Source: Pseudomonas sp. MM213 (lineage in GTDB: Bacteria > Pseudomonadota > Gammaproteobacteria > Pseudomonadales > Pseudomonadaceae). Taken from it: 64,000 nt of DNA. The stretch's first letter is position 1. Each line of letters begins with the position of its first letter. Positions 1 to 64,000 of this stretch are shown here, piece after piece. The translations under genes and the position numbers were made by a program. The stretch is taken from NCBI RefSeq assembly GCF_020423045.1, contig NZ_CP081943.1:4526001-4590000 (forward strand). Reading direction: 5' to 3'. Under the pieces are notes generated by a model. It did not search any database. It saw nothing but the letters and a program-made list of their open reading frames with translations, and was not told the origin of the DNA.

Positions 1-13
1 ATCGTCAACAACC

Positions 14-505
14 TCAGGCGATGCGTGGGTCTGGATTGTCCAGGACGCTGTCTGTCTGCTCAGCGCGGAAAGTCTTCAGCACTTCGTGGAACTGCGGGTG
101 CTTGGCGCCGAGGATGCTCGCCGACAGCAGCGCGGCGTTGATCGCGCCGGCCTTGCCGATGGCCAAAGTGGCAACCGGAATGCCTGCTGGCATTTGCACG
201 ATAGACAGCAGCGAATCGACACCCGAGAGCATCGCCGACTGCACCGGCACGCCCAGCACCGGCAGGTGGGTCTTGGCCGCACACATGCCTGGCAAGTGGG
301 CCGCGCCACCGGCACCGGCGATGATCACCTCGATGCCACGCGCCTCGGCCTCTTCGGCGTACTGGAACAGCAGGTCCGGGGTGCGGTGGGCAGAGACCAC
401 TTTCACCTCGTAAGGGATGCCGAGCTTTTCCAGCATATCGGCGGTGTGGCTAAGGGTGGACCAATCGGACTTGGAGCCCATGATCACGCCAACCAGTGCA
501 CTCAT
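14..505 (-). CDS. purE: N5-carboxyaminoimidazole ribonucleotide mutase PurE
   Basis: The 163-residue product is the class I PurE mutase, which converts N5-CAIR to CAIR in de novo purine synthesis in the cytoplasm. The N-terminal [10 protein letters not shown] signature, the SAHRTP motif and the [11 protein letters not shown] loop that form the active site are all present, and length is normal for the family. The start codon at 505 directly precedes this signature. The partner purK would be expected just downstream (off the left edge); only 13 bases remain and no start codon is seen there. A terminator-like hairpin lies 48 bp upstream of the start, so the gene either has a short private promoter or a leader subject to attenuation. 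Confidence 0.97.
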
Positions 506-542
506 CGTCGTGCCTCTTCTCTCTGGGCGCCCGCAGGCGCGT

Positions 543-577
543 CAAAAAACAACAAGCCACGCAAAATGCGTGGCTTG
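543..577 (-). terminator. Rho-independent terminator or attenuator in front of purE
   Basis: An 11-bp perfect stem (CAAGCCACGCA, 553-563, with its complement at 567-577) and a 3-base loop are followed, reading on the minus strand, by a T-rich tract (TTGTTTTTT, 544-552). It sits between the LysR gene and purE, both read leftward. A TATACT box on the minus strand near 620-625 upstream of it, and GC-rich dyads between (about 583-616), suggest a purE leader in which this hairpin could act as an attenuator. It may equally just terminate read-through from the regulator gene. Confidence 0.7.
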
Positions 578-691
578 ATTGTACGAAAAATGGCCGGACG
601 AACCGGCCGAAGGCCGCGCAGTATACCTCAATGAAGCAGATAAACAGCCCCCGATGCGACCATCTGTCATACAGCGCAAAACCCCGGTTTT

Positions 692-709
692 ATTGACCTG
701 AAGGTCAAT
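692..709. other. Palindrome ATTGACCT-GA-AGGTCAAT
   Basis: A perfect 8-bp dyad with a 2-base centre lies between the REPIN and the purE leader. It has no T-tract on either strand, so it is a weak terminator at best. It could be a protein-binding site or the 3' hairpin of the LysR transcript. Confidence 0.4.
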
Positions 710-718
710 CAAAATCCC

Positions 719-807
719 CTGTAGGAGCCGGCTTGCTGGCGATCCAGTCGACGCGGTTTGTCTGATACACCGAGTTGTCTGGATCGCCAGCAAGCCGGCT
801 CCTACAG
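719..807. repeat. REPIN (paired inverted REP)
   Basis: Two REP arms (CTGTAGGAGCCGGCTTGCTGG type) face each other around a short spacer. The right arm carries the stop codon of the LysR gene (802-804). Confidence 0.9.
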
Positions 808-1719
808 TCCGGTGGGGGTCTGGGCGGCGCCGCCTTCGAGTTTGCGCCACAACAACCGTACGTTGGCCTTGCGCACCAACGCGCAGCGGTACAAACGAAT
901 TTCCAGCGGCACATGCCATTGCGGGCCGCCGCAGACCACCAACTCACCGCGGGCCAGTTCGGCACGCACACTCAGTTGCGGCACCCAGGCGATGCCCAAC
1001 CCTTCCAGCGCCATGCTTTTCAGGCTGTCGGCCATGGCGGTTTCATACACCGTGGTAAACCGCAGCGCACGCTGGCGCAGCAAGCCGTTCACCGAACGCC
1101 CGAGAAAGGCGCCGGCGCTGTAGGCGAGCAACGGAACGCTGGCTTCGCCTTCCAGATCGAACAGCGGCTTGCCGTCGGCATCTGCTGCGCACACCGGCAA
1201 CATTTCCGTATGTCCCAGGTGCAGCGACGGGAAAATTTCCGGGTCCATCTGCATCGCGGCGTCCGGGTCGTAGAACGCCAGCATCAAGTCGCAACCGCCT
1301 TCGCGCAAGGCATGCACCGCGTCGCCAACGTTAGTCGCCACCAACCGCGTGGCGATGTTCAAACCTTCATTACGCAACTGCGCGATCCAGCGCGGAAAGA
1401 AACCCAACGCCAACGAGTGAGCCGCCGCGACCTGCATCACTTCGCCCTGCCCGCCTTCCAGATGATGAAGATGGCGCAGCACTTCGCCGAGCTGTTCGAC
1501 CACGGTCCGCGCGGTGACGAGGAACAACTGCCCCGCCGCCGTCAGCTCGATCGGCGTGCGCGAACGATTGACCAGTTGCAGCCCCAGCGCGGCCTCAAGG
1601 CTGCGGATCCGTCGGCTGAACGCCGGCTGCGTCACGAAGCGGCGTTCGGCAGCCTGGGAGAAGCTGCGAGTGGCGGCCAGAGCACTAAAGTCCTCAAGCC
1701 ATTTGCTTTCCAAATTCAT
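802..1719 (-). CDS. LysR-family transcriptional regulator
   Basis: A 305-residue LysR-type regulator: an N-terminal winged HTH (about residues 5-65, with the FSQAAERRFVTQPAFSRRIRSLE helix region) followed by a substrate-binding LysR_substrate domain. I prefer the ATG at 1719 (MNLESKWLEDF) to the in-frame ATG at 1743 because it starts right at the conserved HTH. It is divergent from aspA, with 180 bp between start codons, the classic arrangement for a LysR gene controlling its neighbour. The equivalent P. aeruginosa neighbour of aspA is also a LysR gene (from memory). The stop codon is supplied by the REP arm at 802-804, so the C-terminal residues may differ from relatives. The effector is unknown. 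Confidence 0.9.
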   Translation of the reverse strand: MNLESKWLEDFSALAATRSFSQAAERRFVTQPAFSRRIRSLEAALGLQLVNRSRTPIELTAAGQLFLVTARTVVEQLGEVLRHLHHLEGGQGEVMQVAAAHSLALGFFPRWIAQLRNEGLNIATRLVATNVGDAVHALREGGCDLMLAFYDPDAAMQMDPEIFPSLHLGHTEMLPVCAADADGKPLFDLEGEASVPLLAYSAGAFLGRSVNGLLRQRALRFTTVYETAMADSLKSMALEGLGIAWVPQLSVRAELARGELVVCGGPQWHVPLEIRLYRCALVRKANVRLLWRKLEGGAAQTPTGL

Positions 1720-1786
1720 CAAGTCCTCCCGGACACGCACCAAATTAGGTCACACGTTCGCCACAGACACGGCGTCACACGGGCAT

Positions 1787-1803
1787 TATGCCGAATATGC
1801 ATA
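1787..1803. promoter_or_regulatory. Candidate LysR operator in the aspA/LysR divergent region
   Basis: The 5-7-5 dyad TATGC-N7-GCATA lies midway between the LysR start (1719) and aspA start (1900). Size and form fit a LysR recognition site. This is inferred from shape and position only. Confidence 0.45.
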
Positions 1804-1899
1804 GGCCAGTGTTTAACAGCATTGGCCGAAAATTCTCTACAAGCCTAGCATTTGCGGTGTTCCGGCACAGACCGGGTCCATATTGAGATGATTTCTATC

Positions 1900-3324
1900 A
1901 TGTCCTCCGCTGCATCATTCCGCACAGAAAATGACCTGCTTGGCGCTCTCGAAGTACCGGCTCAAGCGTATTACGGTATCCAGACCCTGCGAGCGGTGAA
2001 TAACTTCCGCCTTTCGGGCGTTCCGATTTCGCACTACCCGAAACTGGTTGTCGGCCTGGCCATGGTTAAACAGGCCGCTGCTGACGCCAACCGTGAGTTG
2101 GGTCACCTGAGCGAAGCCAAGCACGCTGCCATCAGCGAAGCCTGTGCACGTTTGATCCGCGGCGACTTCCACGAAGAGTTCGTGGTGGACATGATTCAAG
2201 GCGGCGCTGGCACTTCGACCAACATGAATGCCAACGAAGTCATCGCCAACATCGCGCTGGAGGCCATGGGTCACCAGAAAGGCGAATACCAGTACCTGCA
2301 CCCGAACGACGACGTGAACATGGCGCAGTCGACCAACGACGCCTACCCGACCGCGATCCGCCTGGGTCTGCTGCTGGGTCACGACGCTCTGCTGGCCAGC
2401 CTCGACAGCCTGATTCAGGCATTCGCGGCCAAGGGTCAAGAATTCAACCACGTCCTGAAGATGGGTCGTACCCAGCTGCAAGACGCCGTGCCGATGACCC
2501 TGGGTCAAGAGTTCCGTGCTTTTGCCACCACGATGGGCGAAGACCTGGCCCGTCTGAAGACGCTGGCCCCGGAACTGCTGACCGAAGTGAACCTGGGCGG
2601 CACCGCGATCGGCACCGGCATCAACGCCGACCCGCGTTATCAGGCCCTGGCCGTACAGCGTCTGGCCCTGATCAGCGGTCAACCGCTGGTTCCAGCGGCC
2701 GACCTGATCGAAGCCACCTCCGACATGGGCGCCTTCGTGCTGTTCTCCGGCATGCTCAAGCGTACCGCGGTCAAACTGTCGAAGATCTGCAACGACCTGC
2801 GCCTGCTGTCCAGCGGCCCACGCACCGGCATCAACGAGATCAACCTGCCGGCGCGTCAGCCAGGCAGCTCGATCATGCCAGGCAAGGTCAACCCGGTGAT
2901 CCCGGAAGCCGTGAACCAGGTTGCGTTCCAGGTCATCGGTAACGATCTGGCGCTGACCATGGCAGCCGAAGGCGGCCAACTGCAACTGAACGTGATGGAG
3001 CCGCTGATCGCTTTCAAGATCCTCGACTCGATCCGCCTGCTGCAACGCGCCATGGACATGCTGCGCGAGCACTGCATCGTCGGCATCACCGCCAACGAAG
3101 CGCGCTGCCGTGAACTGGTCGAACACTCGATCGGTCTGGTCACCGCACTGAACCCGTACATCGGCTACAAAAACGCCACCCGCATCGCCCGTATCGCCCT
3201 TGAAAGCGGCCGTGGCGTGCTGGAACTGGTGCGCGAAGAAGGTCTGCTCGACGAAGAAATGCTCGCCGACATCCTGCGCCCGGAAAACATGATTGCTCCA
3301 CGTCTGGTTCCGCTTAAAGCCTGA
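1900..3324 (+). CDS. aspA: Aspartate ammonia-lyase AspA
   Basis: The 474-residue protein is an aspartase of the fumarase/aspartase superfamily, deaminating L-aspartate to fumarate. The superfamily signature loop (GSSIMPGKVNP, about residues 318-328) with the catalytic serine is intact, as are the GRTQLQDAVP and STNDAYPTA regions. In-frame ATGs exist at 1888 and 1900; the one at 1900 (MSSAASF) gives the usual family length of about 474-478. Divergent LysR upstream, strong terminator downstream. The next genes (amino-acid symporter, asparaginase) give an aspartate/asparagine use block, though REPINs and terminators suggest separate transcripts. Confidence 0.97.
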   Translation: MSSAASFRTENDLLGALEVPAQAYYGIQTLRAVNNFRLSGVPISHYPKLVVGLAMVKQAAADANRELGHLSEAKHAAISEACARLIRGDFHEEFVVDMIQGGAGTSTNMNANEVIANIALEAMGHQKGEYQYLHPNDDVNMAQSTNDAYPTAIRLGLLLGHDALLASLDSLIQAFAAKGQEFNHVLKMGRTQLQDAVPMTLGQEFRAFATTMGEDLARLKTLAPELLTEVNLGGTAIGTGINADPRYQALAVQRLALISGQPLVPAADLIEATSDMGAFVLFSGMLKRTAVKLSKICNDLRLLSSGPRTGINEINLPARQPGSSIMPGKVNPVIPEAVNQVAFQVIGNDLALTMAAEGGQLQLNVMEPLIAFKILDSIRLLQRAMDMLREHCIVGITANEARCRELVEHSIGLVTALNPYIGYKNATRIARIALESGRGVLELVREEGLLDEEMLADILRPENMIAPRLVPLKA

Positions 3325-3387
3325 ACCGACGCGTTACTTGTAGCACCGCTCACCAGGTCGAGGGACTAGACACCTCTCACCTTTTGA

Positions 3388-3422
3388 GGGCTTGGGGATT
3401 TACTCCCCAGGCCCTTTTTTTT
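3388..3422 (+). terminator. Rho-independent terminator of aspA
   Basis: GGGC-TT-GGGGA / TCCCC-AG-GCCC stem with a short loop followed by a run of eight T at 3415-3422. Confidence 0.92.
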
Positions 3423-3446
3423 AACTCTTTTGCAACAACCCAGAAC

Positions 3447-3536
3447 CTGTGGGAGCGGGCTTGCCCGCGATGAACGACAACGCGGTTTACCTGAAAGACC
3501 GCAGCGTCTGCATCGCGAGCAAGCTTGCTCCTACAA
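3447..3536. repeat. REPIN
   Basis: Inverted REP pair: left arm GTGGGAGCGGGCTTGCCCGC, right arm GCGAGCAAGCTTGCTCCTAC. The arms differ slightly, so they are diverged copies. Confidence 0.9.
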
Positions 3537-3825
3537 GAGCCCGACGCCGGTAACGTCGGGTGTTTCAAAGGCTTCGCTTCACCGAATGCACCACAATCGT
3601 GCAGACGGACGGCACTGTCATCGGTATAGTGCCGCCCCTCTTCGCGTGAGCGGTCGTCGGTAACGAGGCCCAAACCCATGCGAAACCCGAACTAATAACA
3701 AACCCGCAATATGAAATCGGGACGAACCTTCGCCTCGCCTGTTGTGCCGTGCGCACAGCGGTGTAACGCGATGTTTCCGACCGTCCAGCATTTGCCTACA
3801 CAAAAAAAACAGCGAGGAATAATCC
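3537..3825. other. Non-coding gap upstream of the AGCS symporter gene
   Basis: Holds a small hairpin (CCCGACG/CGTCGGG, 3540-3560, followed by TGTTTC) and a GGCACT-N11-AGTGCC dyad (3611-3633) that overlaps a TATAGT -10-like box (3625-3630), so it may be an operator over a promoter. A GAGGAAT ribosome binding site precedes the symporter start. I see no further gene. Confidence 0.4.
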
Positions 3826-5277
3826 ATGCTCGAAGTCATTAACGACTTCCTCTCAGGGAAAGTACTGATCGTGCTCATTGTCGGGCTCGGTAGCTACTTC
3901 ACGATCCGCTCGCGTTTCGTTCAATTGCGTCACTTCTTCCACATGTTCGCGGTGTTCCGCGACAGCCTCAAAAGCAGCGCCGGGCAACTCAGCTCCTTCC
4001 AGGCCCTGATGCTCAGCCTCGCCGGCCGCGTCGGTGCGGGCAACATCGCCGGTGTCGGCATTGCCGTGACCCTCGGCGGGCCAGGTGCGGTGTTCTGGAT
4101 GTGGGTGACCGCGCTGGTCGGCATGTCCAGCAGCTTCTTCGAATGCTCCCTCGGCCAGCTCTACAAACGCGCCGACGCCGACGGCACTTACCGTGGCGGC
4201 CCGTCCTATTACATCCAGCACGGCCTGCAGAAACGCTGGCTGGGCATGATCATGGCGTTCCTGCTGCTGATCACCTTCGGGTTTGCCTTCAACGGCCTGC
4301 AATCCCACGCCGTGACTCACTCGCTGAACAACGCGTTCGGCTTCGACACCACCTGGACCGGTCTGGCCCTGGCGGTGTTGCTGGGCCTGGTGTTCATCGG
4401 CGGGATCAAGCGCATCGCCAAGGTCGCTGACCTGTTGGTGCCGGTGAAAACCCTGGTGTACATCGGCGTGACCATCTACGTGATCGTGCTGCAATTCGAC
4501 CACGTACCGGCGATGCTGATGACCATCGTCAAAAGCGCGTTCGGTCTGGACCAGGCCTTCGGCGGCCTGATCGGCAGCGCCATTGTCATGGGCGTGAAGC
4601 GTGGCGTGTTCGCCAACGAAGCAGGCCTGGGCAGTGCACCGAACGTAGCGGCCGTGGCGTCGGTTGAACACCCGGTTTCACAAGGCGTGGTTCAGGCGTT
4701 CAGCGTGTTCCTCGATACCTTTGTAATCTGCACCTGCACCGCGTTGCTGATCCTGCTCTCGGGTTTCTACACCCCGGGCTTCGAAGGCGACGGCATTGCC
4801 CTGACCCAGAACTCTCTGGCCGCCGTGGTCGGTGACTGGGGCCGGATGTTCATCTCCGTGGCACTGGCGCTGTTCGTGTTCACCTCGATTCTCTACAACT
4901 ACTACCTGGGCGAGAGCAACCTGCGCTTCCTGATCGGTGAAAACCGCAAGGCGCTGATCGGCTACCGCGCGCTGGTACTGGTGTTGATTTTCTGGGGTGC
5001 GATCGAGAACCTCGGCACAGTGTTCGCGTTTGCCGACATCACCATGACTCTGCTCGCGTTCGTGAACCTGATCGCGTTGTTCCTGCTGTTCAAGGTCGGC
5101 ATGCGCATCCTGCGTGACTACGATGACCAGCGCGCTGCCGGCATCAAGACACCGGTGTTCGATTCGAGCAAGTTCCCGGACCTGGATCTGGACCTGAACG
5201 CCTGGCCAGCCAACCCGCCAGCTGCTGCCACCAAGGCTGAAGCTGAAGCGCAAGGCATACCCGCAGCGCAACGCTGA
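3826..5277 (+). CDS. Alanine/glycine:cation symporter (AGCS family)
   Basis: A 483-residue inner-membrane protein with about ten hydrophobic segments. It carries the AGCS signature region (ANEAGLGSAPNVAAVA, about residues 263-278) and the GAGNIAGVGIA loop near residue 70. Family members import alanine, glycine or related amino acids with Na+ or H+. The C-terminal tail (about residues 430-483) is hydrophilic and Ala/Glu-rich. The start has a good RBS (GCGAGGAAT). It sits between aspA and an asparaginase gene, so aspartate/asparagine-related amino acids are a possible substrate, but the family cannot be narrowed from sequence alone. Confidence 0.92.
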   Translation: MLEVINDFLSGKVLIVLIVGLGSYFTIRSRFVQLRHFFHMFAVFRDSLKSSAGQLSSFQALMLSLAGRVGAGNIAGVGIAVTLGGPGAVFWMWVTALVGMSSSFFECSLGQLYKRADADGTYRGGPSYYIQHGLQKRWLGMIMAFLLLITFGFAFNGLQSHAVTHSLNNAFGFDTTWTGLALAVLLGLVFIGGIKRIAKVADLLVPVKTLVYIGVTIYVIVLQFDHVPAMLMTIVKSAFGLDQAFGGLIGSAIVMGVKRGVFANEAGLGSAPNVAAVASVEHPVSQGVVQAFSVFLDTFVICTCTALLILLSGFYTPGFEGDGIALTQNSLAAVVGDWGRMFISVALALFVFTSILYNYYLGESNLRFLIGENRKALIGYRALVLVLIFWGAIENLGTVFAFADITMTLLAFVNLIALFLLFKVGMRILRDYDDQRAAGIKTPVFDSSKFPDLDLDLNAWPANPPAAATKAEAEAQGIPAAQR

Positions 5278-5298
5278 TCGGTTAAAGTGCGAAAAACC

Positions 5299-5400
5299 CT
5301 GTAGGAGTGAGACCGGCTTGCCGGCGATGAGGGCGTGTCAGGCGACATTAATGCTGGCTGATAGACCGCTATCGCCGGCAAGCCGGTCTCACTCCTACAA
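5299..5400. repeat. REPIN
   Basis: Inverted pair with long matching arms (CTGTAGGAGTGAGACCGGCT and its complement) around a roughly 50-bp spacer. Confidence 0.9.
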
Positions 5401-5429
5401 GGGGAACTCATCGTTCTCGGAGCATCTCC

Positions 5430-6434
5430 ATGAATTCCTCGACCTACCCTGCCGCCCAGCACGTCATGGTGCTCTACACCGGCGGCACCATCGGCATGCA
5501 AGCCAGCGAACATGGCCTGGCTCCGGCCTCCGGTTTCGAAGCGCGGATGCGTGAATACCTGCACAGCCAGCCTGAGCTGGTGGTGCCGCAGTGGCGCTTT
5601 CGCGAGATGTCGCCGCTGATCGACAGCGCCAACATGTCCCCGACCTATTGGCAGCAACTGCGTGAAGCAGTGGTCGATGCCGTCGACGTTCAGGGCTGCG
5701 ACAGCGTGTTGATCCTGCACGGCACCGACACCCTCGCCTACAGCGCGGCGGCCATGAGCTTTCAATTGCTCGGCCTGAATGCGCGGGTGTGCTTCACCGG
5801 TTCGATGTTGCCGGCCGGCGTGACCGACAGCGATGCCTGGGAAAACCTCGGTGGTGCTCTGGTTGCTTTGGGCCAAGGTCTGGCGCCGGGTGTGCATCTG
5901 TACTTCCACGGCGAGCTGCTGGCGCCAACCCGCTGCGCGAAGGTGCGCAGTTTCGGTCGGCATCCGTTCAAGCGCCTGGAGCGTCAAGGCGGAGGAGCGA
6001 AGGCCCCGTCACTGCCAGCAACGTTGAACTACAACCAGAGCAAGCAACTGGCGAAAGTCGCTGTGTTGCCGCTGTTCCCCGGCATTGGCGCCGAGCAACT
6101 GGATGGCGTGCTGAACAGCGGCATCCAGGGCCTGGTGCTTGAGTGCTACGGCAGCGGCACCGGGCCGAGCGACAACCCCGAGTTTCTCGCCGCGCTTTCG
6201 CGGGCACGGGACAACGGCGTGGTGGTCGTTGCAGTGACGCAGTGCCATGAAGGTGGCGTTGAGCTGGACGTTTACGAGGCCGGCAGCCGGTTGCGTGGTG
6301 TCGGTGTATTGTCCGGTGGCGGTATGACCCGTGAGGCGGCGTTCGGCAAGCTGCATGGGTTGCTGGGTGCAGGTCTGGACACCGCTGAAGTGCGCCGCCT
6401 CGTCGAACTCGACCTCTGCGGCGAACTTAGCTGA
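5430..6434 (+). CDS. ansA: L-asparaginase, type I-like
   Basis: The 334-residue enzyme hydrolyses L-asparagine to aspartate and ammonia. Both catalytic threonine motifs are visible: YTGGTIGM (about residues 15-22) and LHGTDTLAY (about 93-101). There is no signal peptide, so it should be cytoplasmic, like E. coli AnsA (338 residues). Its product aspartate is the substrate of AspA encoded upstream, giving a coherent asparagine to fumarate route. The start at 5430 follows a GGAGCATCTCC leader. Confidence 0.92.
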   Translation: MNSSTYPAAQHVMVLYTGGTIGMQASEHGLAPASGFEARMREYLHSQPELVVPQWRFREMSPLIDSANMSPTYWQQLREAVVDAVDVQGCDSVLILHGTDTLAYSAAAMSFQLLGLNARVCFTGSMLPAGVTDSDAWENLGGALVALGQGLAPGVHLYFHGELLAPTRCAKVRSFGRHPFKRLERQGGGAKAPSLPATLNYNQSKQLAKVAVLPLFPGIGAEQLDGVLNSGIQGLVLECYGSGTGPSDNPEFLAALSRARDNGVVVVAVTQCHEGGVELDVYEAGSRLRGVGVLSGGGMTREAAFGKLHGLLGAGLDTAEVRRLVELDLCGELS

Positions 6435-6445
6435 TACCACCCGAC

Positions 6446-6539
6446 ACCTGTGGGAGCGAGCCTGCTCGCGATAGCGGTATGTCAGACACATTGCTGCTGG
6501 ACGTGCCGACGCCATCGCGAGCAGGCTCGCTCCCACAGG
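6446..6539. repeat. REPIN
   Basis: Inverted pair of the CTGTGGGAGCGAGCCTGCTC subtype. Confidence 0.9.
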
Positions 6540-6597
6540 ATCTTCATTGGGCACATAACTTGCTGCGTTCCAGCCATCCCAAGGCTGGAAGCCGCTC

Positions 6598-7590
6598 ATG
6601 CTGCACTCCCACCTCACCACCCTCAATGCTGTCTCTCTGGTGCTCAACGCCTTCAAGGCCGAAGGCCTGTCCAGCGACGCCTTGCTCGCGGGGAGCGGCA
6701 TCAGCGCAGCGGACTTGAACCGTGCCGACACGCGCATCACCACCAACCAGGAAATGCAGGTCTGCGCCAACGCGGTCGCGCTCAAGCGTGACATCGGCCT
6801 GGAGCTGGGTCGGCGCATGCACGTTTCCTGCTACGGGATGCTCGGTTATGCGCTGCTCACCAGTGCCACCTTCGGTGACGCTTTGCGCCTGGCGATACGT
6901 TTTCCGGCGCTGTTGGGAACACTTTTCGAGCTGAGCCTGGAGGACGACGGCGAACGCATCTGGTTCGTCGCCGCCGACTACCGGGAGAGCCCGGCGATGG
7001 CGGTGTTCAATGCCGAGTTCTGCCTGGTGTCATTGAAAGTCACCTGCGACGACCTGCTCGGTCACCCGCTGCCGTTGATCGCCGCACGCTTCGAACATGC
7101 CGCGCCGGACTATCAAGCGACCTACGCCGCACACTTCAACTGCCCGCTGCACTTCGAAGCGCGGGACAACGCCTTTGCTTTCGACAAGCGCTGGCTCGAC
7201 CAACCCCTGCCGCTCGCGGATGTCATCACCCATCAGGCCATGGCCGAACGCTGCCGCAAGCAGAACCTCGAGTTCACCGGACGTCAGGCGTGGCTGGGGC
7301 GGATTCGCCAGTTGCTCAGTGCGCAATTGAATGCTGCACCGGGGCTCGAAGGGTTGGCCGAGCAGATGAATTGCTCGGCGCGGACATTGCGTCGCCACCT
7401 CAAGGACCTGGGGTGCAGTTATCAGGAGTTGCTGGATGAGCTGCGATTCGAGCAGGCCAAGCAACTGCTCTGCGAAGACCAGATGCCGATCTACCGGATC
7501 GCCGAAGTGCTGGGCTTCAGCGAGACCGCGAGCTTCCGCCATGCCTTTGTGCGCTGGAGCGGCGTGGCGCCCAGCCAGTTCCGCCCTTGA
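6598..7590 (+). CDS. AraC-family transcriptional regulator
   Basis: A 330-residue regulator: an N-terminal arabinose-binding-like effector domain (about residues 20-205) and a C-terminal double-HTH AraC domain (about 235-328; the second HTH includes the IAEVLGFSETASFRHAFVRW stretch). Long AraC proteins of this layout (the OruR/ArgR-like type) usually respond to amino acids or amines. It lies directly upstream of and in the same direction as the acetylpolyamine amidohydrolase and polyamine-binding protein genes, so control of polyamine use is a reasonable inference. A REPIN separates it from aphA. Confidence 0.9.
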   Translation: MLHSHLTTLNAVSLVLNAFKAEGLSSDALLAGSGISAADLNRADTRITTNQEMQVCANAVALKRDIGLELGRRMHVSCYGMLGYALLTSATFGDALRLAIRFPALLGTLFELSLEDDGERIWFVAADYRESPAMAVFNAEFCLVSLKVTCDDLLGHPLPLIAARFEHAAPDYQATYAAHFNCPLHFEARDNAFAFDKRWLDQPLPLADVITHQAMAERCRKQNLEFTGRQAWLGRIRQLLSAQLNAAPGLEGLAEQMNCSARTLRRHLKDLGCSYQELLDELRFEQAKQLLCEDQMPIYRIAEVLGFSETASFRHAFVRWSGVAPSQFRP

Positions 7591-7597
7591 AAACGAG

Positions 7598-7688
7598 CCG
7601 ATCCCTGTAGGAGCGAGGCTTGCCCGCGAAGGCGTCCTCGAGAACGCCAAAAAGCTTCGCGGGCAAGCCTCGCTCCTACAGGGATCGG
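7598..7688. repeat. REPIN with near-perfect long arms
   Basis: The arms match over about 33 bp (CCGATCCCTGTAGGAGCGAG at the outer end) around a spacer of about 25 bp. This is one of the best preserved pairs in the window, suggesting recent duplication. Confidence 0.92.
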
Positions 7689-7839
7689 GTCGTTCGGGGC
7701 CGTTGCGGTGTCGAAAAGGGGCTAATTTCGGTCAACTATTTTGGCCACATCGATCCCCTTTTGGCCTTTCCTGCCGTTCTCCGAATCGCCATCCGCCGCA
7801 AGACTGTGTTCAACCGAATCAGCCTGCGGAGAACAAGAA

Positions 7840-8877
7840 ATGCTGACGATCTACTCGGACGATCACCACCTGCACCACGGCCGTTGTGAATTGATAGACG
7901 GGCAACTCAAGCCCTGCTTCGAAATGCCCTCGCGCGCCGACCATGTGCTGTCACGGGTGCAAAACCAGAAGCTCGGCCCGGTAGAAGCGCCGAAGGATTT
8001 CGGCCTCGACCCGATCGCACGCATCCACAGCCGCGACTACCTCGACTTCTTCAAGGGCGCCTGGGCACGCTGGACCGAGTTCAACACCGACGGCGACTTG
8101 CTGCCTTACACCTGGCCGGCTCGTACCTTGCGCCGCATCAAACCCACCAGCCTGCACGGCGAACTGGGTTATTACAGCTTCGACGGCGGCGCCCCGATCA
8201 CCGCCGGCACCTGGCAAGCCGCGTACAGCGCAGCCCAAGTGGCGCTCACCGCCCAGGCCGAAATCCAGCGTGGCGCGCGCAGTGCCTTCGCGTTGTGCCG
8301 TCCACCGGGACACCATGCCGCCAGCGACTTGATGGGCGGTTATTGCTACCTCAACAACGCCGCCATCGCCGCTCAGGCGTTCCTCGATCAGGGCCACAAG
8401 AAAGTCGCGATCCTCGACGTCGATTACCACCACGGCAACGGCACCCAATCGATTTTCTATGAGCGCAGCGACGTGCTGTTCACCTCGATCCACGGCCATC
8501 CGGAAGCCGAGTTTCCGTTTTTCCTCGGCTATGAAGACGAACTCGGCGAAGGCACGGGCGAAGGCTTCAACTTCAACTACCCGTTGCCCGCCGGCAGCGG
8601 TTGGGATGCCTGGAGCGCCGCGCTGGAACAAGCCTGCAAAGAGATCGAAAAGTACGGCGCCGAGATCGTCGTCGTGTCCCTGGGCGTCGATACGTTCAAG
8701 GACGATCCAATCTCCCAGTTCAAGCTCGACAGCCCGGATTACCTGGCGATGGGCGAGCGCATCGCCAAGCTGGGCGTGCCAACCCTGTTCGTGATGGAAG
8801 GCGGTTACGCGGTCGAAGAAATCGGCATCAATGCCGTGAACGTTCTTGAAGGTTTTGAAAGCGCCCAAGGGAAATAA
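7840..8877 (+). CDS. aphA: Acetylpolyamine amidohydrolase (histone-deacetylase family)
   Basis: The 345-residue enzyme is of the HDAC/AcuC/AphA superfamily and removes acetyl groups from N-acetylputrescine or N-acetylcadaverine. Motifs: RPPGHHA with the catalytic histidine pair (about residues 155-161), DVDYHHGNGTQ with Zn ligands (about 193-203) and an LGVDTFKDDP Zn-ligand/loop region (about 285-294). The ATG at 7840 (MLTIYSDDH) is preceded by GGAGAACAAG; the longer in-frame extension to 7741 overlaps the upstream promoter region and is not family sequence. The polyamine-binding protein gene starts 5 bp downstream, as in P. aeruginosa PA1409-PA1410 (from memory). Confidence 0.93.
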   Translation: MLTIYSDDHHLHHGRCELIDGQLKPCFEMPSRADHVLSRVQNQKLGPVEAPKDFGLDPIARIHSRDYLDFFKGAWARWTEFNTDGDLLPYTWPARTLRRIKPTSLHGELGYYSFDGGAPITAGTWQAAYSAAQVALTAQAEIQRGARSAFALCRPPGHHAASDLMGGYCYLNNAAIAAQAFLDQGHKKVAILDVDYHHGNGTQSIFYERSDVLFTSIHGHPEAEFPFFLGYEDELGEGTGEGFNFNYPLPAGSGWDAWSAALEQACKEIEKYGAEIVVVSLGVDTFKDDPISQFKLDSPDYLAMGERIAKLGVPTLFVMEGGYAVEEIGINAVNVLEGFESAQGK

Positions 8878-8882
8878 CAACA

Positions 8883-9983
8883 ATGAACACACTCAAGCGT
8901 TTCATCGTGCCCGCGCTCTGCGCCACGGTGCTCAGCGGGGCCGCTCACGCTGAAGAGCGCACGTTGCGCGTCTACAATTGGTTCGACTACATCACCCCCA
9001 AAGCGCTGGAAGACTTCAAGGCGCAGAACACCCAGACCAAGCTGATCTACGACATTTTCGACACCAACGAAGCGCTGGAAGCCAAGCTGCTGACCGGCAA
9101 CTCCGGTTACGACGCGGTGGTGCCGTCCAACGTGTTCCTCGCCAAGCAGATCGAGGCCGGTGTTTTCCAGCCGCTGGACCGCAGCAAACTGCCGAACTGG
9201 AACCACCTCGATCCCAAGCTGATGAAGCTGATCGAAGCCAACGACCCCGGCAACAAATTCGCCGTGCCGTACATGTACGGGACCATCCTGATCGGCTTCA
9301 ACCCGGACAAGGTCAAAGCCGCGCTGGGCGCCGACGCGCCGGTGGATAGTTGGGACCTGATCTTCAAGGAAGAGAACATCAGCAAGCTCAAGCAGTGCGG
9401 CGTCGCCCTGCTCGATTCGCCTTCGGAAATCCTGCCGCTGGCCCTGCAACACCTCGGCCTGGACCCCAACAGCAAGAAGCCGGCGGACTACGAAAAGGCT
9501 GAAGCGCTGTTGATGAAGATCCGGCCGTACGTCACGTACTTCCACTCCTCCAAGTACATGGCCGACATTGCCAACGGTGACATCTGCGTCGCGGTCGGTT
9601 ATTCCGGCAGCTTCTCCCAGGCGGCCAACCGCGCCAAGGAAGCGAAGAACGGGGTGACCGTCGACATGCGTCTGCCGAAAGAAGGTGCGCCGATCTGGTT
9701 CGACATGCTCGCGATTCCGAAGGGCGCGAAGAACACCGAGGACGCCTACACCTTCATCAACTACCTGCTGCAACCGCAGGTGATCGCGCCGGTCAGTGAC
9801 TTCGTCGGCTACCCGAACCCGAACAAGGACGCCACGGAACTGGTCGACCCGGCGATCCGCAACAACCCGAACCTGTACCCGACCGAAACGGCCATGGCCA
9901 CGCTTTACACCCTGCAACCGCTGCCGCGTGATGCCGAACGTGCGCGCACGCGGGCCTGGACCAAAATCAAGTCAGGGACCTGA
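8883..9983 (+). CDS. Periplasmic polyamine-binding protein (PotF/SpuD type)
   Basis: The 366-residue protein has a signal peptide (cleavage near AHA-EE, residue 21) followed by a PotF-like solute-binding fold starting LRVYNWFDYITP, characteristic of putrescine/spermidine-binding proteins. It starts 5 bp after aphA and is surely cotranscribed. No permease or ATPase is encoded here, so it must work with a transporter elsewhere or act as a sensor component. The family binds putrescine, spermidine or acetylated forms; the link to aphA suggests acetylpolyamines. Confidence 0.93.
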   Translation: MNTLKRFIVPALCATVLSGAAHAEERTLRVYNWFDYITPKALEDFKAQNTQTKLIYDIFDTNEALEAKLLTGNSGYDAVVPSNVFLAKQIEAGVFQPLDRSKLPNWNHLDPKLMKLIEANDPGNKFAVPYMYGTILIGFNPDKVKAALGADAPVDSWDLIFKEENISKLKQCGVALLDSPSEILPLALQHLGLDPNSKKPADYEKAEALLMKIRPYVTYFHSSKYMADIANGDICVAVGYSGSFSQAANRAKEAKNGVTVDMRLPKEGAPIWFDMLAIPKGAKNTEDAYTFINYLLQPQVIAPVSDFVGYPNPNKDATELVDPAIRNNPNLYPTETAMATLYTLQPLPRDAERARTRAWTKIKSGT

Positions 9984-10002
9984 AACCACCTCTGAAAACT
10001 GA

Positions 10003-10030
10003 AGACCCGCCGTGATGCGGGTCTTTTTTT
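10003..10030 (+). terminator. Rho-independent terminator of the aphA operon
   Basis: AGACCCGC (10003-10010) pairs with GCGGGTCT (10017-10024), followed by T residues. Confidence 0.93.
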
Positions 10031-10135
10031 GCCTGCGATATTTATGTACCGCCAGACACCGGGGCCCGCCCGATACCGTCCCCTGATCCAGCGCTGCGCA
10101 ATCAACAACAGCGCACCCTTAATCAGGAGACGACC

Positions 10136-13100
10136 ATGTCCGATACCCTTTCCCCGAGTGCAGAAAATGTACTGACCCAACTGGTCACCGGCCCCTCGAT
10201 CAGAGAGGTTGCAGCGACTGCATTGGCGCCTGCACTCAACGCGCTTTACCCGCACTTGAAGATTGATCCGACGCTCGCCACGGTCGTCACTCCGACCTGG
10301 GTCGATACCGGCAGCGATGTCGTGCCGGGCAATAATCTGTATGAATCGCTCACCGACGTGTTGGTGCGGCTCGGGTTGTCGGGTTCGACGGTGACGTTCA
10401 TCGATGGCGAGCATTTCCTGACCCTGCAACCGGGCGTTGCCCCGCCGGCTCAACTGCCCGTGAACATCACGGCCATCGGTTCGCTGATTAATACGCTCGC
10501 ACCGCAGCTATTCATCGCCTACCAGCAACAGCAACTGGATTACTGGAATCAGCAGACAAGCCCTTCGACCCCACGCTGGCATCAGCTCTCGCAGGCGCTG
10601 CAGGACATCTGGAACCTCGATGCGACCACCGACTGGGATGCCGATCAAAAAGCAATGGCCCTTGCCGTGTTCACTCAGCCGGATCGGGCAGCACGGCGCT
10701 CACAGGACAAATACCTGACCAAGGCCTGCCTGATCGACACCGAACACGTTGAAAGCGCGCAGAGCAAACATCTGCGGGTTCTGGATATCGCGGTGTTTGT
10801 GGGCACGTTGGGCACCCGAACACTGGTGCTGACCCACTCGATTACCGAAGGGTTCAGGCGTTACGACTCTGTTGCGGCGCTGGGCGAAACATTGTTTGCA
10901 AACCCTGGGGCGTCGAGCACCGGGCAGACCCTGCAATGGCGACTGTATGAACCCGAGGGCAACTTCTTCCATCATCAAGCGTGTGCGCTGATCGCACTCG
11001 AAGCCGAAGCCATCGGTGCCTTCAATACATTCCAGAGCACTACGCCAACCAGGCTTTCACCGCAAATCAGCGCGGCGGCGAAGAGTTTCACTGAATTTGA
11101 AGCCCTGCCTTCGTCGCGCTTCAACCAGGTTCAGGGGTTACTGACAGGCTGGCTGAGCAATGCATCGTCAGCGGACCTGACCCGTTACAGCCGACACCTG
11201 ATGGACCTGGCGCAGTTGCGAGAGCAGGACGCTGGAAAAACCTTCGACGAAGGCATCGCTTCACTGCCGGAGTTTGCCCTGCAAACCCTGCGAGAGCAGA
11301 TGATCAAGGATCATCCAACGGCAGCGGACCTGAATCTGAAAGACATTCAAATCAGCATCACCAGCCTCATCGTGCTGGGCACTTTCGTGGTCCCCGGCAA
11401 GACGCAGACCGTTACGTTGTCGCTGATCGAATTGGCACTGCAAAACCTGATAGCCGTTCCGTTGGGCAACAAGACGGTGCAGTACAAAAACGTCGACCCT
11501 GTGCCCGCCTGGATGACACCCGCCTACCTGGAAGAACTCGTGACCCAGGTCGATATCGGCGCGGTCTACCCGGCACTGATCAAGCGCAAGCTGCTGGATG
11601 ACTCGCGAGAATCGTTGCGCCGACAAACGCTCTACACGCGTCATCTGCGCACCCAGTTGCCCTTGCAGGCGCTGCAACACAAGATGCGCGGCGAAGCCGG
11701 CATTGATGAACGAGGCTACCAATACGTCAACGCAGCCCTGCAGCAAAGCGCGGCCGACCGCCGGGTGAATGGGCAGGAGATTGTCATTCGCCCGCTGGCT
11801 TTTATCAGCAGTGAAAGCGCCGACAGCAAGGGCGACGAAGTCGCCAATATGTTCGTCATCGGCCCACGCTCCACTGATCAAGGACCGTGCCTGCTCTACC
11901 GGCCATTGCTCGTGCCCTCGCTGACGCAGTACCCGAACGAAGCCAATCTGCTGTACGCGATCAAGCACGAAAAACCCCTTCGCCAATCGGTCCTGGCATG
12001 GCTGGCCGACGACGTGCGCTTCAACTATTCCCAGTACGTGTTTTCCGGTGAGTTGCCTTCGGTCTGGACCCTGACCCAATTGCTGGTCGATCCCACCTCG
12101 GCGCTGGGCAAGATGGGCGCGGTGTCGCTCAGTGCGGCAGCCCTTGATGATGATTCACTGGCGCCGCTGTTCAAAGCCAATGCCAACGCCATGATGACGT
12201 TGGCTGACCGTCAATCAGTGTCCAATGCACAAGCTCGCTGGGAAACGCTCAAGCACGGTGCATGGATGCTGTTCAACGTCGCCTTGCCCTTCCTCGGGCG
12301 CACTGCCGGGGTTGCCGCGTGGATCTGGCAGATCATGGACGACTTGCAGGAAATCACCGATGCCGCAGAAAGCGAAGACAGCCAACTTGCCTGGTCTGCC
12401 GTGACCGATTTGCTGTTGATGCTCGGCATGGTACTGGCTCATCGGGCTGCCGCTCGCCATAAACCGGTCTCGCGATTAGCCGAGAAACTCGAGCCACCAC
12501 CGGTCACACCGCCCATCAAGCCTGCGCAGAAAATCACGGTCACTCGCCTGCCCGACCTTAATCAACTGCCTCACGACCATGAGACGTCTTTGCACGCCGT
12601 CGCCACACTGCCGCCTCTAGCGTTGGGCACCTTGCTGGATGAACTGGCCATTGCCGAACCCAAGGGAATGGCCGTCGCCTCCAGCGTGGCCGGCCCTCAC
12701 CAGCACCTCAGTTCACTAAACGGAAAATGGTATGCGAAGGTCGGCCAGCGATGGTTCGAAGTCACCCCCAACGACAATAACGACGTGCAGATCATTGACT
12801 CACGCCAGTCCCCCCCGCGCACCGGGCCGTTGCTGATCAAGAACGCCAGCGGCGAATGGTTTATCGATACACGGCTGAGGCTGCGGGGCGGGGGCAGGGA
12901 GAGGCAGCGGCTGGAACAGCAAAACAAAGTGCGTCTGGCTGAACTGAAACAGCAAATGACAGCGTTCGAAAGCCAGGTCAAAAGCCGGGAAACAGAACTC
13001 AAGGAAGCTGAAAAAAACGCGAAGGCAGCGAGCGCCACCGACACCCATCGCCGCTTGTACCTTGAAATGCTCGATGCGCAGATGTCACTCATCGGCGCCA

Positions 13101-14722
13101 ACATTGAGCAGATGAAAGCGTTCAATGCTCGCGAAGCCATTCCCAATTTCCGAAAAGCGATGATCAGCCGTCTGGATTTCCAGCTATCGCTGCTGGAGAA
13201 ATGGTTCGACCACCAGCGTCCTGTTTTCGACAATCAAATGCGTCTCTCCCTCAATCTTCTCGACACACAACCAACGGAAAACACGCAGGCCGCCCGACAG
13301 ACCTTTCAACACATGAGCGATCTGACCGAGGGCTACATCAACAAAATCGAATTCGCGCAATCGCGCTTCGAGCAACTGAACCTGCTCGGCAAAGAAGCCG
13401 TGGAAGTGATCCGCGACGTCAAGGCCAACATACCGACGTTCGATTTACAGGACCTCAAACTGTTCCAGATCACGCTGGCCCAGGAGTTGTGCCTCGCACC
13501 CTCGGTTGCGCTCACGCATGAAGCACGCCCGGCGCTGGAGAGCGTTGTCGAAAACGCAGCGCTCGCCATCCAGGCTTCACTGGATCTGGCCGCTGACGAA
13601 GACGTGTTGCGCTTGCCGGAGCGAATCGAGGGGCTCAGTGATCTGGTGGAGCAACTCACGGTCACCGATCAGCGCATCATCGATCTGCCCGGCGAGTTCC
13701 CCGGTCAGTTCCTGCAACCCGCGCTCGACCTGATGCGCAAACGCATCGACGCGTTTCAACAGCGCACCGTGAAGCACCTGGCGAGCCTGCTGCGCGAGCG
13801 CCAGGCGCTTGAGCCGCAACCTGGTCCTTCCCGTCTGCCGACCGCTCCTGTCAAACGCATCATCAAGACCCGTTACAACGGCACGGTGGTCGGCCAACTA
13901 CGCGCCGATGCCGTGGCGGACGGATCAGAACTGGTCGACGTAACCTCGACGCTGACAGGCAAAGTCATCTCGACCTTTCATGAGAAAACCCCGGGTGTCT
14001 GGGTTGAACGAGTGGCCGCGAAACCGGTTTCCCCTGCCGTCGTCCAACCCGATTTGGGGACAAGCATTGTTCAAGGTCAGGCAATGCTGGACGGGCTGGA
14101 AGCGTTCATCCACCGAACGGACGCCCATTCAAAAGGAGCGCGGCGAATTCCCGTGGAAATCGAGGAAATGTTCCATCAGCAGGCCCATCGACTGCAGGAG
14201 GCCGCCAAGGCAATCGACGAAGCGCTGATTTCCAACAACGCCACCGATGACGGTCCGGGGTCTGCCGTGACACTGGTCAAGCAGCTGAATGACGGAGCAA
14301 CCCGCCTCTACAGCCAGGGACGCGCAACGCGAATCAGCATGACAAAACTGCAGCCGCCGACGGCAGAGCGGGTCCAGTGGCTGCAAAGCGAAGGTCAGGT
14401 CGATATCGTCAGAAACCCCGGCAGACGCTTGCTCAAAAGCCGTAAAAAAGACTACCTCGAGGAATATGAGGTCCGTGACCACACCAGCAAAAATGTTCTG
14501 TGGTATGCACACTTTCACTACGCGCAGCCCGCGTCGCCTGTCCAGACGTTCACGGCGGCGCATCTAAAAACCGTGCAGCAACGGCTGCTGGGCGGCGCAT
14601 CCGAGGCGCGCAGTGCAAATGACGACCTGCACGCGATTGCGATTTATCGCAGCGAAATCAGCCCACAACTGGCGACTGCACTGTTTTTCGCGAAGGTGCT
14701 GCCGTCGGCCTCAAAATCGTAA
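10136..14722 (+). CDS. Large toxin-like protein with dermonecrotic-toxin (DUF6543-like) region
   Basis: A 1528-residue protein resembling the large Pseudomonas proteins annotated with a dermonecrotic toxin N-terminal domain (DUF6543); I recognise the general pattern but cannot verify it by search. There is no signal peptide. Visible parts: a long alpha-helical N-terminal half (1-700), two hydrophobic helical segments (about 705-730 and 757-776, flanking an acidic stretch) that could insert in a membrane, a coiled coil of Lys/Glu/Gln residues (about 920-968), and a C-terminal part with KTRYNGTVVGQ and a VRDHTSKNVLWYAHFHYA block. RBS AGGAGACGACC precedes the ATG. It stands alone: no immunity, chaperone, VgrG or secretion gene is adjacent. 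The function is not established. Confidence 0.75.
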   Translation: MSDTLSPSAENVLTQLVTGPSIREVAATALAPALNALYPHLKIDPTLATVVTPTWVDTGSDVVPGNNLYESLTDVLVRLGLSGSTVTFIDGEHFLTLQPGVAPPAQLPVNITAIGSLINTLAPQLFIAYQQQQLDYWNQQTSPSTPRWHQLSQALQDIWNLDATTDWDADQKAMALAVFTQPDRAARRSQDKYLTKACLIDTEHVESAQSKHLRVLDIAVFVGTLGTRTLVLTHSITEGFRRYDSVAALGETLFANPGASSTGQTLQWRLYEPEGNFFHHQACALIALEAEAIGAFNTFQSTTPTRLSPQISAAAKSFTEFEALPSSRFNQVQGLLTGWLSNASSADLTRYSRHLMDLAQLREQDAGKTFDEGIASLPEFALQTLREQMIKDHPTAADLNLKDIQISITSLIVLGTFVVPGKTQTVTLSLIELALQNLIAVPLGNKTVQYKNVDPVPAWMTPAYLEELVTQVDIGAVYPALIKRKLLDDSRESLRRQTLYTRHLRTQLPLQALQHKMRGEAGIDERGYQYVNAALQQSAADRRVNGQEIVIRPLAFISSESADSKGDEVANMFVIGPRSTDQGPCLLYRPLLVPSLTQYPNEANLLYAIKHEKPLRQSVLAWLADDVRFNYSQYVFSGELPSVWTLTQLLVDPTSALGKMGAVSLSAAALDDDSLAPLFKANANAMMTLADRQSVSNAQARWETLKHGAWMLFNVALPFLGRTAGVAAWIWQIMDDLQEITDAAESEDSQLAWSAVTDLLLMLGMVLAHRAAARHKPVSRLAEKLEPPPVTPPIKPAQKITVTRLPDLNQLPHDHETSLHAVATLPPLALGTLLDELAIAEPKGMAVASSVAGPHQHLSSLNGKWYAKVGQRWFEVTPNDNNDVQIIDSRQSPPRTGPLLIKNASGEWFIDTRLRLRGGGRERQRLEQQNKVRLAELKQQMTAFESQVKSRETELKEAEKNAKAASATDTHRRLYLEMLDAQMSLIGANIEQMKAFNAREAIPNFRKAMISRLDFQLSLLEKWFDHQRPVFDNQMRLSLNLLDTQPTENTQAARQTFQHMSDLTEGYINKIEFAQSRFEQLNLLGKEAVEVIRDVKANIPTFDLQDLKLFQITLAQELCLAPSVALTHEARPALESVVENAALAIQASLDLAADEDVLRLPERIEGLSDLVEQLTVTDQRIIDLPGEFPGQFLQPALDLMRKRIDAFQQRTVKHLASLLRERQALEPQPGPSRLPTAPVKRIIKTRYNGTVVGQLRADAVADGSELVDVTSTLTGKVISTFHEKTPGVWVERVAAKPVSPAVVQPDLGTSIVQGQAMLDGLEAFIHRTDAHSKGARRIPVEIEEMFHQQAHRLQEAAKAIDEALISNNATDDGPGSAVTLVKQLNDGATRLYSQGRATRISMTKLQPPTAERVQWLQSEGQVDIVRNPGRRLLKSRKKDYLEEYEVRDHTSKNVLWYAHFHYAQPASPVQTFTAAHLKTVQQRLLGGASEARSANDDLHAIAIYRSEISPQLATALFFAKVLPSASKS

Positions 14723-14749
14723 GTCTTGCGTCGTGGTGAACCGTAACCG

Positions 14750-16300
14750 CTAACGGCGCCAGACCTTTTCCAGTCGTCCGAGTGCGGTGCTGATGGCCAC
14801 CTCGGGCACGGCCGCGAAACCCAGGACCAGCCCGGCACGCTGGTCCACCGGTTTCTGCGAGTCCGGCAACCAATAGCTGCTCAGCGCATTGATCTCGACA
14901 TCGACGCTGGCGGCTTTTTCTATCAGCTCGTACTCGCGCGCCTGTGAGTCGACCACCACCGTCAGATGCAACCCTGCCGCGACACTTGGCAGGCTGCCGA
15001 TGCCGGGGATGTTCTGCGGCCAGCCCGCCAGCAACGTATTGCGACGACTCAGGGCAGCACGGCGCATGCGGCGGATGTGCCGCTGGAAATGCCCGGCGGC
15101 CATGAACTCGGCCATCACTGCCTGGGTGCTGACTTCGGAATGCCGGACGTCCACCGCTCGACGTTGAGAAAACGCCTGCACCAGAGCCGGCGGCAACACC
15201 AGATAACCCAGGCGCAACGCCGGGAATGCAACTTTGCCAAAGGTCCCGACGTACAAGACCCGGCCCTGCCGATCGAGTGCCGCCAACGGCGCCAGGGGTG
15301 CGCCGCTGTAACGGTATTCGCCATCGTAGTCGTCCTCGACGATCCAGCCTTGGTTGCGCTCCGCCCAAGCGAGTAATTCAAGACGCCGCGCCAGGCTCAT
15401 CACTACGCCGGTCGGGTATTGATGCGAAGGCGTGACATAGGCCAGTCGACAATCGCTGAGCCGGGCCAGTTCAGTGCAGTCGATGCCCTCGCCGTCCACC
15501 GCCACCCCATGCAATTTCGCCCCGGCCACGGCGAACGCATGACCTGCCGCCCGATACCCCGGATTTTCAATCGCCACGCCGTCGCCCGGCTCCACCAGCA
15601 GCTGTGCACAAAGGCTAATCCCCTGCTGCGCGCCGCTGGTGATCACTATTTGCTCAGCCGTGCACTGCATCCCCCGCGAACTGCGCAAATAAGCGGCGAT
15701 CAGGCCGCGCAAGCGCGCATCACCCGCCGGATCGCCATAACACAGCTGCTGCAAATCCGGTTTACGCCAGAAAGCCGCATTCAGCTTGGCCCACACCTCG
15801 AAGGGAAACAGGTCGAACGCCGGAACGCCCACCCGAAAAGCCCGAGGCGGACCGCTGGGCGGCGTGGCCAAATGGTTCTTTTCAACGCGCCCCAGCGCTC
15901 CGCTGTGGATAACTTTACTGGATGAAACCACAGGTAAATCCAGCCAATTTGTGGATAAGGCTGTGGGTAACCCTGTTGACAACCCTGTGGATACTTTTGT
16001 GGATAGTTTTTTCGTGGGCAACGCCGCTTGAGGCAATTGCGCGACGTAAGTCCCGTCCCCGACACGCCCCTCGATGAAGCCCTCTGCGTAAAGCTGATCG
16101 TAGGCGCGGACCACGCTGTTGCGGGAAATCGCCAACGCCGCCGCCAGATCCCGGCTGGCCGGCAATCGAGTGCCACTGGCCAATCGCCCGTCGAGCACCC
16201 GCAGGCGCAAGGCCTGATAGAGCTGACGACTAAGCCCCTGACGGCGGTCAAGTTCGATACCGGCGGGGTTGAACGACAGGGAAAGCGGCGCTTCGCTCAT
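14750..16300 (-). CDS. MocR-family (GntR HTH + aminotransferase fold) regulator
   Basis: A 516-residue PLP-dependent regulator. It has an N-terminal GntR winged helix (about residues 12-82; GTRLPASRDLAAALAISRNSV), a linker (about 90-140) and a class I aminotransferase fold with the PLP lysine in the GTFGKVAFPALRLGY region (about 353-367). MocR proteins control vitamin B6, GABA, taurine or amine genes and need not have enzyme activity. It is divergent from paiB, with 90 bp between starts containing an inverted repeat. The linker is built of 4-residue repeats ([LV]-[SP]-T-x), encoded by a 12-bp DNA repeat described separately. Confidence 0.92.
   Translation of the reverse strand: MSEAPLSLSFNPAGIELDRRQGLSRQLYQALRLRVLDGRLASGTRLPASRDLAAALAISRNSVVRAYDQLYAEGFIEGRVGDGTYVAQLPQAALPTKKLSTKVSTGLSTGLPTALSTNWLDLPVVSSSKVIHSGALGRVEKNHLATPPSGPPRAFRVGVPAFDLFPFEVWAKLNAAFWRKPDLQQLCYGDPAGDARLRGLIAAYLRSSRGMQCTAEQIVITSGAQQGISLCAQLLVEPGDGVAIENPGYRAAGHAFAVAGAKLHGVAVDGEGIDCTELARLSDCRLAYVTPSHQYPTGVVMSLARRLELLAWAERNQGWIVEDDYDGEYRYSGAPLAPLAALDRQGRVLYVGTFGKVAFPALRLGYLVLPPALVQAFSQRRAVDVRHSEVSTQAVMAEFMAAGHFQRHIRRMRRAALSRRNTLLAGWPQNIPGIGSLPSVAAGLHLTVVVDSQAREYELIEKAASVDVEINALSSYWLPDSQKPVDQRAGLVLGFAAVPEVAISTALGRLEKVWRR
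15904..16006. repeat. Tandem array of DnaA-box-like 9-mers inside the MocR gene
   Basis: On the plus strand, TGTGGATAA (a perfect DnaA box) occurs at 15904 and 15950. From 15950 a 12-bp period follows: TGTGGATAA (15950), TGTGGGTAA (15962), TGTTGACAA (15974), TGTGGATAC (15986), TGTGGATAG (15998). All are in one orientation with 3-bp gaps. On the minus strand this encodes the 4-residue linker repeat of the MocR protein. Confidence 0.85.
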
Positions 16301-16317
16301 GGCAATGGACCTATGAA

Positions 16318-16350
16318 ATTGGTCGTTAATGGCTCTTACAACAGACCAAT
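16318..16350. promoter_or_regulatory. Inverted repeat in the MocR/paiB divergent promoter
   Basis: ATTGGTC (16318-16324) is repeated in inverted form as GACCAAT (16344-16350). It is centred between the two divergent genes and is a plausible operator for the MocR dimer. Confidence 0.5.
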
Positions 16351-16390
16351 AGCCTGCCTAGGATGGATGCATTCGCCAAGGAATTTTTCC

Positions 16391-17014
16391 ATGTACAACC
16401 CCAGCGGCTTTGCCATCAAAGATTTGCATGAACTGCAGCAGCAGATACTCGACACGCGTCTTGCCGTGGTGATTACCCACGACGAGCAAGGCTTGCAAGC
16501 CAGTCACCTGCCGTTGCTGTTCAGCCCTGACCAAGGTCCGAATGGCACCCTGTACGGTCATTTCGCCCGGGCCAACCCGCACTGGAAGGCACTGCAAAAC
16601 GGTGCCGAAGCGCTGGTCATTTTCGCCGGTGCCGACGCGTACATCAGCCCGGGCTTTTATCCGAGCAAAGCCGAGCACGGCAAAGTCGTACCGACCTGGA
16701 ACTACGTCGCCGTACACGCTTACGGCACCGCAGAGGTTTTCACCGACGCCGACCGCCTGCTTAACCTGGTCAGTGCGTTGACCGATCGCCATGAAGCCGG
16801 TCGCGACCAACCATGGAAGGTTGCCGATGCACCCGCCGACTACATCGACGGCATGCTCAAGGCCATCGTCGGGTTTGCCCTGCCGATCCAGCGCCTGGAA
16901 GGCAAACGCAAACTCAGCCAGAACCGCAGCACCGCAGACATCGCCGGTGTGCGCGAGGGGCTCGCCGCCAGCCCCGACGTGCACGACCAGGCCCTCGCCC
17001 ACTTGATGCGCTAA
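16391..17014 (+). CDS. PaiB-family FMN-binding protein
   Basis: The 207-residue protein belongs to the PaiB (FMN_bind_2, split-barrel) family, named from the B. subtilis negative regulator PaiB. Start at 16391 (MYNPSGF) fits the family N-terminus; the reading frame is open further upstream only by chance, through the divergent MocR start. Typical blocks are ASHLPLLF, LYGHFARANPHWK and VPTWNYVAVHAYG. Genes for two GNAT acetyltransferases follow, recalling the paiA-paiB pairing. Probably under control of the divergent MocR regulator. Confidence 0.9.
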   Translation: MYNPSGFAIKDLHELQQQILDTRLAVVITHDEQGLQASHLPLLFSPDQGPNGTLYGHFARANPHWKALQNGAEALVIFAGADAYISPGFYPSKAEHGKVVPTWNYVAVHAYGTAEVFTDADRLLNLVSALTDRHEAGRDQPWKVADAPADYIDGMLKAIVGFALPIQRLEGKRKLSQNRSTADIAGVREGLAASPDVHDQALAHLMR

Positions 17015-17023
17015 GGATTGAAC

Positions 17024-17470
17024 ATGAGTCAGATTGAAATCCGCCAGGTCACCGCTGCTGATCACGCTGCGTGGCTGCCGTTGTGGCAAGCCTACCTGCG
17101 CTTCTACAACACCGAACTGCCTGAGACGGTCACGGACAGCACATGGCAACGCCTGCTCGACTCGAATGAACCGACTCATTCGGCATTGGCGTGGAGTGAC
17201 GGCAAAGCGGTCGGCATGGTGAACTTCATCTACCATCGGTCGAACTGGAGCATCGAAAACTCCTGCTACCTGCAAGACCTGCTGGTAATACCCGAAACCC
17301 GCGGCACCGGCGTCGGCCGCAAGCTGATCGAATTTGTCTACGCGACCGCCAAAGCGGACGGCTGCTGCAAGGTCCACTGGTTGACCCACGAAACCAACGC
17401 CACCGCGATCCAGCTCTACGAGCGCATCGCCGAGCGCCCTGGTTTCATCCAGTACCGCAAAGCCCTTTAA
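17024..17470 (+). CDS. GNAT-family N-acetyltransferase
   Basis: A 148-residue GNAT protein with the acetyl-CoA-binding motif A (LLVIPETRGTGVGRKLIEFV, about residues 86-105) and a C-terminal NATAIQLYERI motif. ATG at 17024 is preferred to the in-frame TTG at 17018 because the AAGGA ribosome site is then correctly spaced. It begins 9 bp after paiB and is likely in the same operon. The substrate is unknown; similarity in layout to diamine N-acetyltransferases is an inference. Confidence 0.88.
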   Translation: MSQIEIRQVTAADHAAWLPLWQAYLRFYNTELPETVTDSTWQRLLDSNEPTHSALAWSDGKAVGMVNFIYHRSNWSIENSCYLQDLLVIPETRGTGVGRKLIEFVYATAKADGCCKVHWLTHETNATAIQLYERIAERPGFIQYRKAL

Positions 17471-17487
17471 GGTTCAAGGAGAACGAC

Positions 17488-18159
17488 ATGACGACTTCAC
17501 TCGCAGACTGGAAAGGCGTCCCGGCGCCAACGGTGCAAACCATCGAAGGGCGCTTCATCCGCCTGGAAAAACTCGACCCGGCGCGCCATGGCGACGGTTT
17601 GTTCAAAGCCCTGCAAGGCCCGGGCGCCGACCCGAAACTCTGGGATTATTTGCCTTACGGTCCTTTCCCGGAGCGCAGCGTTTTCAACGACTGGCTGAAC
17701 AATCACGCGGCCAACAGCGACCCGTATTTCTTCAGCGTGATCGACCGTGCCAGCGGCGATGTGCAAGGCATTCTCAGCTTGATGTCGATCGTTCCGTCTC
17801 AGGGCCGTATTGAAATCGGCCACGTCACCTTCGGTGCACCGATGCAGCGTTCGCCGAAAAGTACCGAGGCTGTGTATCTGCTGGCCAAAGAGTCGTTCGC
17901 GCTGGGCTATCGGCGTCTGGAGTGGAAATGCAACAACGGCAACGCGCGTTCCAAGTACGCGGCGGAGCGGTTGGGGTTCAGTTTTGAAGGGGTGTTCCGC
18001 CAGCACATGGTGGTGAAGGGACAGAACCGGGATACGGCCTGGTATTCGATTCTGGATTCGGAATGGCCGGTGGTTGGGGCGGGGTTTGAGCGGTGGTTGA
18101 GTGATGAGAATCAGACGGGGTCGGGGCAGGTGAAAACTCTGGCTGAGTGTCGCGGGTAA
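17488..18159 (+). CDS. GNAT-family N-acetyltransferase (RimJ/RimL type)
   Basis: A 223-residue acetyltransferase of the Acetyltransf_3 group. It has the MSIVPSQGRIEIGHVTFG block and a Y-R-R-L-E-W-K-CNNGNARSKYAAERLGF stretch typical of RimJ/RimL-like proteins that modify protein N-termini, small amines or antibiotics. Start has a strong RBS (AAGGAGAACGAC), 17 bp after the first GNAT gene, so the two and paiB form one operon. Confidence 0.9.
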   Translation: MTTSLADWKGVPAPTVQTIEGRFIRLEKLDPARHGDGLFKALQGPGADPKLWDYLPYGPFPERSVFNDWLNNHAANSDPYFFSVIDRASGDVQGILSLMSIVPSQGRIEIGHVTFGAPMQRSPKSTEAVYLLAKESFALGYRRLEWKCNNGNARSKYAAERLGFSFEGVFRQHMVVKGQNRDTAWYSILDSEWPVVGAGFERWLSDENQTGSGQVKTLAECRG

Positions 18160-18180
18160 ATAAGCGGCGCCCCGACGGAC

Positions 18181-18270
18181 GCCTTCGCGGGCAAGCCTCG
18201 CTCCTACAGGTTTTGCGCAAATTTGAACGCTCCAACAAACCTGTAGGAGCGAGGCTTGCCCGCGAATGGC
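18181..18270. repeat. REPIN
   Basis: Inverted pair of the TTCGCGGGCAAGCCTCGCTC subtype with matching arms. It ends 2 bp before the stop codon of the methyltransferase gene. Confidence 0.92.
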
Positions 18271-18271
18271 A

Positions 18272-19171
18272 TCACGCCAATTTCTGGGCCAACACCGCAA
18301 TATGCTCCGGCCCAATCCCGCAGCACCCACCCAAATGGCTGGCACCGCGCTCTTTCCAGTCCGCCGCCCAATGCAGGTAGCCCGGCGGGTCCAGATCGTC
18401 GCGCAACGGGTCCAGACCATCATTGGCTGTCGCCTCTTTCGGTTGCGGCGGGAAGGCATTGGCGTACGCGCCGATGTGAATCTTCACCCCCAGACGCTCG
18501 AACGTTGCCCGCGCCGCATCAATCGCCGCACCGATCACTTCCGGCTGGCTGCAGTTGAACAGCAACGTCTCGACGCCCAGCTGCGCAGCCACCGCAGCGG
18601 CTTCGGCCACAGGTTCGCCGGAACGCAAGCGCGGGACTTCGTCCGTGTCCTCATCCTTCAGGGTAAACGACAGCCAGAACGGCTTGCCGTCCTTCGGCAG
18701 ACCGGCGTGAATCGCTCGCGCTTCCACGATGGAGCTTTGGGTTTCGGCCAGCCACAGGTCGACATGCGGGGCCAGCCCCTCGACCAGCGGCGCGAGCAAT
18801 TCCGTCACCCGAGTCGCGTCGAACAAATCCGGCCGATAGGAACCGAACAAAGGCGGCAATGAACCCGCCACACGCACCGGTTTGCCCGCAGCGTCCACCG
18901 CACGCCTGGCCAACTCCCCGGCCAGCGCCGCGAGGGCTCGACCCTCAGCCGCAAAACGTTCCTCACCAATGTGAAAAGGCACCACCGCGTAGCTGTTGCT
19001 GGTGATCACGTTCGCGCCGCTTTCGATATAAGCCGCATGCACCGCCTCGACGGCCTGCGGCGCTTCGCTCAAGGCCAGCGCCGACCATTCCGGCTGTCTG
19101 AACGGCGCACCGCGGCGCTGCAACTCACGACCCATGCCGCCATCCAGAATCACTGTGCTTGCTGCGCTCAT
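18272..19171 (-). CDS. Homocysteine S-methyltransferase-family protein
   Basis: A 299-residue protein of the pterin-free homocysteine S-methyltransferase family (MmuM-like), which methylates homocysteine using S-methylmethionine or related donors. Visible: the N-terminal LDGGMGRELQRRG barrel start, the FNCSQPE zinc-cysteine motif (about residues 213-219) and the C-terminal GGCCGIGPEHI double-cysteine zinc motif (about 281-291). Three in-frame ATGs (19171, 19186, 19207) exist; the innermost matches the family start best, and the 19186 ATG is a real alternative. It is divergent from an amino-acid ABC transporter, suggesting import of the methyl donor (inference). Confidence 0.9.
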   Translation of the reverse strand: MSAASTVILDGGMGRELQRRGAPFRQPEWSALALSEAPQAVEAVHAAYIESGANVITSNSYAVVPFHIGEERFAAEGRALAALAGELARRAVDAAGKPVRVAGSLPPLFGSYRPDLFDATRVTELLAPLVEGLAPHVDLWLAETQSSIVEARAIHAGLPKDGKPFWLSFTLKDEDTDEVPRLRSGEPVAEAAAVAAQLGVETLLFNCSQPEVIGAAIDAARATFERLGVKIHIGAYANAFPPQPKEATANDGLDPLRDDLDPPGYLHWAADWKERGASHLGGCCGIGPEHIAVLAQKLA

Positions 19172-19281
19172 ATGCTTTTCACTCATATGCTTATGAAAAT
19201 AACTCACTATCAGAGTCGTTCTTATAACTATTTAATACGCACCATCCGGTTAATAACAACCATTTTTTTTAGGGCTCGACT

Positions 19282-20103
19282 GTGAAACTTCAACCACTAC
19301 TGGCCCTGGGCCTGACGATTCTGGCTGCCTCCACCCAAGCCTTCGGCGGCGCCACGCTGGACCGCATCGAGCAAAAGAAAGAACTGGTCGGCGTGCTGAT
19401 GGAAAGCTATCCGCCCTTCTCGTTCCTCAATGACCAGAACCAGCTCGACGGCTTCGACGTTGATGTGGCCAAAGCCGTGGCCAATAAACTCGGGGTCAAA
19501 CTGCGCCTCGAAACACCGTCCTGGGACGTGATCGCCGCTGGCCGCTGGAGCGGGCGCTACGACATTTGCATCTGCTCCATGACTCCGAGCAAGGCCCGCG
19601 CCGAAGTCTTTGATTTCCCGGTCGAGTACTACGCCTCGCCGGCGGTGATCGTGGTCAACGCCAAGGACGACAGCATCCACAGCGCCAAGGACCTGAGCGG
19701 CAAGAAAGTCGGCCTCACCAGTGCTTCCAGCTACGAAAGCTACCTGAACAAAAACCTGGTGATCGAAGGCGCCGAAGACACGCAGTTGCAGTACCCGTTT
19801 GAAAACGTGCAGATCGCCCCGTACGACACCGACAACGTGGCGTTCCAGGACCTGGGGCTGGGCGCTGGCGTGCGACTGGATGCGGTCCTCACCAACCTGG
19901 TCACCGCGCAGCCACGCCTGACCGAAGACAAACGCTTCAAGCTTGCCGGCGAACCGCTGTACTCGGAGCCGAACTCGGTGGCCATCGAAAAAGGCGATGC
20001 TCAGTGGGACGCCAAGGTGCGTGACGTCTTCGCGCAACTGAAACAGGACGGCACCCTGAGCAAACTCTCGCAAAAATGGATCGGCGCCGACATCAGCAAA
20101 TGA
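19282..20103 (+). CDS. Amino-acid ABC transporter substrate-binding protein
   Basis: A 273-residue periplasmic binding protein of family 3 (SBP_bac_3). It has a signal peptide (about residues 1-23), a first lobe beginning LVGVLMESYPPFSFLNDQNQ and the GFDVDVAKAVA signature (about 55-65). The start is GTG at 19282, with AGGG 7 bases before it. It overlaps the permease gene by 4 bp (ATGA). Context with a divergent homocysteine S-methyltransferase suggests S-methylmethionine or another methionine-related ligand. Confidence 0.92.
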   Translation: MKLQPLLALGLTILAASTQAFGGATLDRIEQKKELVGVLMESYPPFSFLNDQNQLDGFDVDVAKAVANKLGVKLRLETPSWDVIAAGRWSGRYDICICSMTPSKARAEVFDFPVEYYASPAVIVVNAKDDSIHSAKDLSGKKVGLTSASSYESYLNKNLVIEGAEDTQLQYPFENVQIAPYDTDNVAFQDLGLGAGVRLDAVLTNLVTAQPRLTEDKRFKLAGEPLYSEPNSVAIEKGDAQWDAKVRDVFAQLKQDGTLSKLSQKWIGADISK

Positions 20104-20936
20104 CTTCCTTTCCCAACCCACCTCAGCCGCCACAACCAGTGGCTGAGTCCCGGCTGCAACGGATCTTCGGTTTTCGCACGCGGTTGTACCTGACCTGGGC
20201 GGCAATGCTGGGTCTGTTCGCCAGTTTCTTCCTGAGCTTCGACCTGAAGTTCTCGATCATCCTCGACAAACTGCCCAACCTGATCGGCCTGCACCTGGCG
20301 CCGAACGGCTTTCTGCAAGGCGCAGCGCTGACCCTGTTTTTGTGCCTGTGCTCAATCGTCGCGTCGTCGCTGCTGGGCTTCATCACCGCCCTCGCACGGC
20401 TGTCGAAAAGCGCCGTGGCCTTCGGCATAGCAAGTTTCTACGCTTCGTTCTTTCGCGGCACTCCGCTGCTGATCCAGATCCTGCTGATCTACCTCGGCCT
20501 GCCGCAACTCGGCATCGTGCCGGGCGCCGTCGTCGCCGGCATCATCGCCCTGTCGCTGAACTACGGCGCCTACCTCAGCGAAATTTTCCGCGCCGGCATC
20601 CTCGGCGTCCCCCACGGCCAGCGTGAAGCCTCGCTGGCACTGGGCATGCGCGAAACCGTGATCTTCTGGCGCGTCACCCTGCCGCAAGCCATGCGCACCA
20701 TCATCCCGCCGACCACCAATCAATTCATCTCGATGCTCAAAGACTCGTCACTGATCTCGGTGATGGGTGTTTGGGAGGTGATGTTTCTGGCGCAGTCGTA
20801 TGGGCGCTCGAGCTATCGCTACATCGAGATGCTGACGACGGCGGCGGTGATTTACTGGGTGATGTCGATTGGGCTGGAGCTGATTCAGGCGCGGATGGAG
20901 CGGCATTATGGGAAGGCGTATTTGAGTCGAAGCTAG
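20100..20936 (+). CDS. Amino-acid ABC transporter permease
   Basis: A 278-residue inner-membrane permease of the HisMQ family. Start is the ATG at 20100 overlapping the stop of the binding-protein gene. The EAA loop (GQREASLALGMRETVIFWRVTLPQA region, about residues 170-195) that docks the ATPase is intact, as is the FFRGTPLLIQI motif (about 117-127). No ATP-binding subunit is encoded on either side: the next gene is an unrelated autotransporter. Confidence 0.93.
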   Translation: MTSFPNPPQPPQPVAESRLQRIFGFRTRLYLTWAAMLGLFASFFLSFDLKFSIILDKLPNLIGLHLAPNGFLQGAALTLFLCLCSIVASSLLGFITALARLSKSAVAFGIASFYASFFRGTPLLIQILLIYLGLPQLGIVPGAVVAGIIALSLNYGAYLSEIFRAGILGVPHGQREASLALGMRETVIFWRVTLPQAMRTIIPPTTNQFISMLKDSSLISVMGVWEVMFLAQSYGRSSYRYIEMLTTAAVIYWVMSIGLELIQARMERHYGKAYLSRS

Positions 20937-20969
20937 GAAAGGATTGCAGCTTTCGAACCTGCGCAACCC

Positions 20970-21038
20970 TTGTAGGAGCTGGCTTGCTGGCGATGGCGAT
21001 CTCAAGGACGCCATCGCCGGCAAGTCGGCTCCTACAAG
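20970..21038. repeat. REPIN
   Basis: Inverted pair of short arms (TTGTAGGAGCTGGCTTGCTG subtype), slightly diverged. Confidence 0.88.
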
Positions 21039-21314
21039 TATCTCCAGAGCAATACATCGAGGGCGTCACAGCCTTTGGCTCAACGCGATGAGCTGTGGGT
21101 AGACGAGTTTCCAGGCAGTAACAAACAGACCAGTCCTGAAATGCTGTAGGCAAAAACGCTCGCTCATGAAGGCCACTGCGCGATTAGACTTCAGGGCTAA
21201 ATTTTAGCTACAACCGAATGTCCAAGACCCTGCAAAAATGCCGGAAACGCCCGGCATTCAAGGCCAGGGCCTGCCTCCTAAAGTTCGACCTTCTGAAAAA
21301 CGAGGTCGTACTCA
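21039..21314. other. Non-coding gap upstream of the autotransporter gene
   Basis: No gene is supported here. A GCCGG-rich hairpin (GCCGG…CCGGC, about 21240-21256) lies in what may be the leader of the autotransporter mRNA. No clear ribosome site is seen before the ATG at 21315. Confidence 0.3.
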
Positions 21315-23648
21315 ATGCCCAAGCCTTACCCTCATCGCCCGCACCGAATCGCGTTGGCGGTCGCCCTCACACTCGGCAGCATCGAGTTGTCCACGGCTCA
21401 GCAAGCAGAGCTCGATACCGTCATCGAAGCCCCCGCCAAGAAGGCTCGTGCAACGCCTTGGCCTAAAAGAGATGACCTTCTGGCGATCAAAAACTTCATT
21501 GGCCCTATGTCGCATGCCGCCAACGCCGCTGCGCCTGAGCCGATAGAATCGTCCATTCCGGTGGTATCCGCACCACCGGCTCCAGAACCTGTGGATCTTT
21601 ACGCAGACCTCTATGAGTTTCCCGAAACTCCCAACGATTCACGCTTACCAAACCTGCCCGAAAAAGTCGCAGAGCGCATCGCCGCCGAACCGGTCACCAA
21701 TGACCTGTTAGCGACCGGGAAATTGGTCCCTGCGATGGAACAGCATGATCAGGTCCAAGAGACACCTGACACACCTTCCGAACCGGTAAACGACGACGTC
21801 CCGCTCACGTTCGAGGACTTTGCAAAAGCCGACACAACCAAGCGCACTACTGCTTCAGGGCGATACGCAAGCATCGACGGCGTCTCACTGGCGCTAGGGG
21901 ACGCAAATGACCTGTTGATAATCAACAAGGGCGCCAGCTTTTCAGGGGAAATACAGGGCGGCGACGGGGTGAACGGCATACTCCTGGACTCTTCCGAAGG
22001 CGGCGTACTCGGCCAGACCCGTAACTTCCTTGGATTGCGAGTTGCCCGAGGTGCCTGGTCCTTGACCGGCAAAGGTGACTTTGATGTAGGAGCAGAAGTG
22101 TTGAACGGTGCGAAGCTGTTCAACATGGGCAGTATCGCGGGTGATGTCGACGTTCTCGAGGGTGGCACCTACGGTGGGCACGGTGAAGTTCGCGACTTGT
22201 TCGTAGGGGGCACGTTAATGGTCACTGAGGCGCTGGGGGCGCCACACGTCAAAGGAGACCTGATCCTTACGCGAAACGCCACACTGTCGTACGCAGTAAC
22301 CGCTGCCGGTCAAATGCCAACCCTTGTGGTCGACGGTGTTGCGGACCTTTGGAACGCCTCTCTGAATGTCGCTGCACTGCCGGGCAGCTATTCAACCAGC
22401 AACGTATACACCCTGCTCCGAGCCAGCAAAGTGGGCGGTGAATTCGATCGTGTCACCAGTAATCTGGCGTACCTGACTCCAAAACTATTCCAGTCCGAAA
22501 CCGAGGTGATGCTGCAATACGCTCGCAATGAAGTGCCACTGGATGACTTCGCCCTCGACGACAACAGTGAAAACTTTGCCCTGAGTGTTGTGGAGCCTGC
22601 CGCCTCGGCAAATGCCGCCATTACTGCCCTGCTCGGTTCGACCGTGGATACTGCGGCCAATGCCCTCGATCAACTCTCTGGTTACAGCACCGCCAATCTG
22701 GCCAAGACAACGCTGAACAGCGACGCTCCGGTGAGCGCCAGCATGCTTTCGGCCATGCGTCAGTTGGATAACGCCTATAGCAAACCCGGCAGGCGAAGCA
22801 GCTCACCTCGCCTGGCTGCCGGTAGCGAAAACGAAGGCAGAGTCTGGCTGCAAGCACTGGGGCACGGTGGAAAAGTGGATCGTGATTTTGACGCTCTGCA
22901 ACATTCCACCAAGGGTCTGGTAATGGGCGCTGATTGGAGAGTTGATGAGGAATGGCGCCTGGGTGTGATCGGCGGCAAATCCGACACTCGCCTGGATAGC
23001 CGCACACTCGATGGTCGCCTCGATAGCTGGCATTTGGGGGTCTATGCACTGCGCCAGAATGGACCGATGTCGCTTCGTATGGGGCTCTCCCATAGCAGCC
23101 ACGATGGCAGCACCAAACGTCGAGTAGCCTTCAACGGATTCAGCGACAACCCCAAAGGTCAGTACGACGCCAATACGCAGCAAGCCTTTGCGGAAGTGGG
23201 TTACAACGTGGGTCGCGACGTCTATACCATCGAGCCGTTCGCCAGCCTCGGCTATCAACGCTATCAACGCGACGGCTATACGGAAAAAGGTGGGGACGCG
23301 ACCCTGAAAGTCTTGGGACAAACGCAGAACAACGTCAACAGTACCTTCGGCCTGCGCGTGGCGAAGCTCAACACGCTGAACAACGGAATCAAGTTGACCC
23401 CACATCTGAGCGCTGGCTGGAAACACACCTACGGAGAGGTCTTAAGCCACACCCGGCAAAAACTGGCGACCGGAGGCAGGCGTTTCACCGTGGAAGGTGC
23501 GTCGCTGGATCGTAACAGCGTGATGCTCAATGCCGGGATCGACCTGTCTCTTTCGGCGCGGCATACGCTGGGCGTTGGCGTCACCGGAGAGATCGGCACC
23601 GACAGCCGAAATCATGGTGTCACGGGTCAATGGCGAATGACCTTCTAA
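21315..23648 (+). CDS. Autotransporter outer-membrane beta-barrel protein
   Basis: A 777-residue type Va autotransporter. A short basic signal peptide (about 1-28) is followed by a Pro/Glu-rich, probably disordered region (about 60-185), a beta-helix passenger (about 185-400; GAKLFNMGSIAGDVDV and SYSTSNVYTLLRASKVGGEFD blocks), an alpha-helical linker (about 430-480) and a C-terminal autotransporter beta-barrel (about 510-777) ending MTF, with the terminal Phe needed for BAM assembly. The passenger is short and no protease or lipase catalytic motif is visible, so an adhesin or surface-structure role is more likely. It is a single gene flanked by a REPIN and a convergent terminator. Confidence 0.9.
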   Translation: MPKPYPHRPHRIALAVALTLGSIELSTAQQAELDTVIEAPAKKARATPWPKRDDLLAIKNFIGPMSHAANAAAPEPIESSIPVVSAPPAPEPVDLYADLYEFPETPNDSRLPNLPEKVAERIAAEPVTNDLLATGKLVPAMEQHDQVQETPDTPSEPVNDDVPLTFEDFAKADTTKRTTASGRYASIDGVSLALGDANDLLIINKGASFSGEIQGGDGVNGILLDSSEGGVLGQTRNFLGLRVARGAWSLTGKGDFDVGAEVLNGAKLFNMGSIAGDVDVLEGGTYGGHGEVRDLFVGGTLMVTEALGAPHVKGDLILTRNATLSYAVTAAGQMPTLVVDGVADLWNASLNVAALPGSYSTSNVYTLLRASKVGGEFDRVTSNLAYLTPKLFQSETEVMLQYARNEVPLDDFALDDNSENFALSVVEPAASANAAITALLGSTVDTAANALDQLSGYSTANLAKTTLNSDAPVSASMLSAMRQLDNAYSKPGRRSSSPRLAAGSENEGRVWLQALGHGGKVDRDFDALQHSTKGLVMGADWRVDEEWRLGVIGGKSDTRLDSRTLDGRLDSWHLGVYALRQNGPMSLRMGLSHSSHDGSTKRRVAFNGFSDNPKGQYDANTQQAFAEVGYNVGRDVYTIEPFASLGYQRYQRDGYTEKGGDATLKVLGQTQNNVNSTFGLRVAKLNTLNNGIKLTPHLSAGWKHTYGEVLSHTRQKLATGGRRFTVEGASLDRNSVMLNAGIDLSLSARHTLGVGVTGEIGTDSRNHGVTGQWRMTF

Positions 23649-23666
23649 TCCCCATAAATCCCGGGC

Positions 23667-23693
23667 GAAAAAAAAGGGGAGCACATGCCCCCC
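23667..23693 (-). terminator. Rho-independent terminator of the pycAB operon
   Basis: Reading leftward: GGGG-GCA-TG-TGC-T-CCCC hairpin (one bulged T) followed by eight T (23675-23668). It lies 33 bp past the pycB stop and between convergent genes. Confidence 0.85.
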
Positions 23694-23725
23694 GAGGTTT
23701 AAAGCGTTGTATCGAGGCTGTTAAC

Positions 23726-25534
23726 TCAGCCTTCGATCTCGATCAGGATTTCACCCGGGTTGACCCGGTCGCCCTTGGCCACGTGGATGGCGGTGACTTT
23801 GCCGGCGATGGCTGCCTGCACTTCGGTTTCCATCTTCATCGCTTCGGTGATCAGCACGGCCTGGCCGGCTTTCACAACGTCGCCTTCCTTGACCAGCACG
23901 TCGACGATGTTGCCCGGCATGGTGGTGCTGACGTGGCCCGGTGCCGTGGCTTGTTTGCGCTTGCTGCTGCCGCCGCTGACGAATTCGTTGAGTGGTTCGA
24001 ACACCACTTCTTCCGGCATGCCGTCGATGGACAGGTAGAAGTGACGCTTGCCTTCAGCCTTGACGCCGACACCGGTGATGTCGACGCGGTAGGTTTCGCC
24101 GTGGACGTCGATGACGAACTCGGTCGGCACACCTTCGCCGCCGGCAGAGGCTACGCCGCCCGCTTCCGGAATCGGCAACAGCACTTCTGGAGTGAGGGTG
24201 CCGGCAGCGCGTTCCTCGAGGAATTTGCGGCCGATGTCCGGGAACATCGCGTAGGTCAGCACGTCTTCTTCAGACTTGGCCACGGCGCCGATCTCGGCAC
24301 GCAGCTTGGTCATTTCCGGCTTGAGCAGGTCAGCCGGACGAACGTCGATCACTTCTTCGCTGCCGATGGCCTGGCGGCGCAGTTTTTCGTTTACGGTGCC
24401 TGGCGCCTTGCCGTAGCCGCCTTGCAGGTAGAGCTTCACTTCGTTGGTGATGGTTTTGTAGCGCTCACCAGCCAGCACGTTGAAGAACGCCTGGGTGCCA
24501 ACGATCTGCGAGGTCGGGGTTACCAGCGGCGGGAAACCGAGGTCTTCACGAACGCGCGGGATTTCGGCCAGCACTTCGCTCATGCGGTTCAGCGCGCCCT
24601 GCTCTTTGAGCTGGTTGGCCAGGTTGGAGATCATGCCGCCGGGTACCTGGTTGACTTGCACGCGGGTGTCGACGGCGGTGAATTCGCTTTCGAACTGGTG
24701 GTACTTCTTGCGCACGGCGTAGAAGTACAGGCCGATCTCTTGCAGCAATTCCAGGTTCAGGCCAGTGTCGAATTCGCTGCCTTTAAGGGCGGCGACCATC
24801 GACTCGGTGCCAGGGTGGCTGGTGCCCCAGGCGAAGCTGGAGATCGCGGTGTCGATGTGGTCGGCACCGTTTTCGATGGCCTTCATCTGGCACATCGCAG
24901 CCAGGCCAGCGGTGTCGTGCGAGTGAATGAACACTGGCAGCGACTGCTCGGCTTTCAGTGCCTTGACCAGTTCGCCTGTGGCATATGGGGTCAGCAGGCC
25001 GGCCATGTCCTTGATTGCCACCGAATCGCAACCCATGGCTTCCATTTGCTTGGCCTGGTTCACGAATGCCTCGATGGTGTGCACCGGGCTGGTGGTGTAG
25101 GCGATGGTGCCCTGGGCGTGTTTGCCGGCGGCTTTCACCGCTTCGATGGCCACGCGCAGGTTACGCACGTCGTTCATGGCGTCGAAGATACGGAACACGT
25201 CGATGCCGTTGACCGCCGCCTTGGCGACGAAGGCCTTGACCACGTCGTCGCTGTAATGACGGTAGCCCAGCAGGTTCTGGCCACGCAGCAGCATTTGCAA
25301 ACGGGTGTTAGGCAACGCCGCGCGCAATTGGCGCAGACGCTCCCACGGGTCTTCTTTGAGGAAGCGTACGCAGGCGTCGAACGTCGCGCCGCCCCAGCAC
25401 TCCAGCGACCAGTAGCCGACTTTGTCGAGCTTGTCGCAGATCGGCAGCATGTCTTCGGTGCGCATGCGGGTGGCGAGCAGCGATTGGTGGGCGTCGCGCA
25501 GGATTGTGTCGGTAACGTGGATTTGCTTGCTCAT
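23726..25534 (-). CDS. pycB: Pyruvate carboxylase subunit B (carboxyltransferase plus biotinyl domain)
   Basis: The 602-residue protein carries an N-terminal HMGL-like carboxyltransferase domain (about 5-265; TDTILRDAHQSLLATRMRTED), a conserved carboxylase domain (about 290-480), an Ala/Pro/Lys linker and a C-terminal biotinyl domain with the EAMKME biotinylation motif (about 567-572). Such proteins are often labelled oxaloacetate decarboxylase alpha, but the adjacent biotin carboxylase gene and lack of oadB/oadG point to two-subunit pyruvate carboxylase, as in P. aeruginosa PA5435-PA5436. Start at 25534 (MSKQIHVTD). Lies 11 bp after pycA. Confidence 0.93.
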   Translation of the reverse strand: MSKQIHVTDTILRDAHQSLLATRMRTEDMLPICDKLDKVGYWSLECWGGATFDACVRFLKEDPWERLRQLRAALPNTRLQMLLRGQNLLGYRHYSDDVVKAFVAKAAVNGIDVFRIFDAMNDVRNLRVAIEAVKAAGKHAQGTIAYTTSPVHTIEAFVNQAKQMEAMGCDSVAIKDMAGLLTPYATGELVKALKAEQSLPVFIHSHDTAGLAAMCQMKAIENGADHIDTAISSFAWGTSHPGTESMVAALKGSEFDTGLNLELLQEIGLYFYAVRKKYHQFESEFTAVDTRVQVNQVPGGMISNLANQLKEQGALNRMSEVLAEIPRVREDLGFPPLVTPTSQIVGTQAFFNVLAGERYKTITNEVKLYLQGGYGKAPGTVNEKLRRQAIGSEEVIDVRPADLLKPEMTKLRAEIGAVAKSEEDVLTYAMFPDIGRKFLEERAAGTLTPEVLLPIPEAGGVASAGGEGVPTEFVIDVHGETYRVDITGVGVKAEGKRHFYLSIDGMPEEVVFEPLNEFVSGGSSKRKQATAPGHVSTTMPGNIVDVLVKEGDVVKAGQAVLITEAMKMETEVQAAIAGKVTAIHVAKGDRVNPGEILIEIEG

Positions 25535-25545
25535 TGTTCTATTCC

Positions 25546-26961
<1,416 letters not shown>

Positions 26962-27151
26962 TTGGAGTTTCCCTTGAGCCGGTGGTACCCACGACCTGCT
27001 AGACCAGGTCGACGCGTGACCAAATGTTTCAATTCAGTCGCAGGCCCACACTAGCCCCCGCAAGGGATTAACAAAAATGATTAATTATTGGGTCAGGCAT
27101 AAGTAAAGACTTATAGTTGATGCATCAGCCTGCGGCAGGAGCTTTCAGATA

Positions 27152-28114
27152 ATGCGTAAGTCATTGATGCGTATGACATTGCGTCAATTGCAGATCTTCA
27201 ATGAGGTCTGTGATTTACGGTCTTACAGCCGTGCGGCGGACGAAATGTCGCTCACACAACCTGCCGTGAGCCTGCAGATTCGTCAACTTGAGGAGCTGAT
27301 TGGTCAGCCTTTGTTCGATTACGTCGGCAAAAAACTCTACATGACCGAAGCGGCTGAAGCGCTTCAGCGGGCCAGCCGGGATATTTTCGGGCGCCTGGAA
27401 AACCTCGACATGCAACTGTCGGACATGCAGGGATCACTGCAGGGGCAACTGAAGCTGGCGGTGGAATCCAGCGCCAAGTATTTCGTGCCGCACCTGTTTG
27501 CCGCGTTCAAGCGCCAGCATCCGGAAGTGAACCTGCAACTGACAGTGGTCAACCGTGGGCAAGTGATCCGCCGTCTCTCCGACAACCGCGACGACCTGGT
27601 GATCATGTCCATGGTGCCGCAGGACATGGGGCTGGAGTTCCTGCCGTTCCTCAACAATCCGATCGTGGCCGTGGCGCCGCCGGATCATCCGCTGTGCCAT
27701 ATGGGACCGTTGCGCTTGCAGGACCTCGAACCCTACACGCTGCTATTGCGCGAGCCCGGCTCGGGTACGCGACTGGCGTGCGAAGAGTATTTCAAAGAGA
27801 AGCGCGTGCATTTCAACCAGACCCAAGAGGTCGCATCGGCCGAAGCCCAGCGTGAATGTGTGCTGGCGGGTCTGGGCGTCGCGCTGTTGACGCGCCACGC
27901 CCTGAACCTGGAGTTGGCGACCGGCGGACTGATCGAGTTACCGGTCGAAGAACTGCCACTGTTTCGCAGCTGGTGCCTGGTGCAGGCCAAGGCCAAACGG
28001 CTGTCGCCGGTGGCCCACGCATTCCTTGCGTTTATCCGCAGCGAACGGGTGCAGATCAGCGCCCTGGTTGAGCGTTTCGACGGGAAGTTGCGGGAGCTGC
28101 CTGCCAGTAGTTGA
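27152..28114 (+). CDS. pycR: LysR-family regulator of the pyruvate carboxylase operon
   Basis: A 320-residue LysR regulator divergent from pycAB. HTH (about 8-66, containing SYSRAADEMSLTQPAVSLQI) plus a CysB-like effector domain. An AGGAG sequence about 10 bases before the ATG at 27152 supports this start; internal ATGs at 27167 and 27173 are alternatives. Position and orientation match P. aeruginosa PA5437 (pycR). Its 3' end overlaps a convergent small gene by 59 bp. Confidence 0.9.
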   Translation: MRKSLMRMTLRQLQIFNEVCDLRSYSRAADEMSLTQPAVSLQIRQLEELIGQPLFDYVGKKLYMTEAAEALQRASRDIFGRLENLDMQLSDMQGSLQGQLKLAVESSAKYFVPHLFAAFKRQHPEVNLQLTVVNRGQVIRRLSDNRDDLVIMSMVPQDMGLEFLPFLNNPIVAVAPPDHPLCHMGPLRLQDLEPYTLLLREPGSGTRLACEEYFKEKRVHFNQTQEVASAEAQRECVLAGLGVALLTRHALNLELATGGLIELPVEELPLFRSWCLVQAKAKRLSPVAHAFLAFIRSERVQISALVERFDGKLRELPASS

Positions 28115-28265
28115 GTTCCAGCTCGGGAAAATCACCGATCTCGGCCAGCAACTGGCGGCGTTCGCAGCGATCTTCGATAGCGCGGCGGAATTCCATGCGG
28201 CGCTGGTCTTCTTGCTGACGACGGGTTTTGACGGCGCTGTTGCGTTCTTCGTAGGGCTGGGCCAT
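28056..28265 (-). CDS. Small basic conserved Pseudomonas protein (69 residues)
   Basis: A short gene encoding a highly charged, Arg-rich, probably helical protein: MAQPYEERN start, then a TRRQQEDQRRMEFRRAIED helix and a C-terminal ELNYWQ…RRNAQ segment. It looks like the small family sometimes labelled PA3496-like putative envelope integrity protein, but I recall that label only loosely. No signal peptide. Its last 59 bp overlap the 3' end of pycR on the other strand. The frame is open further upstream to 28697 inside the RpiR gene, but the ATG at 28265 is the natural start. Confidence 0.75.
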   Translation of the reverse strand: MAQPYEERNSAVKTRRQQEDQRRMEFRRAIEDRCERRQLLAEIGDFPELELNYWQAAPATSRRNAQPGR

Positions 28266-28369
28266 TTCGAGTCTCCCAAGGCGATTACGGGAGTTACAGG
28301 ATGGGCGCGAGGGATGACGGTTTGGCGGCTTGTGCGTTACAGGCAGATGAAAGTTGTCATGTTTGAGGA

Positions 28370-28440
28370 CGCCTTCGCGGGCAAGCCTCGCTCCTACGGG
28401 TATGCGCTGTCTGTAGGAGCGAGGCTTGCCCGCGAAGACG
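28370..28440. repeat. REPIN
   Basis: Inverted pair, TTCGCGGGCAAGCCTCGCTC subtype, with a very short spacer of about 18 bp. Confidence 0.92.
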
Positions 28441-28453
28441 CCCCCAAGACGAA

Positions 28454-29320
28454 TCAGTCGTCCAGGGCTTTCACCGACTTGGGCGACAACCGCAAACTGC
28501 GCAGGCTGCGCTTGACGCTCTTGAGGTGGTTGACCAGGCTCGGCCCGCGCGCCATGGCCACGCCCATCGCCAACACGTCGATCACCACCAAATGAGCGAT
28601 GCGCGAGGTCAGCGGTGTATAGATTTCGGTGTCTTCGTGCACGTCGATGGCCAAGTTGACGGTCGACAGCTCGGCCAACGGTGTCTGGCTCGGACACAAG
28701 GTGATAAGCGAGGCACCGCTTTCACGCACCAGATTCGCGGTAATCAACAGATCCTTGGAACGCCCGGACTGGGAAATGCAGATCGCCACGTCAGTCGGCT
28801 TCAAGGTGACCGCCGACATCGCCTGCATGTGCGGGTCGGAATACGCGGCTGCCGTCAGCAGCAAACGGAAGAATTTGTGCTGGGCATCCGCCGCCACCGC
28901 GCCTGATGCGCCAAAGCCATAAAACTCGACACGCTGGGCCTGGGACATCAGCGATACCGCTCGCTGCAACTCCACCGGGTCGAGCTTCTCGCGAACCTCC
29001 ATCAGGGTGTGCAGTGTGGTGTCGAAAATCTTCAGGCTGTAGTCGGCGACCGAATCGTCTTCATGGATCGCGAACTGGCCGAAGCTCGCACCGGCCGCCA
29101 GGCTTTGCGCCAGTTTCAGTTTCAGATCCTGAAACCCGGAACAACCGATGGCGCGGCAGAACCGCACGATGGTCGGCTCGCTGATGCCCACGCTGTGGGC
29201 CAGGTCGGCCATGGAGCTGTGCATCACCGCCGCCGGGTCAAGCAGCACGTGGTCGGCGACCTTGAGCTCCGACTTGCGTAACAGGTGGCGTGACTGGGCG
29301 ATGTGTTGCAGCAGATTCAA
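28454..29320 (-). CDS. hexR: MurR/RpiR-family regulator, HexR-like
   Basis: A 288-residue protein with an RpiR HTH (about 1-77; SVGISEPTIVRFCRAIGCSGFQDLK) and a SIS sugar-phosphate isomerase fold (about 125-255; FYGFGASGAVAADAQHKFFR, ISQSGRSKDL). It is the HexR-like paralogue that in P. aeruginosa (PA5438) sits beside a second zwf gene, rather than the hexR of the hexR-zwf-pgl-eda operon. HexR proteins sense KDPG and repress glucose catabolism genes. A perfect HexR-type palindrome lies 48 bp upstream, suggesting autoregulation. No zwf gene is present beside it here. Confidence 0.88.
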   Translation of the reverse strand: MNLLQHIAQSRHLLRKSELKVADHVLLDPAAVMHSSMADLAHSVGISEPTIVRFCRAIGCSGFQDLKLKLAQSLAAGASFGQFAIHEDDSVADYSLKIFDTTLHTLMEVREKLDPVELQRAVSLMSQAQRVEFYGFGASGAVAADAQHKFFRLLLTAAAYSDPHMQAMSAVTLKPTDVAICISQSGRSKDLLITANLVRESGASLITLCPSQTPLAELSTVNLAIDVHEDTEIYTPLTSRIAHLVVIDVLAMGVAMARGPSLVNHLKSVKRSLRSLRLSPKSVKALDD

Positions 29321-29367
29321 GGGGCTGGACTCTTTGTTATTGGCAGGCGCCGGGGATGTAGCAAGCT

Positions 29368-29382
29368 TGTAGTTATACTACA
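29368..29382. promoter_or_regulatory. hexR: HexR-type operator
   Basis: TGTAGTTATACTACA is a perfect 6-3-6 dyad matching the known gamma-proteobacterial HexR motif TGTARTWWWAYTACA. It is 48 bp upstream of the hexR-like start and about 290 bp upstream of the divergent small gene at 29673. Confidence 0.8.
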
Positions 29383-29672
29383 TGAATTGGCTTTTTGCCT
29401 GCTCAATGCGCAACCGAATCCCTCGTTTTCAGGCGTGCGCGCTTCATGTAGCACTCATTATCAGAGCCGCAGCGCAACCGAAGCACACCCTTAGGCTAAC
29501 AACCCTCCCTGATCGACTCACTCAAAGCAGCAGGGTCTTAGTTGCTACAAGTGCAAAAAACAAAACACTCAAACTTACAAATGCAAATAACAACCCTCTT
29601 CCAAAAACAACTTCACCTAGTTACCTTGATCGTGCAGGAAGCAATCAAACTTAATTAAAGGAGTTACACACT
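29383..29672. other. AT-rich non-coding stretch upstream of the orphan gene
   Basis: Strikingly poor in G and rich in A and C compared with flanks (runs such as CAAAAAACAAAACACTCAAA). No ORF of merit. It ends with a good ribosome site (AAAGGAG) before the ATG at 29673 and is probably a long 5' leader or acquired DNA. Confidence 0.5.
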
Positions 29673-29987
29673 ATGAGCATTAAAACCAAAGACTGGACCG
29701 CACAAATTGACCGTATGCCTGGCGCAGCTTCTTTCCGCGCTTTCGGCACCGTAACCGTTGCACACACAGGCATTACCCCCAAGCTGGTAATGACCGATCT
29801 TCAGGATAAATCCTTTGATCTGCGACTGGAGTTGATTCTTGAAAACTCCAACGAAATTTCGCTGCAAGTTGAAACAGACAAAGTTGTCGAATATAAAGCA
29901 CTGGGGGACTCTAATGTTTCCGGCGTGAGCATCTTTTATAAAGGTGAAAAAATTCACCACATCGATAAAGTTCTGATTACAAACTAA
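29673..29987 (+). CDS. Orphan 104-residue protein, probably beta-rich
   Basis: I do not recognise this protein with confidence. It has no signal peptide or membrane segment. The pattern (DWTAQIDRMPG near the N-terminus, FGTVTVAHTGITPKLVM, alternating hydrophobic strands to the end) recalls small beta-sandwich proteins with a W-x-A-x-I-D…GTVTV pattern found sporadically in bacteria; function unknown. Codon use and base composition are much more AT-rich than neighbours, with its own RBS (AAAGGAG) and a 3' hairpin, so it is a real gene and probably horizontally acquired. It occupies the place where a zwf paralogue is found in P. aeruginosa. Confidence 0.8.
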   Translation: MSIKTKDWTAQIDRMPGAASFRAFGTVTVAHTGITPKLVMTDLQDKSFDLRLELILENSNEISLQVETDKVVEYKALGDSNVSGVSIFYKGEKIHHIDKVLITN

Positions 29988-29996
29988 GCCTATAAA

Positions 29997-30028
29997 CACC
30001 TTCCCGTCATTTTAGTGGCGGGAAGGTG
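29997..30028. terminator. Hairpin terminating the orphan gene
   Basis: CACCTTCCCG (29997-30006) pairs perfectly with CGGGAAGGTG (30019-30028). The T-tract is poor on both strands, but the position between convergent genes fits a terminator. Confidence 0.6.
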
Positions 30029-30046
30029 TGATTGTGCGACACACCT

Positions 30047-32914
30047 TCAGTAGGCGGATTGCGCTCGCAGAAGGTCCGCCAACCCACCCGCTTCTATCGG
30101 GCGACTGATCAAATACCCCTGCACTTCATCGCAGCGCTCAGCCTGCAAAAACTCGAGCTGCTCCGACCGCTCCACGCCTTCAGCCACCACCTTCAACGAC
30201 AACCCGTGGGCCATCGCAATGATCGCCCGGGTGATCGCCGCATCCACGCTCCCCTCCCCCAGGCCGCGAATGAATGCCTGATCGATCTTCACGTAATCCA
30301 CCGGGATGCGCTTGAGGTAGCTCAGGGACGAATAGCCGGTGCCGAAATCGTCGATGGCCAGCTTCACCCCAAGATCACGCAGCTGCTGGAACGTCGCGAT
30401 GATGTGCTCAACGCTGTCCAGCAACTGGCTTTCGGTAAGCTCCAGTTCGAGGTAGTGCGGCGCCAGCCCGGTTTCTTCCAATACCTGACGCACCAGACTG
30501 ACCAGCTTGCCCTGGCGCAATTGATGCACCGACAAATTGACCGATACCCGAATCGGTTCCAGCCCCTGACGCTGCCATTCGCAGGCTTGCCAGCACGCCT
30601 GTCGCAACACGAACTCGCCGATCGGGCCGATCAGCCCGGTTTCCTCGGCCAGGCCGATGAAGTCCGACGGCGGCACGCGGCCCATGGTCGGGTGATCCCA
30701 GCGCACCAATGCCTCGGCGGCATTCAGCCGGCCTGTGGCGAGGCAAAGCTTGGGTTGGTAAAACACTTTCAGTTGTTTTTCTTCGATGGCTTTACGCAGC
30801 TGGTTTTCCAGCTGCAAGCGCTCAAGCGTGCTGGCTTGCAGACTGTCGGTGTAGAACTGGAAATTGTTGCCGCCCAAGTGTTTGGCGTGTTGCATGGCCA
30901 TGTTCGACTGACTCACCAGCGCGGAGATTTCCCGTGCGTTGTCCGGCAGCATGCTGATGCCCATGGACGCGCTGACCACCAGCTCATGCCCCTCGACGGT
31001 CACCGGCAAACGCAGCTTGGCCGACAGGCGAGTCGCCACCCGCGCCAGGCTCGAAAGGTTGCCGTAAGCGTCGAACAGCACGGCGAACTCATCGCCGGAC
31101 AATCGGGCGATGGTGTCTGCTTCCGGCAGTGCGTTGACCAGCCGCCGGGCCATTTTCTGCAACAGCTGATCGGCGATTTCATGGCCAAGGCTGTCGTTGA
31201 GCAACTTGAAGCGATCAAGATTGATGTGCAACAACGCCAGACTGCGCCCGCCCTGGCGCACGCGCTGATGGGCTTCACGCAACCTTTCGCGGAACAACGA
31301 ACGGTTGGCCAGGCCAGTCAGTTCATCGTAGTGAGTCAGGTAGCGCATGCGCTCTTCGGATTCGCGCCGCGCCGAGAGATCGGCGAAGAAGCCGACGATA
31401 TGGCTGACATTTCCCCGCGTATCGCGCACGGCGTTCAATTGCAGCCATTGCGGATACAACTCGCCGTTCTTGCGCGTTTCCACCAGCTCGCCCTGCCAAC
31501 TGCCGTGTTGCTCCAGCGCCTGATGAATCGCCCCGTAGTGGCGACGGGCATCGCGACTGCACGGCAGCTCCACGACGTTGCGCCCGAGCATGTCGTCGAT
31601 GTCGTAGCCCGTTAAGCGGCTGAACGCCTGGTTTACCGCAATAAGTGCGTAATTCGGATCGAAAATCATGATGCCTTCGCTGGCGGCCTCGAACACCGTC
31701 GCCGCCAGTTGCTGCTGGGCTTCCAGCATCTTGCTGGCACTGATGTCGCGGCGGGTGCCGACCATGCGGATCACCCGACCGCCGTCACTGCGCTCCACCG
31801 CTCGACCGCGGTCCTCGATCCAGACCCAATGACCATCGCCATGGCGCACGCGGTATTCGATCTGATAGTCCTCGCTGCGGCCCTTCAGGTGCTCGACCAG
31901 TGCGCGCCTCAGCGACGGCAAGTCCTCGGGATGCAGGCGCGGCTTGAGGTGACGCAACATGGCCGTCACGAATTCCGGCTCCAGGCCGAACAACTCCTGA
32001 ATATGGGTGTGATGGACTTCGTCGGTTTGCAGGTTCCAGTCCCACAGCCCCAGTTCACTGGCCTTCAACGCCAGCGCCAGGCGCGCCTCGCTTTTGCTCA
32101 GGGCCTGGTTGGCAGCATCCAGCTCCAGGCTGCGCTGGGCGACGCGGCTTTCCAGCCCAATCTGAATTTCTCGCAACTCGTCTTCGGCACGACGGCGCTG
32201 ATCGATTTCTTTGGCAAGATCATGGTTCAGCTGGTCGCTGCGGCTCTGGGCCTGCTGCAAGTGCTCGATCAATGCCTGATTCTGGAAGCGGCGCAACAAC
32301 CCGCGATCAATCAGCCGATTGACCTGCCAGGCGACCACGCTCAACGCTCCCAGCAAAATCAGGCCGAACCAGCCCCAGCCCTGCTCCTGCTCGTCACCGC
32401 CCCAGAACAGGTAGGCGATGGCCGGTAACAGGCACGGCAAGGTGAAGGACAGGAAGGCTGGCAGGCTGACGGCATAAGCGACGCTGGCCGAGAGGGCTGC
32501 CGCGCCGATCAGGCCGAACACCCAGGCTTGCTGGATGAAATTGTCGGCGGGCACCAGGGCAATGCCGGCGCCGGCCAGGGTCAGGCCGGTCATGGCCGAA
32601 CCGAGCAAAAACATGCGACGCCAGACCGGATGGGCCTGGCGATTGGGAATGGCCGAATCGAAAGCGGCGACCTGAATCACCCGCAGCGCCACCAGCGACA
32701 ACAGCCACACCAGCCAGACGCTGACCAGGAAGTAGCGCTGCGGACTCCAGAGCAATCCCGCACACACCAGGCCATTGATCAGCATGAACAGCGTCGGCAG
32801 CAGCGAGCCTTGATAAAGCAGGCGCGTGCGCTCGACCGCCATTTCCATGGCGTACTGTTTGCGGATAACCCGGGGCTCCACAGTGGGGCCCGACAGGTCG
32901 GAGCTGAGGGTCAT
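30047..32914 (-). CDS. Membrane-anchored PAS-GGDEF-EAL protein (c-di-GMP turnover)
   Basis: A 955-residue cytoplasmic-membrane protein. An N-terminal block of about six hydrophobic helices (about 35-205) is followed by a coiled coil (about 215-285), two PAS/PAC domains (about 290-405 and 405-525), GGDEF (about 530-690; signature SGDEF rather than GGDEF) and EAL (about 700-950; EALVRW signature). It should act mainly as a phosphodiesterase, with possible cyclase activity since SGDEF can be active. Start at 32914 (MTLSSDL) is chosen as the family start; the frame stays open to 33343 but that part is antisense to uvrD and its promoter. Neighbour of uvrD as in P. aeruginosa PA5442. Confidence 0.9.
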   Translation of the reverse strand: MTLSSDLSGPTVEPRVIRKQYAMEMAVERTRLLYQGSLLPTLFMLINGLVCAGLLWSPQRYFLVSVWLVWLLSLVALRVIQVAAFDSAIPNRQAHPVWRRMFLLGSAMTGLTLAGAGIALVPADNFIQQAWVFGLIGAAALSASVAYAVSLPAFLSFTLPCLLPAIAYLFWGGDEQEQGWGWFGLILLGALSVVAWQVNRLIDRGLLRRFQNQALIEHLQQAQSRSDQLNHDLAKEIDQRRRAEDELREIQIGLESRVAQRSLELDAANQALSKSEARLALALKASELGLWDWNLQTDEVHHTHIQELFGLEPEFVTAMLRHLKPRLHPEDLPSLRRALVEHLKGRSEDYQIEYRVRHGDGHWVWIEDRGRAVERSDGGRVIRMVGTRRDISASKMLEAQQQLAATVFEAASEGIMIFDPNYALIAVNQAFSRLTGYDIDDMLGRNVVELPCSRDARRHYGAIHQALEQHGSWQGELVETRKNGELYPQWLQLNAVRDTRGNVSHIVGFFADLSARRESEERMRYLTHYDELTGLANRSLFRERLREAHQRVRQGGRSLALLHINLDRFKLLNDSLGHEIADQLLQKMARRLVNALPEADTIARLSGDEFAVLFDAYGNLSSLARVATRLSAKLRLPVTVEGHELVVSASMGISMLPDNAREISALVSQSNMAMQHAKHLGGNNFQFYTDSLQASTLERLQLENQLRKAIEEKQLKVFYQPKLCLATGRLNAAEALVRWDHPTMGRVPPSDFIGLAEETGLIGPIGEFVLRQACWQACEWQRQGLEPIRVSVNLSVHQLRQGKLVSLVRQVLEETGLAPHYLELELTESQLLDSVEHIIATFQQLRDLGVKLAIDDFGTGYSSLSYLKRIPVDYVKIDQAFIRGLGEGSVDAAITRAIIAMAHGLSLKVVAEGVERSEQLEFLQAERCDEVQGYLISRPIEAGGLADLLRAQSAY

Positions 32915-33172
32915 AGGCAATGTTCTTGTTCTTATAATGATGAGCATGAGCCCGAAACGTGGACGGAGCATACACAAGCCAATGCCCTTACCAAACTGCT
33001 CCAGATCATAATTTCTGCAAAAGTCCGGAGCCCTTTTACCCCCTGAAAACGCTGGAAGCGAGCCCCACCAACGCCTGCAGCCAGTGACCGACCGGTCGTC
33101 CTTCGCGTATCTTTCATCGGCTAAAGCAAAGCGGGGTTTGCCCGGTGTGGCGCCGCCCCCTAGAATGCCCCG
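32915..33172. promoter_or_regulatory. Divergent promoter region of the EAL-protein gene and uvrD
   Basis: 258 bp between divergent starts. I looked for a LexA box (CTG-N10-CAG) and did not find a convincing one. No gene. Confidence 0.4.
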
Positions 33173-35356
33173 ATGCGCGATGATCTCTCCCTTCTGCTGA
33201 ACTCCCTCAACGATGCCCAACGCCAGGCCGTAGCTGCCTCCGTGGGTCGTCAGTTGGTCCTGGCCGGTGCTGGTTCCGGTAAAACCCGAGTGCTGGTGCA
33301 CCGTATCGCCTGGTTGATCCAGGTCGAAAACGCCTCGCCCCACTCAATCCTGTCGGTGACCTTCACCAACAAGGCCGCTGCCGAGATGCGTCATCGCATC
33401 GAGCAGTTGATGGGTATTAACCCGGCCGGCATGTGGGTCGGCACTTTCCACGGCCTGGCGCACCGCTTGCTGCGGGCGCACTGGCAGGAAGCCGGCCTGA
33501 GCCAGACCTTCCAGATTCTCGACAGCGACGACCAGCAACGCCTGGTCAAACGCGTTATTCGCGAATTGGGGCTGGACGAGCAACGCTGGCCAGCCCGTCA
33601 GGCGCAGTGGTTCATCAACGGGCAGAAAGACGAAGGTCTGCGTCCGCAACACATTCAAGCCAGCGGCGACCTGTTCCTGGCCACCATGCGCAGCATTTAT
33701 GAGGCCTACGAGGCCGCGTGCCTGCGCGCTGGCGTGATCGATTTCTCCGAATTGCTGCTGCGCGCCCTCGACTTGTGGCGCGATCACCCGGGTTTGCTGG
33801 CGCACTATCAGAAGCGCTTCCGGCACATCCTGGTGGACGAGTTCCAGGACACCAACGCCGTGCAGTACGCCTGGCTGCGACTGTTGGCCAAGGGCGGCGA
33901 CAGCCTGATGGTGGTGGGCGACGACGATCAGTCGATCTACGGCTGGCGCGGCGCGAAAATCGAGAACATCTATCAGTACTCCGACGATTTCCCGGACGCC
34001 GAGACCATTCGTCTGGAGCAGAACTACCGCTCCACCGCCGGCATCCTCAAGGCAGCCAACGCCCTGATCGCCAACAACACCGGGCGCATGGGCAAGGAGC
34101 TGTGGACCGACGGCGGCGAAGGCGAAGCGATCAATCTGTACGCGGCGTTCAACGAACACGATGAAGCACGCTACGTGGTGGAAACCATCGAAAGCGCGCT
34201 GAAAACCGGCTTGGCTCGCAGCGATATTGCGATTTTGTACCGCTCCAACGCCCAATCCCGCGTTTTGGAAGAAGCCTTGCTGCGCGAGCGTATCCCGTAC
34301 CGCATCTATGGCGGTCAGCGCTTCTTCGAGCGGGCTGAAATCAAGAACGCCATGGCTTACCTGCGTTTGCTGGAAGGTCGTGGCAACGATGCAGCGCTGG
34401 AGCGGGTGATCAACGTTCCGGCGCGCGGCATCGGCGAGAAAACCGTTGAAGCGATTCGCGACCATGCGCGCCACAGTGATGTGTCGATGTGGGAAGCCAT
34501 GCGCTTGCTGGTTGCCAATAAAGGCCTGACCGGTCGCGCAGCGGGTGCGCTTGGCGCGTTTATCGAGCTGATCGAGAACCTCGCCGCCAAGTGCATGGAA
34601 ATGCCGCTGCACCTGATGACCCAGACCGTCATCGAGCAGTCCGGTCTGATTGCCTATCACGAAGCGGAAAAAGGCGAAAAAGGCCAGGCTCGGGTAGAAA
34701 ACCTTGAGGAACTGGTCAGCGCCGCACGCAACTTCGAAAACGCTGAAGAAGACGAAGACCTGACCCCACTGGCGGCGTTCCTCGGTCACGCGTCGCTGGA
34801 GGCTGGCGATACTCAGGCCGATGAGCACGAAGACAGCATTCAGCTGATGACGTTGCACAGCGCCAAAGGCCTGGAATTCCCTTACGTGTTCCTGGTGGGC
34901 ATGGAAGAAGGCCTGTTCCCGCACAAGATGAGCCTGGAAGAGCCGGGTCGTCTTGAGGAAGAACGTCGTTTGGCCTACGTCGGCATTACCCGGGCGATGC
35001 AGAACCTGGTGATGACCTATGCTGAAACCCGACGCCTGTATGGCAGCGAAACCTACAACAAGGTCTCGCGTTTCGTACGTGAAGTGCCGAAAGGCCTGAT
35101 TCAGGAAGTGCGCCTGTCCAACAGTGTCAGCCGCCCGTTTGGCGGCGGCCAGCAGCAGAGTTCCAGCAGCCTGTTTGGCGGCAGCGAGATTCCCGACACC
35201 GGGTTCAGCCTCGGTCAGACCGTACGGCATTCGGTGTTTGGCGATGGCGTGATCCTGAACTTCGAAGGTGCCGGCGCGCAGGCCCGGGTGCAGGTGAACT
35301 TCAGCGAAGGCAGCAAGTGGCTGATGTTGGGCTACGCCAAACTGGAAGCGATCTAA
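33173..35356 (+). CDS. uvrD: DNA helicase II UvrD
   Basis: A 727-residue superfamily 1A helicase acting in nucleotide excision and mismatch repair. Motifs in order: Q motif LNDAQRQAV, Walker A GAGSGKT (about 33-39), motif II DEFQDTN (about 222-228), motif III GDDDQSIYGWRG (about 250-261), motif IV EQNYRS (about 282-287), motif V LMTLHSAKGLEFPYVF (about 558-573), motif VI ERRLAYVGITRA (about 598-609), and a C-terminal Tudor-like domain. Length is normal. Confidence 0.97.
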   Translation: MRDDLSLLLNSLNDAQRQAVAASVGRQLVLAGAGSGKTRVLVHRIAWLIQVENASPHSILSVTFTNKAAAEMRHRIEQLMGINPAGMWVGTFHGLAHRLLRAHWQEAGLSQTFQILDSDDQQRLVKRVIRELGLDEQRWPARQAQWFINGQKDEGLRPQHIQASGDLFLATMRSIYEAYEAACLRAGVIDFSELLLRALDLWRDHPGLLAHYQKRFRHILVDEFQDTNAVQYAWLRLLAKGGDSLMVVGDDDQSIYGWRGAKIENIYQYSDDFPDAETIRLEQNYRSTAGILKAANALIANNTGRMGKELWTDGGEGEAINLYAAFNEHDEARYVVETIESALKTGLARSDIAILYRSNAQSRVLEEALLRERIPYRIYGGQRFFERAEIKNAMAYLRLLEGRGNDAALERVINVPARGIGEKTVEAIRDHARHSDVSMWEAMRLLVANKGLTGRAAGALGAFIELIENLAAKCMEMPLHLMTQTVIEQSGLIAYHEAEKGEKGQARVENLEELVSAARNFENAEEDEDLTPLAAFLGHASLEAGDTQADEHEDSIQLMTLHSAKGLEFPYVFLVGMEEGLFPHKMSLEEPGRLEEERRLAYVGITRAMQNLVMTYAETRRLYGSETYNKVSRFVREVPKGLIQEVRLSNSVSRPFGGGQQQSSSSLFGGSEIPDTGFSLGQTVRHSVFGDGVILNFEGAGAQARVQVNFSEGSKWLMLGYAKLEAI

Positions 35357-35371
35357 GGGTTATCGGCTTTT

Positions 35372-35461
35372 CTGTAGGAGCGAGCCTGCTCGCGATTGAG
35401 GGCGCCGCGGTTTATCCGGAAAACCGTGGTGCGGCTATCGCGAGGGGGCTCGCTCCCACAG
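35372..35461. repeat. REPIN
   Basis: Inverted pair with mixed arms (GTAGGAGCGAGCCTGCTCGC and GCGAGGGGGCTCGCTCCCAC), so the two copies are diverged. Confidence 0.88.
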
Positions 35462-35512
35462 GGGTTTGTGGTTAATCCACTTCGGCAGGTTGATCTTATA
35501 AAGGCGCGAACC

Positions 35513-35954
35513 ATGGGCTCAGGTTTCTTTTCTTCCTGGACATTCTGGGCCCTGAATGTCGGCAGCTTTTGCCGCCATGACCGCGATCTTTGCCAAAATC
35601 GGCATCGAAAACGTCAACTCCGACTTCGCCACGTTGCTGCGCACCGTGGTGGTGTTGGTCAGCCTGGCCTTGATTTTGTACGCAACGGGCCAATATCAGT
35701 CATTAGGATCGATCTCGGCCAGGAGCTACTTGTTCCTGCTGCTGTCGGGACTGGCCACCGGCGCCTCGTGGATCTGCTACTTCCGCGCATTGAAACTGGG
35801 GCCGGCCTCGCTGGTCGCTCCGGTGGACAAACTCAGTGTGGTGCTGGTGGCGGTGCTCGGCGTGATCTTGCTGGGTGAAAAACTCGACCTGCGCCAATGG
35901 GGCGGAATCGGCCTGATCACGGCCGGTGTGGTCATGCTTGCGCTACGACGCTAG
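35513..35954 (+). pseudogene. EamA-family small transporter with an apparent +1 frameshift near its start
   Basis: A single-domain EamA (DMT superfamily) membrane protein. The expected N-terminus (MGSGFFSSWTFWAL) is encoded from an ATG at 35513 with an AAAGG ribosome site, but the rest of the protein (MSAAFAAMTAIF…, to the stop at 35954) lies in another frame. Removing one A at 35555 (CTGAATG to CTGATG) joins them into a normal 146-residue protein with five hydrophobic segments, including the conserved GLATGASWICYFRALKLG block. As it stands, only a 132-residue product from the ATG at 35556 could be made, missing part of the first helix and without a good RBS. Either a genuine frameshift or a sequencing error. 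Confidence 0.75.
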
Positions 35955-36132
35955 GCCCCTTCCTACAGAACCTATCCACTCGTCCTACGGACCGAAGTTA
36001 ACAGGCCTTATTGCCCTGACTGAAGCTGAACACGACCTGTCAGGCAAAAGCCCGAAACACTCTGCCGCTAGCCAGTAACACTTCAGCTGTGCAACATGGC
36101 GCGCGTGCCATCCACAAATGGGAATTCCCTTT

Positions 36133-37005
36133 ATGAAACGTTTTCTTAGCATCGCCATGGCGTTGTGCATCGGCCTGACGATGAGCCTCGACGCCAACGC
36201 CAAGCGCTTTGGTGGCGGCAAGAGCTCCGGCGCTGCGCCGACTCACCAGACCAGCCAAATGGCTCCTTCTTCTGCTGCAGGTGGCGCTGCTGCCACTGCG
36301 GGCGCGGCCGGTGCCGCTGGCGCTGCCGCCAAGGCCGGCGGTGCTTCGCGCTGGCTCGGCCCTCTGGCCGGTATCGCGGCCGGTGGCCTGCTGGCTTCCA
36401 TGTTCATGGGCGGCGGCTTCGAAGGCATGCAGATCTTCGACATCCTGATCATGGCCGTCATTGCCTTCCTGGTCTTCCGTTTCATCGCCGCTCGTCGTCG
36501 CAAGCAACAGGAGCACCTGGCTCCGGCTGGCGCCCCGATGCAGCGTGAAGTGTTCGAGCAGAAACCAAGCGCCATGGGTTCGATCTTCGGTGGTTCGGCC
36601 GCTCCGGCTGCCGCTCGTCCGGTCATCAACGCGCCAGCCTGGTTCAATGAAAAGAACTTCATTGAAGCGGCCCGCAACCACTTCCAGTCCCTGCAGCAAC
36701 ACTGGGACGCCAACGAAATGGACAAGATCGCCGAGTTCGTGACCCCGCAGCTGCTTGAGTTCCTCAAGCGCGAACGTGCCGATCTGGGTGAGGGTTTCCA
36801 GTCCACCTACATTGATAACCTCAATGTTCAACTGGATGGCGTCGATGATCGCGCCGACAAGACCATCGCCACCCTGACCTTCAGCGGCGTGTCGAAAACC
36901 TCGCGTTTCGACCAGGGCGAAGTGTTCAGCGAAAGCTGGAACATGGAACGTCCACAGGGTGAAAACCAGCCTTGGCTGGTTGCCGGTATCCGCCAGAACG
37001 GCTGA
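36133..37005 (+). CDS. Tim44-like domain membrane protein
   Basis: A 290-residue protein with a signal-like N-terminus (MKRFLSIAMALCIGLTMSLDANA), a low-complexity Gly/Ala/Ser region (about 25-75), one or two hydrophobic segments (about 78-95 and 100-120, then an RRRKQQ stop-transfer) and a C-terminal Tim44/MBA1-like domain (about 165-290; AWFNEKNFIEAARNHFQSLQ). Conserved in proteobacteria and likely bound to the inner membrane; precise role unknown. ATG at 36133 is chosen so that the protein begins with the signal segment. A strong terminator follows. Confidence 0.9.
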   Translation: MKRFLSIAMALCIGLTMSLDANAKRFGGGKSSGAAPTHQTSQMAPSSAAGGAAATAGAAGAAGAAAKAGGASRWLGPLAGIAAGGLLASMFMGGGFEGMQIFDILIMAVIAFLVFRFIAARRRKQQEHLAPAGAPMQREVFEQKPSAMGSIFGGSAAPAAARPVINAPAWFNEKNFIEAARNHFQSLQQHWDANEMDKIAEFVTPQLLEFLKRERADLGEGFQSTYIDNLNVQLDGVDDRADKTIATLTFSGVSKTSRFDQGEVFSESWNMERPQGENQPWLVAGIRQNG

Positions 37006-37033
37006 ACCGACCTGCGTTAAATGTGTCGCAACA

Positions 37034-37059
37034 AAAACCCCGGCCTCGGCCGGGGTTTT
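37034..37059. terminator. Rho-independent terminator after the Tim44-domain gene
   Basis: AAAACCCCGGCC and GGCCGGGGTTTT form a perfect 12-bp stem with a 2-base centre. The T-run comes on the plus strand and an equivalent run on the minus strand. Confidence 0.92.
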
Positions 37060-37142
37060 CTATTTCACGGTTGCATCTATAGCGAGCTACTGTATAAACC
37101 GCCCCAACTAAACCGCGCCATACAAGCAAGAGGATCCCGGAC

Positions 37143-37550
37143 GTGGAAGAAATCATCGAACAACTGCGTGAAGCCAACGAACCGGTACCGGTCCCCTTGG
37201 AGCTGCCCGACGAAGATCTGCTGGTCGAAATCGAAGAACAACTGTTCATCGACATCCCATTTGTTTTCAGAGAATTTTTGCTGACCGTCAGCGACGTGGT
37301 CTACGGCAGCCTGGAGCCGGTGACCGTCACCGACCCGCAATCCCACACCTACCTGCCGGACGTTGCCGCCAACGCCTGGGACGCCGGTGTCGATCGCAGC
37401 CTGATCCCGATCTGCCAGGACGGTGACGACTACTACTGCGTCGAAGAAGACGGCACTGTAGTGCTGTGGCAAGCCGAAGAAGAGCTGATCGCCGAAGAAA
37501 CCTGGGAATCGGTGTGGCACTGGGCACGAGACGTCTGGCTGGAAAGCTGA
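37143..37550 (+). CDS. SMI1/KNR4-family protein
   Basis: A 135-residue acidic cytoplasmic protein with the SMI1/KNR4 (SUKH) fold: LELPDEDLLVEIEEQL at the N-terminus, the FREFLL helix, and the central YLPDVAANAWD and IPICQDGDDYYCVEEDG motifs. SUKH proteins include toxin-immunity proteins, but no toxin gene is adjacent and the gene seems a stable resident of pseudomonads, so a housekeeping role is as likely. Single gene between a terminator and a convergent antiporter gene. Confidence 0.85.
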   Translation: MEEIIEQLREANEPVPVPLELPDEDLLVEIEEQLFIDIPFVFREFLLTVSDVVYGSLEPVTVTDPQSHTYLPDVAANAWDAGVDRSLIPICQDGDDYYCVEEDGTVVLWQAEEELIAEETWESVWHWARDVWLES

Positions 37551-37571
37551 GCCGTCTGACGCGCCGCGTGG

Positions 37572-39335
37572 TCAATGCCCCGAAGATTCCTTGTGATTGT
37601 CCAGGGTTTCCAGCAAGGCCACCTGCATCCGCGTGTGCACGCGGATGAACCAGCGCCAGAGCAGCGCCGCCACGGCGGCCGCGACCACGACAATCAACAC
37701 CAGCAACTTGTTGGTCGGCAGAATACTGGCCGACAAGGCTGCCAACAGCAGGAAGATCACCAACAGCGAAAGGATCGGGATCACCTCGGCGATCACCCGA
37801 CGCACTCGCTGCGTGTGACGGCCGGCCATCTCCGGTTTCACGCCCATCTCCGCCAACAACATCGACAGCGCCTTGAGCTTGCGATAGGCGGCGATGAGGA
37901 ACGGCAGCGACAACAGCAATGCCCCTCCCCAGATCAACGCCTTCTGCCAGCTTGGGTCGCTGATCCAGTCCTGCAAATAGGGCGACATCCGCTCGGCAAA
38001 AAAAGCGCCCGAGAAGAAAATCGCAATCACCAGCGCCAGATTGACCCCCACCTGCAACAGAATCCTCCGGATCATCGACGCCAGTAGCGCGCCCTCGCCC
38101 TGAGGCTGGATGCTGCGCAGCCATTCGCCATACATCCCCAATACGCGGCCCAACCGCTGCGGCATCACGCCAGCCAGTTTGATCGACAGCGGATCAGCCG
38201 CGCGGATCAGATACGGCGTCAGCAGCGTAGTGATCACCGACACCGCCACGGCGACCGGGTAGAGGAAGTTGCTGGTGACCTGCAGGGTCATCCCCAGTGC
38301 CGCGATGATGAAAGAAAATTCGCCAATCTGCGAAAGCCCCATCCCCACGCGCAGTGAGGTGCGTCCGTCATTGCCGGCGATAAAGGCACCGAGGCCACAG
38401 GACAACATCTTGCCGAGCACCACAGCGACGGTGATGACTGCGATTGGCCAGGCGTATTGCAGCAGGATCATCGGGTCGAGCATCAGCCCGATGGCGACGA
38501 AAAAGATTGCACTGAACAGGTCGCGAACCGGCTCGATCAGGCGCTCGATCTTCAGCAACTGTCGCGACTCGGCCATGATCGCGCCAATCAGGAACGCGCC
38601 GAGCACCATGCTGTATTCCAGCTTGACCACCAACAGGCAGAAGCCGAAACACAGGCCCAGCACGGTGATCAGCAGCATCTCGTTGCTTTCGAATTTGGCC
38701 ACGTAGGCCAGCAGGCGCGGCACCAGCAGAATCCCGATTACCAGCGCGACGATCATGAACAGCGAGAGCTTGCCGACCGTGGAAAACACTTCGCCGGAAC
38801 TGACCGTGCCACTGACCGCGATGCTCGACAGCAAGGCAATGATGCCGATGCCGAGAATGTCCTCGACGATCAGTACGCCGAAAATCAGCTGCGCGAAACG
38901 CTCGTTTTTCATCTTCAGGTCATTGAGTGCCTTGACGATGATGGTGGTCGAAGAGATGGCCAGGATCGCGCCGAGGAACAGCGAGTCCATGGTGTTCCAG
39001 TCGAACCAGCGGCCGATTTCGTAGCCGATCCAGATCATCAGCACGATTTCCAGGAACGCCGCGATAAACGCCGTGGCGCCGACCTTGAACAGTTTGCGCA
39101 GGCTGAACTCCAGGCCGAGGCAGAACATCAGGAAAATCACCCCGAGTTCGGCGAGGGTCTTGATGGTTTCTTCGTCGTGGATCAGCCCGAAGGGTGGCGT
39201 GTGCGGGCCGATGATGAACCCGGCGACGATGTAGCCGAGGACGACCGGTTGTTTGAGGCGGTGAAACAGTACGGTCACCACGCCTGCGACCAGCATGATC
39301 ACTGCCAGATCCTGAATAAAACTGATGGCATGCAT
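37572..39335 (-). CDS. CPA2-type monovalent cation:proton antiporter (KefB/YbaL-like)
   Basis: A 587-residue inner-membrane protein with a Na_H_Exchanger domain of about 12 helices (1-390; VLGYIVAGFIIGPHTPPFG near the N-terminus, FGVLIVEDILGIG motif at about 150-162, GMGLSQIGEFSFI at about 331-343), followed by a second membrane block (about 415-575). Unlike KefB, KefC and YbaL it has no visible RCK/TrkA-N nucleotide-binding domain; the C-terminal block is instead hydrophobic. Probable K+/H+ or Na+/H+ exchange. Confidence 0.9.
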   Translation of the reverse strand: MHAISFIQDLAVIMLVAGVVTVLFHRLKQPVVLGYIVAGFIIGPHTPPFGLIHDEETIKTLAELGVIFLMFCLGLEFSLRKLFKVGATAFIAAFLEIVLMIWIGYEIGRWFDWNTMDSLFLGAILAISSTTIIVKALNDLKMKNERFAQLIFGVLIVEDILGIGIIALLSSIAVSGTVSSGEVFSTVGKLSLFMIVALVIGILLVPRLLAYVAKFESNEMLLITVLGLCFGFCLLVVKLEYSMVLGAFLIGAIMAESRQLLKIERLIEPVRDLFSAIFFVAIGLMLDPMILLQYAWPIAVITVAVVLGKMLSCGLGAFIAGNDGRTSLRVGMGLSQIGEFSFIIAALGMTLQVTSNFLYPVAVAVSVITTLLTPYLIRAADPLSIKLAGVMPQRLGRVLGMYGEWLRSIQPQGEGALLASMIRRILLQVGVNLALVIAIFFSGAFFAERMSPYLQDWISDPSWQKALIWGGALLLSLPFLIAAYRKLKALSMLLAEMGVKPEMAGRHTQRVRRVIAEVIPILSLLVIFLLLAALSASILPTNKLLVLIVVVAAAVAALLWRWFIRVHTRMQVALLETLDNHKESSGH

Positions 39336-39536
39336 GGCGTGGGGCTCCTTAAGGTCGACTTTCGGAGGTTAACACCGCGACTTCCGTCAGAAAGGCGGTG
39401 CAATATATGGAAACAGATCGATCCGGCGTGACGGCGATCACCCGCCCGGCGTCCCGATAACTGTGGTTTGAAAAAACCGAACAGGCACCCGCAGAGGTGC
39501 ACTCCTCCGAAACCTGCCTTGAACCGTGAGAACGTT

Positions 39537-40019
39537 ATGGAACCCGGAAACGCCCAGCTGTCGATGACGGTACTGATGACTCCCGACATGGCCAACTTCT
39601 CTGGCAATGTCCACGGCGGCACCTTGCTCAAGTACCTGGACGAAGTGGCCTACGCCTGCGCCAGCCGCTATGCCGGCCGCTACGTGGTGACCCTGTCGGT
39701 GGATCAGGTGATTTTTCGCGAGCCGATCCATGTCGGCGAACTGGTGACCTTCCTGGCGTCGGTCAACTACACCGGCAACACCTCCATGGAGGTCGGCATC
39801 AAGGTGGTGACCGAAAACATCCGCGAGCGCTCGGTGCGCCACACCAACAGCTGCTTCTTCACCATGGTCGCGGTGGATGACGACCGCAAACCCGCCGCCG
39901 TACCGCCGCTGCAACCGCAGAACAGCGAAGACAAACGCCGCTACATGCAGGCCCAGCAGCGTCGGCAGATTCGTCAGGAGCTGGAAAAGCGGTATCAGGA
40001 GATCAAGGGCGACGCCTGA
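39537..40019 (+). CDS. Acyl-CoA thioesterase (hot-dog fold, YciA-like)
   Basis: A 160-residue hot-dog-fold thioesterase. The conserved NVHGGTLLKYLDEVAYACASR helix carries the catalytic Asp/Glu, and the VSV/VIFREPIHVGE strand pattern is typical of the BACH/YciA family hydrolysing acyl-CoA. ATG at 39537 (MEPGNAQLSMTVLMTPDMAN) is the family start. Divergent from the antiporter, with about 200 bp between. Confidence 0.92.
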   Translation: MEPGNAQLSMTVLMTPDMANFSGNVHGGTLLKYLDEVAYACASRYAGRYVVTLSVDQVIFREPIHVGELVTFLASVNYTGNTSMEVGIKVVTENIRERSVRHTNSCFFTMVAVDDDRKPAAVPPLQPQNSEDKRRYMQAQQRRQIRQELEKRYQEIKGDA

Positions 40020-40040
40020 TACGTTTGACCGTTAAATCGC

Positions 40041-40124
40041 ATTCGCGGGCAAGTCGGATCGCCGCACCGCTCGCTCCTACAGGGATCGCATACAAACTGT
40101 AGGAGCGAGGCTTGCCCGCGAAGC
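40041..40124. repeat. REPIN with one variant arm
   Basis: Left arm carries the variant GTCGGATCGCCGCACCGCTC in place of the usual core; right arm is the common GTAGGAGCGAGGCTTGCCCG form. Confidence 0.85.
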
Positions 40125-40126
40125 TT

Positions 40127-40999
40127 TTAAAGGCTGATCGCGGTGGCTTCAAACCGCACTCGCGGATGCGCAATCCGGTCCTGCGCCCGCACCAGCTCCA
40201 ACTCATAACTGGCGCACGCCTGGGTCTCCAGCAGCACTTCATGCACCGCCGACGCAGCAAATTCGAACGCCGCCACCAAGCTGTCTCCCAGCAGTACACG
40301 CGCCAGAAACAGGCCGGATGTCAGGTCGCCAACGCCCACCGGCTGACGCGGAAACGCCAGCATTGGACGTCGCAGGTGCCAGCTGCCTTCGCTTGTCACC
40401 AGCAACATCTCGAACACATCCTCCGGTTTACCGGGATAGGCCAGATGCTTGACCAGCACCGCCTGTGGACCACGCGCCAGCAACGCTTTCGCCATGGCCA
40501 GGCAATCGAACAGCGACTGCGGCTTGCGGCCCGAGAAGCTGTCCAGCTCCAGCTGGTTCGGGCACATGAAGTCCGCCATGGCTGCCGCTTCTTCCAGCAG
40601 AAAATCGCTGACTTCGGCCGGTACGCTGCAACCCTTTTCTGGATGGCCCATCACCGGGTCGCACAGATACAGTGCCTTGGGATTCATCGACTTGATACGC
40701 GCCACGCCCGTCAGGATCGCCCGGCCCTGGGCTGCACTGCCGAGGTAACCGGACAACACCGCATCACAATTGCCCAGCTCGCCAATCGCTGCGATGCCCT
40801 CGACCAATTCGGGAATCTGCTGCGGTGCCAGCACGTCGCCCGCCCATTGCCCGTATTGGGTGTGGTTGGAGAACTGCACGGTATTGAGCGGCCAGACATT
40901 CACCCCGACCCGCTGCATCGGGAAAACCGCGGCGCTGTTGCCAGCGTGGCCGAACACCACGTGGGACTGAATGGCGAGCAGATGGGGCGTACGTTTCAT
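40127..40999 (-). CDS. pdxY: Pyridoxal kinase PdxY
   Basis: A 290-residue ribokinase-superfamily enzyme of the vitamin B6 salvage route, making pyridoxal 5'-phosphate. The [23 protein letters not shown]-terminal region, [13 protein letters not shown] and the C-terminal [17 protein letters not shown] anion hole with the catalytic Asp are typical. Length is normal. Start ATG at 40999. Confidence 0.96.
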
Positions 41000-41119
41000 G
41001 CGGTGAGTTTTCCGTAAACCGATTGAAATTCAAGCCGCGCAGTATGCGACTAAACGCAGCCTGTACGACAGACCGGCGACGCAGTTAAGCTGACACTATC
41101 TAGTTGGAGCACCCTGTTG

Positions 41120-41533
41120 ATGCTGACCCTCGGAAATATCTTCGTGCTGATGCTGCTCGCCACTGGCGGCGCGTGGCTGTGGCACAACCATGGCTTGCGC
41201 GAGCGCGCGCTGGAGCGGGTCAAGCTGCATTGCGTAAAGCTCGGGATCGAGTTGCTGGACGGCAACGTGGCGCTGAAAAAAATCGCCTTCATCAAGGATG
41301 CCAACGGGCGGCGACGCTTGGCCCGCGTGTATAACTTCGAGTTCACGGTGACTGGCGAAACCCGCCACAACGGCACCATCACCCAGTTCGGCGCCCACAG
41401 CGCGCAGATCGAACTGGCGCCCTACCCGATGCCGTTCGACGACACGCCTCCGGTGGTCGACGTGGCGAAGCCACGCGCTGAAGTGATTGAGCTTAGTCAG
41501 TGGCGGCAAGAACACACAAAATGGCGTCCTTAA
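41120..41533 (+). CDS. DUF3301 protein
   Basis: A 137-residue protein with one N-terminal membrane helix (about 4-20) and a cytoplasmic domain of the DUF3301 family (LKKIAFIKDANGRRRLARVY block). Function unknown. ATG at 41120 is favoured over the adjacent TTG at 41117; TTGGAG lies about 13 bases upstream. The stop overlaps the convergent COG0523 gene by 4 bp. Confidence 0.88.
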   Translation: MLTLGNIFVLMLLATGGAWLWHNHGLRERALERVKLHCVKLGIELLDGNVALKKIAFIKDANGRRRLARVYNFEFTVTGETRHNGTITQFGAHSAQIELAPYPMPFDDTPPVVDVAKPRAEVIELSQWRQEHTKWRP

Positions 41534-42495
41534 TTCAACCGGCAGTCGGCCAGTGCGCTCTGCAATGAATCAATCTCCTGCGGCTCGCTGAAGATCAGCT
41601 CGATCCGTGAATCCCGACGCCATTCGCTGGACTGCCAATCCAGCGTCGAGTTATCCAGGGCATTCGCTGAAACCCAGCCGTCGCTGCTGTGGATAACCAG
41701 CTTGGCACGTCGCCACGTAAGGCTTTCAAGCCATCGGCCAACGCGCGCGGAATCGAATGTCTGGCTCGGATGCCAGCGCCAGCCAATGCTCCAGCCACCC
41801 TCCTGCTCCTGACTCAAGCAAATCGGCACCTCGGGATCGGTCCAGACGGTCGGCATCTGCGCCATTCCTTTGGGTTGGATGAAGTTATCCACACCCGCCA
41901 CAGCCTTCGCCTCCAGGCCGGGCAACTCGCTCAATGGCAACCGCGCCTGTTGCGTCCAGTACACGCGCCGCGCCGGCAACTGCGCAACGATTCGCTGCCG
42001 ATCGCCTGTGTCGAGGTTTTCCGACTTGTTCAGCAGCAACAGCCCGGCGCTGCCCAACGCCTCCTGCTGCGTCACAGGCAGCGGTTTGCCGGCGGCGAGC
42101 GCTTGGGCATCCAGCACCAGCACGCTGGGCTGAACGGCCAGCACACCCAACCACGGCGCCTCTTGCAATTGCCTGAGCAACTGCGCCGGATGGCCCAGCC
42201 CGGACGGCTCGATAAACAACCGATCCGGCCGCGCCTTGCGCAGCAAACGTCCGAGGCCGATCTGAAACGGCGCACCATTGACGCAACACAAACAGCCCCC
42301 GGCCACCTCACCCAGTGCGATACCATCGGCGTCCCGGGTCAGCAACGCAGCGTCGAGGCCGATCTGGCCGAACTCGTTGATCAGCACCGCCCAGCGCTCG
42401 TTCGCCGGCCGCTGCGCCAACAGATGCTTGATCAAACTGGTCTTGCCTGCGCCCAAGGGGCCGGCAATGACGTGCGTGGGAATGTTCTGCAACAT
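41530..42495 (-). CDS. COG0523/CobW-type GTPase (G3E family)
   Basis: A 321-residue G3E GTPase: Walker A GPLGAGKTS (residues 12-20), the metal-binding GCLCC motif (67-71), and a C-terminal CobW_C domain (about 210-321). COG0523 proteins deliver metal to client proteins, and those in this genomic setting are linked to zinc limitation. This looks like the shorter YjiA/YeiR-like paralogue. ATG at 42495 places Walker A at the usual distance; the frame is open to 42798 antisense to the secreted-protein gene. Only 27 bp separate this start from the divergent gene at 42523. Confidence 0.92.
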   Translation of the reverse strand: MLQNIPTHVIAGPLGAGKTSLIKHLLAQRPANERWAVLINEFGQIGLDAALLTRDADGIALGEVAGGCLCCVNGAPFQIGLGRLLRKARPDRLFIEPSGLGHPAQLLRQLQEAPWLGVLAVQPSVLVLDAQALAAGKPLPVTQQEALGSAGLLLLNKSENLDTGDRQRIVAQLPARRVYWTQQARLPLSELPGLEAKAVAGVDNFIQPKGMAQMPTVWTDPEVPICLSQEQEGGWSIGWRWHPSQTFDSARVGRWLESLTWRRAKLVIHSSDGWVSANALDNSTLDWQSSEWRRDSRIELIFSEPQEIDSLQSALADCRLN

Positions 42496-42522
42496 GGTCG
42501 GTGTTTTCTGAGGAGGTAAAGG

Positions 42523-42879
42523 ATGCGGTTGATTGGCTGGACGTTGCTTCTGGCGCTGGTTTGCGGCGAGGCGCTGGCCCAGGCTTGCGTAGTACATAGC
42601 ACGGCTGAGCGACTCGACGTAAAAGTCTGCCAGCAGAACCGCAACATCCCGGAAAAGCTCTTCGCCGACGGGTTCTGCCAGCCCAACCTTGCAGGCCAGA
42701 AAGTCGACGTGCAATACGTCGACCAATGCCCCGGCGGCGCATTCGGTGTGTGCAGCAACGCCCAAGTCGCCAATATGCCTTACCGACAGGATATTCACTA
42801 TTACGGCGTGGCCACCGACGCGGCGTACCTGAAGCCGTTTTGCGAAGGCCAGAGCCAGGGCAACTGGCTCAAGCCTTGA
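42523..42879 (+). CDS. Small secreted six-cysteine protein
   Basis: A 118-residue protein with a clear signal peptide (residues 1-20, cleavage after ALA-QA) and six cysteines in the mature part (C22, C36, C52, C69, C77, C107), probably three disulfides in the periplasm. I do not recognise a named family. RBS GAGGAGGTAAAGG is very strong. Divergent from a COG0523 GTPase gene and inside the zinc region, so a zinc-related periplasmic role is conceivable but not shown. Confidence 0.82.
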   Translation: MRLIGWTLLLALVCGEALAQACVVHSTAERLDVKVCQQNRNIPEKLFADGFCQPNLAGQKVDVQYVDQCPGGAFGVCSNAQVANMPYRQDIHYYGVATDAAYLKPFCEGQSQGNWLKP

Positions 42880-42883
42880 TCCG

Positions 42884-43537
42884 CTAACCCAACCAGTCGA
42901 GGGTCAGGATCAAACGGCGCTCGCCCGGCGCGGGTTGCGGCGAGCGGTGGATCAGGCCAAAGCCTTCGTTGCCGTGCCATTTCTCGCCCTTGAGTAAAGC
43001 CACGTAACCGCTGCCGATGTGCTGGATCAGCGAATCATCCGTGGGTTCGGCTTCGGGTTTGCTCAATTGGCGGCGATCCATCGCCCCTTCCTTCAACCAT
43101 TCGCTGCCGATTCCGGCGTACGTGGTGATCAAGCGCACGGGCACATGATCGACGTGAAAACGCGGGCACATGGCCTTGTCCAGAACCCGTAGACGCACGC
43201 CGATACGCTTGGCGCCCAACAGGCAGGCGAATGCGCTGACCAACCAGGAAACGTCGGCGATAAAGCCTTCGTAGCCCTCAAGATCGTTGAAGCCCGAGGC
43301 CAGTCCTTGCAGATTGGGCTCGGTGTCGTCAGCGGGCATTTCCAAAACCAGCGACTCGGCCAATGGCTCGTTCAGCGACAGCAACAAACGGCCGAAATCG
43401 GCGATGTGCACCGGGAGTCGGCGCTGCCAAATGGCGAGGTTCACGCCGTCGTCCAGAATCCGTGCGAGGGCTTGCGGCGTCTCGCCCTGAACCTGACTAA
43501 TGACCGGTCGTAACTTCAAGGTCGGCGCCAGCATCAC
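42884..43537 (-). CDS. DUF1826 protein
   Basis: A 217-residue cytoplasmic protein of the DUF1826 family (PRFHVDHVPVRLITTYAGIGSEW block, about 130-152, and LIHRSPQPAPGERRLILTLDW near the end; the His/Asp pattern hints at a metal site). Translation is coupled to the upstream zigA gene by a 4-bp overlap. DUF1826 genes often accompany COG0523 zinc GTPase genes (known association), so it is probably part of the Zur-controlled operon starting at the 44793 box. Confidence 0.88.
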   Translation of the reverse strand: MMLAPTLKLRPVISQVQGETPQALARILDDGVNLAIWQRRLPVHIADFGRLLLSLNEPLAESLVLEMPADDTEPNLQGLASGFNDLEGYEGFIADVSWLVSAFACLLGAKRIGVRLRVLDKAMCPRFHVDHVPVRLITTYAGIGSEWLKEGAMDRRQLSKPEAEPTDDSLIQHIGSGYVALLKGEKWHGNEGFGLIHRSPQPAPGERRLILTLDWLG

Positions 43538-44742
43538 GCGGCTTCCTCTTCATGCCAGGGGCCAAACGGATCTGGCAACAATCGCCAGCCCTCGACGCCG
43601 GACGCCATTTCTTCATCACTCAGCAGGCAGTCGTCGAGTTCCGCAGTGAGTAAGTTGAAGTCGATGTTCTGGCCAATGAACACAAGTTCCTGCCGGCAAT
43701 CGCCAGTGGCGGCGGTCCAGTTTTCCATGATCCCGGCGGTGCTCTCTTCGTCCTGGGGCCATTGGGTTTTCGGCACGAAACGCCACCAGCGTCCGGCAAA
43801 ACCATGACGCATCAAACCGCCCGCCTGAGACCAACTGCCCGCGTCCATGGGTTTGCTCGCCAGCCAGAAAAAACCTTTCGAGCGCAGCAATTTGCCGTTC
43901 ACCCACGGACGGTCGATGAAGCTGAAAAAGCGCTGTGGATGAAACGGCCTGCGTGCTCGATACGCCGTGGAAGCGATGCCGTATTCCTCGGTTTCCGGCA
44001 CGTGCTCGCCGCGAAGCTCCTGCAACCAGCCTGGCGCCTGCGCCGCTTTTTCAAAGTCGAAACGACTGGTGTTGAGGATCTTTTTCAGCGGGATTTCGCC
44101 CATGACCATCGGGATGATTTCGGCTTGCGAGTTCAAACGCTCGAGGATCGCGATCAGCTCCTGACGCTCGCGGCTGCTGATCAAATCGATCTTGCTGATC
44201 AGGATCACGTCGGCGAATTCGATCTGCTCGATCAATAGGTCGGTGATCGAGCGCTCGTCCTCTTCGCCCAAGGTTTCGCCACGCGAGGCGAGGCTTTCGG
44301 CGGCCTGATAATCGAGCAGAAAGTTCATGCCATCGACCACAGTGACCATGGTGTCGAGACGTGCAATGTCGGCCAGGCTTTGCCCTTCTTCGTCGCGGAA
44401 AGTGAAGGTTTCCGCCACGGGAAGGGGTTCCGAAATGCCGGTGGATTCGATCAGCAAGTAATCGAAGCGGCCGTCCCTGGCGAGTTGGCTGACTTCTTCG
44501 AGCAGGTCTTCGCGCAAGGTGCAGCAGATGCAGCCGTTGCTCATTTCCACGAGTTTTTCTTCGGCGCGGTTCAGGGTGACATCACGCTGAACTTCGCTGC
44601 CATCGATGTTGATTTCGCTCATGTCGTTGACGATCACGGCGACTCGCAGGTTGTCGCGGTTACGCAGCACGTAGTTGAGCAGCGTGCTTTTGCCGGCGCC
44701 GAGAAAGCCCGACAAAACGGTCACGGGGAGACGATTGGGCAT
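43534..44742 (-). CDS. zigA: Zinc-linked COG0523 GTPase, ZigA type
   Basis: A 402-residue G3E GTPase metallochaperone. Walker A GFLGAGKST (12-20), metal-binding GCICC (70-74), Walker B-like LLIESTGISEPLPVAETF, guanine-specificity SKIDL, and a C-terminal CobW_C domain (about 270-380). Matches the long form induced by zinc starvation (A. baumannii ZigA). The Zur box TGTTATAGTATAACA lies 51 bp upstream. Cotranscribed with the DUF1826 gene. Confidence 0.93.
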   Translation of the reverse strand: MPNRLPVTVLSGFLGAGKSTLLNYVLRNRDNLRVAVIVNDMSEINIDGSEVQRDVTLNRAEEKLVEMSNGCICCTLREDLLEEVSQLARDGRFDYLLIESTGISEPLPVAETFTFRDEEGQSLADIARLDTMVTVVDGMNFLLDYQAAESLASRGETLGEEDERSITDLLIEQIEFADVILISKIDLISSRERQELIAILERLNSQAEIIPMVMGEIPLKKILNTSRFDFEKAAQAPGWLQELRGEHVPETEEYGIASTAYRARRPFHPQRFFSFIDRPWVNGKLLRSKGFFWLASKPMDAGSWSQAGGLMRHGFAGRWWRFVPKTQWPQDEESTAGIMENWTAATGDCRQELVFIGQNIDFNLLTAELDDCLLSDEEMASGVEGWRLLPDPFGPWHEEEAA

Positions 44743-44792
44743 CAGGTAGTCCTCACAGGAGATGCCCGGTCGCAGTGTCGGGCTTAATTCAA

Positions 44793-44807
44793 TGTTATAG
44801 TATAACA
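44793..44807. promoter_or_regulatory. Zur operator (perfect palindrome)
   Basis: TGTTATA-G-TATAACA is a perfect 7-1-7 dyad identical to the core of the gamma-proteobacterial Zur consensus GTTATANTATAAC. It sits between divergent zigA (start 44742) and the secreted-protein gene (start 44887), so it can control both. Confidence 0.93.
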
Positions 44808-44886
44808 GTGCAATTAGACCACTCCCCTCTTGCCGGCAGTGACAAAGGGCAGGATGCTGAAGCCCGTTCGCCCCGAGAGAAACCCC

Positions 44887-45264
44887 ATGCGCACTGCCTT
44901 GAAATTAACGCTGATGAGCGTTTCGTTGCTGCTCGCCGTAGACGCCTGGGCGCAAATCCCGAGCCTGGCCAGCTGTACCCGCAGCGCTAACCTGCTGGCC
45001 TGCGTGGATGCCGACGGCAACGCTTACAGCGTCAACACCGTCGGCAGCACGATCTACTTGCGAGGCTTCGAACGGGCGGGCAAGCGCTATTGGGCGCAAA
45101 CCAACAGTCGCTACGGGCAACTGACATTCTTCACAGGGATCGCTTCCGACGGCGAAGCCTGGGTGGGCTACAACCGTCGGGTTGGCTGGACCACCATCAC
45201 CCGGTTTTCCAGTTCCGGTGGCAGCAGTGCCAGGTTCACTTGCAGCCGGATCACCGGCTGCTAG
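44887..45264 (+). CDS. Small secreted four-cysteine protein
   Basis: A 125-residue protein with a signal peptide (about 1-23, DAWAQ) and four cysteines in the mature part (C30, C39, C118, C125). It is Gly/Ser/Thr-rich and beta-like. It occupies the position of P. aeruginosa PA5537 next to amiA. ATG at 44887 is chosen because it opens the signal peptide. The Zur palindrome 80 bp upstream implies induction by zinc starvation. Function unknown. Its stop overlaps amiA by 4 bp on the other strand. Confidence 0.82.
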   Translation: MRTALKLTLMSVSLLLAVDAWAQIPSLASCTRSANLLACVDADGNAYSVNTVGSTIYLRGFERAGKRYWAQTNSRYGQLTFFTGIASDGEAWVGYNRRVGWTTITRFSSSGGSSARFTCSRITGC

Positions 45265-46457
45265 GCCTGCGCTTTTTGCTGTTCCTGCTGCCAGGCGATG
45301 TAACTGTTGACCGGCGGATTCTTCTGGAAGTAGCGCTGTAATCCTTCGAACAATCCGTCAGCCACGGCCTGCTGATGCCGCGCCGTGACCAGCCGCTGAC
45401 TGTCGCGAGCGTTGGAAATGAAGCCGGTTTCCACCAGGATCGAAGGCACGTCCGGCGATTTCAGCACGGCAAATCCTGCCTGCTCCACGCGCTTCTGATG
45501 CAACGTGGTGATGCCCGCCAGACTGTCGAGCACGGTGCTGCCCAACTGCAAACTCGCGGCAAGGGTGGCGTTCATCGACATGTCGAGAATCACCCCGGCC
45601 AGCATCGGGTCCTTGTCCTTGAGATTGAGCAGGCTGGTGGCGCCCAACAGGTCCGCGCCGTTCTCTCGCTGCGCCATGAAGCGCGCCGTGGCCGACGTCG
45701 CTCCGCCCTCAGACAAGCAATACACCGACGCGCCAGAAGCCGTGAGACGCGGCGCCGCATCGGCATGCACCGAGATGAACATATCGGCATTGTGTTTGCG
45801 GGCGATCTCCACGCGCTTGCGCAGCGGGACGAAGAAGTCGTCGTTGCGCACCAGTTTCACGTCGAAGCCCTTCTCCCGTTTCAGCCGTTTGGCCAGCAGC
45901 TGAGCGATGGACAGCACCACGTCTTTCTCACGCTCACCTTTGGCGCCGACCGCGCCCGGGTCTTTGCCGCCATGGCCGGGGTCGACCACCACGATGATGT
46001 CCCGTTTTGGGTGAGCCTTGTCGATGGCTGCCACGGGCGCGGCGGCTATTTGCAAGTGTGCCGCTGTCTTCAGGTCGAGCACCAGCCGATGACCCTGCCC
46101 GTCCTGCGGCGGCAACAAAAAGCTGTTGAGCTGCACCGGGCCGCTGAGGTCGAGGACGATCCGCGTATCGCCCTGACCAAAGTGCCCGGAGCGGATCGAG
46201 CGAATCACCGTGTTGCCAAGTACCAGCTGACTGAAGTCGCCACTGAGGTCGGCGCCACTGAGGTCAATGATCAGCCGCTCAGGCGCGCTCAGTGAAAAGG
46301 TTTTGTACTGCACCGGCCCGCTCAGATCGAACACCAGGCGCAACTTGTCATCCGAGCGCCAGAGCCGCGCGTTGCGAATTTGCGTGGCGCCAACACCGAA
46401 GGGCAATGCGAAGGCCGCGCTGGCCAGGATCAAGTTGAGCAAGTGACGTCTGTGCAT
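45261..46457 (-). CDS. amiA: N-acetylmuramoyl-L-alanine amidase
   Basis: A 398-residue secreted peptidoglycan amidase: signal peptide (about 1-26), AMIN domain (about 30-140; repeated RLVFDLSGPV and RIVLDLSGPV strands), and an Amidase_3 catalytic domain (about 170-390; VVDPGHGGKDPGA with the first Zn ligand, SVHADAAP, and VETGFISN). ATG at 46457 opens the signal peptide. It is divergent from folE2 across a Zur-type box, so it appears to be the amidase copy used in zinc starvation. Confidence 0.93.
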   Translation of the reverse strand: MHRRHLLNLILASAAFALPFGVGATQIRNARLWRSDDKLRLVFDLSGPVQYKTFSLSAPERLIIDLSGADLSGDFSQLVLGNTVIRSIRSGHFGQGDTRIVLDLSGPVQLNSFLLPPQDGQGHRLVLDLKTAAHLQIAAAPVAAIDKAHPKRDIIVVVDPGHGGKDPGAVGAKGEREKDVVLSIAQLLAKRLKREKGFDVKLVRNDDFFVPLRKRVEIARKHNADMFISVHADAAPRLTASGASVYCLSEGGATSATARFMAQRENGADLLGATSLLNLKDKDPMLAGVILDMSMNATLAASLQLGSTVLDSLAGITTLHQKRVEQAGFAVLKSPDVPSILVETGFISNARDSQRLVTARHQQAVADGLFEGLQRYFQKNPPVNSYIAWQQEQQKAQA

Positions 46458-46496
46458 GGTGAAAGCCGCTCGTGAAAAAGGCGTAGTCGATTTTAA

Positions 46497-46511
46497 TGTA
46501 ATAACATAACA
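46497..46511. promoter_or_regulatory. Zur operator between amiA and folE2
   Basis: TGTAATA-A-CATAACA matches the Zur dyad TGTTATA-N-TATAACA at 12 of 14 positions. It lies 40 bp upstream of amiA and 32 bp upstream of folE2. Confidence 0.85.
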
Positions 46512-46542
46512 TGTCGAACCGACTTCCACGATGGACCTGCTC

Positions 46543-47439
46543 ATGAATGCGCTGACTCTGCCGGATATCGCCGCGCAGGCCTCACGCCAAGCCCTGCCAC
46601 TTGAATGGGTGGGCATGTGCGGCATTGCTCTTCCAGTTTTATTCGATGGCCAGCGATTGAGCGCGAAGGCCGATGCGGGCGTGAGCCTCGATGATGGAGA
46701 AGCGCGCGGCATTCATATGTCGCGGCTGTACCTGGCGCTGGAAATGCTCGAACAGGAACGCCTGACGCCCGCCCTGTTGCGGCGTGTCCTGCAGCGATTT
46801 CTCGATACCCATGAAGGTCTATCCAACAGCGCTTACCTGAACATTCACGCAGATCTACTGCTCAAACGACCAGCGCTGATCAGTCCATTGTCCGGTTGGA
46901 AATCCTATCCAGTCAGCATCAATGCGCGTTTGAAAAACGCGATGTTCCACGTGGAACTAAACATCGACATCCCTTATTCCTCAACTTGCCCCTGTTCAGC
47001 TGCACTGGCGCGGCAGTTGATTCAGCAGCAATTCGTCGACGACTTTGCCAACCAACCACTGCAACACGCCGATGTTTTGGCTTGGCTCGGCTCCACAAAA
47101 GGCATCGTTGCCACGCCTCACAGCCAACGCAGCAATGCGCAGTTGAGGCTGCGCCTCGATGATTATCTTGATGACCTGCCACTGATTGCGCTGATCAACG
47201 ACGCCGAAGCAGCCCTCGGCACCGCCGTGCAAACCGCGGTAAAGCGTGCCGACGAACAAGCCTTCGCGCTGGCCAATGGTCAAAACCTGATGTTCTGCGA
47301 AGACGCCGCTCGCCGTTTGAATCTGGCGTTGAGGCGCTCGCCCGGCATCAATGCCTTCCACTTGAAAGTCGTCCACGCCGAGAGCCTGCACGCCCACGAC
47401 GCCGTCGCCGAAAGCCGATGGAATTGGGAGGCCGCATGA
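46543..47439 (+). CDS. folE2: Zinc-independent GTP cyclohydrolase FolE2 (type IB)
   Basis: A 298-residue GTP cyclohydrolase IB making dihydroneopterin triphosphate for folate and queuosine. Unlike FolE it works with metals other than zinc, so it replaces FolE when zinc is short (known for this family). The DIPYSSTCPCSAALARQ motif with the key Cys is intact (about 145-160). Start MNALTLPDIA at 46543 preferred over the ATG at 46531. The coding sequence contains a parS site (46943-46958). Overlaps znuC by 4 bp, first gene of a long Zur-linked run. Confidence 0.93.
   Translation: MNALTLPDIAAQASRQALPLEWVGMCGIALPVLFDGQRLSAKADAGVSLDDGEARGIHMSRLYLALEMLEQERLTPALLRRVLQRFLDTHEGLSNSAYLNIHADLLLKRPALISPLSGWKSYPVSINARLKNAMFHVELNIDIPYSSTCPCSAALARQLIQQQFVDDFANQPLQHADVLAWLGSTKGIVATPHSQRSNAQLRLRLDDYLDDLPLIALINDAEAALGTAVQTAVKRADEQAFALANGQNLMFCEDAARRLNLALRRSPGINAFHLKVVHAESLHAHDAVAESRWNWEAA
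46943..46958. other. parS-like ParB-binding site inside folE2
   Basis: TGTTCCACGTGGAACT agrees with the Pseudomonas parS 16-mer TGTTCCACGTGGAACA at all but the last base. It contains the perfect palindrome GTTCCACGTGGAAC. Read as codons it gives Met-Phe-His-Val-Glu-Leu of FolE2. Confidence 0.88.
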
Positions 47440-48104
47440 TTCGCTGCGAGGCGTTGCGCTGGGGTGCACCGGGCCAACCGCTCACGCCGCCGGTAGATTT
47501 CGAACTGAACCAAGGCAGCCTGACCGCCGTGATCGGCGCCAACGGCTCAGGCAAAAGCAGCCTGCTGAAAGTCATCGCCGGCCTGCAAAAACCACTGACC
47601 GGCAAAGTGATCCTGGATGTTCCACGCAAAGGCTCACTCTCGTTCCTTCCCCAGCAACAGCACCTCGACCGGCAATTCCCGATCAGTCTGCAAGAGTTGG
47701 TCGCCGCGGGTTTCTGGGGCAGCAAGCAATCCCCCGAAGTCCGAAGCCAACGCCTTAAAGCCGCACTGGAAAACTGGTGCCTGACCGGTCTGGAACAGCG
47801 CCCATTGATGGCCCTCTCCGGCGGCGAATTGCAGCGCGCCCTGCTCGCCCGATTGAGCCTCGCCGAAGCGCCCTTGCTGTTGCTCGATGAACCTCATGCT
47901 GCCCTCGACGAACTCGGTCAATCACTGTTGTGGAGAAACATCCACGCCTGGCACGCCGAAGGTCGAACCCTGGTGGTCGTGTGTCATGACCTCGCCGCCG
48001 TGCGCCTACACATTCCTCAAACGCTGCTGATCAAAAGCAGCGGCTGCGTCCTCGGTTCGAGCACCGAGCTTATCCGCCAACAACCACAGACGCAGGTGGC
48101 CTGA
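47436..48104 (+). CDS. znuC: Zinc ABC transporter ATP-binding protein ZnuC-like
   Basis: A 222-residue ABC ATPase: Walker A GANGSGKSS (about 34-42), signature LSGGELQRALLARL (about 128-141), Walker B LLLLDEPHAALDE. It energises zinc uptake with the ZnuB-like and ZnuA-like proteins encoded next. ATG at 47436 overlaps the folE2 stop. Pseudomonads usually hold another znuABC with zur elsewhere; this is a second set tied to the zinc-sparing cluster. Confidence 0.9.
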   Translation: MIRCEALRWGAPGQPLTPPVDFELNQGSLTAVIGANGSGKSSLLKVIAGLQKPLTGKVILDVPRKGSLSFLPQQQHLDRQFPISLQELVAAGFWGSKQSPEVRSQRLKAALENWCLTGLEQRPLMALSGGELQRALLARLSLAEAPLLLLDEPHAALDELGQSLLWRNIHAWHAEGRTLVVVCHDLAAVRLHIPQTLLIKSSGCVLGSSTELIRQQPQTQVA

Positions 48105-48970
48105 TGCTCGCCGCTGCCCATCTTTGGCAACCGTTCCACGAGTTCGTGTTCATGCGCCGAGCACTGCTCGGTGGATTGGTGTTGGCCTGCAGCACGGCAC
48201 CGCTCGGGGTGTTTCTGATTCTGCGACGCATGAGTCTGATCGGTGACGCGGTTGCTCACGGCATCCTGCCCGGCGCCGCGCTCGGCTTCTGGTTTGCCGG
48301 GCTGAGCTTGCCGGCATTGACCTTCGGCGGCCTCGGTGCGGGCTTGAGCATGGCCGGGCTCGCGGCATGGATCACTCGCCGCACCGGCCTGCGAGAAGAC
48401 GCGAGCCTCGCTGCGATCTACCCCATCTCACTCGCCAGCGGCGTGCTGATCCTCGGCATCGCCGGCAAACGCCTGGACCTGCTGCACCTGCTTTTTGGCT
48501 CGGCGTTGGCGGTCGACGGTCCGACGTTGACCGGCATGTTGTGGGTCTCAGGGCTCAGCCTTATCGCCATGGCGCTCATCTACAAACCGTTGTTGCTGGA
48601 CACCCTCGACCCACTGTTTCTGCAAACCGTCAGCCGTCTTGGTCCCCTGGCACACGGCGTATTCCTGACATTGGTGGTGCTGAATCTGGTGATCGGATTT
48701 CAAGCCATTGGTGCGTTGATGGTCGTCGGTCTGATGATGTTGCCCGCCGCCGCGTCGCGTTTCTGGAGTCGACGCTTGCCCGTGTTGATGGCCATCGCCG
48801 GACTCCTTGGCTGCCTCTCGGTGTGGCTCGGCTTGTTGCTGTCGTTCTACTACTCGCTGCCCAGCGGCCCGGCGATCGTGCTGGTGGCTGGCGGCGGGTA
48901 CCTGCTGTCCGTGGTGTTCGGACCGGTGCACGGCTTGCTGCGCCGCCCGCCCTTGCTCACATCCCAATGA
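48104..48970 (+). CDS. znuB: Zinc ABC transporter permease ZnuB-like
   Basis: A 288-residue inner-membrane ABC-3 family permease with about eight hydrophobic segments. Typical blocks: GLVLACSTAPLGVFLILRRMSLIGDA (N-terminal) and VGLMMLPAAASRFWS (about 207-221). The start overlaps the znuC stop by one base, indicating translational coupling. Confidence 0.92.
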   Translation: MLAAAHLWQPFHEFVFMRRALLGGLVLACSTAPLGVFLILRRMSLIGDAVAHGILPGAALGFWFAGLSLPALTFGGLGAGLSMAGLAAWITRRTGLREDASLAAIYPISLASGVLILGIAGKRLDLLHLLFGSALAVDGPTLTGMLWVSGLSLIAMALIYKPLLLDTLDPLFLQTVSRLGPLAHGVFLTLVVLNLVIGFQAIGALMVVGLMMLPAAASRFWSRRLPVLMAIAGLLGCLSVWLGLLLSFYYSLPSGPAIVLVAGGGYLLSVVFGPVHGLLRRPPLLTSQ

Positions 48971-48981
48971 GGTGTTTCCCG

Positions 48982-49857
48982 ATGCGCGCTTTACTCGTGC
49001 TGTTCAGTTTGATGCTGTCGATGTCGTTGTCTGCGGCGGAAAAACTGCAGGTGGTCACCAGCTTCAGCATCCTCGCCGACATGACCCATCAGGTCGGTGG
49101 CGAGCACATCCAGATCACCAACATGGTCAGCCCCGACGCCGATGCTCACACCTATGAGCCAACCCCGGATGATGCCAAGGCATTGCTCAAGGCCAGACTC
49201 ATCATCAAAAACGGCTTGGGTTTCGAGCCGTGGCTGGACCGCCTGGTGACCAGCACCGAGACCAAAGCCCCGGTCATCAGCGCGAGCCACGGCGTCATCC
49301 CACGCTCGCTGGATGAAGATGGCGAGACCGTCCCCGACCCTCACGCCTGGCACAACCTGGCGAACACCGAGCTGTACATCAGCAACATCACCAAGGCGCT
49401 GATCGCCGCCGACCCGGCGAACAAAGCCGACTATGTACGCAACAGCCAGGCCTACCTGAAACAGATCTACGCGCTGCTCGCCGAAGCCAAAGCCAAGCTC
49501 GGTTCGCTGCCACCGGGCAACCGCAAGATCGTCACGTCCCACGACGCATTCGGTTATCTCGGTCAGGCCTATGGCATCGACTTCATGGCGCCGCAAGGTC
49601 TGTCCACCGAGCGCGAACCTTCCGCCGCCGAAGTCGCTGCGCTGATCACCCAGATTCGCCAGGCCAAGGTCAAAGCGGTGTTCATGGAGAACATCAAGGA
49701 CGCCCGCCTGCTCAAGCAGATTGCCGATGAAAGCGGCGCGCACATCGGCGGCACGCTGTACTCCGATGCGCTCGCCGCCACCGGTCCGGCGAGCACCTTT
49801 ACCGGGTTGTTCGAGTACAACCTCAACACCTTGTACGAGGCTTTGAGCAAGCCATGA
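48982..49857 (+). CDS. znuA: Periplasmic zinc/manganese-type binding protein ZnuA-like
   Basis: A 291-residue cluster A-I (ZnuA/TroA) binding protein. Signal peptide about 1-21 (SLSAAE). Expected metal ligands are present: His in DAHTYEPTPDD (about 54), His in DPHAWHN (about 117-120), His in SHDAFGYL (about 181) and Asp in TLYSDAL (about 258). The His-rich loop typical of ZnuA is missing, so specificity could extend to manganese; the cluster argues for zinc. Overlaps the next gene by 4 bp. Confidence 0.9.
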   Translation: MRALLVLFSLMLSMSLSAAEKLQVVTSFSILADMTHQVGGEHIQITNMVSPDADAHTYEPTPDDAKALLKARLIIKNGLGFEPWLDRLVTSTETKAPVISASHGVIPRSLDEDGETVPDPHAWHNLANTELYISNITKALIAADPANKADYVRNSQAYLKQIYALLAEAKAKLGSLPPGNRKIVTSHDAFGYLGQAYGIDFMAPQGLSTEREPSAAEVAALITQIRQAKVKAVFMENIKDARLLKQIADESGAHIGGTLYSDALAATGPASTFTGLFEYNLNTLYEALSKP

Positions 49858-50414
49858 TCCGCAAGAATCCCTCAGGTGATTTGCCGCTGATTGCGGAGTC
49901 CGCCTACGTCGATAAGACCGCGATCATCTGCGGCAAAGTGGTGATCGGCGAGAACGTTTTCGTCGGTCCCTACGCGGTGATTCGCGCGGACGAAGTCGAC
50001 GCCTCGGGCGAGATGGAGCCGATCACCATCGGCGCCAACTCGAACATCCAGGACGGCGTGGTGATCCACTCCAAGTCCGGTGCGGCGGTGACGATCGGCG
50101 AGTTCAGCTCGATCGCCCACCGCTCCATCGTTCATGGACCGTGCTCCGTGGGCGACCGGGTGTTCATCGGGTTCAACAGCGTGCTGTTCAACTGCGCCGT
50201 CGGTGATGGCTGCGTGGTGCGGCACAACTCGGTGGTCGACGGTCGCGACTTGCCTGCCGACTTCTACGTGCCCTCTACCACCCGCATCGGGCCCAAGACT
50301 GACTTGTCGCAATTCCCGCCGGTGAGCGTCAGCGCCTCGGAGTTTTCCGAAGACGTGGCGCGCACCAACGTCGATCTGGTGCGCGGCTACAAAGCCCTGC
50401 AAAACGAGTTCTGA
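49854..50414 (+). CDS. Gamma-class carbonic anhydrase-like protein
   Basis: A 186-residue left-handed beta-helix protein of the gamma-carbonic anhydrase/YrdA family. Three candidate metal histidines are retained (VIH, IAH and VHG). Gamma enzymes can use iron or cobalt, which fits a zinc-sparing role (known for Zur clusters; equivalent of P. aeruginosa PA5540). ATG overlaps the znuA stop; dihydroorotase gene starts 3 bp later. Confidence 0.9.
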   Translation: MIRKNPSGDLPLIAESAYVDKTAIICGKVVIGENVFVGPYAVIRADEVDASGEMEPITIGANSNIQDGVVIHSKSGAAVTIGEFSSIAHRSIVHGPCSVGDRVFIGFNSVLFNCAVGDGCVVRHNSVVDGRDLPADFYVPSTTRIGPKTDLSQFPPVSVSASEFSEDVARTNVDLVRGYKALQNEF

Positions 50415-50416
50415 CC

Positions 50417-51754
50417 ATGAACAACGTGCTGATTCGCAATGCCCGGCTGGTGAATGAAGGACGTGAGTTCGACGGTGATCTGTTGGTCGGCCATGGTCGC
50501 ATCGTCAAGATCGCGAGCAGCATCGAAGGGGAAAATGCTGCCGTCGAAATCGATGCTGACGGCCAGTGGTTGATGCCTGGAATGATCGATGATCAGGTGC
50601 ACTTCCGCGATCCCGGTTCGCCCGACAAGGGCAGTTTCTACACCGAATCGCGAGCAGCGGTGGCCGGCGGCATCACCAGTTTCATGGACATGCCCAACAC
50701 GAATCCGGCGACCCTGACGCTGGCAGCATTGGCCGACAAGAAGCGCCGCGCAGCGATCAATTCGGTGGCCAACTACGGCTTTCACTTCGGCGTGAGCAAC
50801 GACAATCTCGACACCGTCGCCGCGCTCAATCCTTGCGAAGTGGCCGGCGTAAAAGTGTTCATGGGCGCGTCCACGGGCAATATGCTGGTAGATGATCCCA
50901 AGGTTCTGGAGCGGCTATTCGCTGAAGTGCCGACCATTCTGTTGGCCCACTGCGAACACACGCCCAGCATCGACGCCAATGCGGTGAACCTGCGAGCGCT
51001 GTTCGGCGAGCATATTCCCGCCGCAGCCCATCCGCTGATCCGCAATGCTGAGGCCTGCTTCCGTTCGTCCTCGATGGCCGTGGATCTGGCCAAGCGACAT
51101 GGCACCCGGCTTCATGTATTGCACCTGACCACCGCCCGCGAACTGGCGTTGTTCGAAGACAAGCCACTGACACAAAAACGCATTACCGCCGAAGTCTGTC
51201 TGCACCACCTGCTCTTCGACGATCGCGACTACGCAACGCTCGGCAACTTGATCAAATGCAACCCGGCGATCAAGACTCAGGCCGACCGAGACACCTTGCG
51301 CCGGGCCCTGATGAGTGATCGACTGGACGTCATCGGCAGCGATCACGCGCCTCACACCTGGGACGAAAAGCAACGTCCCTACTGCCAGGCACCGTCCGGC
51401 TTGCCATTGGTGCAACACGCCCTGCCCGCCCTGCTGGAGTTGGTGGCGGATGACGTTCTACCGATCACCACCCTTGTGGCCAAGACCAGTCACCGTGTCG
51501 CCGATCTGTTTGCGATTCCCGACCGAGGCTATTTGCGCGAAGGGTATTGGGCCGACCTGGTGTTGATCAAACCCGAACCTGGTGGCGTTGCCGTCTCCCA
51601 ACAGCCGATCCTGTCTCAATGCGGCTGGACGCCCTTCGCGCAACGGCGCTTTCGCCACAGCGTGAGCACTACGTTGGTATCGGGGCAAATGGCGTGGCAC
51701 GACAAATGTCTTAATGACAGCTGCCAGGGTTTACCGCTACGGTTTACACGCTAG
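50417..51754 (+). CDS. pyrQ: Dihydroorotase paralogue (Zur-cluster type)
   Basis: A 445-residue amidohydrolase of the dihydroorotase class I type, completing dihydroorotate formation in pyrimidine synthesis. Blocks: GMIDDQVHFRDPGSPDKGSF (residues 55-74), KVFMGASTGNM with the lysine usually carboxylated, LLAHCEHTP, LHVLHLTTA, and VIGSDHAPHTWDEK with the catalytic Asp. The first histidine of the canonical HxH metal pair is Gln60 here (DQVH), which should alter metal binding. Corresponds to P. aeruginosa PA5541. Part of the folE2-to-thrS-like run. Confidence 0.9.
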   Translation: MNNVLIRNARLVNEGREFDGDLLVGHGRIVKIASSIEGENAAVEIDADGQWLMPGMIDDQVHFRDPGSPDKGSFYTESRAAVAGGITSFMDMPNTNPATLTLAALADKKRRAAINSVANYGFHFGVSNDNLDTVAALNPCEVAGVKVFMGASTGNMLVDDPKVLERLFAEVPTILLAHCEHTPSIDANAVNLRALFGEHIPAAAHPLIRNAEACFRSSSMAVDLAKRHGTRLHVLHLTTARELALFEDKPLTQKRITAEVCLHHLLFDDRDYATLGNLIKCNPAIKTQADRDTLRRALMSDRLDVIGSDHAPHTWDEKQRPYCQAPSGLPLVQHALPALLELVADDVLPITTLVAKTSHRVADLFAIPDRGYLREGYWADLVLIKPEPGGVAVSQQPILSQCGWTPFAQRRFRHSVSTTLVSGQMAWHDKCLNDSCQGLPLRFTR

Positions 51755-51776
51755 TGCAGCACTCGAGAGCACCGAC

Positions 51777-52682
51777 ATGATCCACATCACTCTGAGCGAT
51801 GGTTCATTGCGTGAATACGACCAACCGTTGTCGGTGTACGAGTTCGCCGCGAGCATTGGTCCCGGGCTTGCCAAAGCAGCCGTCGCCGGCCGGGTGGACG
51901 GCGTATTGGTGGACTGTCAGTTCTTGATCGAGGCCGATGCCCGCGTCAGCATCGTCACGCCTCAAGAACCCGATGGCCTGGAGATACTGCGCCGCTCCTG
52001 CGCATTGATGCTGGCGATGGCCGTGAAACAGCTCTATCCAAAAGCGCAATTGCAGACCGGATCGGCGCTGGGTGACGGGTTCTATTATGAGTTTGCCTTT
52101 GAACGACCGTTAAACCTGGACGACCTTGCGGGCATCGAAGCGCGCATGAAGACCCTGGCGGCGACCAATCATTCGATCCGCCGGCGCGAGCCGTCACCGC
52201 GCTCCAAGTACATGGAAAAACCTGCGACCTACCTGCTCGGGGACTTCGAATGTGTGTCGATGGGCCCGCATGCTCCGGCAACCAGAGTGTTGCAGGCATT
52301 CGCACTCGATCACATCAGCGGCCTTGCGCCACAGCGGATCTATGGCACGTGCTGGTCTTGCCAGGAGGAACTGGACGACTGGCGGGCACCGCCGCACGTG
52401 ATGGTCGTGAGCATGGATGATCGCCAAACGGATTACGCACAGTGGGTGACCGAGGCCTTGCGCCGAAGCGGCGTACGCGCCCGTGCGGACCTGCGCAACG
52501 AGAAGGTCCGCCACAAGATTCGCGAACACAGCCAGCAAGTGCCGTATCTGGTGGTGATCGGGGAGAAAGAAAAAGAAGGCGGGTTTGTCAGCGTGCGCAG
52601 TCGCACCGGGGAGGATTTTGGCCGGATGGCCATTGAGGCGGTGTGTGATTGGCTGAGATCAACGGGGATTGCGGGTGTCTGA
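51777..52682 (+). CDS. Threonyl-tRNA synthetase-like protein lacking the catalytic core
   Basis: A 301-residue ThrRS paralogue. Residues 1-62 are the TGS domain, about 63-195 the N2 editing-type domain, and about 204-301 the anticodon-binding domain (ADLRNEKVRHKIREHS, then PYLVVIGEKE). The roughly 300-residue class II catalytic core, with the structural zinc site of ThrRS, is missing: RIYGTCW is followed after about ten residues by the anticodon domain. In the editing domain the HxxxH pair is R73/L77 and the active Cys is S161; only H165 remains. So it should neither charge nor edit. Frame is clean and codon use normal, so it is likely functional in another way. Last gene of the zinc run, 22 bp after pyrQ; its RBS is not obvious. 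Confidence 0.9.
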   Translation: MIHITLSDGSLREYDQPLSVYEFAASIGPGLAKAAVAGRVDGVLVDCQFLIEADARVSIVTPQEPDGLEILRRSCALMLAMAVKQLYPKAQLQTGSALGDGFYYEFAFERPLNLDDLAGIEARMKTLAATNHSIRRREPSPRSKYMEKPATYLLGDFECVSMGPHAPATRVLQAFALDHISGLAPQRIYGTCWSCQEELDDWRAPPHVMVVSMDDRQTDYAQWVTEALRRSGVRARADLRNEKVRHKIREHSQQVPYLVVIGEKEKEGGFVSVRSRTGEDFGRMAIEAVCDWLRSTGIAGV

Positions 52683-52688
52683 AATGAC

Positions 52689-52760
52689 GCCTTCGCGGGC
52701 AAGCCTCGCTCCTACAGGTTTTATACCGTCCCCGTAGGAGCGAGGCTTGCCCGCGAAGCT
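52689..52760. repeat. REPIN
   Basis: Inverted pair of the TTCGCGGGCAAGCCTCGCTC subtype with an 18-20 bp spacer, just beyond the thrS-like gene. Confidence 0.92.
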
Positions 52761-52761
52761 T

Positions 52762-53283
52762 TTAAGCTCTTGGTTTAACAGTCCCGCAATCCTGCCCCAA
52801 CCACACCGCGCGAGTATCAAGGCTACCCTTCTGCTGAATGCCGGTGGCGTTGAACGTGCCATTCACCTTGGTGGTGAACTCACGATCACTGAGGAATGTG
52901 GCGACACCCGCACCCTGCGCTTTCGGGCAGCTGAAGCGGAATTTCCACTGGTTACCGGTGCGCTCGGTGATTTCCTGCTTGCAGCCCGATTGCGGATCCG
53001 TCAGCGGAATGTTGTCGGTCTTCACTTGCTCCGGCGTCAGGCAAGCCCGGATCCCCTTGCCGCCCATGGTGATGCCCTGCTTCTCCAGCTGCGCGCGCTG
53101 TTCAGGCGTCATCTGGCTCTGTATCTGACCGAGGATCAGTTGCAGATCCGGCAGGTTCTGGTCATCGACTTTCATGTTGCTCGAGGTCAATTCCCACAAA
53201 CCCGGCTGCAGCATCTGCGCCTGAGCGGCCACCGGAAGTGCTAAACCTAAAGCTACGGCCAAACCCAGCAGACGAACGTTCAT
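52762..53283 (-). CDS. DUF3617 secreted protein
   Basis: A 173-residue periplasmic protein: signal peptide about 1-22 (ALPVAAQA), then a DUF3617 domain (LQPGLWELTSSNMKVD, four conserved Cys in the ACLTPEQ, SGCKQEIT and FSCP blocks). Function unknown. Common in pseudomonads as a single gene. Confidence 0.88.
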   Translation of the reverse strand: MNVRLLGLAVALGLALPVAAQAQMLQPGLWELTSSNMKVDDQNLPDLQLILGQIQSQMTPEQRAQLEKQGITMGGKGIRACLTPEQVKTDNIPLTDPQSGCKQEITERTGNQWKFRFSCPKAQGAGVATFLSDREFTTKVNGTFNATGIQQKGSLDTRAVWLGQDCGTVKPRA

Positions 53284-53415
53284 TGAGTAACTCCTGATCG
53301 ATAGTGGCCGTTAGACGTCAGCCACGAGCTTCGGTTCATGGGCCAATTAAATAGCGACATTCTGCACGGAACATGGTCTGTTAAGCACTGAATCTTCAGG
53401 AGCAAGGCTGCCCCC

Positions 53416-54855
53416 ATGGATTACTTTGGACCGCATATTTTCGGTTACCTGATCGCCCTGCTGCACTCGTTAGGCATGATCGCCGCCATTCATGCCGTGT
53501 TGACCGTTCGGACCGCTCAGGGCTCGATCGCCTGGGCCTTGTCGCTGCTGTTCATTCCCTACTTCACGCTCATTCCCTATCTGGTCTTTGGCCGCAGCAC
53601 CTTCGATGGCTACATCAAGGCACGGCGGCAGGCCAACGAGGAAATGCGCAAGGCCATCTCCGATTTGAACTGGCGCCCGTGGGTCGAAGAAGCACTGACC
53701 GCCCGTGCCTCCAACGCCTACGCATCATTGAGGGCGATGCCAAAACTGGGCCGCATGCCCTGCCTTGCGAACAACGAAGTCAGCCTGCTGATCAACGGCC
53801 ACGCCACTTTCGAGGCGATTTTCGAGGCCATCAGCCAGGCAAAGGAAGCCGTGCTGATCCAGTTTTTCATCATTCACGACGACCGTCTGGGCCAACGCCT
53901 GCAAACCTTGTTGCTGAAAAAAGCCGCTGAAGGCGTCGCCGTTTATTTACTGTACGACCGCATCGGCAGCCACTCCCTGCCCCACAGTTATGTGCAGCCG
54001 TTGCGCGATGCCGGTGTCGAGGTCAAAGCCTTCGCGACACGTAGTGGCTGGCTCAATCGCTTTCAGGTCAACTTCCGCAACCATCGCAAGATCGTCGTGG
54101 TGGACGGCGTGTTGGGCTTCGTTGGCGGACATAACGTGGGCGACGAATACATGGGCGAGAAACCACCCCTCGCCCCTTGGCGCGATACCCACGTGCGGGT
54201 GCGCGGGCCGGTGGTGGCGTGCATGCAGGAGTCCTTCGCCGAAGACTGGTTTTGGGCAGCGCGCTCCTTGCCGCCGTTAATACTGCCGGACGCGTATCCG
54301 GACAACGGTGTGCTCTGCCAATTGCTTGCCAGTGGGCCGGCAGATTCCTACGAAACCTGTTCGCTATTCTTCGTCGAAGCCATTCACGCGGCGACCGAGC
54401 GGGTGTGGATTACCAGCCCCTACTTCATCCCCGATGAAGCGGTGTTTGCCGCCTTGAGGCTGGCGGTTCTGCGCGGCGTGGATGTGCGATTGCTGCTGCC
54501 TTCACGACCGGATCACCGCATCGTCTACGCCGCCTCCAGCCTGTATGCCTTCGAAGCCGTGCGCGCCGGTGTGCGGGTATTTCGCTACCAGCCCGGTTTC
54601 CTGCATCAGAAAGTGGTGTTGATCGACAGCGAAATCAGCGCCATCGGCAGCGCCAATATGGACAACCGCTCGTTCCGGCTGAATTTTGAAGTGATGTTGC
54701 TGACTGTCGACCGAGTGTTTGCCGGCGAGGTGGAACAGATGCTCAACGACGACTTCGACCAGGCGCATGAAGTCGCCAAAGAAGAAAGCCGGGAGACCCA
54801 CCGCCTGCAACAGGTCGGCATGCGGATCGCCCGGCTTATTTCACCGATACTTTAA
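53416..54855 (+). CDS. cls: Cardiolipin synthase (PLD family)
   Basis: A 479-residue membrane enzyme condensing two phosphatidylglycerols. Two N-terminal membrane helices (about 8-30 and 38-58) are followed by two phospholipase D motifs: [10 protein letters not shown] (about 221-230) and [18 protein letters not shown] (about 396-413). Length matches ClsA. The stop codon overlaps that of convergent cfa, another membrane-lipid gene. Confidence 0.95.
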
Positions 54856-56036
54856 GGGTTGTAGATGTCGTCGCGGGTCCAGGGCAGTTCATGGCTGCCA
54901 TCGGGGTGGGCTTTCACTGCGAGGATCTGGTGCAGGTTGATCCAGCCCCGGGCGAACGCATAAGCACATCCCGCCAGGTACAGCCGCCAGATTCGCAAGG
55001 CCTGCTCCGGCACTTGCCGGGCGGCCGCTTCCAGGTTGTCCTCCAGGCGCTCGCTCCAATGGTCCAGGGTGCGCGCGTAGTGCAGGCGCAAACTCTCGAC
55101 ATCGACGATCTCCAGCCCCGCTTCGCTGATCTCGGCAGAGATCATCGACAGGTGCGGCAGCTCGCCGTTGGGGAACACGTACTTCTCGATAAAATCACCC
55201 GCGCCGCGTCCCACTGGCCGGCCATCGGTGTGCTTGGCGGTGATGCCGTGGTTCATCACCAGGCCGCCCTCTTTCACCGCGCCGAACAGGGTTTTGCAGT
55301 ACTCGGCCAGGTTCTCGTGCCCCACATGCTCGAACATGCCGACGCTGACCACTTTATCGAAGCGCCCGTCTTGAGGCAGATCGCGGTAGTCCAGCAGTTG
55401 CAGCTCGACCAGATCGTCGAGGCCTTCCTCCTTCACCCGCTCACGGGCCAGGGCCAGTTGCGCTTTGCTCAGTGTGATCCCGAATACCTTCGCGCCAAAC
55501 TCCCGCGCCGCATAGCGCGCCAAACCGCCCCAGCCACAGCCGACATCCAGCAGATACTCGCCAGGTTGCAGGCGTAGTTTGCGACACAGGTGGCGGAACT
55601 TGGCTTGCTGGGCCTGCTCAAGCGTTTCGCTGCCGGTCTCGAAGTACGCGCAGGAATACGCCATGTCACTGTCGAGCCACAGCTGATAAAACGCGTTGGA
55701 AAGGTCGTAGTGATAGGAAATCGCCTTGGCGTCGGTTTCCTTGTCGTGGGCAGTGCGAACAGGCTGACTGTCGATGTCGCCCAGCAAGGCCTGACTCCAT
55801 TCATCAACGACGCGGATCACCTCGCTGATGGAGCCTTCCAGCTCAAGTTTGCCCTCGACGAATGCCGCTCCGAGCGCATCGAGGCTGGGATGAGTCAACT
55901 GGGTAACCATTTGTGGGTCCTTGACCACAATCGTGACGCTGGGCGTCGGCCCCAGATTAAATTCATGGCCGTCCCAGAGTCGCAGGCGTAGCGGTAACTG
56001 CAGATTCTGTAAGGCCGGTGGAAGTTGCGCGAGCAT
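54852..56036 (-). CDS. cfa: Cyclopropane-fatty-acyl-phospholipid synthase
   Basis: A 394-residue enzyme that uses S-adenosylmethionine to cyclopropanate unsaturated acyl chains in membrane phospholipids. SAM motif [16 protein letters not shown] (about 171-186), GITLSKAQ, and [19 protein letters not shown] at 56036 with an AAGGGGGA ribosome site is preferred to the open frame up to 56081. Confidence 0.94.
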
Positions 56037-56226
56037 GGAATATCCCCCTTGTTTCAGACGTCTGATGTGAGGGTAGACCATCCTTGAAAAATAGCAGGCT
56101 ATCGATTTAATAGCCGTCTTCTATGATTTGCAGCGCTTGAAACAAACGCCGCAAAATCACAGAAGTGATTGCCCTCACACTAGATGACTGCGAATTTCGC
56201 GCACAGTTCTGAAATGTTCACATCCC

Positions 56227-58137
56227 TCAGACGTCTTCCTTCATCTTGAGCAACGGCTCCTGGAAACGCAGCAGCCGCCCGGCGTTGCCCAATACCAGCA
56301 ACGTGCTCAGGTTATGCAGCAGCGCAGCAATCATCGCCCCTGCCGCACCGAGCCAGCCGAAGGCAGCGAAAGCGACAATTGCCAGTGTCCAGCCCAGACC
56401 GATGATCACGTTGACCTGCAAGGTTTGCCGGCATTGGCGACTCAAACGTACGCAAGTGCCGAGCCGACGCAGGTCGCTGCCGATCAGCACGATGTCGGCT
56501 GAAGCCAAGGCAATATCCGCACCGCCCGCCCCCATGGCGACGCCCACCACACCGGCCTTGAGTGCCAGCGAATCATTGATGCCATCGCCGACCACCATCG
56601 GCCGGAAGCCGCTGCCGATTTCTTTCAGCACACGGTTGAGTTTGTCCTCGGGCAAGGCCTGGGCTTCGACATCGCTGATCCCGACATCCAGGGCCAACGT
56701 ATTCGCGACGCTTTGGCGATCGCCGGTGAGCAACAATTGCCGGCCCAACCCGAGTTCTCGCAATTCACTCAAGGCGAATCGCGCTTCAGGTTTGACGCTG
56801 TCCGCGAGCAACAGCCAGGCCAGGAATTCACCGTTGAGCGCCAAGCCGGCAATCGGGCCATCGTGTTCAGGAACCGCTGAAGTGGCGATTGCCAATTGCG
56901 CGAACAACTCCGGCCGCCCGAGTGCTGCTTCGCCCTGTTCGGTCATCGCTACCACGCCCAGGCCCTGACGTTCGTGAATGTCCGTGAGCAGCAGAAAATG
57001 TTCCTGGCTAACCAACCCGGCGAGCGCGCGACTGACCGGGTGACTGCTGGCGGAACCCAGGCTGGCAGCCAGTTTCAACACGTGATTGCGATCTTCCAGC
57101 GGACTGTCGATCGATTGCAGGCGCAAGGTGCCGAAGGTCAGCGTCCCGGTCTTGTCGACCACCAGCGACGTCAGATCCGCCAGCTCTTCGAGAAACGCCG
57201 AGCTGCGGATCAGAATCCCATGTCGTGCGGCAACCGCGACGCCGGCAATCGCCGTGGCCGGTGCCGACAACACCAACGCACATGGACAGGCTGCCACCAA
57301 CACCGCGAGCATCGCTTGCGCATCGTTGGTGATGAACCAGGTCACTGCGGCCAGCAACAACACCAGCACCATATAGCTACCAGCGTAGCGCTCCAGCAAA
57401 CGGGTGATTGGCGGCTTGGAACGCTCGGCGCTTTGCATCAGCGCGATGACTTTACCGAGTGTCGATTCGTTGCCGGTACGGGTCACTTCAATGCGCAGCA
57501 GGCCATCAAGGTTGATCGCCCCGCCAAACACCGTCATGCCGACGCCCGCCTCCACCGGCACCGACTCGCCCGTGATCGATGCCGTATCGAGACTCGCCTG
57601 ACCGGAGAGCACACGACCATCGGCCGGCACTCGATCACCGGCGCGGACCTCAACGCGGTCGCCAGCCTTGAGTGTGCCGTTGTCGACTTCGACGATGGTG
57701 CCATCCGCCTGAACCTTGCGCGCATGGCTGCGCGTCAGTTTGCCGAGTGCGTGAATCGCCTCCTGGGAACCGATCACGCTGCGCTCTTCCAACACATGAC
57801 CGAAGATCATGATGATCGGCAACAACGCAGCGGTCAGCAGATCGCCCGTTGCCCAGGCACCCAACATCGCCAACGCAATCAACTGATCGGTGATCCCGTG
57901 CAAGCTGGGATAACGCAGGCTGTACCAGGCCGAACGCATCACCGGCACGGCCACCAGCAACGAGGCAAAACCCAGCAGCAATTGACTGACGCCCGTCTGC
58001 TCCGGCGACCACCAGCGCCAGATCAAACCGAGCGCCAGCAAGCCGAGCGCGAGCATGGCCAGGGTCAGCTGGCGTGCAGCGCTGCGTTGTTCGGCCGAGG
58101 ACAACATGCTCGGTGCGGCGGCGGTTTGGGCGGTCAT
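56227..58137 (-). CDS. P1B-type heavy-metal ATPase
   Basis: A 636-residue metal-transporting P-type ATPase. Four N-terminal membrane helices (to about 118), actuator domain with TGES (189-192), membrane CPC metal motif (284-286), phosphorylation site DKTGT (328-332), SHP (365-367), and the GDGIND hinge. It has no N-terminal metal-binding domain. The last helix carries HN-L-ST (608-612) rather than the DxG of zinc exporters (ZntA), so the metal cannot be assigned. Last gene of the four-gene SPFH operon, with a 4-bp overlap to the gene before it. This fixed link to SPFH proteins is unusual for the family. Confidence 0.92.
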   Translation of the reverse strand: MTAQTAAAPSMLSSAEQRSAARQLTLAMLALGLLALGLIWRWWSPEQTGVSQLLLGFASLLVAVPVMRSAWYSLRYPSLHGITDQLIALAMLGAWATGDLLTAALLPIIMIFGHVLEERSVIGSQEAIHALGKLTRSHARKVQADGTIVEVDNGTLKAGDRVEVRAGDRVPADGRVLSGQASLDTASITGESVPVEAGVGMTVFGGAINLDGLLRIEVTRTGNESTLGKVIALMQSAERSKPPITRLLERYAGSYMVLVLLLAAVTWFITNDAQAMLAVLVAACPCALVLSAPATAIAGVAVAARHGILIRSSAFLEELADLTSLVVDKTGTLTFGTLRLQSIDSPLEDRNHVLKLAASLGSASSHPVSRALAGLVSQEHFLLLTDIHERQGLGVVAMTEQGEAALGRPELFAQLAIATSAVPEHDGPIAGLALNGEFLAWLLLADSVKPEARFALSELRELGLGRQLLLTGDRQSVANTLALDVGISDVEAQALPEDKLNRVLKEIGSGFRPMVVGDGINDSLALKAGVVGVAMGAGGADIALASADIVLIGSDLRRLGTCVRLSRQCRQTLQVNVIIGLGWTLAIVAFAAFGWLGAAGAMIAALLHNLSTLLVLGNAGRLLRFQEPLLKMKEDV

Positions 58138-59192
58138 TGTGCAGCTCCCTGAATGATCAGGCGGGAATCGTCTTTCGGATTGACCGTGGTCACCGAGCCG
58201 GCCTGACCGAGGATTTTCGGCAAGCGTTCGCGGTAAATGCGCAACAGCATTTGCGGGTCGGTGCCTTGTTGTTGCGCCTTGGCCAGGCTCAATACCGTGG
58301 CCGTGTCGGCGGAGGCTTTGGCCAGCCGTTCGCTGGCTTGAGCGTGGGCGACTTGCAGCGCACGGTCGGCTTGCTCGTTGGCGGCCTGGGTGAGTTTCTC
58401 GGCTTCAGTGCGGGCATTGGCCACGGCTTTATCGGCTTGCTGACTTGCCGTCAGAACGGCGTTGAAAGCATTGACCGCAGGTCCTGGCAGACTCGACTGC
58501 ACATCCACGCGCGCCACTTCGATCCCCAGCCCCTGCCCCGTTGCGGTCAATTGCGCGAGTCGTTGATTGATGCCTTGTACCAAATCCCCGCGCAGGCGTT
58601 CGCGTCTTTCCGCCGCTTGATTATCCGCGCCGATCAACTCAGGGCGCGCCACCAGAATGGTGTCCAGATCTCGTGCGGCGGTGAGTGCCACGGCGCTGCG
58701 AGTCACCAGGCGATCCAGTGCCGGTAGCACGTGTTCACCTTGAACAACGAACGCATACGGTTCGGTGACTTTGTAAAACACCCGCACATCCAATTGCACC
58801 ACACCCGCGTCACCCGTCAGCAGATAACCGGAACCTGCCAGCGCATCACTGAGCGGCGTGGCGAAAGTGGCTGCTCGGTCGGCCTGCAACGCGGCATCGC
58901 TGCGCAGTAGATTATCGACCCGACGCTCGATCACCCGATCTGCCGCCGGCAACAAAACCACCTGCTCGAACGGCCTCGGCCACGCCAACAGCAGACCGGC
59001 ATTCTGAATGCGATCCAGCGCGCCAAAGTGCAACACCACCGCGCGATTTTGCGGATCGATTTGCCGCACGTTGGAGAATGCCCACGCCAACGCGGCCAAG
59101 ACTGTCACCGCATACAGGGCGAGAAAAGCCAATCGCCCGGCCTGAATCCAGGGGCTGCTTAACTCATTTGTTCCACGTGGAACCAAACTCAT
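58134..59192 (-). CDS. SPFH/band-7 protein, HflC-like
   Basis: A 352-residue protein with one N-terminal membrane helix (about 17-40) and a band-7/SPFH domain (about 45-230; QIDPQNRAVVLHFGAL start), then an Ala/Glu-rich coiled coil (about 225-300) typical of HflC-type assemblies. It partners with the HflK-like protein encoded immediately upstream; both overlaps (with the gene before and after) are 4 bp. This is not the standard hflKC pair near hflX. Codons 4-8 (VPRGT) carry the parS site. Confidence 0.9.
   Translation of the reverse strand: MSLVPRGTNELSSPWIQAGRLAFLALYAVTVLAALAWAFSNVRQIDPQNRAVVLHFGALDRIQNAGLLLAWPRPFEQVVLLPAADRVIERRVDNLLRSDAALQADRAATFATPLSDALAGSGYLLTGDAGVVQLDVRVFYKVTEPYAFVVQGEHVLPALDRLVTRSAVALTAARDLDTILVARPELIGADNQAAERRERLRGDLVQGINQRLAQLTATGQGLGIEVARVDVQSSLPGPAVNAFNAVLTASQQADKAVANARTEAEKLTQAANEQADRALQVAHAQASERLAKASADTATVLSLAKAQQQGTDPQMLLRIYRERLPKILGQAGSVTTVNPKDDSRLIIQGAAQ
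59169..59184. other. parS site (ParB binding) at the start of the HflC-like gene
   Basis: TGTTCCACGTGGAACC equals the 16-mer reported for Pseudomonas parS sites. It lies over codons 3-8 of the HflC-like gene. Confidence 0.9.
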
Positions 59193-60229
59193 GGCTGCGA
59201 TCCGGACTTGTTATCGAGTGTCGGCGGACCGTCAACCAACACCCGGAACGGCGCGGCATCGGTGCGCAGAATCAGTTTGGTGCCAGGTGTGACGATGGTG
59301 CCCAAGGTGTCGAGGGAGCGCAGCAAGTTATACAGCTGCGGCGAACCCGCGTAAGCGCGGCCGTAAATCTGTGCGGCTTCGACCCGGGATTGAGCTTCGA
59401 TGTCGGCAGCTTTTACCGTGGCATCGGCCTGGACGATTCGCGCATCACGCTCGGCAGCAGAGCGAATTTGCGCCGCTTCACGTTTGCCGATGGCCGTGCG
59501 TTCGGTGGCGATTGTTTCACGCTCGGCGCGCATGCGATCGACGGTGGCGGTCAGGGTCACCGACGGCAAGGTCAATCGTTCGATGCCGACTTGCAGCACA
59601 CGAACGCCATAAGTGGCGAGTAACTGCTGATCGATTTGCTGACGCAACTGCGCTTCAAAATCAGCGATGTGCACCTGGCTGGCATCGGTGTTCACCAGAT
59701 TGGCCAGGTCAAAACTGCTGGCCGTGGTTTCCAGCGCCGAGCCGACGAAGGTGCGAATCTGCCGCGCCGCTTCGTCCGGCTGATTCTGCACGGCGCGCAT
59801 GAAGCGCTGCACATTGTCCGGATCGCCTTGTACCTGCCACGCCACGTAAGCCTGAACGATGATGCGCAAACCGTCGCGCGTGCCCACATCCTGCAAACCA
59901 CTGGACGTGGTGCGCAAACGCAGATCTACCGGAAGCGCCGCTTCAAAAGGCGCGGGCCAACGCCAGCCCAGCCCCGGCTCCAGCAACACCCGCGACGGAT
60001 TACCGAAGCGCGTGATCACCGTGGCTTCGCCGGAGCGCACCTGCACAAGGCTTGCAGCCGCGATGGCAAACGCCACCAGCAACGCCGCCCACCCCATGCG
60101 CCGCCACGGGAATGGACCCGCTTCCTGCGGATCGCCGTGGTGGTGATGGTGATGCCCGTGATGATGCCCGCCATGACCGTGATCGTGGCCGGCGTGGTCA
60201 TCATGATCGTGAGTGTGCGACTGGCTCAA
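59189..60229 (-). CDS. SPFH/band-7 protein, HflK-like, with His-rich N-terminus
   Basis: A 346-residue HflK-type protein. The first 31 residues contain 16 histidines (for example GHHHGHHHHHHGD), then one membrane helix (about 48-67) and a band-7 domain (about 70-260) with a C-terminal coiled coil. By topology the His cluster lies in the cytoplasm and should bind several zinc or other metal ions. Translationally coupled on both sides by 4-bp overlaps with other SPFH genes. Such a histidine tract is not part of standard HflK. Confidence 0.92.
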   Translation of the reverse strand: MSQSHTHDHDDHAGHDHGHGGHHHGHHHHHHGDPQEAGPFPWRRMGWAALLVAFAIAAASLVQVRSGEATVITRFGNPSRVLLEPGLGWRWPAPFEAALPVDLRLRTTSSGLQDVGTRDGLRIIVQAYVAWQVQGDPDNVQRFMRAVQNQPDEAARQIRTFVGSALETTASSFDLANLVNTDASQVHIADFEAQLRQQIDQQLLATYGVRVLQVGIERLTLPSVTLTATVDRMRAERETIATERTAIGKREAAQIRSAAERDARIVQADATVKAADIEAQSRVEAAQIYGRAYAGSPQLYNLLRSLDTLGTIVTPGTKLILRTDAAPFRVLVDGPPTLDNKSGSQP

Positions 60230-62184
60230 TTGGCAGCTCCTGGCTGAGCAGTTTTACGCGCCGATGCAGGGTCAACCGGCAGCGTGAAAGTACGGAGGTC
60301 GATGGTCGGCGCGTTGCCGCTGCCGCCCAGACGATGATCGAGAACCAGCAACCTGGTGTTGGTCAGGCCTTGGGAGAGCTGGCTGAAATACTGTTCCAGC
60401 ACGAAAGCCTGGCCCGCGCTGGCGTAGGCCTTTTGCTCGGCGCTGAATTTCAGATCGGCCGCTTGCGCAGCCGCATTGATTTCACGCGCGCTGGCCGTCG
60501 CTTGATCCCGTGCGATGCTGGCCTGCAATTGAGCCTGATTGGTGGCCTCTGCGGCTGCGCCGCGCTCACGCGAGATCAAGGCCTGCGCAGCAATTTGCGC
60601 CGCTTGCACACCGTGATAAGCGTTGGCCGCGCCGGCCGGTGGGTGAATCGCTTCAACCACAGTCGCGAGAATCTCCACGCCGCTGTCGAGTTTTTCCAGG
60701 TCCGCCTGCACCGCGCGTCCAATCTCTTCAGCGAGCCCTACCCTGTCCTCACCGAGCAGACCGTCGAGGGTACGAGACGCGAAGTCGTGCACCAGAATCC
60801 GGCTGGCGGTGCTGCGGATCAGTGTCGGCACGTTGGCGCTGTTGTACGTCGCGGCCAACGCCGCTTGATCCGTGAGGCCGATGCGATAGACGAAACGCAC
60901 GTCCATGTTGACGATCTGGAAGCTCTGTTTGTCGGCGCGACTGCTGGCAATCACCTGAGACTTGTCGTTCACGTGGCTGGCGTCCCACAAGCGATTGGCC
61001 GTCGTCGGCGCCGGACCTTCAGCCGGTTCAGCCACAATCGGCGCCGCCGCTTCGCCAACACTGGTGGCCAACTCGTGAACCACGCCGTTCTCGACACTCA
61101 ACACTCGACCCAGCGGCCACGGCAGACCTGCGTGCAAACCGGGGCCGAAGACCTCCACCGGTTTGCCGAAACGCTCATAGATGCCCCGCCCCTGCAGGGA
61201 AATTTCGTGAATGCCGGTGAGCGACCAACCGACCAGTGCCACCACCGCCAGTACCGGAACGAATGCCCGGCGCATGTAAGTGAAGGCCCAGATCTGTCGC
61301 AGATCGATGCCGAAGCGGTTATGTAATTCGTGTTGCAGCGCCAGCAACGGTTGGGGTGGCCAGCGCAGCATGTCGGCGACGAAGCTTCGCGCCAGCAACG
61401 CAGGTTCGAGTTGTTCACGCTGCGGACTGAACAGTGACAACACCGCGCGTAGCAGCAGTTCGACCGCAACCAGACCCGGCAGCAGGCCAATCAGTACAGC
61501 CAGACGTACCGGCCAAACCGACGCTTCGCTGCTCAACAACAGACACAGCGCGCTCAGCACAAGACAGATGATTGCCACGCGCGTCAGCTGCGCCAGCGAA
61601 CCTGCTTCGGGCCACTGGGCCACGTTTTCCTGGGCAAGTTGCCGTTCCAGCACCAGCAAACCGAAGGCCAGCAGTAACGACAAGGCCGCCGCGACACTCG
61701 CGGAAAAACCGAGCGCAGCGGGAGGCAGGGCCAGGTTCCAGACTTGATTGATGCTGAACACTACCAGCAGCGCCCAAGCGCCAAGCCACAGCGTCGAAGC
61801 GCCGATCTGCGCCAGCAGCCGCAACCATCGCTGGCTGATCCGCTCCAGTAGCCGTTCATACCAGCCCTCCGGCGGCGATTCAGCGGCGACTTCCACAGGG
61901 AGCATCGCCGGGTTCATCGCCCTTTCACGCCACCGTGTCACCCACCACGCCGATTGCAGCCCGGCGACCAGCACCAGCAAACCGGCGCTCTGATTGACCA
62001 GCACCGCAGGCCAAAGCGACTGCGGCGCAAACAGCCCGACGAAAAATGCCAGCACCCAGCCTGCCCCTGCGAGCGCGCCGAGGCCGATTGCCAACTGCCG
62101 CAATCGCCGCCCTTGAAAGACTGCCTGCTGAAAGCGCGGCAGCCCGGCTACCGTTGCGCCCTCAATCTCGAGATCGACTTGCAT
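60226..62184 (-). CDS. Polytopic membrane protein with C-terminal SPFH domain
   Basis: A 652-residue protein. The N-terminal half (about 25-330) has roughly seven hydrophobic helices: two near 30-85, two near 120-185, two near 195-250 and one near 303-325. The second half is a band-7/SPFH domain (about 330-520), then an Ala/Gln/Glu-rich coiled coil (about 520-600). Ordinary HflK has a single helix, so this is a fusion of a membrane block with HflK. ATG at 62184 is preceded by TGGAG at correct spacing; a GTG at 62211 has no RBS. A Zur-like palindrome lies 35 bp upstream. First gene of the operon. Confidence 0.88.
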   Translation of the reverse strand: MQVDLEIEGATVAGLPRFQQAVFQGRRLRQLAIGLGALAGAGWVLAFFVGLFAPQSLWPAVLVNQSAGLLVLVAGLQSAWWVTRWRERAMNPAMLPVEVAAESPPEGWYERLLERISQRWLRLLAQIGASTLWLGAWALLVVFSINQVWNLALPPAALGFSASVAAALSLLLAFGLLVLERQLAQENVAQWPEAGSLAQLTRVAIICLVLSALCLLLSSEASVWPVRLAVLIGLLPGLVAVELLLRAVLSLFSPQREQLEPALLARSFVADMLRWPPQPLLALQHELHNRFGIDLRQIWAFTYMRRAFVPVLAVVALVGWSLTGIHEISLQGRGIYERFGKPVEVFGPGLHAGLPWPLGRVLSVENGVVHELATSVGEAAAPIVAEPAEGPAPTTANRLWDASHVNDKSQVIASSRADKQSFQIVNMDVRFVYRIGLTDQAALAATYNSANVPTLIRSTASRILVHDFASRTLDGLLGEDRVGLAEEIGRAVQADLEKLDSGVEILATVVEAIHPPAGAANAYHGVQAAQIAAQALISRERGAAAEATNQAQLQASIARDQATASAREINAAAQAADLKFSAEQKAYASAGQAFVLEQYFSQLSQGLTNTRLLVLDHRLGGSGNAPTIDLRTFTLPVDPASARKTAQPGAAN

Positions 62185-62218
62185 ACCACTCCAGTGATTT
62201 TCGTTGCTCACGTCGCAA

Positions 62219-62237
62219 TTCGTTACGATATAACGAA
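62219..62237. promoter_or_regulatory. Zur-like operator of the SPFH/P1B-ATPase operon
   Basis: Minus strand TTCGTTATATCGTAACGAA contains perfect outer arms TTCGTTA…TAACGAA. Its centre matches GTTATANTATAAC at 10 of 12 fixed positions (two mismatches in one arm). It lies 35 bp before the first start codon, a promoter position. Confidence 0.65.
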
Positions 62238-62401
62238 AACCGTGAAATTTTCGTACTAAATCTCTTTATCTAAAGACGCTCAACCTGTCGCTTGGCTGAA
62301 GCCTTGACCGAAAGGCGTGGCTGCGCACATATTACGCTCGTAATTTTATTCAGGAACTACGTTTATCCAGCCCGATTCCCATCCAATTCAGGAGTACATC
62401 C

Positions 62402-63802
62402 ATGAGCAACTATGACGTCGTGATACTGGGCGGAGGCCCCGGCGGCTATAACGCGGCGATTCGCGCCGGCCAGTTGGGCCTTAAAGCCGCCTGTGTCGAA
62501 GGCCGCGCCACCCTCGGCGGCACTTGCCTGAACGTCGGTTGCATGCCGTCCAAGGCATTGCTGCATGCTTCTGAATTGTATGACGCGGCCATGGGCGCTG
62601 AATTTGCCAACCTCGGTATCGAGGTCAAACCCACGCTGAACCTCGCGCAAATGATGAAGCAGAAGGATGACAGTGTTGCCGGACTGACCAAGGGCATCGA
62701 GTTTCTGTTCCGCAAAAACAAGGTCGACTGGATCAAGGGGTGGGGCCATATCGACGGGCCGGGCAAAGTCACGGTGACGGACAGCCAGGGCGGCAAGACT
62801 GAGCTGAGCGCCAAGGACATCATCATTGCCACCGGCTCCGAGCCCACTCCCCTGCCCGGCGTGGACATCGACAACACGCGCATCCTCGATTCCACAGGTG
62901 CGCTTTCTTTGTCCGAAGTGCCCAAGCATCTGGTGGTGATTGGCGCCGGGGTCATTGGCCTGGAATTGGGCTCGGTGTGGCGGCGTTTGGGCGCACAGGT
63001 GACCGTGGTCGAGTTTCTCGACCGGATCTGCCCTGGTGTGGACGGCGAAGCGGGCAAAACCCTGCAACGTTCGCTGAGCAAGCAAGGCATCAGCTTCAAG
63101 TTGAGTTCGAAAGTCACCCGCGCCACGACTTCGGCGAGCGGTGTTCAACTCAGCGTCGAACCGGCCGCTGGCGGTACTGCCGAACTACTCGAAGCCGATT
63201 ACGTGCTGGTCGCCATCGGGCGCCGGCCTTACACCGAGGGGCTGGGGTTGGAGAACGTCGGCCTCGCCACGGATAAACGCGGCATGCTCGCCAACAAGGG
63301 TCATCGCACTGAAGCGGCAGGCGTGTGGGTCATCGGCGATGTCACGTCGGGACCAATGCTCGCGCACAAGGCCGAAGATGAAGCCATGGCCTGTATCGAG
63401 CAGATCGTCGGCAAGGCAGGCGAGGTCAATTACGACCTGATCCCCAACGTCATTTACACCAGGCCGGAGCTGGCCAGCGTCGGCAAGACCGAAGAGCAAC
63501 TCAAGGCTGAGGGCCGCGCGTACAAGGTCGGTAAATTCCCCTTCACCGCCAACAGCCGGGCAAAGATCAACCACGAGACTGAAGGCTTCGCCAAAGTGCT
63601 GGCCGATGAGCGCACTGACGAGATTCTTGGCGTGCACCTGGTAGGCCCGAGCGTCAGTGAAATGATTGGCGAATATTGCGTGGCCATGGAGTTCAGCGCT
63701 TCGGCTGAAGACATTGCCCTGACCTGTCATCCACACCCGACCCGCTCCGAGGCGTTGCGCCAGGCGGCGATGAATGTGGAGGGGATGGCGACGCAGATGT
63801 AG
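62402..63802 (+). CDS. lpdA: Dihydrolipoyl dehydrogenase
   Basis: A 466-residue FAD-dependent disulfide oxidoreductase, the E3 component of 2-oxo acid dehydrogenases or glycine cleavage. FAD motif GGGPGGYNAAIRAGQLG, redox-active CLNVGCMPSK (about 43-52), NAD motif GAGVIGLELGSVW (about 181-193), and the catalytic HPHPTRSE dimer motif near the end (about 444-451). It resembles the stand-alone P. aeruginosa Lpd3, since no E1/E2 genes are adjacent. RBS AGGAG upstream. Confidence 0.95.
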   Translation: MSNYDVVILGGGPGGYNAAIRAGQLGLKAACVEGRATLGGTCLNVGCMPSKALLHASELYDAAMGAEFANLGIEVKPTLNLAQMMKQKDDSVAGLTKGIEFLFRKNKVDWIKGWGHIDGPGKVTVTDSQGGKTELSAKDIIIATGSEPTPLPGVDIDNTRILDSTGALSLSEVPKHLVVIGAGVIGLELGSVWRRLGAQVTVVEFLDRICPGVDGEAGKTLQRSLSKQGISFKLSSKVTRATTSASGVQLSVEPAAGGTAELLEADYVLVAIGRRPYTEGLGLENVGLATDKRGMLANKGHRTEAAGVWVIGDVTSGPMLAHKAEDEAMACIEQIVGKAGEVNYDLIPNVIYTRPELASVGKTEEQLKAEGRAYKVGKFPFTANSRAKINHETEGFAKVLADERTDEILGVHLVGPSVSEMIGEYCVAMEFSASAEDIALTCHPHPTRSEALRQAAMNVEGMATQM

Positions 63803-63832
63803 GTTTCAGGGATTTGCTGCGACTGATCGATC

Positions 63833-63927
63833 GCCATCGCGAGCAGGCTCGCTCCCACACTGGTTTTGTGTACGCCACAGATCACATGTGGGAGCGGCGG
63901 TGCGACGATTCGACTTGCTCGCGAAGG
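63833..63927. repeat. REPIN with one variant arm
   Basis: Left arm ATCGCGAGCAGGCTCGCTCC; right arm GTGGGAGCGGCGGTGCGACG, the same variant core as at 40041. Confidence 0.85.
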
Positions 63928-63939
63928 GGGCAACCCGGT

Positions 63940-64000
63940 CTAGAGCGGCAGGTGTTCCAACGGCAAAGCCCCCGGCGTTTTCACCGTGTGAATCGCAAAG
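63940..64000 (-). CDS. 3' end of an Lrp/AsnC-like gene (partial)
   Basis: Only the last 19 codons lie in the window. The C-terminus reads IHTVKTPGALPLEHL before the TAG stop, a pattern typical of the final strand of Lrp/AsnC-family regulators (VK…LPL). The identification is tentative; the gene continues beyond the right edge. Confidence 0.5.
   Translation of the reverse strand, partial: FAIHTVKTPGALPLEHLPL

Follow-up and report, generated by a model that had tools for sequence, protein, structure and literature searches.

Operon organisation

The window, a 64,000-nucleotide stretch of DNA from Pseudomonas sp. MM213, contains an operon of four minus-strand genes encoding three SPFH proteins and a P1B ATPase without an HMA domain, with a Zur-type dyad at the promoter (Table 1). 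All three gene junctions are 4-bp overlaps. An alternative SPFH1 start, GTG at 62211, is possible and would give a protein of 661 aa.

Table 1. Features of the operon, in window positions
Feature	Position	Strand	Description
SPFH1	60226..62184	-	652 aa; ATG after GGAG; six-helix N-terminal membrane domain, seventh helix, HflK-like SPFH domain
SPFH2	59189..60229	-	HflC-like; 346 aa; TTG start after AGGAG; one TM helix
SPFH2 His-rich N-terminal tail	60137..60229	-	16 His in 31 residues; predicted cytosolic
SPFH3	58134..59192	-	HflK-like; 352 aa; one TM helix
P1B-type ATPase, HmtA kind	56227..58137	-	636 aa; no HMA domain
Zur-type dyad CGTTATATCGTAACG (minus strand)	62221..62235		Operon promoter; 3-nt spacing kept in 80/101 distinct loci

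An earlier note, made from the sequence alone, had described four minus-strand genes chained by 4-bp overlaps, a first protein of 652 residues, a second protein with 16 His in its 31 N-terminal residues and a P1B ATPase lacking a metal-binding N-domain. The coordinates bear out the chain, the ATG gives the same SPFH1 length, the His count stands and Pfam detects the E1-E2_ATPase and Hydrolase domains, and no HMA domain, in the ATPase. Pfam Band_7 scored 71, 113.1 and 64 bits in SPFH1, SPFH2 and SPFH3, respectively, against a gathering score of 23.6. The zinc-starvation cluster of the window (folE2/COG0523) ends at 52682; it lies 3.5 kb from the operon end at 56227. The note had put it 4 kb away.

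Relation of the SPFH proteins to known SPFH families

With the NCBIfam models SPFH2 scored 92.8 bits for HflC and 28.7 for HflK, and SPFH3 scored 87.9 bits for HflK and 15.7 for HflC, which reverses the earlier labelling of the second protein as HflK-like and the third as HflC-like. All of these scores lie under the curated cut-offs: SPFH2 falls short of the 134.4 bits set for the HflC equivalog TIGR01932, and both SPFH3 and SPFH1 (57.5 bits) miss the 159.4 bits set for the HflK equivalog TIGR01933. The structure models of the SPFH proteins match SPFH cage proteins, that of SPFH2 displaying an SPFH core and long helices.

Bacterial SPFH assemblies include HflK/C-FtsH, in which HflK/C encloses FtsH, and QmcA-YbbJ. 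Compared with the HflK/HflC-FtsH cage of Escherichia coli, the sequences of SPFH2 and SPFH3 resemble those of HflC and HflK, and one TM helix is predicted in each. Unlike in that cage, there are three subunits instead of two, all three under the equivalog cut-offs, SPFH1 has six extra helices, and the genetic linkage is to an ion pump; in addition to the operon, a canonical HflC over its curated cut-off is encoded in 21/21 genomes. That an SPFH protein can bind a membrane transporter has a precedent in PDB entry 9zd2, by its title a stomatin-aquaporin 1 complex, although there the protein is human and the partner is a channel.

The SPFH1 N-domain resembles zinc CDF transporters solely in its modelled fold, for which Foldseek returned the likeness to YiiP at E 0.022 and rank 21. 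Pfam Cation_efflux matched 0/49 SPFH1 members, and in the profile comparison a P1B control family scored better (P 0.0038) than CDF (P 0.015), which therefore lends no sequence support to CDF homology. Helices 2 and 5, where we take the site-A ligands of CDF proteins to lie, hold no conserved H, D or E. CDF homology of the SPFH1 N-domain was rejected on sequence, and what speaks for it is the modelled fold.

The ATPase subfamily

The ATPase exceeds the curated cut-off of the heavy-metal P1B ATPase model TIGR01525 (517.7 bits versus 346.25) and carries C284-P-C286, W583-T584 and H608-N609-x-S-T612. The W-T and H-N pairs are invariant in 107/107 ATPase rows, corresponding to 102 distinct loci (L141 and L142 repeat L090 and L078). 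Judged by its sequence, the ATPase is a discrete subfamily with the signature CPC / GWT / HN..T, and in the samples taken this subfamily was seen only next to SPFH genes. The lowest identity of an SPFH-linked ATPase to that of the window was 56%, while among other ATPases, from 143 genomes sampled from the class, the best identity was 36%.

CPC and the core are shared with the ZntA-type and CopA-type outgroups, and a His in the last helix with P1B-4 (HEGST). Compared with ZntA (P1B-2), the K and D of the last two helices, residues whose roles in ZntA-type pumps we presume, are absent; W-T stands where the K region would be and H-N-x-x-T takes the place of D-M-G. H-N-x-x-T likewise replaces the MSS/SSS of CopA (P1B-1) and the HEGST of P1B-4, and where P1B-4 combines SPC with HEG(S/G)T the ATPase has CPC and HN-x-S/G-T.

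Conservation of the gene order

The order SPFH1-SPFH2-SPFH3-ATPase is fixed in 104/104 rows, that is in 101/101 distinct loci, three genomes being doubled (L035/L108, L037/L085 and L039/L071). The loci span Pseudomonas, Enterobacterales and plasmids of Rhizobium, Burkholderia, Paraburkholderia and Klebsiella; 80 named loci are those nearest to the Klebsiella SPFH2 and represent a non-random draw. The order is kept in 18/18 strong Pseudomonadaceae relatives and is carried by five plasmid loci from four other genera. At E <= 1e-150 the ATPase subfamily was found in 9/299 genomes, all of them within the 11/398 that have SPFH1, and at E <= 1e-100 there was one ATPase match per genome or plasmid record (n=14). 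For the four proteins, the correlations between pairwise distances are 0.96-0.98 (102 rows, three repeats included). In one collection, 540 stretches encode an SPFH2 relative. The linkage of the SPFH genes with the ATPase, claimed earlier with co-occurrence across genomes as its check, therefore holds well beyond the window, and the fixed gene order across 101 distinct loci is new here.

The surroundings are less uniform. A homolog of any of ten zinc-cluster proteins of the window lies in the fetched flank of 33/100 distinct loci (window excluded), and among 25 flanking genes sent to Pfam (ten loci, at most six genes each) a zinc-type ABC neighbour was found only at the Erwinia typographi locus L056, so that zinc neighbours were not retained as general evidence. 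Zinc-type neighbours are present at the window, Erwinia and Paraburkholderia loci. A PCu(A)C gene is also found close to the Paraburkholderia locus.

A conserved Zur-type dyad

The dyad with its 3-nt spacer occurs upstream in 83/104 rows (80/101 distinct loci), compared with 0.3% in shuffles, 0-2/104 with control spacers (1-5 nt were tried) and 2/2145 operon-internal windows. In the window alone, allowing up to 4 mismatches, there are 6 sites versus 2-8 in ten shuffles, and a related pattern with at most 1 mismatch gave 6 and 6 sites in the whole genome versus 4 and 7 for the reversed control. Thus the promoter dyad pointed out in the earlier note is in place, but alone it lies within chance, and significance from the window or its own genome was rejected; the dyad is significant because it is conserved across relatives. 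It is missing even to 700 nt upstream in 17/101 distinct loci, and the loci without it include all five plasmid loci as well as L040 and L041 of the seven g9 loci.

His-rich tails on SPFH2 or the ATPase

With cut-offs chosen after seeing the data, a His tail is present on SPFH2 in 86 and on the ATPase in 36 of the 101 distinct loci, on both in 21 and on neither in 0; raising the ATPase cut-off from 3 to 4 His leaves L050 and L056 with neither tail. There were 2 independent tail changes in SPFH2 and 5 in the ATPase (three repeat rows included), too few for the tail swap to serve as a statistical test, and it was rejected as such. The comparative evidence favours a putative role of the His tail as a metal buffer, on either protein.

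Correspondence to the hmtA cluster

In its gene order the operon corresponds to PA2434-PA2439, the hmtA cluster of P. aeruginosa, and appears to be of the hmtA type: a P1B ATPase without HMA domain lies behind three Hfl-type genes, with a Zur-type dyad at the first gene in 80/101 distinct loci and EMSA evidence from P. aeruginosa only. Five members of the P. aeruginosa cluster are up 5.6-14.4-fold in a znuA mutant. According to the published passages considered, Zur with zinc fully shifts the PA2439 promoter in vitro, the shift being complete only with zinc, and the PA2435 and PA2437-PA2439 proteins are raised in zinc depletion; the table of the zinc-depletion proteome gives p < 0.05 for PA2438 only, while its text names PA2439 as significant too. 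Passages on HmtA report it, second-hand, as a Zn/Cu importer, and in those of one study hmtA mRNA is low and unrepressed by added zinc, its authors suggesting copper. Other papers, in the passages considered, omit the SPFH genes of the cluster.

The earlier note took the arrangement for an undescribed system, which the printed hmtA cluster and its published zinc response rule out. Zur control, by contrast, gains from the conserved dyad together with the EMSA passage on PA2439, and a metal role of the ATPase is supported. In the literature of 2022-2026 we found no account of SPFH proteins together with zinc import by a P-type ATPase, and in that of 2022-2024 none of hmtA with hflC; a description elsewhere is possible, in other years or in subscription journals outside this scope.

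The operon and PA2434-PA2439 have in common the Hfl-type genes with a P1B ATPase, Zur control and zinc-depletion induction. The window's operon differs in that no small gene separates SPFH3 from the ATPase, that its His tail is on SPFH2 only and that it lies near the folE2/COG0523 zinc cluster. In five of the seven g9 loci SPFH3 and the ATPase stand ~600 nt apart; the four of these five that were inspected carry a gene of 150-175 aa in the interval, and in L040 the ATPase is followed by a DUF4946 protein, giving six slots as in PA2439-PA2434.

A putative SPFH cage around a proposed zinc-importing ATPase

From the comparative evidence we infer, with a probability of roughly 0.55, that the operon is of the hmtA type, is induced by zinc scarcity and encodes a P-type ATPase that imports zinc together with an SPFH cage devoted to this pump. 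When zinc is scarce Zur would leave the promoter, and the ATPase and the three SPFH proteins would be made. The ATPase would carry zinc, possibly also copper, from the periplasm to the cytosol. SPFH2 and SPFH3, which both have a single N-terminal TM helix and a predicted periplasmic SPFH/coiled-coil part, would be joined by SPFH1, with its multi-helix membrane domain and SPFH part, in an inner-membrane cage or ring that surrounds the pump in the way HflK/C surrounds FtsH. Carried by SPFH2 or by the N-terminus of the ATPase, the His tail would lie in the cytosol and may take up or buffer the ion leaving the pump. The comparative evidence favours a cage around the ATPase, with which the SPFH proteins would be in contact.

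Two papers, in the passages considered, read PA2437-PA2439 by annotation as FtsH modulators, and the resemblance to HflK and HflC would suit three zinc-starvation proteins that tune the zinc protease FtsH, with the ATPase merely sharing their promoter. We consider this unlikely, since canonical HflC is already present in all 21 genomes, the genes lie beside this ATPase in 101/101 distinct loci, also on plasmids, all of the SPFH proteins score below the HflC/HflK cut-offs, and where SPFH2 has no His tail the ATPase has one.

Still more doubtful is that the ATPase exports, clearing a wrong metal that has entered through derepressed zinc importers, or loading zinc into periplasmic enzymes within the cage. 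Its nearest solved chains, 7qbz and ZntA 4umv, are ones we take to be exporters, but the ZntA-type K and D are absent, with the invariant W-T and H-N in place, and repression by zinc-loaded Zur would be odd for a zinc exporter. While most P1B ATPases are exporters according to review passages, HmtA itself is described in passages as an importer.

Copper rather than zinc as the main substrate is similarly doubtful: passages report that HmtA takes Cu and Zn, one study suggesting mainly Cu, and a PCu(A)C gene lies near the Paraburkholderia locus, but the conserved Zur-type dyad, the Zur binding and zinc-depletion induction described in passages, and the zinc-type neighbours at the window, Erwinia and Paraburkholderia loci argue for zinc.

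More tentatively than the zinc-import cage as such, we suggest that the module may be another kind of bacterial SPFH cage beside HflK/C-FtsH and QmcA-YbbJ, with three subunits, an obligate zinc-importing P-type ATPase as client, an SPFH1 whose CDF-like fold has no metal ligands, a cytosolic His tail as ion acceptor and a cage that filters periplasmic ions. The published passages considered offer no mechanism by which HmtA imports against the habit of its family; cage control of the ions reaching the pump would, if true, explain a P1B ATPase as an importer. If the SPFH proteins cage HmtA, the puzzle of import direction would receive a testable answer, and so would the question of what the zinc-induced 'HflK/HflC' proteins do. 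The module is widespread and rides on plasmids, and SPFH cages would gain ion pumps as a class of client.

Composition of the operon

The operon was described in the earlier note as four genes with 4-bp overlaps encoding three SPFH proteins and a P1B ATPase without a metal-binding N-domain, and ORF and Pfam analyses bear this out: the products of the first three genes (SPFH1, SPFH2 and SPFH3, in transcription order) contain a Band_7 (SPFH) domain, and the fourth is a P1B ATPase without an HMA domain. The best SPFH1 start is the ATG at 62184, preceded by GGAG, where the consensus of 49 relatives (starts chosen by script) also begins. SPFH2 has a TTG start codon and 16 His in its first 31 residues. 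This His-rich protein had been labelled HflK-like and the next HflC-like; the labels should be swapped, as SPFH2 scores closer to HflC and SPFH3 closer to HflK, all below curated cut-offs. A further adjacent Band_7 gene pair in the same genome is taken as canonical hflK/hflC, and a canonical HflC was found in addition to the operon in 21/21 genomes.

Features of the operon, its relatives and candidate Zur targets (C1, contig of the same genome; L-numbers, fetched loci)
Feature	Location	Strand	Remark
Four-gene operon	56227 to 62184 (or 62211)	minus	4-bp overlap at each junction
Threonyl-tRNA-synthetase-like gene	51780-52682	plus	in zinc cluster; name by eye
Band_7 gene pair	C1:5250563-5252073
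Membrane protein gene, L148	C1:1462483
Membrane protein gene, L153	C1:1860548
TonB-receptor-like gene, L151	C1:5332874		name by eye
PCu(A)C gene, L003	6134-6583		Paraburkholderia
Small gene between SPFH3 and ATPase, L036	5742-6194
Same, L038	5839-6366
Same, L040	5781-6269
Same, L037	3968-4456

Conservation and spread of the module

An SPFH2-alignment scan of genome contigs found relatives encoded on 540 stretches. The best 80, ranked by match to the Klebsiella copy, were combined with 18 Pseudomonadaceae loci, five plasmid loci and the window to give 104 rows, or 101 distinct loci because three genomes entered twice. In this set, which is skewed to SPFH2 relatives close to the query, the co-occurrence of SPFH and ATPase genes that the earlier note had proposed to search for was complete, with all four genes in the same order in 104/104 rows (101/101 distinct loci). 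Among the four proteins, pairwise distances measured on one correlate with those measured on another at 0.96-0.98 (102 rows free of premature stops), values inflated by kinship and the three repeats. L053 carries premature stops in SPFH1 and SPFH3, L078 in SPFH2; these reflect either decaying gene copies or assembly errors.

Strong SPFH1 matches occur in 19 of 148 Pseudomonadaceae genomes, this one included, with the four genes in order in 18/18 of the others; another six matches, at E about 1e-4 to 1e-3, are weak. In phylum-wide samples, SPFH1 is present in 11/398 genomes and the ATPase (E <= 1e-150) in 9/299, and all nine of the latter also bear SPFH1. A tblastn search of 72,556 plasmid records with SPFH1 gave 10 matches, and the same four genes were found in 5/5 of those opened (four annotated, one unannotated). 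Two of these plasmid loci (L001-L005), L002 and L004, are typed conjugative; the L004 module has IS elements on either side, and a Tn3-type transposase follows that of L002.

The ATPase looks like a discrete subfamily in sequence comparisons, because outsiders reach at most 36% identity and at most 301 bits (five such ATPases at E <= 1e-80, from four of the 143 genomes sampled class-wide), while the most distant SPFH-linked ATPases collected are still 56% identical. C284, C286, W583, T584, H608, N609 and T612 are invariant in 107 rows (102 distinct loci), whereas the P1B ATPases aligned alongside as outgroups have CopA, ZntA and P1B-4 patterns instead. Among solved structures, 7qbz (251 bits) and ZntA 4umv (239 bits) are the closest chains. 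There is a single match at E <= 1e-100 per genome or plasmid record (n=14).

Relation to the P. aeruginosa hmtA cluster

Since gene order agrees, we assign the operon on that basis to the type of the P. aeruginosa hmtA cluster (PA2434-PA2439). All seven loci of one related genus (g9) have SPFH1-3 and the ATPase, and in 5/7 a gap of about 600 nt separates SPFH3 from the ATPase. In 4/4 inspected of these five, the gap holds a 150-175-aa gene at the expected place of PA2436; its product has a signal-peptide-like N-terminus, and no Pfam family was found for that of L036. In L040 a DUF4946 protein follows the ATPase.

In the available portions of the literature, a znuA mutant upregulates PA2434 6.5x, PA2435 (HmtA) 5.6x, PA2437 14.4x, PA2438 10.6x and PA2439 9.0x, with a weak Zur site at the cluster (E 0.11; Pederick et al. 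2015, PMC4542158). EMSA gave a complete Zur shift of the PA2439 promoter only with zinc, and hmtA mRNA was low throughout and unrepressed (Ducret et al. 2021, PMC8531726). Zinc depletion raises PA2435 and PA2437-PA2439, with a tabulated p < 0.05 for PA2438 only (0.011; 2025 preprint, PMC11761036). The PA2437-PA2439 SPFH proteins are taken as HflB interactors in that preprint and as FtsH modulators elsewhere (PMC9431628). A review presents HmtA as a Cu and Zn importer, and its available portions lack the words Hfl, SPFH and stomatin (PMC8456098); those of Haas et al. 2009 (PMC2770081) lack HflC, HflK and SPFH.

Zur-type dyads and zinc-related neighbours

Searching -250 to +30 of SPFH1 for GTWAY-N3-RTAAC or GTTAY-N3-RTWAC found a dyad in 83/104 rows versus 0.3% of shuffles. 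Control spacers of 1, 2, 4 and 5 gave 0, 1, 0 and 2 of 104 rows, and operon-internal windows 2/2145. Among distinct loci, 80/101 have the dyad in this range and four more farther upstream; it is absent up to 700 nt upstream in 17/101. A separate 15-mer palindrome scan was positive in 50/104 rows (<=3 mismatches) versus 0.8% of shuffles. The zinc cluster of the window contains a perfect palindrome at 44793, from which some enterobacterial dyads, such as TGTTACAATATAACA, deviate by a single base (centre apart).

Besides the window, 33/100 distinct loci have a zinc-cluster protein homolog in the fetched flank. An ABC-3 type permease lies immediately upstream of the module in Erwinia typographi, and a Paraburkholderia locus has a GTP-binding protein and a zinc ABC transporter nearby; among flanking genes sent to Pfam, the other lineages scanned had no zinc-type neighbour. 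L003 encodes the copper chaperone PCu(A)C directly upstream of its module, which hints that copper is perhaps a further substrate.

Elsewhere in the genome, the L148 and L153 genes encode membrane proteins that resemble each other and have '..LLSIDALRG..' close to the N-terminus. A Zur-type dyad adjoins the start of each gene, exact in one case and mismatched at a position in the other. The exact dyad CGTTATACAGTAACA makes the adjacent L151 gene a possible further Zur target. The threonyl-tRNA-synthetase-like protein has TGS and anticodon-binding domains without the catalytic core (Pfam); it may be a paralog that does not aminoacylate or the result of an internal deletion.

His-rich tails and a proposed mechanism

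With cut-offs of at least 6 His for SPFH2 and at least 3 for the ATPase, an N-terminal tail is present on SPFH2 in 86, on the ATPase in 36, on both in 21 and on neither in 0 of 101 distinct loci (89, 38, 23 and 0 of 104 rows). The 15 loci without an SPFH2 tail, 14 of one enterobacterial type plus Sodalis L061, all have an ATPase tail; at an ATPase cut-off of 4 His, L050 and L056 have neither. This pattern of a tail on one protein or the other is only suggestive because few changes are needed on the SPFH3 tree (at least 2 for SPFH2, 5 for the ATPase). Both tails precede the first TM helix. From the arginines beside the helix and the topology of HflC, the SPFH2 tail is predicted to be cytosolic.

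Zur control points to a putative uptake role for the ATPase in this organism. Given this control, the import literature, the linkage between SPFH genes and this ATPase across all fetched loci and the separate canonical HflC, the simplest reading is that the SPFH proteins would contact the ATPase pump and form a cage around it, with the His tail as a putative ion acceptor on the cytosolic side.
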